The notes under the pieces: generated by a model
Told to the model about the DNA's origin: nothing
What the model saw: the letters and a program-made list of their open reading frames with translations, nothing else
The model's database searches: none
Position numbers and translations under genes: made by a program
Shown here: piece by piece, positions 1 through 30,247 of the stretch
Layout of the letters: each line of letters opens with the position of its first letter
Numbering within the stretch: position 1 is the first letter of the stretch
Source: a virus
Virus record (IMG/VR): IMGVR_UViG_3300025647_000177
Coordinates: 1-30,247 of that record
Direction: 5' to 3' (one strand)
Length of the DNA: 30,247 nt

Positions 1-57
1 AACGGCGCGCCGCGATGGTCGCGCACCTCTCCACACCGTAGGCGCCTGACACGTTGA
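1..57 (+). CDS. 3' end of an upstream gene (partial)
   Basis: The window opens inside a reading frame that ends with TGA at 55-57. The 18 visible residues are rich in arginine and too few to identify. This frame was chosen because its stop overlaps the TTG start of the next gene as TTGA, the same stop/start arrangement used repeatedly downstream. The other two frames also close, at 41 and 49, so the choice is uncertain. Given the downstream head genes, a portal or terminase gene would be expected here, but nothing visible proves it. Confidence 0.3.
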   Translation, partial: NGAPRWSRTSPHRRRLTR

Positions 58-329
58 CACAATCGACCGCGCGAGTATACAGACAAGGACAAAAGCGCCC
101 TGTTATCGTGTTGAGGCCATCAGGATCAAGGCTTGAAGAGGCCAAGAACAAAGCGCTAACACGAAAGATCATGCAAAGCGCGAGCTTAACAGGAGCACTC
201 ACCGATGCAGACCGCGCAGTAATCGAGACAAGCGCAGATGAGCGAATCAGACAAGCACACGCTAGATTATTAGAGCGCGGAGCTTATGATCTTGCTATAA
301 TCCAAACGCTTATCAGCTTAGAGAGGTGA
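54..329 (+). CDS. Small phage protein of unknown function, 91 aa
   Basis: This frame encodes a charged, soluble protein with no membrane segment. The middle and C-terminal half look helical (LEEAKNKALTRKIMQSA and ERIRQAHARLLERGAYDLA). The family is not recognised. The start is TTG at 54, overlapping a preceding stop as TTGA; no strong ribosome binding site precedes it, so translation may depend on coupling to the upstream gene. The stop at 327-329 lies just before the next start. Its place at the head of the capsid block suggests a role in packaging or head assembly, which is inference from position only. The start codon is the least certain part. Confidence 0.6.
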   Translation: MTQSTARVYRQGQKRPVIVLRPSGSRLEEAKNKALTRKIMQSASLTGALTDADRAVIETSADERIRQAHARLLERGAYDLAIIQTLISLER

Positions 330-334
330 TCAAT

Positions 335-997
335 ATGAGGGTCAAACTCAAAGGGCGTAGCGCGCAATTAGCGCGGCCTGAGATACAGTTTCAAATTTGG
401 CAACAGCTCACGCTGCAGAAGGGCCTAAGGCGCAGTTTTCGCGTCGAAGGCGCACAAGGTGAGGTGATCTTAAATCATCAAGACACGCCATCAAAGGTCA
501 TCGATCTGATCAAAGCGCGGACCGCACCACAAACCCCGCTCAATTATCGAGGAGAGGTTGACGTGATCAAAGAGCTCGCCTCAGAGATGAGCACGCTGCA
601 CAAGGCGCGCGTGAGCTCACTCATGGATGAGATCGAGAGTATCTTTGAGGGAGATCTTGAAAAGGGATTCCGCCCCCCCGCGAGCGTAGCACGAGAGGCC
701 GCGAGAGGTCTTGAGCTGAGACGCGAACACGGGCGCGGAGGACTGAGCGCGAAACAAGCGAGCGAGCATGGCATAGGCTCAGGAGTACAACGCGCGGTGA
801 ATTTGAAAAACCGCGATGAGTTGAGCCTTGAGACAGTCAAGCGCATGAAAAACTTCTTTGGCCGACACCGCACCTATAAAGAGCGCGGATATCACCGAGA
901 CCGCACAAGCGCAAGCTATATCTCATGGTTATTATGGGGTGGCGACGCGGGCGATAAATGGGCTCAAAAAATTGTCACACAGGAGAGTAAAAAATGA
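335..997 (+). CDS. Head-cluster protein with C-terminal WLLWGG-type phage domain
   Basis: The protein is about 220 aa. ATG at 335 is preferred because GAGAGG at 321-326 lies 8 bases upstream; a GTG at 326 overlapping the previous stop would add three residues. The C-terminal 80 residues carry a pattern I associate with tailed-phage head-region proteins: a Gly-rich segment, then LSLETVKRMKNFFGRH, then SYISWLLWGGDAGDKWAQKI. In other phages this module is found alone or attached to head-region proteins, and its function is not established to my knowledge. The N-terminal half is charged and helical (KELASEMSTLHKARVSSLMDE) and is not recognised. The stop overlaps the next ATG as ATGA, so the two genes are probably translationally coupled. 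Confidence 0.75.
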   Translation: MRVKLKGRSAQLARPEIQFQIWQQLTLQKGLRRSFRVEGAQGEVILNHQDTPSKVIDLIKARTAPQTPLNYRGEVDVIKELASEMSTLHKARVSSLMDEIESIFEGDLEKGFRPPASVAREAARGLELRREHGRGGLSAKQASEHGIGSGVQRAVNLKNRDELSLETVKRMKNFFGRHRTYKERGYHRDRTSASYISWLLWGGDAGDKWAQKIVTQESKK

Positions 998-3390
998 CGT
1001 GGAATCTAGCGCAGACTATGAGCATGATCAAAGCGGCTCAACATAAATACACATATCGAAAGATGATCGGACGCGACCCCAAAACAAACCGCATCCGATA
1101 TCGCTATTATTATGCAGAGCACCACGGAGGCGGGATCACAGGCGCGAGCTTTGAAGAGGGAAGCGCTTTTAAGCTCACATACAAAGGGCGCCGTGGACAC
1201 TTCCATATCAAGAGCGTAGAAGGTGATATGGTCACAATCTCACACGACGCGCGGCCAAATATGGAACCTGTAACCATTTCAAAAGATGAGCTCAGAGCGA
1301 TCTTAGAGAAGCAACATGGAGCAGCGGAGACCAAGAGCAGAGAAAAGGCACAGCGCAAGCGCAAGACCGCACCGAAGGCGCAACAAACAGAAACACAAGC
1401 TCCAAAGATAGAGCGCATGAGCACAGCGGAGCGTAAAGCGCTTGATAATGATCTCGCAAAAGCTTTGCGAGACAATGATCCTGAGACAGCGCATGAGCTC
1501 ATCAAAAAAGACCAAATCGACTACGCGCAGAGCGGCGACAGCGCGGCAGACAAGATCTTTAGAGAGCTTATCAGCGCGGGCGAGGTTGAGACCTTCGATG
1601 ATGGAACAAAGAGCATCATCTCACAAGGTAAGCTCTCAGGAGATCAGCTCAAGGCACTAGAAGACGCGGCTAAAAAGGGATTGATCGAAGGAAGAGATCA
1701 GGGAGAGCTTAAAGTTTACTCGCTCAGTAGCTCCAAAGATAAAGACCGCTCTCTATCTATGCTTGTTAGAGGAGATGGACGCGCACAACTCAAGATCGAG
1801 GACTTTAGACCGCCGAATGATAGAGACCAACGCGCTATACCAGAAGGTGAAGATCTTAGGCCACCTGTAGCAAAATCAAAGCTCGATGAGCATTTACAAG
1901 CAATTAGAGATTTGATCAAAGCTAACCCCACGCTAGCCAATGACCCTAAGGTGATCGCGCTACTTGGCTCACAGACACAGCCAAAGCGCGAAGGGCGAAG
2001 CGATGAGATGTTTCTCACCATCGATGGAAAAGAGCGCAAGGCTGAGTTCAGATATCAGTTGATTGAGGCGGGCGACGCGATCCCCTCACATGATCCGGTG
2101 AGCTTCTCAAAGCGCGAGGACTACCCCGAAGGGATCCAAGAGCGCATCTATCACCAAGACCGCATGGAGCAACTAAAAGTACAACGCAACGCGGGCAGCG
2201 CTTATGAACCTAGCTATTTGATCAACACGAACCCTGACGCGACCAACGGCCCGCCAATCGTGACACCCGATGGAATCGTCTTAGGTGGAAACTCCCGCGT
2301 AATGAGCACTCAACTAGTACACATGAGAAACCCTGAAGGCGCGAAGCGCTACAAAGAAAAACTCTCTCAAGACGCGGCGATCTATGGATTCACTCAAGAA
2401 GACATAGACGCGATGAGCTCGCCTATGCTTGTGAGGGTGTACGAGCCCGAACAGACAGACCGCGCACACATGGCAAAGCTTGTACGCGCCATGAACGAAA
2501 ACAAAACTCAGGGCATGGATGAGCGAACAGCAGGACGCGCCGCTGCTGCTAAAGTCTCTCAACAGACACTCAAGACACTCCAACGCGGCCTTGATAGTTT
2601 TCAAGGATTCAGTTTTAACCGCTTCATGACACGACCAAGCAACGCCCTGAACGCTTTCAAAGAAGCGCTCTTCAAAGATGGTATACTAAACGCTCAGAAC
2701 ACAAGCCAACTGATCAGAACACAAGATGGCACATTCACTGCGACGGGCCGCGAATTCATGCAATATATGTTGGTTGGTTATGTAGTTAATGATGATCGAC
2801 TACTACCAAACCTCGATTATGCGACAATGGAACAGCTCACAGTGAGCTTAGGCAAACTTGCCGCCGCAGGTGTTGGCGAGTCGGAGCGAAAGAGTTTACA
2901 AAATGCTATTGCTATTTACAACAATGTGATCTCGCGCGATCTACTACCCCAAAAGGGTAAGGATATCATCAGCAAGCGTAATAGTGCGGTCGATATGGTC
3001 ATGTTAGAGGAACAGGAGCTAGCTTATGCAAGCGCAGGCGCGGAGGGAAGTGAAAGCGATGATCTGAGCGTCTCAAAGATACCTATCGGGGAGGTAAAAG
3101 AACGCGTGAGAAAAGATCCTCTCGCAAGCGCTTTCTTGAAAATCCTCACGCTTAATCCGGGCAAGGCCACGCTTGAAAAGACCATCGAGCGTTTTATCAA
3201 GCTAACCGAGGACACAGGGCAATCATCAATGTTTGGGGGGGATGAGGCACTAGATTACTCTGAGGCAGCGAACAAGATAGCGGGCGAGCTCGCGAAAGAG
3301 CACAACATCGAAGCGCGACTCTATGAGCTACCTGAGAAGGCGAAGAAATCCTCACCTCTACTCGATCTCTATAAGGCGCTCAGATGTTAG
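994..3390 (+). CDS. Large head-cluster protein with DdrB-like ParB-superfamily domain, 798 aa
   Basis: Residues 1-45 form a basic, Tyr-rich segment (RIRYRYYYAEHH) of a kind found in phage virion-associated proteins. Residues 110-145 are a Lys/Arg/Gln-rich linker. Residues about 353-500 match the DdrB-like ParB-superfamily domain: YQLIEAGDAIPSHDP, then DYPEGIQER, LINTNPDATNGPPIVTPDG, and the signature GIVLGGNSR at 428-435. The remaining 300 residues are mostly helical, like the part that follows this domain in its relatives. The name comes from phage P1 DdrB, part of the Dar system in which internal head proteins injected with the DNA protect it from restriction. Here the gene lies between head genes with start/stop overlaps on both sides, so an injected or head-internal protein is a reasonable inference. 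The start has a good ribosome binding site (AGGAG about 8 bases upstream). No helicase or methyltransferase motif is visible, unlike large DarB-type fusions. Confidence 0.8.
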   Translation: MTWNLAQTMSMIKAAQHKYTYRKMIGRDPKTNRIRYRYYYAEHHGGGITGASFEEGSAFKLTYKGRRGHFHIKSVEGDMVTISHDARPNMEPVTISKDELRAILEKQHGAAETKSREKAQRKRKTAPKAQQTETQAPKIERMSTAERKALDNDLAKALRDNDPETAHELIKKDQIDYAQSGDSAADKIFRELISAGEVETFDDGTKSIISQGKLSGDQLKALEDAAKKGLIEGRDQGELKVYSLSSSKDKDRSLSMLVRGDGRAQLKIEDFRPPNDRDQRAIPEGEDLRPPVAKSKLDEHLQAIRDLIKANPTLANDPKVIALLGSQTQPKREGRSDEMFLTIDGKERKAEFRYQLIEAGDAIPSHDPVSFSKREDYPEGIQERIYHQDRMEQLKVQRNAGSAYEPSYLINTNPDATNGPPIVTPDGIVLGGNSRVMSTQLVHMRNPEGAKRYKEKLSQDAAIYGFTQEDIDAMSSPMLVRVYEPEQTDRAHMAKLVRAMNENKTQGMDERTAGRAAAAKVSQQTLKTLQRGLDSFQGFSFNRFMTRPSNALNAFKEALFKDGILNAQNTSQLIRTQDGTFTATGREFMQYMLVGYVVNDDRLLPNLDYATMEQLTVSLGKLAAAGVGESERKSLQNAIAIYNNVISRDLLPQKGKDIISKRNSAVDMVMLEEQELAYASAGAEGSESDDLSVSKIPIGEVKERVRKDPLASAFLKILTLNPGKATLEKTIERFIKLTEDTGQSSMFGGDEALDYSEAANKIAGELAKEHNIEARLYELPEKAKKSSPLLDLYKALRC

Positions 3391-4406
3391 TTTTAGACGC
3401 AGAGCGCCGGACGCGCCAAAGCATCATCGATCATTATGACGCGCTCAGTGTCGAGCTTTTAGGCGCTCGCGCTTCGGGCCTTTCTCGTGAGCGTATCGAG
3501 GCGCTAGTGCGCTCAGGTCGCTTAGACGCTGATCAGCTTAGGGGATATGACGCGGGACTCGATGAGCCAACTAACCCGATCCTCTTTATCAGGCTTATCG
3601 GTACACCATACGCGCGCGCCAATCCTGAAGAGCGAGCGCGCATGAGGACATGGAGCCTTGAGCAGTGGAGACAGAGATTGACAGGGGTCAATCAGCGAGC
3701 GCCACGCTTGATTCCACCGTCAACGATGAGGACACAGCGACCACCGAGCGAGCACGCGCCACCGCTACCACCGAGCCCGCGCGCAATACCTGAACACTTC
3801 ACAGCAGCAGAGCGCGCGGGAGTTGTCAGCGCTTTCGAGGTCGCAGGATCATATATCAGAGGACTCGGCGCGCGCTTCGCAGATGAGGCAAGCGCTCAGA
3901 TCTTTGAAGATTGGAACGGTGAGAGGCTGCTAGACACACCCGACCCCGCGAGACGCGCAAGGATGCTCAAGATCATCAGGGAAGAGGTGGGAGCAGCGAC
4001 ACTCACAAAAGATCAAGCGCGAGAGGTTGCGAGGCGCATTAGACAGCGCTCAGGCGACCTCGCGCGTAACTTTGAGAGGATCGCAGAAACAGAGCTCCAA
4101 GCAACCCACAATGAAGGACAGATCGCACAGGCTGTAGAGCTTGACGGCGAAGACGCGCGAGTAGCGCGGATTCCTGAGAGTGGCGCTTGTGGATATTGTA
4201 CGCGCGCTTTCATCGACCCTGAGACACAGCGACCATATATTTTTAAGGTCGCTCAACTCATCGAGAACGGGACTAATATTGGTCGCAGGCGTGCAGATTG
4301 GCGCCCTTCACTTTATCCTATGCACCCTAACTGTCGGTGTGATACAATCCCTGTTAGCCCCTCACAGACAGTAAGCCGTAGCGGGCGCTTGGAGGCGATC
4401 ACATGA
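3384..4406 (+). CDS. Mu F-like minor head protein (head morphogenesis)
   Basis: This 340-residue protein resembles the phage Mu F / SPP1 gp7 minor head protein family, which associates with the portal during head assembly. The conserved C-terminal block is clear: a helix ending ERIAETELQATHNEGQ (about 231-246), a CGYC pair at 269-272, and HPNCRC at 314-319 followed by DTIPV. The four cysteines and the histidine probably bind a metal. The N-terminal part has helices, then a Pro-rich linker at about 106-136. The start lies 7 bases inside the preceding gene and its stop overlaps the next ATG as ATGA. The position before the protease, scaffold and capsid genes is classical for this family. Confidence 0.88.
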   Translation: MLVLDAERRTRQSIIDHYDALSVELLGARASGLSRERIEALVRSGRLDADQLRGYDAGLDEPTNPILFIRLIGTPYARANPEERARMRTWSLEQWRQRLTGVNQRAPRLIPPSTMRTQRPPSEHAPPLPPSPRAIPEHFTAAERAGVVSAFEVAGSYIRGLGARFADEASAQIFEDWNGERLLDTPDPARRARMLKIIREEVGAATLTKDQAREVARRIRQRSGDLARNFERIAETELQATHNEGQIAQAVELDGEDARVARIPESGACGYCTRAFIDPETQRPYIFKVAQLIENGTNIGRRRADWRPSLYPMHPNCRCDTIPVSPSQTVSRSGRLEAIT

Positions 4407-5098
4407 GATTAGATCTGATCAAAGCAGAGATTGATAAAGACTCACCGAATACCGCGAAAATAGCGGGCGTAATCTCGACCGATGAAGTTGATTTACAAGG
4501 CGAGCGAGTCTTACAAAAAGGTTTAGATTTTAGCTACTTTCTCAAGAAAGGTTGCTTTAACTATGAGCATCAATCAGGCGCTCAGAACCTGCTAGGCTAT
4601 CCAACGAAAATCACACAGCGCAAGGGATATACTGAGGTCGAAGGAGTGTTGCTCTTAGACAAGCCTAAAGCGCGTGATATCTTCGAAACAGCAAGCGCAA
4701 TGCGAAAAGCGGGAGGACATCGAACGCTAGGTTTTAGCGTCGAGGGTCAGGTGATCGAGCGCGACCCAATGAACCCTAAAATAGTGACAAAAGCCAAGGT
4801 GATTAATTGCGCAATCACGAGCAACCCAATCAACCCTGACACATCACTACAGCTCATCAAAAGCGTGAGCGCTTGGCTCCAAAAAGGGTCAGTGGGCTAT
4901 CAGACGCCAAGCCAAATAAACGGTCAATCCATCGCGGGCTTGATCCCGCAACAACTAGACAGCACAGTTAATGCGAGCTATAACGCCTTGAATGATGAGC
5001 GTTTAGCGGCTATAATCACCAAATTATCAACTTTATACCCCAATGTCGAACGAGGCGCGCTAGCCCGCGCCGCCGCTGAATTATCAGGAGTTATGTGA
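4403..5098 (+). CDS. Prohead protease, XkdF-like (herpesvirus-protease fold)
   Basis: A 231-residue protein that likely processes head proteins during capsid maturation. Conserved features are VISTDEVDLQGERVL at 23-37, a candidate catalytic His in NYEHQ (His56), the candidate nucleophile Ser in GFSVEG (Ser112), and KVINCAITSNPINPDT at 132-147, all typical of XkdF-like and HK97-like (S78) phage proteases. The core ends near residue 155. Residues 157-216 form a tail that closely resembles the N-terminus of the major capsid protein encoded 850 bases downstream, sharing LQKG[S/T]VGYQTP and L[I/V]PQQL. This tail may dock the protease in the prohead, mimic a processing site, or be left from an old protease-capsid fusion. 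GGAGG lies 7 bases before the ATG. Confidence 0.85.
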   Translation: MRLDLIKAEIDKDSPNTAKIAGVISTDEVDLQGERVLQKGLDFSYFLKKGCFNYEHQSGAQNLLGYPTKITQRKGYTEVEGVLLLDKPKARDIFETASAMRKAGGHRTLGFSVEGQVIERDPMNPKIVTKAKVINCAITSNPINPDTSLQLIKSVSAWLQKGSVGYQTPSQINGQSIAGLIPQQLDSTVNASYNALNDERLAAIITKLSTLYPNVERGALARAAAELSGVM

Positions 5099-5100
5099 TC

Positions 5101-5667
5101 ATGCAAGATCTCATCAACATGATGAAGAGCGCGGGAGTCTCTGAGGAGATCGCTTTGCAGCGCGCTTCAGAGTATCTTCGCGACCAAGAAGACACAGACC
5201 GCTTTGAAAAGGCGCTTACTGCTCTCGATGGAGTAGCAGAAGCCCAACGCGAAGCCGAAGAGGCGCAATATGAGCGCATGAGTAAAGCCTTTAACGATGG
5301 TCAAGAAACCGTTGCTGAAGCCCTCGCGCCTGCTCTTGATGCACTCTTGACCGAGCAACGCGCACAAAATGAGGCTCTCTGTAAAGGTCTTCAAGGCGCG
5401 CTTGAGCTCATCAAATCCCTAAAAACAGAGGTGAAAGCTTTACGAGGCAACACTTCAAATCATGTTGAGCCGATGGCTAAGAGTGTATCATACATCCCCG
5501 CCCCCGGAGAGACATCAAGCGCGGACACATCACGCGACGATTTATTCAAGGCACTCAGCTCAATGACTGTCAGCGACCCACAGCGCGCAGGTGAGATGAT
5601 GGAGGCGGCGGCGCTTCTTGAGTCTGGCGCTGATCCATTATCAATCAAAGCCCGATTCGGCATCTAA
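5101..5667 (+). CDS. Probable capsid scaffolding protein
   Basis: This 188-residue protein is highly acidic and helical, with a long predicted coiled coil at about 30-115 and a short basic end (SIKARFGI). There is no membrane segment or enzyme motif. Size, composition and position between protease and major capsid genes fit a scaffold that guides prohead assembly and is then removed; this is inferred from context rather than a sequence signature. ATG at 5101 is preferred because AGGAG at 5086-5090 is 10 bases upstream. A GTG at 5095, overlapping the previous stop as GTGA, is only 4 bases from that site. A hinge rich in Ser, Pro and Thr (YIPAPGETSSADTS) divides the coiled coil from the C-terminal helices, a layout common in scaffolds whose end binds the capsid protein. 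Confidence 0.7.
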   Translation: MQDLINMMKSAGVSEEIALQRASEYLRDQEDTDRFEKALTALDGVAEAQREAEEAQYERMSKAFNDGQETVAEALAPALDALLTEQRAQNEALCKGLQGALELIKSLKTEVKALRGNTSNHVEPMAKSVSYIPAPGETSSADTSRDDLFKALSSMTVSDPQRAGEMMEAAALLESGADPLSIKARFGI

Positions 5668-5679
5668 GGAGTAATAGAT

Positions 5680-7119
5680 ATGCAAGGCATCCCATCAAGC
5701 GCAGATATGGCGGCCCTCATGGGCTCACTTCAAAAGGGTACAGTAGGCTATCAAACACCTCTCGTCCCTCAAGGTGGATCACAGACCGCCGCGAACCTTT
5801 CACCTCTTGTACCTCAACAGCTAGCGCAAACTTTGAGCATTGCTACTAGTAGCATGAACGATCTTAAGCTTTGGCCTATGCTCGCTAAGGTACAGGCTCA
5901 GAATACCATCGTAGAATATAATCGTGTGCTCTCTCATGGTGGACAGCATAGCCCCTTCATCAGCGAGGGCGGCAACGGTATCTTGAACCGTAGCACCTAT
6001 GAGAAGGTAGCAACCAAAATCCGCTACATGGCCGAGCGCCGCGAGGTCACTGATCAAGCGTCTATGGTCTCTATCGTTGGACCTAGCGCTGATGCTATCG
6101 CAGAGGAGACTCGACGCGGTACTGAGAGCCTCTTACAGCGCCTTGAGCTCAACCTCTTCCATGCTGATGAGAACAAGGATTCTAACGCTTTCAACGGTAT
6201 CATTAAGCAGATCAGCGACGGCGGAAACGTTGCAGATCTTCGTGGTGCAGCTCCAAGCGCTGTGTATCTCTCTGAGATCCTCGGTGCTCTCTACAGCGCG
6301 CCTTTTTATGGTATGGTCACTCATATCATGGTAACACCGCGCGTTCTCTCTGAGCTCATCAAGCAGACCGTACACCACGGGCGCCATGATCAAATTCAGG
6401 TGAACAACGGTTCAATCACTTTCGGCGCGGCGAGCCTCTCAATCACCGGTCCTTATGGTCCTGTACAGGTTGTTAGCGCACCGTTCCTTGAGCGTCATGA
6501 CCGCATCGCGCCTGCTCTTGGGTCTGGTTCTGTCTTTGAAGGATCTCTCGCGGCTCCAACTGTTCAAGTTGCAGCAGCAGCAGCGCCTAACGCTGCTTCA
6601 AAGTTTGTCGCAGCGGATAACGGTGACTATATCTATCGTATTGTAGCTGTAGGCGATAACGGAATCAGTGTACCTGTTGATACTGCCGCTGTTACTGTTG
6701 CGGCGGGTGATCAAGTGACCTTCACCATCCGTCACGCATCACACGCAAATGTTAAATATCTCCGTGTCTATCGTAGCGCGAAGAACGCAACGAGCGCAGA
6801 TGGCGCGCTCTTGATCGATGAGGTAAAAGTCACCGCTCAAGATACCGTGATCACTGACAATAACGCGAATATTCCGGGGGCAAGTGAGATCCTCTTCCTC
6901 AACTTTGCACCTGATTATATGTGTTATTACCAAATGTTAAGCCTTGTTCGCCGCCCGCTCGCTCAAGTATCTACAACCTTTCCATTCTTGCTCATGATGT
7001 TCGGCGCGCCTGCTGTTAAGCTTCCGCAAAAGATGTTCGTGGTCAAAAATGCAGGCGTGAACGCGAGCTCAGGTCTACAGAGCGTGAGTGATACATCTCT
7101 CTTAGGTCTTCACATCTAA
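5680..7119 (+). CDS. Major capsid protein (SPO1/jumbo-phage type, Ig-like insert)
   Basis: A 479-residue protein that forms the icosahedral shell. It follows the order of the SPO1/Twort and jumbo-phage capsid family: a hydrophobic arm with LVPQQL (43-48), LKLWPMLAKVQAQNTIVEYN (62-81), FISEGG (93-98), then a positively charged strand region RYMAERREVTD and the helix ESLLQRLELNLFHADEN (149-165). An Ala-rich linker (VAAAAAP, 297-303) leads to an Ig/FN3-like insert at about 295-398 (NGDYIYRIVAVGDNG ... YLRVYRSAKNA), which would project from the capsid surface and is known in relatives. The last 80 residues return to the shell fold. AAGGAG lies 8 bases before ATG. The N-terminal arm is homologous to the tail of the protease. 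Confidence 0.9.
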   Translation: MQGIPSSADMAALMGSLQKGTVGYQTPLVPQGGSQTAANLSPLVPQQLAQTLSIATSSMNDLKLWPMLAKVQAQNTIVEYNRVLSHGGQHSPFISEGGNGILNRSTYEKVATKIRYMAERREVTDQASMVSIVGPSADAIAEETRRGTESLLQRLELNLFHADENKDSNAFNGIIKQISDGGNVADLRGAAPSAVYLSEILGALYSAPFYGMVTHIMVTPRVLSELIKQTVHHGRHDQIQVNNGSITFGAASLSITGPYGPVQVVSAPFLERHDRIAPALGSGSVFEGSLAAPTVQVAAAAAPNAASKFVAADNGDYIYRIVAVGDNGISVPVDTAAVTVAAGDQVTFTIRHASHANVKYLRVYRSAKNATSADGALLIDEVKVTAQDTVITDNNANIPGASEILFLNFAPDYMCYYQMLSLVRRPLAQVSTTFPFLLMMFGAPAVKLPQKMFVVKNAGVNASSGLQSVSDTSLLGLHI

Positions 7120-7142
7120 GTAGAGCTTGAAAGGATAGCCCA

Positions 7143-7373
7143 ATGAGCGTCATTAAGATTCGACATCCCCGCCTAAAAAACATTGAACTCTCTCTCGCTG
7201 ATGGTCTAGTTTCCATCGATGCAGAGGGGATCATTGAGGGGGATCTCTCCGAAGCTCAACGGGCTAAAGCTTCCCTGATGGGATGGGAAGTGATCCGCGA
7301 AGATGAGGCACCGAAACAAAAACGGCGCACAACTCGCAAAAAAAACGCTGACAAGAACAGCGTAGAAGGTTAG
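7143..7373 (+). CDS. Small basic-tailed protein downstream of capsid gene, 76 aa
   Basis: The N-terminal part forms a small beta-rich unit (IKIRHPRLKNIELSLADGLV) followed by a helix (SEAQRAKASLMGWEVI). The C-terminal 25 residues are strongly basic (KQKRRTTRKK). Small proteins with this pattern often follow major capsid genes in tailed phages and are usually left as hypothetical; possible roles are capsid decoration or DNA contact inside the head, but neither is shown here. AAAGGA precedes the start by about 8 bases. The gap of 23 bases after the capsid gene holds only this ribosome binding site. Confidence 0.7.
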   Translation: MSVIKIRHPRLKNIELSLADGLVSIDAEGIIEGDLSEAQRAKASLMGWEVIREDEAPKQKRRTTRKKNADKNSVEG

Positions 7374-7382
7374 GCTCCCTAT

Positions 7383-8327
7383 ATGGCAACCATCTCAGAG
7401 CGCGGGTATGATGTACAGTACCTCAGAGACACTTATTTGCTAGGTGTAGATTTAACTCTCGATGATGGTAGCCCCTATCCTGACACAATCTTTCGTACAT
7501 CGATTGAGCAAGCCGAGCGCGCGGTCAGCGATGAACTCGGCTTAGTTTTCGATGTGCAGACGTTTTCTGAACGTCATGATAAAGAGCCCGATGGGGCGCC
7601 CGCATGGCACCCCATCAGGTCACGATACCGCCCTCTGATCGATGTAGAGGCGCTATCTATCATATATGGGCAGAGCTCCACGCGCGCAGAGCTCCCGCCA
7701 CAATGGGCTCAAGTCACTGAGCCCATGGCGGGCCAAGTCCACATTATCCCAACTACTGAAGGCGCATCAAGCTATTTAATAGCAGGTGGTGTACCTGTCA
7801 TCTTGGGTCTCGGTGGCCTTAGCGCAGAGTATTATATCCCGGCTTATTTCGAGCTCGATTACCGCGCGGGTTTTCCATACTACACAGGAACCGCAACAAT
7901 CTTACAAGGTCAAAGCTCCGTAGATGTGAGCACGCCTCAGAAGTTCGTTGACCGCTACGACGTGAAGGCCACAGGCGCCACCGTAAGCATAAAGCGCCAT
8001 GACAAGTTCACGTTGAGCTTGAGCGCGCCCGCAGCGCAAAACACTGACATCTCATGGATCATCGACACGCTACCGCAAGACATAGCGCGGGCGGTCATGC
8101 TCAAGAGCTCGCTTTTAGCGCTAGATGTTGCAGGTGATCTAATCGCAGGCGCAGGGCTCGCGAGCGTGAGTACCTCAATGGATGGATTATCACAGAATGT
8201 TAATACCACAGCGAGCGCGACTAACTCAGGGTATGGCGCGCGCGTGCTTCAGTTCACGAAAGAATATAAAGAGTTAATTGCCACGCTCAAAGCCACCTAC
8301 CGCGCGATGAATATCATGGCGCTGTGA
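7383..8327 (+). CDS. Head-tail connector / neck protein
   Basis: A 314-residue protein resembling the neck or adaptor proteins found after the capsid gene in SPO1-like and jumbo myophages. The C-terminus carries the usual marker: a helix of small residues, a Ser/Asn-rich loop, then SGYGARVLQFTKEYKELIATLKATY. The middle has beta segments with aromatic residues (AEYYIPAYFELDYRAGFPYYTG). Proteins of this type bridge the portal ring to the tail. No catalytic motif is seen. The gene starts 9 bases after the previous stop with only a weak ribosome binding site, so reinitiation is likely. Confidence 0.65.
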   Translation: MATISERGYDVQYLRDTYLLGVDLTLDDGSPYPDTIFRTSIEQAERAVSDELGLVFDVQTFSERHDKEPDGAPAWHPIRSRYRPLIDVEALSIIYGQSSTRAELPPQWAQVTEPMAGQVHIIPTTEGASSYLIAGGVPVILGLGGLSAEYYIPAYFELDYRAGFPYYTGTATILQGQSSVDVSTPQKFVDRYDVKATGATVSIKRHDKFTLSLSAPAAQNTDISWIIDTLPQDIARAVMLKSSLLALDVAGDLIAGAGLASVSTSMDGLSQNVNTTASATNSGYGARVLQFTKEYKELIATLKATYRAMNIMAL

Positions 8328-8335
8328 GGTGAGTC

Positions 8336-9142
8336 ATGATCTTAGGCTCACGCATACCCCCCAAGCTTAACCCTCGCGCAGATTTCAAGCCTGAGCAATT
8401 TCGTAAGGTTATCATCTCACATGGTATGAATGTGAGATGGGAGCAGGCGGCAGAGTGCCCGTGTTCCCAAGTCTCAGGCGCTCATGGATTCAGCCTACTA
8501 GGCGCGAGCGGAGACGCTGAACAAGCGCGCGTAGATTGCCCCGCGTGCAACGGCAGGGGTTATCTTTACCACAGCGCGCAGACAATTAGGGCAGTAATCA
8601 CAGGCGCGCGAAAAGAGGAGCAGAGACACGGACCCGCGGGCGCTACTGAATACGGACGTGGACAAATTGGAATCACTTTGTTACCTGAGCACTTGCCAAC
8701 ATACGGTGACCGCTTCACGATCTCAGATAGTGCTATCGTTTACCGAGAGACGATCAAACGCGGCTCAGGGGCAACGGACACGACACGCTATCCTATCACC
8801 TCACGATCACATGATCTCGCAGGTGGCGCAGTGAGCTTTGGTGTACGACACTTGATACCCGCCGACGCTCAGGGGATAGTTGACCCCGCAGGCGCGCTGA
8901 CTGAAGGTGTAGATTTTAACGTGGTGAATGGTGAGATCTCATGGATCAATGCACCCAACGAAGGCGAGCGCTTTAGCGTGACATATTACGCGCACCCTGT
9001 TTACATTGTGACAAATCACCCACACGCCGTGAGAGATACATACGTTAATTTTAAAGCGCCCGCCCCTTATCATGCCGAGCTGCCGATCTATGCAGAGGCA
9101 CAACTAGAGTTTTATGGCTCACCTGAAGGAACAGCGCGATGA
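8336..9142 (+). CDS. Virion neck protein with Cys-rich zinc-like motif
   Basis: A 268-residue protein. Near the N-terminus it has Cys41, Cys43, Cys68 and Cys71 in the pattern ECPCSQ ... CPACNGRGYLY, resembling a DnaJ-type zinc ribbon. I associate the motif RWEQAAECPC plus CPACNGRGY with neck-region virion proteins of large myophages. The rest is beta-rich and includes a strand region typical of a structural protein (GVDFNVVNGEISWINAPNEGE), as in proteins that close the filled head. The start has GAGGTGA upstream. The stop overlaps the next ATG as ATGA. A head stopper role is inferred from position. Confidence 0.65.
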   Translation: MILGSRIPPKLNPRADFKPEQFRKVIISHGMNVRWEQAAECPCSQVSGAHGFSLLGASGDAEQARVDCPACNGRGYLYHSAQTIRAVITGARKEEQRHGPAGATEYGRGQIGITLLPEHLPTYGDRFTISDSAIVYRETIKRGSGATDTTRYPITSRSHDLAGGAVSFGVRHLIPADAQGIVDPAGALTEGVDFNVVNGEISWINAPNEGERFSVTYYAHPVYIVTNHPHAVRDTYVNFKAPAPYHAELPIYAEAQLEFYGSPEGTAR

Positions 9143-9849
9143 TTGATCTCAGAGAATATGGACTCGATCAGCGGAGCAGAGAGGCCCGCGCAAAGCGTCT
9201 CGCTGTAGCAATCGCGGCAGCGTGGAAGGCAACAGCGCATGAAGCGGGCGATGATCTCGGCTCAGTGCTCAGAGACTACAAGCGAGGGATCACAATCACG
9301 CAAGCGACGCCTGATCTTGTGATTGTCACGCTACAAGGGATCGTGCCTAATCTTTTAGAGCAAGGGCAGCCACCGCATGACATGAGAGATTATCTCTTGC
9401 GAACTGTTAGGCCGGGCGCGGCACCGATCAGGAGAGATAAGAGCGGGCGCCCTTATCGGTTCATCATGTTCAGAAAAAAGGTTGCTGAGATCAGGCGTAT
9501 GGGAGACAACGCGGCTTATGATGACGCTAAGAGCATGAGCGCGACCATGAGCGGCAGTGAAGGTAAACTGATCTATGGCGCACGTATGGACAGCGGGCGA
9601 TCTCAGTATTATATAAATAAAAGTGGCGTAAGATCAGTATCAGACGCGCTTAGTGGCATGGTCAAACTAGTAGGGATCACAACCGAAGCAGGCGCATCAC
9701 GCGCGGGATCAAACACTACATATGCGACATGGCGAACGGTGAGCTACAAACGCCCTGAGGCATGGCAACATCCCGGACGCCCCGCGCTGAATCTCGCGCA
9801 GATTGTCACAGATAATATCAATGAGATCGCAGAGGCGGCGGGCGTATGA
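9139..9849 (+). CDS. Neck / tail-completion protein, HK97 gp10-like
   Basis: A 236-residue protein with the layout of the HK97 gp10-like tail-completion family. An N-terminal helix is followed by VTLQGIVPNLLEQGQPPHDMRDYLL (62-86), whose Gly-rich LEQG...DM core is the best family marker. Near the C-terminus, YATWRTVSYKRPEAWQHPGRPAL matches the usual FRTVS...W.HPG ending. Such proteins sit at the top of the tail where it joins the head. The gene overlaps both neighbours by 4 bases as ATGA. Confidence 0.7.
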   Translation: MIDLREYGLDQRSREARAKRLAVAIAAAWKATAHEAGDDLGSVLRDYKRGITITQATPDLVIVTLQGIVPNLLEQGQPPHDMRDYLLRTVRPGAAPIRRDKSGRPYRFIMFRKKVAEIRRMGDNAAYDDAKSMSATMSGSEGKLIYGARMDSGRSQYYINKSGVRSVSDALSGMVKLVGITTEAGASRAGSNTTYATWRTVSYKRPEAWQHPGRPALNLAQIVTDNINEIAEAAGV

Positions 9850-10445
9850 TCCACCATCACTTGACTACAGCGCTCAGAGCCGCACTCAATTATTACCTTG
9901 ACGTTGCCAATCAAGCGCAGACACTAGAGCACCTCTACAACACGGCGCATGATGACGCGAGCTTGATCAAGATTCTTGTGGAGCTCAGAGAAAAGCCTCC
10001 AAAAGTGATTCCACACGCAACCGCGGGCGCTCAGAGTTTGCCTCTTGTGGTATGTCAGCAGATGAGCCGAAATGTGATCCACCGTCCACTAGGGGGATCA
10101 GCGCTAGGAGTTGAGCAGACAATCAGCAATCAGACCGCACAGATTGAGCTGATGACCGCAGGCGCAGAGGCGACAGAGGTTTTAGGCCAGCTCATTATCA
10201 CAGCGCTTCACGCACTGAGAAAAGATTTTGTTTCTAATGGCTACCTCACTTTTCAATTCGAGAATGTAGCAGAGCTCGCACCGCAAGAGATGTTAGCCGC
10301 TGAAGAGTTGGGGGTATTTGTAAGGCGCCTCACACTTTCAGCTATGATGCACGATAGCGCGGGAATTAATCTTTTCAGCCCTGATGAGATCATCGGTACA
10401 CTGAGCTTAGGTTTATCGCCACGAGGCCGCGTGACACCCCTTTAA
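9846..10445 (+). CDS. Probable tail terminator / tail completion protein
   Basis: A 199-residue protein lying just before the sheath gene, where contractile-tailed phages usually encode the terminator that caps the tube and sheath. It has an N-terminal helix, an alpha/beta core with VIPHATAGAQSLPLVVC, a helix in the middle (EATEVLGQLIITALHALRK) and a beta-rich end. No strong signature was recognised, so the assignment is from position and general fold. Its last bases overlap the -35 box of the tail promoter, so a regulatory site is shared with coding sequence. Confidence 0.5.
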   Translation: MIHHHLTTALRAALNYYLDVANQAQTLEHLYNTAHDDASLIKILVELREKPPKVIPHATAGAQSLPLVVCQQMSRNVIHRPLGGSALGVEQTISNQTAQIELMTAGAEATEVLGQLIITALHALRKDFVSNGYLTFQFENVAELAPQEMLAAEELGVFVRRLTLSAMMHDSAGINLFSPDEIIGTLSLGLSPRGRVTPL

Positions 10446-10459
10446 ATATCAGTTATAAT
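10431..10459 (+). promoter_or_regulatory. Sigma70-type promoter for the tail operon
   Basis: GTGACA at 10431-10436 matches five of six bases of the -35 consensus. TATAAT at 10454-10459 is a perfect -10. The spacer is exactly 17 bases. Transcription would start near 10466, about 30 bases before the sheath ATG, leaving a short leader with AAGGAG at 10482-10487. It is the only clear gap in a block otherwise packed with overlapping genes, and it precedes the sheath and tube genes, whose products are needed in many copies. A recognisable host-type promoter suggests host RNA polymerase makes at least part of the late message. Confidence 0.75.
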
Positions 10460-10468
10460 GACACCCCT
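10432..10468 (+). repeat. 10-base direct repeat bracketing the tail promoter
   Basis: TGACACCCCT occurs exactly at 10432-10441 and again at 10459-10468, 27 bases apart. The first copy overlaps the -35 box and the second begins at the last base of the -10 box and covers the expected start site. Similar A/T-rich bases follow both. The arrangement would suit a regulator that binds both sites, but no such protein is identified here. Confidence 0.6.
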
Positions 10469-10495
10469 AAACACGAGAGATAAGGAGCGCTGAAA

Positions 10496-12142
10496 ATGCC
10501 TAGTATTCTCAACTCATCAGGATTCCCACGCACAGCGCGACCCGGTATCTATACGCGGATCGATGCGAGCGCGCTTGCGGGCGGAGATGTTGCAAGCGGA
10601 AATATTGCGATTGTGGGCGACTTCCCAAGCGTTGCTTCACATACACCTAAGTTATTCTCATCACGTCGCAGCATGAGCGCTTATGATCTGAGTGATAATG
10701 ACCTCGCTCTACTCGCCCAGCTTGCTTTCTCACCTTCAGATGACCCCGCAGTGAGCGCGGGCGCGTCGAGTGTGCGATTAGTGAACGCGCGAGAGACTAC
10801 TGCTCAAGCATCCCTTAATGTTGGGCCTCTCACTCTCAAGAGCGTGATCTTTGGCGCGAAGGGAAACCGCTTAAACGCGACCCTCGCGATCGCAGGGGAC
10901 ACACACACGCTGAGCTTAAACCGTAACGGGCTCACAGAGAGCTTTGAGATCGAGAATAACGCGCTTTTCAGCATCGAGAACGAAGACGGCGTGAATGATC
11001 TAATAGTGACCATCGAGAGCGGAACCGCGACACTCACGCGTAACGCTGTGGCGCTGCTCACTGTAGACAGCGATGAGGCCCCCACGCTCAAAGACTTTAT
11101 CACGCTAGCGAACGAGCTCACCGACGTGAGCGCAACGCTTATCGAGGTCTCAGAGATTGCACTTGATGAGATCGATTATATCACGCGCACCATCGGAGCT
11201 GCATCTACAGAGACATTTAAAGCGCCTGCATATCTACTTAAGCAAGCGCTGAGTTCTTCTACACTCGCAGAGGCGACGCTTGACAACTCATCAGCAGCGC
11301 CATCAGTTAGCGCGACGAGCCAGACTGCGAGCGGTGGATCAGATGGGTTGACACTTGACTTTGAAGAGGCACTAGCGAGCATCGAGAACCTTGATATTCA
11401 AATCGTGGTTCTCTTCACTGAAGACGCGAGCTCACAAAGCAAGCTTGGAGCACACCTCACAGCGAGCGCGAACGCGGGCTATGAGAGACAAGCTTATTGT
11501 GCTATTGCATCAAGCGAGAGCCTAGCGAACGTGAAGACACGCGCGGCGAGCTTAAACAATGCAGGAATAGCGCTTGCAGCGCAGAGCATCAAGCTCATTG
11601 ACCCACGCGGAAAGACCGTGACCAAGAGCCCGAAATATACCGCGCTCATGTTGGCAGGTATGCAAGCGGGCTCAGATATTGGCGAGCCTCTCACACGCAA
11701 GCGCCCACGCATCATTGAGACTTCGCAAACTTGGGACGCCTACGCAGACATCGAGCAGGCGCTCAAGAGCGGTATCATTGCGATCTCAACTGATAATCTA
11801 GGCCCCCGTGTTGAGCGCTCGATCACAACCTATCTCACTGATAATAACCCTGTTTATTCAGAGATCAGCGCGTATGAGTCGATCTTGACCTCTGTAAGAG
11901 ATCTTCGCAACAGTCTAGCTGATCAGATCGGACGCCCGACGCGCGCAAGCCAAATCCCCTTAATTTCTTCAAGGGTTCAAAGCGCGCTTACAGCTCAGGT
12001 GAGAGATGGAGTGATCAAGGCGTTCCAAAACATCCAACTTGAAGACCTTGGAGACGAGGTCGCGATCAGCTATGAGGTCGCGCCTGTTGAGCCTCTTAAC
12101 TTCATCAGTATCACCGCCGTAGCGGTACGCATTACAGCTTAA
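10496..12142 (+). CDS. Contractile tail sheath protein
   Basis: A 548-residue sheath subunit, which surrounds the tube and contracts to drive it through the cell envelope. The start has the family marker ARPGIYTRIDAS (14-25). The N-terminal third packs the usual mixed alpha/beta domains, including a beta-rich region with Asn- and Thr-rich strands at about 115-190. The C-terminal domain contains the conserved run TYLTDNNPVYSEISAYESI, then a helix with RNSLADQIGRP and the closing sheath handshake strand region (FISITAVAVRITA). Length is in the normal range. It directly follows the sigma70-like promoter and has AAGGAG upstream. The tube gene follows after 14 bases, as in most contractile tails. 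Confidence 0.92.
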   Translation: MPSILNSSGFPRTARPGIYTRIDASALAGGDVASGNIAIVGDFPSVASHTPKLFSSRRSMSAYDLSDNDLALLAQLAFSPSDDPAVSAGASSVRLVNARETTAQASLNVGPLTLKSVIFGAKGNRLNATLAIAGDTHTLSLNRNGLTESFEIENNALFSIENEDGVNDLIVTIESGTATLTRNAVALLTVDSDEAPTLKDFITLANELTDVSATLIEVSEIALDEIDYITRTIGAASTETFKAPAYLLKQALSSSTLAEATLDNSSAAPSVSATSQTASGGSDGLTLDFEEALASIENLDIQIVVLFTEDASSQSKLGAHLTASANAGYERQAYCAIASSESLANVKTRAASLNNAGIALAAQSIKLIDPRGKTVTKSPKYTALMLAGMQAGSDIGEPLTRKRPRIIETSQTWDAYADIEQALKSGIIAISTDNLGPRVERSITTYLTDNNPVYSEISAYESILTSVRDLRNSLADQIGRPTRASQIPLISSRVQSALTAQVRDGVIKAFQNIQLEDLGDEVAISYEVAPVEPLNFISITAVAVRITA

Positions 12143-12156
12143 TAGGAGTCTGAAAA

Positions 12157-12585
12157 ATGCCACAATATAGAGGAATAAGCGGCGCATCTTGTAAAGTTTT
12201 CTTGAGCTCAACCGGTCAAGAGGTCGGATGGGCGACAGGTGTTAACATCTCTGAAAATATCCAAACTCAGCGCGTTGACGTGATCGGAGAGATTGATTCT
12301 CAAGAGATCATCCCTGTACGCCGCACCGCAACGATGACAGTTGACGCGATCAGAATCAGCAAGCAAGCGCTAGAGGATAACGGCGCGTGGCAGAAGGGCT
12401 CAACGAGCGACATCTTGAGCGCTGGCGGGATCGATATGAGCGTGATTGACGAGAACAGCGGAGACACACTCTTAACTCTCGAAGGGTGCAGACCCACAAC
12501 GAGAAACTTTAGGGTAGACAGCGCCTCACTTTTCAGCGAAAACTTGAGCTTTGAAGTTAGAAAAATCGTTTACCCTAACGAGTAA
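12157..12585 (+). CDS. Tail tube protein
   Basis: A 142-residue beta-rich protein that stacks into the inner tube under the sheath. Its pattern fits tube proteins of SPO1-like and other large myophages: GASCKVFLSSTGQEVGWATGV, then NISENIQTQRVDVIGEIDSQE, then IPVRRTATMTVDAIR and a C-terminal strand LSFEVRKIVYPNE. Length and position right after the sheath gene match the family. AGGAG lies about 9 bases before the start. It probably shares the strong promoter and high expression of the sheath gene. Confidence 0.9.
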   Translation: MPQYRGISGASCKVFLSSTGQEVGWATGVNISENIQTQRVDVIGEIDSQEIIPVRRTATMTVDAIRISKQALEDNGAWQKGSTSDILSAGGIDMSVIDENSGDTLLTLEGCRPTTRNFRVDSASLFSENLSFEVRKIVYPNE

Positions 12586-12604
12586 GAGATAAGAGAGATG
12601 AGTT

Positions 12605-13051
12605 ATGAAGCTAAGTGAGATCAAAGAACAGAGTGAAGCGCGACCACCACAAACGGTCGCGCGAGAGATCACAGATCTTGAAAAGATACTCCATATCTCA
12701 TTTGAGCTTCAGAATCAAGAGCTCAGCGCGACAGTAACAACGCGCATCTTGACCCTTGAGCAGAGTTTGAGGCGAGATCGCGCGCTTGTACAACTCAGCG
12801 CCCCTGAGAAATATGATGATCTACCTGCAATGGCAAAGCTCAGAATTTATGCACTTGCCACGCTATCTCAAGCGCTGTTAGATCCGCCTGCGTGGCTAGA
12901 CGAATGGATAGGGCGTTATGATCCCCTCTTGTTCGCTGTTTTTGAGGAGGTGTCAGCGCATGAGCGCGCCTTTTTTCGAGGACACATGGCAGAGGGCGAA
13001 AATCAAGAGAGCCCGATCAGGATTAAAAGCTTCTCAGCCCCTACCTCTTGA
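12605..13051 (+). CDS. Tail assembly chaperone (first frame)
   Basis: A 148-residue, mostly helical acidic protein between tube and tape measure genes, the standard place for tail assembly chaperones that coat the tape measure before the tube polymerises. Visible helices include EITDLEKILHISFELQNQ and LPAMAKLRIYALATLSQALL. The last third overlaps another frame that continues to 13247. Near 12971 a TTTTTTC run could allow ribosomes to change frame, which would give a longer fusion of 12605-13247. No family signature beyond context was recognised, and the end of this frame (after about residue 124) is low in complexity. Confidence 0.7.
   Translation: MKLSEIKEQSEARPPQTVAREITDLEKILHISFELQNQELSATVTTRILTLEQSLRRDRALVQLSAPEKYDDLPAMAKLRIYALATLSQALLDPPAWLDEWIGRYDPLLFAVFEEVSAHERAFFRGHMAEGENQESPIRIKSFSAPTS
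12944..12950 (+). promoter_or_regulatory. Strong internal ribosome binding site
   Basis: GAGGAGG lies inside the first chaperone gene, 9 bases before ATG at 12960 in the overlapping frame. Both strength and spacing are better than at most starts in this window, so independent initiation of the second chaperone frame is likely. It is about 20 bases from the TTTTTTC run, which is farther than internal Shine-Dalgarno stimulators of frameshifting usually lie. Confidence 0.6.
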
Positions 13052-13247
13052 GCCTTGCCCGCTCGACCCCACGCGCCCGAATCTACACCCCGCGCAACTT
13101 TTAGAGCGTGATCTCTTGACGCTCACAGATGAGCAGTTTACGCAAGCCGCGCCACACCACGCGCGACAACTAGAGAGTGATCAGCCTGCTCAAACGGGCG
13201 TCGCTTGGATCGATGAATTAGAGCGCGAGCTCTACAAGGAGCGCTAA
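12960..13247 (+). CDS. Second tail assembly chaperone frame
   Basis: This frame encodes 95 residues from ATG 12960 and overlaps the first chaperone gene by 92 bases. It is shifted +1 (equivalent to -2) relative to that gene. The start MSAPFFEDTWQRAK has a strong ribosome binding site. The C-terminal part is helical (DLLTLTDEQFTQAA and VAWIDELERELYKER) and follows a Pro-rich segment. In many phages the second chaperone is made as a frameshift fusion; here that is possible at TTTTTTC (12971-12977), but independent initiation is also well supported. The stop is only 4 bases from the tape measure start, and AAGGAG for that gene lies within its last codons. Confidence 0.65.
   Translation: MSAPFFEDTWQRAKIKRARSGLKASQPLPLEPCPLDPTRPNLHPAQLLERDLLTLTDEQFTQAAPHHARQLESDQPAQTGVAWIDELERELYKER
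12971..12977 (+). other. Candidate slippery sequence for tail chaperone frameshift
   Basis: TTT TTT CGA is read in the first chaperone frame. A Phe tRNA on the second TTT could slip +1 onto TTC or -2 onto TTT with full pairing, and either move enters the frame that stays open to 13247. A -1 slip would enter the third frame, so this would differ from the common -1 mechanism. CGA in the waiting position is often decoded slowly. Direct proof is lacking. Confidence 0.4.
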
Positions 13248-13251
13248 AGAT

Positions 13252-14766
13252 ATGGCTCAAGAGACACAGATCAAAGTAAAAATTGACGATAACGAGGCGC
13301 TGCAGGCACTCAGAGAGATGGCCGCGCTTGTGAGTCAAATCTCAGACGGACTCAGCGGCCTCAAGATGTCACCTGATGCAGTACCAAGCGCGCCGAGTGG
13401 ACCGAGCGCGCCGAGTAGTGATGATTCTGAAGACAAGCGTAGAGAGCAAAAGATAAGCGCATTTAGACAGGCTCTTCAAGATGAGACGCGCGCAAGCATC
13501 CATGCCATGACGAGCCCGCAGACCATGAGCTCTCTCACAAGCCGTTTCGGTGAAATGCTCACCAATATTGGTAAATCTGTTACAATACCGATTGCAGGCG
13601 CTTTACTAGGCACCATCCCGGGCGAGCTCATGAAGATGTACGGTCGATCTCTTCAGGCGCGCGAGGCGCGCTTGGGTGATGTACTCGGCCTCGAAGCCCT
13701 CGAAACTGAAATGAGCGGAGTGATCGAAGGAGACGCGAGGGCCACCGCGACAGCGCGAGAGAAAGGGCTCGCTCGATTAGGTCTTGACCCCACTCAAACA
13801 CGCCAATTTATGTTAGGGATCGCTGGCGCAACCGGTCTAAAAACAACAGCCACAGATCTTAATCAAGGTCGTTTGATGCGACTAGCCGCAGCAGAGAGAA
13901 CGGGGGTGAGCTCACAGAGCCTCGCAGGATTCGCGGGCGCTCTCAGTCAGAATATCGGATTAAGTGTAGGAAGCGCGCTTAATTCAAGCCTTGCGCTCAA
14001 AAACATAGCAGAGAATCAGTTAGATCTCAGAGGTGCAGGAGTAGAACGCTTTCTAGGCCAGCTTGGAGGATTCGTTGAAAGCCTCACAGCGCGCGGTATT
14101 AGCGCGGGAAATATGAGCTTTGTTGAAACGCTCACGGGTATTAGAGCAGCGACAGGACAGCGAGGCCAACGCCCAATGCAGATTATGCAAGCGCTCTCAG
14201 GAGTAGGCGCGGGCGCTTTTGGTCAGATCTCGGCACCTCTTCAGGAAATAGCTCAGATGTCAGTATTTGCTGATATTATGAGCCGCTCAGGTGATCTTTT
14301 AGGCGCGATGCAAGAGGCCGAAAAACTGCAAGAGGCCCCCGGCGCAATCCCTCGAATCATATCGAGGACACTTGGAGGAGGCAGACTCGCGCAAGCAACA
14401 ATCGGCGCAATCCCCGGCATCGGCACACGAGACGCGCGCGGACTGATGAGTTTGCAAGGCGGCGGCGTGCAGGCCCAAGACCGCTTGAGTGTTGACCAAG
14501 TGGCTGAATCATTAAAGCTTTCAGGCCAACAGGCAGAGCAGACGCGACAAACCATTGCAGCTGTCAGAACCGCAGACAGTGAAAAGATTTTCGAGCAGAT
14601 GATCAAAGTTGGCGCCGAAATGGAGCGCAACACAATCTCAATGAGCGAGAATGTTAAACTACTCACACAGATCACAGATATGCAGCTAAAGATCAGCTCA
14701 TTGACGACTCAAGCAGTTAATGAGATTGGCAAAGCGCTTGATAAGTTGTTGGCACTGATTCAATGA
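13252..14766 (+). CDS. Tape measure protein (short)
   Basis: A 504-residue protein following the chaperone frames, which in tailed phages is where the tape measure gene lies. It is rich in Ala, Gly, Gln and Ser, largely helical, and has a Ser/Pro-rich hinge near 45-60 (SAPSGPSAPSS). A hydrophobic stretch SVTIPIAGALLGTIPGEL at about 109-126 is typical of tape measures, which interact with the host membrane during DNA entry. The last 60 residues form a likely coiled coil. By the usual rule of about 0.15 nm per residue, the tail would be near 75 nm. No peptidoglycan hydrolase domain is visible. Confidence 0.75.
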   Translation: MAQETQIKVKIDDNEALQALREMAALVSQISDGLSGLKMSPDAVPSAPSGPSAPSSDDSEDKRREQKISAFRQALQDETRASIHAMTSPQTMSSLTSRFGEMLTNIGKSVTIPIAGALLGTIPGELMKMYGRSLQAREARLGDVLGLEALETEMSGVIEGDARATATAREKGLARLGLDPTQTRQFMLGIAGATGLKTTATDLNQGRLMRLAAAERTGVSSQSLAGFAGALSQNIGLSVGSALNSSLALKNIAENQLDLRGAGVERFLGQLGGFVESLTARGISAGNMSFVETLTGIRAATGQRGQRPMQIMQALSGVGAGAFGQISAPLQEIAQMSVFADIMSRSGDLLGAMQEAEKLQEAPGAIPRIISRTLGGGRLAQATIGAIPGIGTRDARGLMSLQGGGVQAQDRLSVDQVAESLKLSGQQAEQTRQTIAAVRTADSEKIFEQMIKVGAEMERNTISMSENVKLLTQITDMQLKISSLTTQAVNEIGKALDKLLALIQ

Positions 14767-16175
14767 AAATTAAACTCTATACAGACGAACTGATTTATGA
14801 CATCAGCGCATACACCACATCCGCGCAGATTCAGATAGGATTATACGCGCCCTATCAGAGCGCGATGATTGACCTAAAGATCCCACTAGAAATGATCCCT
14901 TTTGCGCTGCCTCACTACGCAGACACCGCAACGATTGACCTTGACGCATGGATAGTGATCTCTGATTTCATTGAGCTTGAGGCGGTAGAGCGCGCGATCT
15001 TCTTGGGGCGCTTGACCGCTGTTTCGTATGGAGTAGAGGCGAGCAGTGACAAGGAGAGCGCAGGACTCATCACAGCGCCCCTCATCTCGATGACAGCGCA
15101 AAGCTTTTTAGCGCCCATCTCTGAGAGTCAGCTCTATTTGAGCGCAAAGCAACAGTTATCCGGTCACATTTATGACGTGCAGGCTTACGGACGATTGCTA
15201 CAGAGCACAGTCAAGAGCGCCTTTCACACTTCACGAAACGTTGGCAGCGTGCTTTCGACCATCTATCAATATTTGAGCGCCGCTTATCGACTACCAAAGA
15301 CGCTTGCAGACGGAGCGAGTTTAGACGCCATCCCCATCATATCGAGTTTGACGCGCGCGAGGACATACGCCCCCGAAAGAGTAGCCCTCTATAGATCAGT
15401 GTTTGGCCTCGCTTTGAACGCTAGCCATGTGAGACCATCCGGCGCGCCGTGGAGCGTGATCACGGCACTATTTGACGCAGACCCAAGTATCATTGAGCTC
15501 TACCCCTCGCTTGAGCCTCAGAGCGTCACAGATGGCCAAATATCAAACACGCTAGGCTCCACACCCGTGATCATGTATCGAATCAAACCCTTCATTTTTG
15601 AGCGGATCACGAATCAAGGAGTAGACCCCGACGCGCCACAAGTCCAAGAGCACGCGCGCAACGTATCTATTAAGGTCTCTGCTTATGAGATCATCAAGGT
15701 TGGTTATAGTGTGCGCTCTCAAGATCGAATTAACGGGGCGTATGTAGACACACCCCTGAACGCCTCGCGAGGCGTAGATCCTTTTGGGATTCTTGGACGT
15801 CCTACACTCGATAATGAGGACATCGAGAGAGCAGGGCTCAGGCTCTACCGCGGCCAATGGCCGTTTTTACCTGTAGGACGAGCAACAAAAGCGAGCTCTC
15901 TTAATCAAGAGCTTCAATATATCATCTCTTTAGTGGACGGTATCACACGCGATAATCACCGCTATGTGACAGGCACCGCGACAATCAAACAGCGCCTCGA
16001 TATCAGAGCGGGCCAATGGGTGAAATTAGAGATCAAAGGCCCCCAAACATCAGAGCTTTTAGTGTGTTATGTTGAGACGGTGACACACCGCACAAGCGCT
16101 TATTCGAACAGTATCATTGAGCGCCGATCTACACTATCATTTACACGCGGATTCTATCAGCGAGGTGAACCATGA
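14763..16175 (+). CDS. Baseplate hub protein, gp27-like
   Basis: A 470-residue, beta-rich protein placed between tape measure and spike-like genes, as baseplate hubs usually are. It begins with a small strand-rich unit (MKIKLYTDELIYDISAYTTSA) common to tail hub proteins. A middle region is helical and the last third has repeated strands ending with IIERRSTLSFTRGFYQRG; the closing strand-turn with RG is a recurring end in hub proteins of large myophages. The hub would join the tube to the spike. The gene overlaps both neighbours by 4 bases as ATGA. Confidence 0.65.
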   Translation: MKIKLYTDELIYDISAYTTSAQIQIGLYAPYQSAMIDLKIPLEMIPFALPHYADTATIDLDAWIVISDFIELEAVERAIFLGRLTAVSYGVEASSDKESAGLITAPLISMTAQSFLAPISESQLYLSAKQQLSGHIYDVQAYGRLLQSTVKSAFHTSRNVGSVLSTIYQYLSAAYRLPKTLADGASLDAIPIISSLTRARTYAPERVALYRSVFGLALNASHVRPSGAPWSVITALFDADPSIIELYPSLEPQSVTDGQISNTLGSTPVIMYRIKPFIFERITNQGVDPDAPQVQEHARNVSIKVSAYEIIKVGYSVRSQDRINGAYVDTPLNASRGVDPFGILGRPTLDNEDIERAGLRLYRGQWPFLPVGRATKASSLNQELQYIISLVDGITRDNHRYVTGTATIKQRLDIRAGQWVKLEIKGPQTSELLVCYVETVTHRTSAYSNSIIERRSTLSFTRGFYQRGEP

Positions 16176-16858
16176 TTAAGAGTTTTGCAAACCGCGAGCG
16201 CGTGTTTCTTCGCGTGATGGAAGTGATTGATAGATATATTATAAATGGTACTCCCGAATGTGACTTGGTTGATGGATCAGGTGTCATTTACACCGGGTGT
16301 ACAGTCATCTCTCTCGGTGGATCAGACACCGACCGCATGAGCACACCGAAGCTCAACGCGGAGGTTTTGACGATCACCCAAGGAGCAGGCGCCCCCTACA
16401 TTCTCGGAGCACTCGCAGAGGGTCAAACCTACCGTGAAGAGATCGAGCTCACGAGCGCCGGCGAATACCCCGCCAATCAAATCGGGATAGATCACAGTGA
16501 GATCAAGAGCGCGGGCGCCCGAATTATCGCAGGTGATGATAGCCTATATCTCACACCCAAAACACGCATACAAGGCGCGCTAGAAATATCACACGGCTCA
16601 ACACCACAACAACATATTGCAATAGCAGAGCCCACGATAGACACTCTCGAGACCTATCAAGCGCGCCTAACAGAGCTCAGAACAGCAGTGCTCAACCTCC
16701 AATCAGCGCTCGCTCAAGTAGTTGCTGCCGCTTCTCTTGATGTAGTATCAGGCGCACCAACCGCGCTAAGTCAAGTATCATTACCCTCAGATAATATCGC
16801 GACAATCTCAGCGCCGAATGATACAATAGCATCAGAAATCGCAACGATCGAGAGGTAA
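16172..16858 (+). CDS. Baseplate spike-like protein (OB-fold N-terminus, helical C-terminus)
   Basis: A 228-residue protein. The N-terminal 80 residues are strand-rich, with VIYTGCTVISLGGSD followed by VLTITQGAGAPYILGAL, resembling the OB-fold at the head of gpV/gp5-type spike proteins (in which a Pro-tyr-hx-Gly strand closes the barrel). The middle contains Gly/Ser-rich strands, and residues about 160-190 form a helix (YQARLTELRTAVLNLQSALAQV) that could trimerise. A lysozyme domain is absent. Assignment as the central spike is by position after the hub and by fold-like pattern, so moderate only. Confidence 0.55.
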   Translation: MIKSFANRERVFLRVMEVIDRYIINGTPECDLVDGSGVIYTGCTVISLGGSDTDRMSTPKLNAEVLTITQGAGAPYILGALAEGQTYREEIELTSAGEYPANQIGIDHSEIKSAGARIIAGDDSLYLTPKTRIQGALEISHGSTPQQHIAIAEPTIDTLETYQARLTELRTAVLNLQSALAQVVAAASLDVVSGAPTALSQVSLPSDNIATISAPNDTIASEIATIER

Positions 16859-16859
16859 C

Positions 16860-18506
16860 ATGGCGCTCAACACAGGCATCACATTACCCGGACCACTCGC
16901 AAGTCTAGCGCGGATTAACACACGCTATTTGATCGAGTGGCACCGCGGAGGACAGCTCTATAAGAGCATCGCGCTACCTCTACCACCAAAGGCGCTCACA
17001 ATCAGCCAAAGCGCCCCATCTCAGATCACATACACGCTGGGAGAGCGACCGATCAGAGAGTTAGGGCGCTATCGAGAGCGCTCTATTGAGCTCTCAGGCA
17101 GCGCGGGATATGACGCGCGACCATCGATGACCGCGGAAGGCGCAATCATCAGCGCATTTGGCCCCGCGATCTTGATCTCTTTTCGTCAGTTTTTAGAGGA
17201 GTATCAAGAGGCCGCGTCGCTTGAAGGTGCGGAAGCGTCACCAACGAGCGCTGAATTGAGATCTATTCTCAGTGCGAGCGCCAACGCTACCCTTGATCTT
17301 CATCAGCTCATTTTTCGTGCGCTTGATGAGGATCTGCATTTATTTGTTGAGGTTGACGCCCTCACGATACAGCGCACCGCAGACGGTGATAATTTAGCGC
17401 CTGCATGGACCTTGCAACTAAAGGCGTATGATGACGCAGATAGCACACAGACATCTTTTGATCTTGCGAGCATTTTAAATACCGTGACAGTAGCAATACA
17501 ACTTGCAGCAAACGCCACAGCCGCAGCGCAACTGATCACGGGAGGCGCTAATGCTTATGTGAGAAGAGGTCTCGCCCCCCTACTGAGTACGTTAGATCAG
17601 CTCACCAACGCCGCGCGCGGAACCGTGGAGGCCGCAAAAGAGCTCGCTGATATTCCGATTGATATCATCAGGCAGATACAGCGCGCAGCGGGCAGAGTGA
17701 GAGCGCTTGTTACCTCCGTTATTGACGAAGTGGTTTCATACGATGATGAGTTTAGCGCAGAATGGCAACTATTACTCACAACGTTAGGACTCGCCGAAGA
17801 TATTGAGAGCGCGGCGGAGAGCGTCGCAGTCAGCGCCCCATACTCGCTTTTAGATGCACTTAGAACACTTGACCCTCCAACCTTCCCACATATCACACAA
17901 ACGCAGCTAGGCCCCGCCCGCGTGAGTGATGCAGTGACATCTTATCGTTTGCGACTCGGCGAAGATTTACGAGTATTGGCAAATCGACTCTATAGAGCGC
18001 CAGAGAGATGGCCCGAGTTACAGCGTATTAACGGGTGGCTATCAGAGCGTCACAACGCGCGCGGAATCCTCGCCCGTGAGGGTGATCTTGTACTACTCCC
18101 CATCGTAGGAGACACAGAGACACAGCCCACAAGAGATCAGCGCTCGCCCTATGGCCAAGACCTCTTCATTGATCCAAAAACGGGAGATCTACAACTCAAA
18201 GCGCAGGACTTAACCACAGTAAAAGGATCGCTCAACATTGAGCAGGCCGCGCGCCATCGTCTCACCACTACACAAGGAGAGACCCCGATTTTAGATGGTT
18301 ATGGGCTACCGCAGAGAATCGGAGACCGGATCACAGCAGACAGCGCGGGATATCTCAGCGCTCACATCAGAGAGCAGCTCACAAGAGACCCAAGACTTGA
18401 GAGCGTGAATGTGATAGAGATCTCTGATAGAGGAGATCATCTTAGCGCGTCACTAGAGTTTAGAGCTGTAGCGGGCGCGATATTCAGTGAGAGGATAGTG
18501 ATTTAA
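16860..18506 (+). CDS. Baseplate protein: LysM-like domain fused to gp25/GPW-like domain
   Basis: A 548-residue protein with three parts. Residues 1-200 form a strand-rich unit found at the start of LysM-type baseplate proteins (ALPLPPKALTISQSAPSQITYTLG). Residues about 360-415 are LysM-like (SYRLRLGEDLRVLANRLYRAPERWPELQRIN is the core; GDLVLLP closes it). Residues about 430-548 resemble T4 gp25 / P2 W: GQDLFIDPKTGDLQ, DLTTVKGSLNIEQAARHRL, then IREQLTRDPRLESVNVIEI. gp25 is the sheath-initiation wedge piece, and gp53-like LysM proteins bind beside it, so fusion would tie two neighbours in the wedge into one chain. A long helical region lies in between (200-330). Confidence 0.75.
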   Translation: MALNTGITLPGPLASLARINTRYLIEWHRGGQLYKSIALPLPPKALTISQSAPSQITYTLGERPIRELGRYRERSIELSGSAGYDARPSMTAEGAIISAFGPAILISFRQFLEEYQEAASLEGAEASPTSAELRSILSASANATLDLHQLIFRALDEDLHLFVEVDALTIQRTADGDNLAPAWTLQLKAYDDADSTQTSFDLASILNTVTVAIQLAANATAAAQLITGGANAYVRRGLAPLLSTLDQLTNAARGTVEAAKELADIPIDIIRQIQRAAGRVRALVTSVIDEVVSYDDEFSAEWQLLLTTLGLAEDIESAAESVAVSAPYSLLDALRTLDPPTFPHITQTQLGPARVSDAVTSYRLRLGEDLRVLANRLYRAPERWPELQRINGWLSERHNARGILAREGDLVLLPIVGDTETQPTRDQRSPYGQDLFIDPKTGDLQLKAQDLTTVKGSLNIEQAARHRLTTTQGETPILDGYGLPQRIGDRITADSAGYLSAHIREQLTRDPRLESVNVIEISDRGDHLSASLEFRAVAGAIFSERIVI

Positions 18507-19903
18507 TGTATGTACCGAGAGAACGCGACGAGCTAGCGCGGATTTTCCTTGGCTCACTCATCACGAGAAGCGAGCTAGACGACACCGCGCAAGGTAGTGT
18601 GATAGATGTACTCGCTCAGAGTATGGCCGCGCTTGCGTCATCGACAGAGCGCCGGATCGCAGGTGTGAGAGACGCCTTCGATTTTCGCAACGCAACAGGC
18701 GCGGAGCTTGATGAGCGCCTTGGGGAATTTCCTCCTGACTCTATCAGCCGATTGAGCGCGACCACCGCAAGCGGATCGCTCACAGTCACGCTTTTAGCGC
18801 AAGGATCAGACCTCACCATAGAGGCAGGTGCGAGTTTCGGCGCGTCATCAAACCCTGATATCATTTACTCTGTGAGAACTCAGACAGTGATCAGCGCAGG
18901 CGCCACGAGCGCAGATCTCACCGTTGACGCGAGCGAATCAGGACGCGCGGGAAACATAGCCTCTCAGCGCATCGACACCATTTTAGACGCACCCTCTCAA
19001 CTCCTAACCGTGACAAATAGCGCAGCGTTCACGAACGGCCAAGAAGAAGAGACAGACAGCGCACTGATACGTCGCGCTATGCTCTACCTTCAGAGCCTAG
19101 CACGTTGCCAAGCGCCCGCGCTTGAATATGCCGCGCTGAGTTATGAGGGAGAAGAGCGAATCACTTTAGCCTCGCTCTATGAAGATCCTCACGTCGCGGG
19201 CATGAGTTACCTTTATATTGATGATGGCTCAGGAACATTAGGTTTACGGACAGCGACAGGCCAACAGTACACAGGCACCGCGACAGCCACAGGCCCTACT
19301 GTCATTTATCACGACGCCCCCGCAGTCAACACCCTATCGATCACATATACCGACCCAATAACGAGTTTGACGCGCACTGTTAGCCCCGTGAAATATGTGA
19401 GTGTACCTGAGCGCGGAGTAATCTATTTAGATTCTGATGCAATACCCGATGGCGCCGTGTGGACACTAGGCCCTTATGAAGTGTTTGGTGGTCCTATTGC
19501 AGCAATACAGAGGATTATTGAGGGCGACCCTGCCAACCCGACAAGCGCGCCGGGATGGAGAGCTGCAGGAACGCGCGTAAGAGTATACCCTCCATCGATC
19601 ATGAGACTTGATGCCGACATTCACTTGACCCCCGAGAATGGATATGAGCTCAACGCGCTATCTCAGAGCGTAGAGACATCACTCATCGATGAACTAAGCG
19701 CCTACCGAATCGGTGAGCCTTTATTTGTAGCGCGGCTCATTGAGATGATCATGAGCGTTGAGGGCGTGCGAAATATCGCGCTATATGTGGCAGGTACGGG
19801 CGATGACGCTATACCACAAACGCTCGGTGATATATATCCATCAGCGGATCGCGTGATAAGACTAGGCGCGCTCACTATCATTCCAAGCCCTGAGGAGATT
19901 TGA
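18506..19903 (+). CDS. Baseplate J-like protein
   Basis: A 465-residue wedge protein of the P2 gpJ / T4 gp6 family, which forms the ring of the baseplate around the hub. Recognisable parts are TIEAGASFGASSNPDIIYSV (105-124), the strand-Gly turn SGRAGNIASQRID, and the family marker NGQEEETDSALIRRAMLYLQS near 176-197. The C-terminal half ends with a conserved alpha/beta unit (FVARLIEMIMSVEGVRNIALY) close to the final 50 residues. The start overlaps the stop of the LysM/gp25 gene as TAATG, and gp25- and J-type genes are neighbours in most contractile systems. Confidence 0.88.
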   Translation: MYVPRERDELARIFLGSLITRSELDDTAQGSVIDVLAQSMAALASSTERRIAGVRDAFDFRNATGAELDERLGEFPPDSISRLSATTASGSLTVTLLAQGSDLTIEAGASFGASSNPDIIYSVRTQTVISAGATSADLTVDASESGRAGNIASQRIDTILDAPSQLLTVTNSAAFTNGQEEETDSALIRRAMLYLQSLARCQAPALEYAALSYEGEERITLASLYEDPHVAGMSYLYIDDGSGTLGLRTATGQQYTGTATATGPTVIYHDAPAVNTLSITYTDPITSLTRTVSPVKYVSVPERGVIYLDSDAIPDGAVWTLGPYEVFGGPIAAIQRIIEGDPANPTSAPGWRAAGTRVRVYPPSIMRLDADIHLTPENGYELNALSQSVETSLIDELSAYRIGEPLFVARLIEMIMSVEGVRNIALYVAGTGDDAIPQTLGDIYPSADRVIRLGALTIIPSPEEI

Positions 19904-19905
19904 CA

Positions 19906-21369
19906 ATGGATAGAGTTAAGTTTGAAGCGCTAGAGCGCGCAGACCTTGAAGATGTTAAGGCGCTCACAGATCTAGCCTATGAATATGATCGAAGAGCACT
20001 TGGCGCGCTACTTGGCGCAGCGGACTTGAGCGCTAACGATGGAGGCTTATTGAGTGGGCCTCTTCTCACATATGATCACCTCAATGGATTATTGACGCTC
20101 TCTTCATTCGGCTACCTAGAGATCACTGAGGGAGGCACACCGCTCGACAGTAACGGGAACAGTTTATCGCCCGAAGCGCGCGTAATTCGCTTTGATTCAA
20201 GCGCGAGCTCTCACATCAACAGCCCTGTAGACATCAGCGCAGCGCGCACCGTAGGCACCACATATACCCTTTACGCTCGATCAATCAGAGTAGCGAGCGA
20301 CACGAGCGCCCGTCGCCGTTGGGATGTCAGCAGCGCTCAAGAGGTGAGCTACTCGCCAACGACACGATATAGAGAGCGTGTAGAGTTCGCCGCAGGCGTG
20401 ACAAAGCCTGCCGAGACGACAAGCGCGGATATTGGACAATGGACACCGCTGTTAACTTATGAAGTAGATAGCGGAGGAGCTCTTACCCATACCTATATCA
20501 GCGCACTTGACCACGCAGACGCGCGGACTATCACGCTCTCGCAGCCCGGACTGAGTAGCGCTCTACTAAGCACGCGAGACTATTTAGTAGAAACGAGCTC
20601 ACAAAGCACCTCTCATGGTCTGCTTGGTATGTTGAGCGCGATTAAACTTGCGCTTCACCGGTTAACGAATCTTGGCTCAAGTGATATCCTCCACACTCCC
20701 AACGCTGACAAATGGTACAGCGCGCCCCCACTGTCAAATCAAGAAGTTAAGCTCAGGATCGAGCGCTTAGAAACGAGAAATCAGGCAGTACAAGACCGCG
20801 CGACAGAGCTTGAGACGTTCTCACATATCCTAATCAGAGTAGAGGCTACATGGTCAAGCTCCGCCAACACATCATATTCCCGGATTGACGCGCCTCAAGG
20901 TACTGCATTAATTTTCGATGGCGCTGATATGAGCGGAGCATACCCCCTTGGCAATGCTTCCCTCAACAGCGCTGATTTCATGCTCGCTCTTAGGCGCCCT
21001 GTAGTCACATTACCCACACCGGCGAGCGGTAAAGCGTGGAAACTATGGAGCCACAATATCAGACCACTTACAGCACCGACAGCGCCCGATAGCTTGACAG
21101 ACACGACAGCCACTCAATTATACCCTCTCGATTTTGATTATGGCGTCGTTTATGCCCTACCCTCAGGAAATATCCCACTCTCAACAGATCTACCCCCGAC
21201 AAGATCTATCATAGGAACGAGAGTGATCAGCCCCGCCACGGCTCCCAGCACGCCTGCGACATACACGCAAACTATCCCATTTATCATCAGAATAGATCCA
21301 AATTTCGTAAGCTCAGAGCTCAAATTCATCTATGATATTCAACTCACGATACAAGAGGTAGACGCATGA
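19906..21369 (+). CDS. Baseplate / tail fibre-region structural protein
   Basis: About 487 residues. ATG at 19906 is preferred because GAGGAG at 19892-19897 lies 8 bases upstream; the TTG at 19900 that overlaps the preceding stop is only 2 bases away. The protein has a helical start (EALERADLEDVKALTDLAYEYDRRAL), a long strand-rich region with many Ser and Thr residues, a helical section near 285-315 (VKLRIERLETRNQAVQDRATELE) that could trimerise, and more strands. Immediately after J, the position is that of a baseplate-fibre connector. No receptor-binding or enzyme domain was recognised. Confidence 0.6.
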   Translation: MDRVKFEALERADLEDVKALTDLAYEYDRRALGALLGAADLSANDGGLLSGPLLTYDHLNGLLTLSSFGYLEITEGGTPLDSNGNSLSPEARVIRFDSSASSHINSPVDISAARTVGTTYTLYARSIRVASDTSARRRWDVSSAQEVSYSPTTRYRERVEFAAGVTKPAETTSADIGQWTPLLTYEVDSGGALTHTYISALDHADARTITLSQPGLSSALLSTRDYLVETSSQSTSHGLLGMLSAIKLALHRLTNLGSSDILHTPNADKWYSAPPLSNQEVKLRIERLETRNQAVQDRATELETFSHILIRVEATWSSSANTSYSRIDAPQGTALIFDGADMSGAYPLGNASLNSADFMLALRRPVVTLPTPASGKAWKLWSHNIRPLTAPTAPDSLTDTTATQLYPLDFDYGVVYALPSGNIPLSTDLPPTRSIIGTRVISPATAPSTPATYTQTIPFIIRIDPNFVSSELKFIYDIQLTIQEVDA

Positions 21370-22391
21370 CAGTTACAGCGCACGCGGGATGGACCCTAGA
21401 CCCCCTAGCGAACCCTGATCCGACAATCACACACAGTTTACCTCTTGCCGCTCAAAGCTATAGCGTATTCGGGAGCGCGGTAGACAGCGCAGACCCTAGC
21501 GCAAGCTTTACTTTTGCATGGTCCATTCTACTACCGAGATCAGGACAGACCGCGAGCCTATCAAGCAGCACTGCACAAAATCCCACGCTGCAAAACGTGA
21601 GTGATACTTGGGGAGATGTTAGACTCTTCGTGGTCGCGACCAACACTGCGACAGCTGAGACAAGCGACACCGACCCACGCACAGCGCCCGCGAGCGCCTT
21701 TTGTACGTTGCAGATCGAGAGCGCAGCGCGATCTTTGCGCCTGCCCGCTATCGGCTCAAGAGATTGGTATACAGCGCTAGACACTATCACAGCGACGCTT
21801 GACACCCTCACGATCAACAACGGGATAGACACCGCGACCGTAAACGGATCAGGTGAGCTCATCTTGACGCTTGATGACGGTTCGACCATCAACGCGGGCT
21901 CAGTGGTAGGACCCGCAGGCGCTGACGGAGCAGATGGCGCAGATGGAGCGGATGGCGCGGCCGGTCCTAGTGTACGATTTTTAGAGTATAGCGGACATAT
22001 CACACAATGGTATGATCTTAGTGGGGCCACGCTCCAAAACGGATTTAACCCTGCTAAAGTGGAAGCTATTTTTGGACCTTTCAGAGCACCTTTTGACTTG
22101 ACGATTGAGCATATCTCGATCGCAGCACGAAACGCGGGACAAGCAACAAATAGCGCTGATTTTAATATATACACCTGTTCACCTGCTAATTGGGAAATTG
22201 ACACGCTCACGAGTGACACTCAAACTTTTACAATCACAAGCCCAAGTAACTATTCACCGAGCTCTGTAAAATACACCTTTAGCCCTGCATTAAGTGTTAG
22301 CTCAGGTACTTTGTTTGGCTTACAAATGGGAGTACCTACTATCGGAGCGATGGAAGGTTTAGCGATCTCTATCACTTGCTTGGAGAGTTGA
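21366..22391 (+). CDS. Fibre-like protein with Ig-like start and collagen-like stretch
   Basis: A 341-residue protein. Residues about 20-115 look like a PKD/Ig-type domain (FTFAWSILLPRSGQT, then DVRLFVVATNTATAE). A small strand unit ITLDDGSTINAG-like segment at 165-180 leads into a collagen-like stretch at 182-201 made of Gly-X-Y triplets dominated by Gly-Ala-Asp. The last 140 residues form a beta-rich tip. Short collagen triplets before a globular tip are common in phage fibres, where they trimerise the shaft. Host receptor binding is therefore possible, but the tip is not recognised. Confidence 0.65.
   Translation: MTVTAHAGWTLDPLANPDPTITHSLPLAAQSYSVFGSAVDSADPSASFTFAWSILLPRSGQTASLSSSTAQNPTLQNVSDTWGDVRLFVVATNTATAETSDTDPRTAPASAFCTLQIESAARSLRLPAIGSRDWYTALDTITATLDTLTINNGIDTATVNGSGELILTLDDGSTINAGSVVGPAGADGADGADGADGAAGPSVRFLEYSGHITQWYDLSGATLQNGFNPAKVEAIFGPFRAPFDLTIEHISIAARNAGQATNSADFNIYTCSPANWEIDTLTSDTQTFTITSPSNYSPSSVKYTFSPALSVSSGTLFGLQMGVPTIGAMEGLAISITCLES
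21909..21968 (+). repeat. Collagen-like triplet repeat coding sequence
   Basis: Six successive Gly-X-Y triplets (GPA, GAD four times, GAA) and a final Gly-Pro are encoded here by closely similar 9-base units. Such stretches in phage fibres fold as short triple helices. Codons vary between GGA/GGC and GAC/GAT, so the copies are not recent perfect duplications. Confidence 0.8.
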
Positions 22392-22392
22392 C

Positions 22393-23181
22393 ATGAAAGG
22401 CTATGGAGATTTTGAAAGCGGAGGGCTCGGCTATGGAGACCCTGAAAGCCTCGCGGGTACGGTCCAAGAGCTTGGTTATGGCTCACCGACTCAAGAAGCG
22501 CTGATCTATCTTGAGCTTAGGTCAGCGCGCGTGCATCATCGAGGCGGCGCAAAGATCCAGCTCACAGGCCCTCTCTCAGACGCGCTCTCACCTTATCGTC
22601 TCTCTATAGATGTAGATGGCGTCACTACATATCTCTATTCAGGGATAGCGGGGCGAGGGCCTGATCTGATCAAAAGGCGAGGTGATTTAGAAGCGTACAC
22701 GCCACCGGCGCCGGCGGGCTCATATGTGATTACTCTTCATTGTGGCCCAAACTTTTTAACGACATACACCGTAGGCACAGCGCTAGTAATTGAGCCTGAT
22801 AATCGAGGCGAAGAGCGCTACATCTCGCGCAGATTACCACCTTCATTTTATGCCACAGGCGCAAGATTTAACGGGCTTGATCCTCTCGATCTAGCGACGA
22901 GTACACCTGATCGACCGCCCTATCTACATCAGATCTTAGACATCTTCGGGCGCATCTCTCAAGAGTATGTAGGCAGCGCGCAGACAGTGCTAGCACGCGA
23001 TCATGTACGAGGGGAAACCGCACTAGAGCTTGAGAGTTTGCTCGCTTTGCCTGATAATGGACAAGTGAGTATTAATGCTCATCTATACTCATATTCAATC
23101 TCAGGATCTCAGCTCACCTTGAGTGAAGGTCTTAAGCGCGACTTACCGCAACTCAGCGAGGTGATTCTCTATGCTCCGTGA
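22393..23181 (+). CDS. Tail/baseplate protein with GYGD repeats at its N-terminus
   Basis: A 262-residue protein whose first 32 residues contain three Gly-Tyr-Gly motifs (GYGDFESGGL, GYGDPESLAG, GYGSP). Similar Gly-Tyr-Gly starts occur in some phage baseplate proteins and may anchor the chain in the baseplate. The rest is strand-rich (YRLSIDVDGVTTYLYSGIAGRG and SYVITLHCGPNFLTTY) without known catalytic residues. It is between fibre-like and gpI-like genes and overlaps the next gene by 11 bases. Function is not known. Confidence 0.6.
   Translation: MKGYGDFESGGLGYGDPESLAGTVQELGYGSPTQEALIYLELRSARVHHRGGAKIQLTGPLSDALSPYRLSIDVDGVTTYLYSGIAGRGPDLIKRRGDLEAYTPPAPAGSYVITLHCGPNFLTTYTVGTALVIEPDNRGEERYISRRLPPSFYATGARFNGLDPLDLATSTPDRPPYLHQILDIFGRISQEYVGSAQTVLARDHVRGETALELESLLALPDNGQVSINAHLYSYSISGSQLTLSEGLKRDLPQLSEVILYAP
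22399..22488 (+). repeat. Short GYGD-coding repeats
   Basis: GGCTATGGAGA followed by a variable triplet and CTGAAAGC or TTGAAAGC occurs twice in a 30-base unit, and a third degenerate copy (GGTTATGGCTCACC) follows. The copies give GYGDFES, GYGDPES and GYGSP in the protein. This looks like an internal duplication at the start of the gene. Confidence 0.65.
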
Positions 23182-23971
23182 AGAAAGCCATCTCAGAGAA
23201 GCCCGCGCAGACACTCAGATTCACCGCGCGCCGAGAGATTATCTTGAGACTCTAGCCACGCTTTACGGTCTACCTCTGCAAGCAACCGAAACACCACACC
23301 TCTCACAGCGCGCATTTCTTCATGAGACACTCTACAGCGTGAGAGGGTCTTACACCGCGCTAATCAATCAGCTTAGTGGACTCTTCCAACATCTCATGGA
23401 GGAAACCACCGCGACACTTACCCCCGCGAGCGCGCCCTATCTCACCTCACCTGATATTACTGCAGCGTGGGGAGAAGAGCGCCTCATCAGAGTATCAGGC
23501 GCGCTCTATCACTCGACTCATTATGATAGTGGCACATCTCGCCTTTATCTTTCGCCCGCGCGATCTCTCGCGATCACCGGCGCCCCCACGAGCGGAAGCG
23601 CTCAGAGCGTAGATGTTGAGCTTCTACCCTTTGTGATCAGGGAGCCACAACCCGAACTTTTAAAGGCGCAATTCGGGCGCACTCAAGAGGCGCAATGTAC
23701 AGTGATCATCGACATGATCTCACCTCAGACAGAGATCACACCGCCTAGCTATTGGCGCGAGAACGCAGACGCGCGCACGAATGACCCCTACGGCGCGCAT
23801 ATCCTTGATCTTTTCAGCTCGACAGAGAGCGAGCGCAACGGAGGCCAGCCTCCTTATCCTCTTTACTTCGAGGGCTCAGACTTTGGCCCCTCGATTAGAT
23901 CTCTATTTAGTGACCTATTAGCCGCAGGCGTCGAGCTCCGAATGAGACTTCGCCGAACCTTTAGCCCGTGA
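23171..23971 (+). CDS. Baseplate/tail protein, gpI-like by position
   Basis: A 266-residue protein. The first 90 residues are helical and charged (DYLETLATLYGLPLQA and RAFLHETLYSVRGSYTALINQLSGL), much like the N-terminal part of phage tail proteins that follow baseplate J and connect wedges to fibres. The second half is strand-rich and ends with a helical basic tail (ELRMRLRRTFSP). The gpI-type assignment comes from this layout and from gene order, not from a firm motif. The start lies 11 bases inside the preceding gene. Confidence 0.5.
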   Translation: MLREESHLREARADTQIHRAPRDYLETLATLYGLPLQATETPHLSQRAFLHETLYSVRGSYTALINQLSGLFQHLMEETTATLTPASAPYLTSPDITAAWGEERLIRVSGALYHSTHYDSGTSRLYLSPARSLAITGAPTSGSAQSVDVELLPFVIREPQPELLKAQFGRTQEAQCTVIIDMISPQTEITPPSYWRENADARTNDPYGAHILDLFSSTESERNGGQPPYPLYFEGSDFGPSIRSLFSDLLAAGVELRMRLRRTFSP

Positions 23972-23979
23972 GGTGAATC

Positions 23980-24303
23980 ATGGAACTTAACCCCGCTCTC
24001 TTACCCCTAGAAACTCTTGCATGGACAGCGATTAGCGCGTGGGCGCTTGTCGAATGGTGCCGCCCGCTCCTGAAGATGTTCAACATAGAAGGCCCAAAAC
24101 GTGTTTTAGCGCTTCGATCAATAGCCTTGATTGTTGGCGCCATCGTAGGCGCCATCATTCACCCTGAAGTGACAGAGGATAGCGCGAGCGCGCTTTATGG
24201 CGCGATCATCGGGCTTGGTGCAGGCGCCCTGAATAGTATTATCGTAGGCATCATCAAAAACAAGGTGAGTAAGGCAGCAGGAGAGGGGGATAAGGATGAG
24301 TAA
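23980..24303 (+). CDS. Holin-like membrane protein
   Basis: A 107-residue protein with three likely membrane segments: about 12-30 (LAWTAISAWALVEWC), 43-61 (LALRSIALIVGAIVGAII) and 71-92 (SALYGAIIGLGAGALNSIIVGI). The C-terminus is charged and would be cytoplasmic (KNKVSKAAGEGDKDE). This fits a holin, which permeabilises the inner membrane at the end of infection. GAGGTGA precedes the start. It begins a three-gene lysis-like cassette, but no endolysin is beside it. Confidence 0.65.
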   Translation: MELNPALLPLETLAWTAISAWALVEWCRPLLKMFNIEGPKRVLALRSIALIVGAIVGAIIHPEVTEDSASALYGAIIGLGAGALNSIIVGIIKNKVSKAAGEGDKDE

Positions 24304-24583
24304 CCCCATTGATCAGCCAACAGCGCTTGAATGGTTGTGGCGCGGGCTATCTTTGCTTGCCATCCCCGCGCTAGCGTGGGTCATTAAGCTCTCTAGTGAC
24401 CTTGCGAGAGCAGAGTATCAGCGCCAAGACCATGAGCGTAGAATCAGTCAGCTTGAAAATGATAACCGTGAAAACATGAAGGTCTTCACAGAAATCAAGG
24501 GTCTGATTATTGAACTACGCACGCAAAATGCAACGATGGCCGAAGACATCAAAGAGCTCAAAGTCAAGCTAGGTAGCCCATGA
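24296..24583 (+). CDS. Membrane-anchored coiled-coil protein (i-spanin-like)
   Basis: A 95-residue protein with one membrane segment near the N-terminus (about 16-33, GLSLLAIPALAWVIKLSS) and a coiled coil over residues 36-92 (RRISQLENDNRENMK ... MAEDIKELKVKL). This layout is that of inner-membrane spanins (Rz), with the coil in the periplasm. A second holin or antiholin is the main alternative. It lies between the holin-like gene and the lipoprotein gene and overlaps both (8 bases before, ATGA after), as holin, i-spanin and o-spanin genes often do. Confidence 0.55.
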   Translation: MSNPIDQPTALEWLWRGLSLLAIPALAWVIKLSSDLARAEYQRQDHERRISQLENDNRENMKVFTEIKGLIIELRTQNATMAEDIKELKVKLGSP

Positions 24584-25023
24584 CAACAGCGCTTCGTATC
24601 ATTACTACTTGTTTACTTTTGATTCTTATTTCTCTTTCACTTCGCGCGTGCTCGCCTCCGCCCGACCCGCGAAGATTCAGAGAGTCTAAGGAATTGGAAG
24701 AATCAGATGAGGAGTCAGACCCCCGCGCAGAGATCCTGCATGAGCTCGTCATGCTGCGCGACGAGATGCAGCTTAACCATGCAGACATCATCTTCACAAC
24801 GATGGACATTGAAGAGGGTCTACTGCACGATATGGACCCCGTAGTCATCCCGCATTTCCTCAAGGCCCTTGCGCCAGAGACGAGAGCACCAAGCCTCAGC
24901 CAAGATTGGAAGATCGGGCACAAATGGCTTGATCCCCTTGAGCATGAGACGTGCGAGCTCATCAGCGGCAGCGGGCGCCCGCGAGAGCTCGACCTCACAA
25001 ATTATCTCATCGTGGATAAATAA
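24580..25023 (+). CDS. Putative lipoprotein (o-spanin-like), overlapping the polymerase gene
   Basis: A 147-residue protein with a signal-peptide-like start: positive charge, hydrophobic run CLLLILISLSL, then RAC at 22-24, where Cys24 could be lipidated. Arg at -2 is unusual for a lipobox. An acidic segment follows (ESKELEESDEES). Position after an i-spanin-like gene suggests an outer-membrane spanin. The last 204 bases lie antisense to the polymerase gene on the other strand, covering that gene's catalytic HDE motif. The two codon registers coincide, so that each codon is the exact reverse complement of a polymerase codon. The frame may simply run on because this phage seldom uses Leu and Ser codons that give stops on the opposite strand. 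Confidence 0.55.
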   Translation: MTTALRIITTCLLLILISLSLRACSPPPDPRRFRESKELEESDEESDPRAEILHELVMLRDEMQLNHADIIFTTMDIEEGLLHDMDPVVIPHFLKALAPETRAPSLSQDWKIGHKWLDPLEHETCELISGSGRPRELDLTNYLIVDK

Positions 25024-26682
25024 TACCGGACGCGCACCATAGAGCGGGCTCTTAGGTTCCATCCATGAAGCGCGGACGACATCATAGAGCGCACTCTTCG
25101 CACCATCGGCCACAAGGCCCTGAAAATAGGTGTTAGCACCATCTGTGAAACCGACACCGCCGCGCCGGCGCCCGCTGTAGTGTTGGATGATATGGCCCAC
25201 ATTGACGCGCTCTTTTATATGATCGAAGTAACCTCGCATCTCAGGCCAACGAGCGAACCAAGCGCGCTTGAGGTCTTCAGCTTCTTTCTCAGTGATCGCC
25301 AGATCATAGCCACTTTTCGCGAACGCGACAAGACCGCCCGCACTAAGCCCTCCCGGTAGACCAAAGTTAGGCACTTTTGCAAGTTTGCGGAGCTTGAGTA
25401 TTTGTTTATCTTTTGCGGCCTTGAGCTCAAGAGCGCGCTCATAAGTCACGCCCGCAAGATCAGCAGCGAGAGCAAGATGCAGATCTTGACCTTGCGCTAT
25501 AGCTTGCGCCATCTTTGAAGAAAGACCAAGGTTTAAGCATACTTGAGCAAGTGCCACTAACTCGGCTGTGGAATAGTCCGCGCCGATGTAAACGCACCCC
25601 TCACGAGGTCTAAAGCACTCTCTCACACCACCTTCTTGTGGTAGTTGCTGTAAATTGGGCTTCGTACAGCTAGTCCGCCCCGTTCTCACAAGCACATTCC
25701 ATCGAGGGTTGAGCGGGCGCTCTGTGGCGCTTTCAACTGTTGGGCCAAATGTTCCTGATAACTTATCTAATTTCATCCATTTAGCTAGGCTCTTAAGAAT
25801 CGGTTCTCCGCTCTCCTCTAATACTTCACTTGATGTCTGTACGGCGCCTTTTTCGGTGCGTGGTGTGTCTTCTCCATAACTCGCCTCGATCACTGCTTTG
25901 ATCGCGCTCATGTTGCGTTTACCATCGGCCTTGAGTAAACCGAATTCCACAAGCTCTCGTTCAAGTTTAGTTCGCTCTGCGGTGAGCTCATCGCGCCAAG
26001 ATTCAACGCTCTCTGAGCTTGTTCGTAACCCCCAAAGCTCAAGATGATGAAGCGCCCATGCTGCGCGCGTTTGGATGTCATAGCTCGCGAGGTAGCGATA
26101 AGGCCCGCGCGTGACGTGCTCTACGTTCGTGAGTCTCTCTTGTTGCGTTTCAAAGATTTGGTGCGTGATCCTTGCATCTTCTAGCGCGTATTCTCTCGCC
26201 TCTTCTGACCATTGATCGAGAGGTACATCAATAAGCTTACCGTACTGATAGCGCGGGCTCTTCGGGTCTAGTTTTTGATCAGAGATATCGATCCCAAGCA
26301 AGCCTCTTGCGAGTTGAGCGAGGCTTACTCCTTGTGAGATGATCGGGCGCCCTATCTCAGGGTGTTGTGTCCATCCATGATAGAGTGCATATAAACGCTC
26401 ATGTATACCTGTGTCCCATACACGCCCGCGATCATATAAGCGCCAAATTGGAGCCGCTAAAGATGGTCGATGGCGTATGATCACCGCGAGGTCAAAAGCA
26501 ATATTATGACCGATTAACCAACCTTGATCGAGCCTTACCCATTTCTCGATCAGATCACACCCATCATCAGGGCTCAAGAGTTGGTGCGCGTGTCCATCGC
26601 TCGCGCTCATGCACGCTATGAGAGGCGCCTTACGCCCTTGGCCTATGAGCTCCGTTTCACAATCGATTGTTAAGTTTTTCAT
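24820..26682 (-). CDS. Family A DNA polymerase with 3'-5' exonuclease
   Basis: A 620-residue replicative polymerase. The proofreading domain is complete: IDCETE (Asp7, Glu9), GHNIAFD (Asp64), and YALED (Tyr165, Asp169). Polymerase motifs follow in order: RTGRTSCTKPNLQQLP (333-348), motif A YIGADYSTAEL (Asp369), motif B RKLAKVPNFGLPGGL (432-446) and motif C FIHDEI (His557, Asp558, Glu559). Motif B has Phe440 at the position that discriminates against dideoxynucleotides, and Gly444 where E. coli Pol I has Tyr766; an NFGxPGG form is familiar from other phage polymerases. It is the last gene of the leftward operon, and its 3' end overlaps the lipoprotein gene head-on. GGTG just upstream is only a weak ribosome binding site. 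Confidence 0.95.
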   Translation of the reverse strand: MKNLTIDCETELIGQGRKAPLIACMSASDGHAHQLLSPDDGCDLIEKWVRLDQGWLIGHNIAFDLAVIIRHRPSLAAPIWRLYDRGRVWDTGIHERLYALYHGWTQHPEIGRPIISQGVSLAQLARGLLGIDISDQKLDPKSPRYQYGKLIDVPLDQWSEEAREYALEDARITHQIFETQQERLTNVEHVTRGPYRYLASYDIQTRAAWALHHLELWGLRTSSESVESWRDELTAERTKLERELVEFGLLKADGKRNMSAIKAVIEASYGEDTPRTEKGAVQTSSEVLEESGEPILKSLAKWMKLDKLSGTFGPTVESATERPLNPRWNVLVRTGRTSCTKPNLQQLPQEGGVRECFRPREGCVYIGADYSTAELVALAQVCLNLGLSSKMAQAIAQGQDLHLALAADLAGVTYERALELKAAKDKQILKLRKLAKVPNFGLPGGLSAGGLVAFAKSGYDLAITEKEAEDLKRAWFARWPEMRGYFDHIKERVNVGHIIQHYSGRRRGGVGFTDGANTYFQGLVADGAKSALYDVVRASWMEPKSPLYGARPVLFIHDEIICEVELSRAPAAADELARLMLKGIKPFVPDLPILAEAWCSRLWRKGLEEMRDDYGVHIVQ

Positions 26683-26720
26683 TTTTTCACCATCGGCGCG
26701 GGCGCCTTATAGGGTGTTGT

Positions 26721-27212
26721 TTACGAGCGCGCTGGGCTCCAATGACATTTCGTGAATTCGTTGCCGTTGCGTGTCAATATTGTTTCTGTGCGGACGTGTA
26801 CGCGCTTTCCTGCTGCTTGCTGATCCGGCCCTGTAAGCGCTTCCATCAGCGCGCGACCAAATGAGCGCGGGTCGCCTTGTGGGTTAATTGCACAAACGAG
26901 AGCTTTAATATTTTGGAGGTAGGGGCGCTCATCAGCTTTGGCCACCCAATCATAACGCGCGCCTTCTTCGGTTTCGATGGTCGCGACAAAGACCGGGCGA
27001 TTATTGTTTTTCACGCTTTGAATTACTTTGAGCTCGATGATTGTTACATGAGTGTCAAGATTTGGCGGTAAATATCCATTTCTGTTTGGTGTTGTGTCAA
27101 CAGTTTCAAAATTATCCCAAACTGATGATGTTGCAGGCGTGTTGAAACCCTGTTGAGCGCCGTTAAATCCGTTGCTCTGATTGTTCCATGAATCGTTATT
27201 CCAATTACTCAT
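26721..27212 (-). CDS. Probable single-stranded DNA-binding-like protein
   Basis: A 163-residue protein. The first 45 residues are a disordered, Asn/Gln-rich segment (NDSWNNQSNGFNGAQQGF). Residues about 46-150 form a strand-rich core (GYLPPNLDTHVTIIELKVIQS, PVFVATIETEEG) as in an OB-type fold found in phage proteins encoded beside replication genes. SSBs more often have the flexible tail at the C-terminus; here it is N-terminal, and the end is basic (KCHWSPARS). A role in ssDNA binding is inferred from this fold-like pattern and its place between nuclease and polymerase genes. AAAGGA precedes the ATG by about 10 bases. Confidence 0.5.
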   Translation of the reverse strand: MSNWNNDSWNNQSNGFNGAQQGFNTPATSSVWDNFETVDTTPNRNGYLPPNLDTHVTIIELKVIQSVKNNNRPVFVATIETEEGARYDWVAKADERPYLQNIKALVCAINPQGDPRSFGRALMEALTGPDQQAAGKRVHVRTETILTRNGNEFTKCHWSPARS

Positions 27213-27230
27213 TTTTTCGTTCCTTTTCTT

Positions 27231-28907
27231 TTAACGTGTTCCTTTTATCGTGATATCAGCCAACGCGGATAAAACGTGTGAGCAGTGTCTATATAACGGG
27301 TGAGAGCTCTCTATCGTTACAATATTTTTCGAGAAGAGCCAAACTTTTTGACTCGCGAGTCGGGCGCCTAGTTGCTTCCACCCCTCATCATACTGAATTA
27401 ACGAGATTGGCTGATTGTGGCGCCGCTCGATGTCGGCTATCCACGGCGCGAGCTCTGTTAAGAGATCTGCACTCTCTCCTATAGAGCATAGCGCATCTAC
27501 ACATAATATTGTAGATGGTGTGTGATATTGGCTTGTCGGCTCTATGTCTTCTTCAGCTGTTGCCTCAGCGCCGTCTATACCTGCTTGGATCCATGCTTTT
27601 TGACGATGCGCTGAGAATATATCTTGTACTTCTTGTACTTCTTCTTGCACTTCTTCTTGTACTTGTTCTTGTACTTCTTCTTGTACTTTTTCTTGTACTT
27701 GTTCTTGCACTTTTGCGGATGCGTTAAACGCTGCAAAAAAATCATCTTGGCTCATTGTAGGTGTCTCTTTCGGTGTGTCTGTGATCCCGTATGTGATTTT
27801 GTGAAGGATTTCAAGGCGCTCACGGTTTGCGCTCATGGTGTCTCGTGTCAAATGTGCCGTTTGGCTCTCATACGTTGCGCGCGTCTGTGAGCTCATGATC
27901 GTTGTGAGCTCGTGGATCGCTTCGATAAGTTCAGGTGCTTTCATCTGAGATAGGCTCTTGTCATTCCATCTAAAACGAGGTAAGCGGCGCGCGGGTTGCT
28001 GATCTTCGGGCAAGGGTTCGCGGTCGGGTAGTCCATCCGGTGGGTTCGTTTGCTCGTATGCTGCACCCCTCAGATCTAACTCATCATCGATTTTAAGCGC
28101 TGGCCTGTCTTCGATGATGATCACTTTAGATGATGTCTCACCTCTGAGCGCGCTCATGAATGAGCTCACCTGAGCTTGTGAGGGCTCCGCTACCTGAATC
28201 AAAGCGCGCTGCGCTTGCGTGCAGTCATCGCGAAAAAAGCAACCACCGTATTTATCACAGCTCTGATAGTTGGGTTCGACCTCTGACCACTGCAGGGCGC
28301 TCGATGTCTCCTTTTGCTTTGCGACCTCCTTACCTATACGCGCTAGCGGTTCGCTGAGTTGAGCGCGCGTGAAGGTGCGGCTCACGAGCGCTGTCTTGAC
28401 TGCGCCTCGCGTTGTACCGTAGCTTAGGACAAATCTAAGCGGTTCACTAAACTCAATACCTAGCGCGCCACTCAACGCTACCGCGCTGTAAATGATCGCC
28501 TGAGTGTCTGTGGCTAGATCCTGCTCGTTTTTTGCATAGTCAAGTGTCGCGGTTGTCTTGTGGTCGATGATCTGATTCGTGGTAGGGTCGATTAGATCAA
28601 TACGGCCTCTCACTCGCGCGACCCATCCGGGAGGTGCAATGTCGAATGACTGCTCAACATGATCAGGGCTCACGCTACCGCCGGGGGGTAAGTGTCTGAG
28701 CATCGCGCGCGCTGTGCCGTCTGTCGGCGCGATCCCGTTCATTAACCACTGCTCGATTTGCTCATGTACGCGCGTTCCGCGCTCCGCTGCTGGTGAGCTC
28801 GGCGCGCGCTCTCCTAGCACGCTCTCACGATACCATTTGCGCGCGCAATCTCGGAAAGTTGAGATTTGGCTAGGGCTCGTTGAGCTCCATTGTTTATGCT
28901 CAGTCAT
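27231..28907 (-). CDS. Cas4/RecB-type PD-(D/E)XK nuclease with Fe-S cysteines and extra C-terminal domain
   Basis: A 558-residue protein. Residues 1-240 form a RecB/Cas4-like nuclease: SQISTFRDCARKWY with Cys21, RGTRVHEQI with His48, GRIDLID with Asp104, IIDHKTT with Asp115 and Lys117, and QAIIY with Gln136 and Tyr140. Cys217, Cys223 and Cys229 (SCDKYGGCFFRDDC) with Cys21 give the four-cysteine pattern that holds an iron-sulfur cluster in Cas4 and AddB. It probably trims DNA ends during phage replication or recombination. Residues 240-399 are a linker, 400-428 a tandem repeat of VQEE-like tetrads, and 430-558 an unrecognised domain (LLTELAPWIADIERRHN, YDEGWKQLGARL). No cas1 or cas2 lies nearby, so a CRISPR role is not supported. 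Confidence 0.82.
   Translation of the reverse strand: MTEHKQWSSTSPSQISTFRDCARKWYRESVLGERAPSSPAAERGTRVHEQIEQWLMNGIAPTDGTARAMLRHLPPGGSVSPDHVEQSFDIAPPGWVARVRGRIDLIDPTTNQIIDHKTTATLDYAKNEQDLATDTQAIIYSAVALSGALGIEFSEPLRFVLSYGTTRGAVKTALVSRTFTRAQLSEPLARIGKEVAKQKETSSALQWSEVEPNYQSCDKYGGCFFRDDCTQAQRALIQVAEPSQAQVSSFMSALRGETSSKVIIIEDRPALKIDDELDLRGAAYEQTNPPDGLPDREPLPEDQQPARRLPRFRWNDKSLSQMKAPELIEAIHELTTIMSSQTRATYESQTAHLTRDTMSANRERLEILHKITYGITDTPKETPTMSQDDFFAAFNASAKVQEQVQEKVQEEVQEQVQEEVQEEVQEVQDIFSAHRQKAWIQAGIDGAEATAEEDIEPTSQYHTPSTILCVDALCSIGESADLLTELAPWIADIERRHNQPISLIQYDEGWKQLGARLASQKVWLFSKNIVTIESSHPLYRHCSHVLSALADITIKGTR
27624..27710 (-). repeat. 12-base tandem repeat coding for VQEx tetrads
   Basis: Six tetrads VQE followed by Glu, Gln or Lys, then VQE and VQD, are encoded here by near-identical 12-base units (CTTGTACTTCTT type on the + strand). 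The unit length is a multiple of three, so gain or loss of copies keeps the nuclease frame. Silent and single-residue differences between units show it is not a fresh expansion. Confidence 0.85.
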
Positions 28908-29091
28908 TCGGCGCGTCTCCTCGATATGATGCAGGCAAAGTGAGCAAAAACGCGTTTAATTGGCTCTCAAGTGCTGCGACGATCAAGGGCGCCTCATCAC
29001 TCTGTTTCAGGGTCTCCAAAGTAGCTTTGATGCCCCTCAAGATCTCTTGACGTGTCTCTTTAATACTATGATGTCGATGAGAATGTGTCAT
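28900..29091 (-). CDS. Small protein of unknown function, 63 aa
   Basis: The start chosen is the ATG at 29091, which overlaps the stop of the DUF3310 gene as ATGA; GAGATTGAGATC just before it is a weak ribosome binding site. An upstream start giving 75 residues is possible but would lie inside the previous gene. The N-terminus is His-rich (MTHSHRHH), followed by two helices (KETRQEILRGIKATLETL and PLIVAALESQLNAFLL). No family is recognised. Its stop lies inside the start of the nuclease gene, so expression is probably coupled with both neighbours. Confidence 0.6.
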   Translation of the reverse strand: MTHSHRHHSIKETRQEILRGIKATLETLKQSDEAPLIVAALESQLNAFLLTLPASYRGDAPND

Positions 29092-29345
29092 GATCTCAAT
29101 CTCTCGATCTCGCGGTTCAAGTACCATAGCGCTTTTTTTAGGTCTTCGATCTCGCGCGTAGGGTCTTTGAGTCCTGCCCGAGAAAGGTATTTCACGCAGT
29201 TACCGCGATTAAAATTAAGACCCCATGCCTCAATCACATCTATAGCTTCTATTGTATCAGCGTGATAGTGTGCAGGATGGTTCACTCTTTCCTGTTCCGG
29301 CTCTTGCATTTCCTCAAGCGCTTCAATGAATTTACTTTTACTCAT
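29088..29345 (-). CDS. DUF3310 family protein
   Basis: A protein of about 85 residues with the full DUF3310 signature: VNHPAHYHADTIEAIDVIEAW, then NRGNCVKYLSRAGLKD and REIEDLKKALWYLNREIE. This family is common in tailed-phage early regions; it is sometimes annotated as a nucleotide kinase, but the activity is not well established. ATG at 29345 is preferred because AAGAGG lies 7 bases upstream; the ATG at 29351 is only one base from the same site. This is the first gene of the leftward operon. Confidence 0.88.
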   Translation of the reverse strand: MSKSKFIEALEEMQEPEQERVNHPAHYHADTIEAIDVIEAWGLNFNRGNCVKYLSRAGLKDPTREIEDLKKALWYLNREIERLRS

Positions 29346-29398
29346 TCTCATGCCTCTTGGTTAGTAGATTGTAAAATAGGATATGTATCAGATCTGTG

Positions 29399-29427
29399 AA
29401 AATAGCACTTGACAACCCGCGCGTCAA
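29399..29427 (-). promoter_or_regulatory. Leftward promoter of the replication operon
   Basis: Read on the minus strand, TTGACG at 29427-29422 matches five of six -35 bases, and TATTTT at 29404-29399 matches four of six -10 bases, with a 17-base spacer. Transcription would run into the DUF3310 gene about 50 bases on. It overlaps the rightward promoter, so RNA polymerase could not occupy both together. Confidence 0.55.
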
Positions 29428-29429
29428 GT
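29407..29429. repeat. Perfect inverted repeat (7-base arms), likely operator
   Basis: ACTTGAC at 29407-29413 and GTCAAGT at 29423-29429 are perfect reverse complements divided by 9 bases. Both -35 boxes of the divergent promoters lie within the arms, so a dimeric regulator on this 23-base site would block or tune both promoters. No repressor gene is in the window. Confidence 0.65.
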
Positions 29430-29438
29430 CTCTATTTC
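29409..29438 (+). promoter_or_regulatory. Rightward promoter of the primase-like gene
   Basis: TTGACA at 29409-29414 is a perfect -35 box. TATTTC at 29433-29438 is a weak -10 (three of six), with an 18-base spacer. The weak -10 hints at a need for activation or at low basal use. The leader then runs through a pyrimidine-rich stretch and a run of eight A before AAGGAG. Confidence 0.45.
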
Positions 29439-29472
29439 TGAGTCTCTCTTTCTCAAAAAAAAGGAGTATCAC

Positions 29473-30247
29473 ATGATCATCAGCGCTCTACCCGTGAGCT
29501 ATTACAACGGGCGCTACTCGACCCCTAGCGCGTGGAAGGTTGGCGAACCTCACCCTAACCAACTGAAACCAATGAACTTTCGAGAGGCGCTTTCTCTTGA
29601 TTGGTGCACTGTCACAAGAAACAATCAAGAGGCATGGCTATATCCTATCGCCGCACAAGGTGGACAACCGCTCCGGCCATCGCGCGAAGGGCGAGGGCTC
29701 AACACTGATCTCATTAAACGTGAGCTTGATATTGATCTCTTCACGAGTGGTATCTTTATTGATCTCGATGACAAAGACGCACACAAGAGCCCGGAAGCGC
29801 GCTCAGGCCAAGACTTCTTTGAGCTTGTAGAGCGTATCATTGAACCCTTTAAAAATATGCAAGGTGCCTTCTATTATCGCACCTTGCGGGGCGCGCGAAT
29901 CGGCCTCATCTTTGAGATTCCTGTAGATCTAGCCTTAGGAGACCGCGCGCGCCGCGCCTTCTTTTTACAGCTTGAGCAGATGTTCAGCGAGTATGATCGG
30001 GTCGATGTTGATAAAGGCTCAACTCAGATCACGCGAGGATTCGCAGCGCCTCATATCTATAAAAAAGGTGAGCGCGTCACCGCTGACTTTGCGCAACTCT
30101 TCATTCACCCTGAAGACATGAGTATTGAGTTTATCAATATCCTCGCGGACAGATGGACTACACACTTAAAATCAGTAGGAGACAGCGCAAGCGCGGCAGA
30201 CAGTGAGCGCAGACCGCAGGCGTCCCAAAGCGCGACAGCGCGGGAGG
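29473..30247 (+). CDS. Probable primase-polymerase, N-terminal part (partial)
   Basis: 258 codons are visible before the window ends. AAGGAG lies about 8 bases before the ATG. The sequence FTSGIFIDLDDKD (Asp97 and Asp99) fits motif I of archaeo-eukaryotic primase-type enzymes (hydrophobic stretch, DxD). Further on, GAFYYRTLRGARIGLIFEIPV and YDRVDVDKGSTQITRGFAAPHIYKKG resemble the BT4734/VirE-N-like branch, in which a substrate-binding strand is followed by VD-x-S/T...R. After about residue 230 a Ser/Ala/Gln-rich linker begins, so a second domain, possibly a helicase, may lie beyond the edge. A third metal-binding residue was not located with certainty, so function is probable rather than proven. 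Confidence 0.6.
   Translation, partial: MIISALPVSYYNGRYSTPSAWKVGEPHPNQLKPMNFREALSLDWCTVTRNNQEAWLYPIAAQGGQPLRPSREGRGLNTDLIKRELDIDLFTSGIFIDLDDKDAHKSPEARSGQDFFELVERIIEPFKNMQGAFYYRTLRGARIGLIFEIPVDLALGDRARRAFFLQLEQMFSEYDRVDVDKGSTQITRGFAAPHIYKKGERVTADFAQLFIHPEDMSIEFINILADRWTTHLKSVGDSASAADSERRPQASQSATARE

Follow-up and report, generated by a model that had tools for sequence, protein, structure and literature searches.

The C-terminal tail of the prohead protease matches the N-terminal arm of the major capsid protein across a group of SPO1-like and Twort-like phages and their relatives, and in four of the five lineages compared the tail and the arm stayed matched while both changed. This matched change suggests that the tail helps to bring the protease into the half-built shell. 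Going by the sequences, we lean toward reading the tail as a detachable imitation of the capsid arm, one that would dock the protease in the prohead and would carry its own release site.

The stretch of DNA analysed here, hereafter the window, is a 30-kb IMG/VR fragment (30,247 nucleotides) with an SPO1-like gene order: minor head protein, protease, scaffold, capsid, further head genes, sheath and baseplate (Table 1). The top Foldseek matches of the protease model are herpesvirus proteases (assemblin; probability about 1.0, E 1e-4), which gives the enzyme the assemblin fold, and the conserved H56 and S112 would, by analogy, be its catalytic His and Ser. Against Pfam PF04586 (S78) the window protease scores 17.3 bits, under the cut-off of 21. 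The preliminary description had labeled the protease XkdF-like; this identity is not supported, as PF14550 has no match in the window record (a Bacillus subtilis control was positive) and the family matched is instead phrog_1028. The best Foldseek match of the capsid model is the SPO1 capsid 9vel (E 6.5e-29), and profile and fold both place this capsid in the SPO1/Herelleviridae type. Homology of the C-terminal helices of the window protease to HK97 gp4 was also considered, and profile comparison gives it no support. Directly 5' of the minor head protein gene, and within the head cluster, lies a gene (994-3390, + strand) for a 798-aa protein with a ddrB-like ParB domain (PF18763, E 3e-14). The replication genes run opposite in direction to the head and tail genes; a DNA polymerase-like gene (24820-26682, - strand), which covers only positions 670-1232 of the 1445-position phrog_17, adjoins an exonuclease gene (27231-28907).

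Table 1. Features of the protease-scaffold-capsid region of the window (a slash between residues marks a predicted cleavage site)
Feature	Position	Strand	Basis
Prohead protease gene, 231 aa	4403..5098	+	phrog_1028 E 4e-43; herpesvirus-protease fold
Protease catalytic domain, residues 1-150	4403-4852	+	H56 and S112 invariant in 46 aligned sequences
First candidate self-release site K153/S154, directly after the catalytic domain	4859..4864	+	K153 invariant in 46 proteases; inferred
Capsid-arm-like block of the protease tail, residues 159-208	4877..5026	+	BLASTP; shuffles; low AF2 confidence at residues 154-196
Parts of the capsid-arm-like block in the protease: site block LQKGSVGYQTP and helix-like block LIPQQL...			
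Second candidate self-cleavage site K161/G162	4883..4888	+	Inferred by homology with Kayvirus capsid K24/S25
Two-helix C-terminal piece of the protease, residues 199-228	4997..5086	+	AF2 pLDDT about 74-85 at residues 201-230
Scaffold gene, 190 aa	5095..5667	+	Position between protease and capsid; 9/10 lysines then S/A/G
Scaffold candidate site PMAK129/SVSYIP	5479..5484	+	Scaffold site most like LQK/GSVGYQTP; inferred cleavage
Major capsid protein gene, 479 aa, HK97 fold of SPO1/phi812 type	5680..7119	+	phrog_752 E 1e-63
Predicted capsid propeptide, residues 1-19, removed at K19/G20	5680..5736	+	Homology: Kayvirus K24/S25, SPO1 A24
Capsid N-terminal arm matched by the protease tail, residues 17-71	5728..5892	+	BLASTP; shuffles; dN/dS

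In the window phage, protease residues 159-216 align with capsid residues 17-79 at a local score of 98, compared with a maximum of 59 in 1000-5000 shuffles, and BLASTP recovers the pair at E 1e-8 with 22/55 identities over a common segment of ~55 residues. The homology of tail and arm claimed in the preliminary description thus holds, and the outcome that was to count against it, an alignment no better than that of shuffled sequences, did not occur. Its second block, L[I/V]PQQL and the residues that follow, aligns too, with a score of 56 when taken alone and a shuffle maximum of 45. In the first block, LQKG[S/T]VGYQTP, the earlier count of at least seven silent codon differences proved exact: at 4877-4909 against 5728-5760, 7/10 shared residues (L, K, G, V, Q, T and P) differ silently, three (Q, G and Y) have identical codons and S/T is the sole replacement. 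A six-frame scan of the whole window found no VGYQ and PQQ motifs outside the protease and capsid genes. Both the tail block and the capsid arm are predicted to be disordered in isolation (residues 154-196 of the protease have low AF2 confidence), which fits a segment that folds on a partner.

To survey relatives, proteases and capsids were called in fetched loci by catalytic-domain and capsid-body profiles, which contain neither tail nor arm. The resulting 95 non-redundant pairs come from the window family, Twort-like, SPO1-like and Dolphis-like phages and one small group (L190-193). Tail and arm match at p<1e-3 in 92 of them. Some locus scans used arm residues, and arm conservation is possibly over-sampled in those groups; tails were not used in those later scans, and two patterns of the first protease scan do fall in the tail. 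Examples are Moonbeam (MKSYLTGFGISPETQTDAAALRTES in the protease, SKSFTTGFGITPQTQTDAAALRRE in the capsid), Dolphis (KALEASYATDAAAKTGGAALGMRSLDTG and KALEASNYQTDVSQLEGGGALGIQSLDTA) and L191 (KALTAGQSIANPGAAPGAGFPLRSESL and KALEAGSDINSPGTAAGEGFPLRVESL). The match is strong enough for a purely sequence-based PDB search with the A5W protease to retrieve the capsid of that phage (E 1e-6), and a profile of the capsid arm only retrieves proteases with a best E per group of 4e-8 to 4e-18. No third protein with the block was found by this profile, the other six matches being truncated protease ORFs. Among the 95 pairs, the search for homologues without the block yielded one clear case, Bacteroides phage DAC19 (L054), where it is apparently absent, and two pairs (L195 and L197) where it is weak or partial at best. 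The genome contigs searched contained no relatives with a window-family capsid. The full texts searched do not mention the match; much of the work on SPO1, A511 and phage K is published by subscription, and earlier authors may have noted it.

Several of these loci carry an altered protease gene. The tail is a separate short ORF, as if by frameshift or interruption, in L106 (3110-3448), L093 (449-778), L090 (3160-3444) and L091 (1628-1912), where sequencing error is possible. In phage SPO1L1 (L062, 3924-4532) the protease frame stops early within the tail (KKPVICDG, then a stop) and the remainder of the tail is in another frame, through either frameshift or sequence error. Phage Grass (L060, 3270-4224) has a full protease frame with an arm-like tail that is unannotated in its record.

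Tail and arm resemble each other lineage by lineage. On core segments, the tail-arm score within a lineage is 87-111, compared with 19-55 when tails, and 18-74 when arms, of different lineages are scored against each other, and the own tail-arm score lies above tail-tail plus arm-arm in 10/10 between-lineage comparisons. Uncropped sequences give the same pattern in nearly all comparisons; the exceptions are SPO1-like versus Twort-like and SPO1-like versus L190-193, where some between-lineage values come near the own scores. In a joint tree, built from 64 columns and with some long branches, the tails and arms of one lineage group together for the window family (100/100), Dolphis-like phages (99/100) and L190-193 (100/99), Twort-like tails and arms fall into two sets, and the tails of SPO1-like phages are dispersed. 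The AU test rejects a tree in which all tails make up one clade (p-AU 0.004). The matching extends within lineages: own pairs beat permuted pairings on cores in four groups (p 0.0014 or less), and in L190-193, with n=4 genomes, the excess is not significant (p 0.08). With uncropped sequences, the own-pair excess holds in the Twort-, SPO1- and window-like groups and is gone in the Dolphis-like group (p 0.27), so the finer matching is not demonstrated there. The controls, tail versus capsid body and catalytic domain versus arm, gave no own-pair signal within lineages, and one Dolphis control (protease end versus arm) gave a weak one (p 0.005).

The first block of the match is very probably a processing site, lysine followed by S, A or G. 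In the Kayvirus capsid structure (PDB 9row) the deposited chain begins at S25, after K24, with the protease alignment reaching residue 1 of this chain; in the SPO1 capsid (9vel) the longest listed chain has 445 residues, which corresponds to A24 to the end, the N-terminus being read from chain length. Both capsids thus start just after the first lysine of the shared block. The pair KS is enriched 2.6-4.7-fold in scaffolds and not in the capsid body, and in the window scaffold 9/10 lysines precede S, A or G (binomial p 1e-4), compared with 0/14 in the mature capsid. The shared processing site proposed in the preliminary description is strongly supported for this block by the mature capsid starts of relatives and the enrichment in scaffolds. 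The catalytic domain shows a K[SAG] excess as well (K then A or G ~3-fold in the window family; protease 4403-4852), and there these pairs may be later self-degradation sites or may simply reflect structure. Applied to the window, the K/[S/A/G] rule predicts cuts at K19/G20 in the capsid and at K153/S154 and/or K161/G162 in the protease.

Three other explanations for the match were weighed. The main rival to docking is a pure substrate or self-inhibitor role: the same protease cuts both segments, which share an extended recognition region, and the tail is perhaps a built-in inhibitor of the active site until assembly is complete. A lysine at P1 and a small residue at P1' in the tail and arm of almost every genome, the enrichment of this pair in scaffolds and the mature capsid starts of relatives all fit such a role. 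We nevertheless consider it unlikely as the whole explanation, since the match reaches ~45 residues past the cut (E-x-L, LTY and PQQL positions), beyond the reach of a protease cleft, the part past the cut is also under strong purifying selection, and the scaffold, which is rich in such sites, has no arm homology beyond the short MAKSVSYIP motif. When scaffold homology was sought directly, the capsid arm gave that motif and nothing further, and the protease C-terminal remainder gave none in any group.

The remaining two explanations need no present function. Repeated DNA copying (gene conversion) between the genes would account for the nesting of tails among arms in three groups of the joint tree, and two genomes offer hints of it. 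In L036 (4686-5414, 6001-7452), a long-form insertion is common to the protease tail and the capsid arm (LSTPRPSSAGYQTP and LDLPRPTNAGYQTP), which hints at old copying or matched change; L009 and L015, unlike L036, have this insertion in the capsid only. The L223 tail has an arm-like form, KALEASNYQTDVASLTGGGAIGMQSLD, with 14/22 identical codons against 7.7 expected, possibly a recent copy from capsid to protease. In closely related genomes, a nucleotide tract of one gene carried by the other was seen only as these two hints. Against copying, codon identity at residues identical in tail and arm equals the codon-usage expectation in 5/5 groups (0.42 versus 0.40 in the window group). These figures give no sign of recent DNA copying; any that took place would be old, and selection would have preserved the peptides since. 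The dN/dS values of the window family, which are rough because synonymous sites are near saturation, are about 0.05 for the site blocks of tail and arm (0.046 in the capsid arm), about 0.09 for the downstream helix blocks (0.086 in the capsid arm) and 0.166-0.218 for the neighbouring tail and linker; all blocks together span 0.046-0.089. Codon test and dN/dS together support the earlier claim that the peptide is held by selection rather than by recent copying; old copying followed by selection on the peptides is possible, with L036 and L223 as the best hints, and copying with no functional need is improbable. We give slightly less credence still to a functionless relic of an old duplication or of a protease-capsid fusion later split by the scaffold gene, as suggested in the preliminary description. 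The homology of tails and arms and the order protease-scaffold-capsid, in which the scaffold gene separates the two copies, speak for it; the own tail-arm scores and the rejection of a single tail clade reject a single origin followed by separate evolution, and the low dN/dS of the blocks also counts against a relic. A fusion relic is insufficient alone because tails and arms cluster by lineage, although a duplication may have occurred long ago in the common ancestor of the group, with selection keeping the copies matched afterwards.

Docking, by comparison, best explains the second block and the lineage-specific matching. This block lies ~10-45 residues downstream of the cut, too far to be a cleavage site, and is under purifying selection and matched by lineage. 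In other phages that use a separate scaffold, the N-arm of the procapsid shell protein forms a helix that lies along the backbone helix and touches the end of the scaffold (PMC12749128). An SPN3US protease without part of its C-terminal propeptide is active, yet the proheads appear protease-free (PMC7411985). Together, these observations make docking the most likely function. The docking by mimicry raised in the preliminary description therefore stands as the best account of block 2 and lineage matching, while the physical contact is something we infer. In this model the first half of the tail would be a K/[S/A/G]-hydrophobic site, as cut in the capsid and, many times, in the scaffold, and the second half would copy the part of the arm that in other procapsids touches the backbone helix and the scaffold. 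During assembly the tail would occupy an arm-binding position on capsid subunits or scaffold, and the protease would be built into the prohead. Once enclosed, it would cut the capsid at K19/G20, the scaffold at its K/[SAG] sites and itself at K153 and/or K161; the catalytic domain would be freed, and the tail would either stay behind or be lost as small peptides. A shared binding partner would impose selection that keeps tail and arm matched while both change. Counterpoints to docking are that HK97, T4 and SPN3US load their proheads with protease in spite of having no match of this kind, and that the block is apparently missing in DAC19 and weak in L195 and L197.

Known systems share parts of this arrangement. 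Herelleviridae (SPO1, Twort, phi812/A5W and P100) have the same gene order, a homologous protease and capsid and the tail-arm match found here; they differ in that the window-family block (KGTVGYQTP...LVPQQL) has no detectable pairwise match to the blocks of other lineages. HK97 gp4 resembles the window protease in having AAMK-S after the catalytic domain, and NK103-S104 in HK97 gp5 is the known cut. HK97 has no separate scaffold, however, and its gp4 tail scores against gp5 at the shuffle mean (p 0.44); pairwise comparison finds no tail-arm match in T4 or SPN3US either. The prohead protease gp245 of the giant phage SPN3US has a self-cleaved C-terminal propeptide of 64 residues, and mutant data led to the proposal that this propeptide directs the enzyme into the prohead (PMC7411985, PMC10052503). 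Its length is close to the 70-78 residues whose removal is predicted here, but the gp245 tail is unlike its capsid protein and is cleaved at a T4-like motif, not K/small. T4 internal proteins carry N-terminal capsid targeting sequences of 10-20 residues that bind the scaffold core and are cut by the prohead protease (PMC7411985). These, too, are short, are removed and serve to load proteins into the prohead; they are N-terminal and not copies of the capsid arm, whereas the window block is C-terminal, about 50 residues long and arm-like, and thus falls outside that class. The T4 protease tail has no match to gp23, unlike the window pair.

To our knowledge, how an assembling phage shell picks up its few dozen protease molecules is known only roughly (HK97, T4, SPN3US). 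More tentatively than for the tail itself, and at somewhat less than even weight, we propose that in a whole branch of tailed phages the protease may enter the prohead posing as a capsid subunit, that this disguise may have co-evolved with the capsid lineage by lineage, and that the docking peptide may begin with its own self-release site. If so, docking and timed release would be united in one mimic. The sequence signal seen here, shared with the shell protein and matched lineage by lineage, offers a direct, testable answer for SPO1-like and Twort-like phages, and K followed by S, A or G is a simple cleavage rule that predicts the mature ends of head proteins. The arm-like block may also be a ready-made natural tag for directing proteins into heads of this kind.
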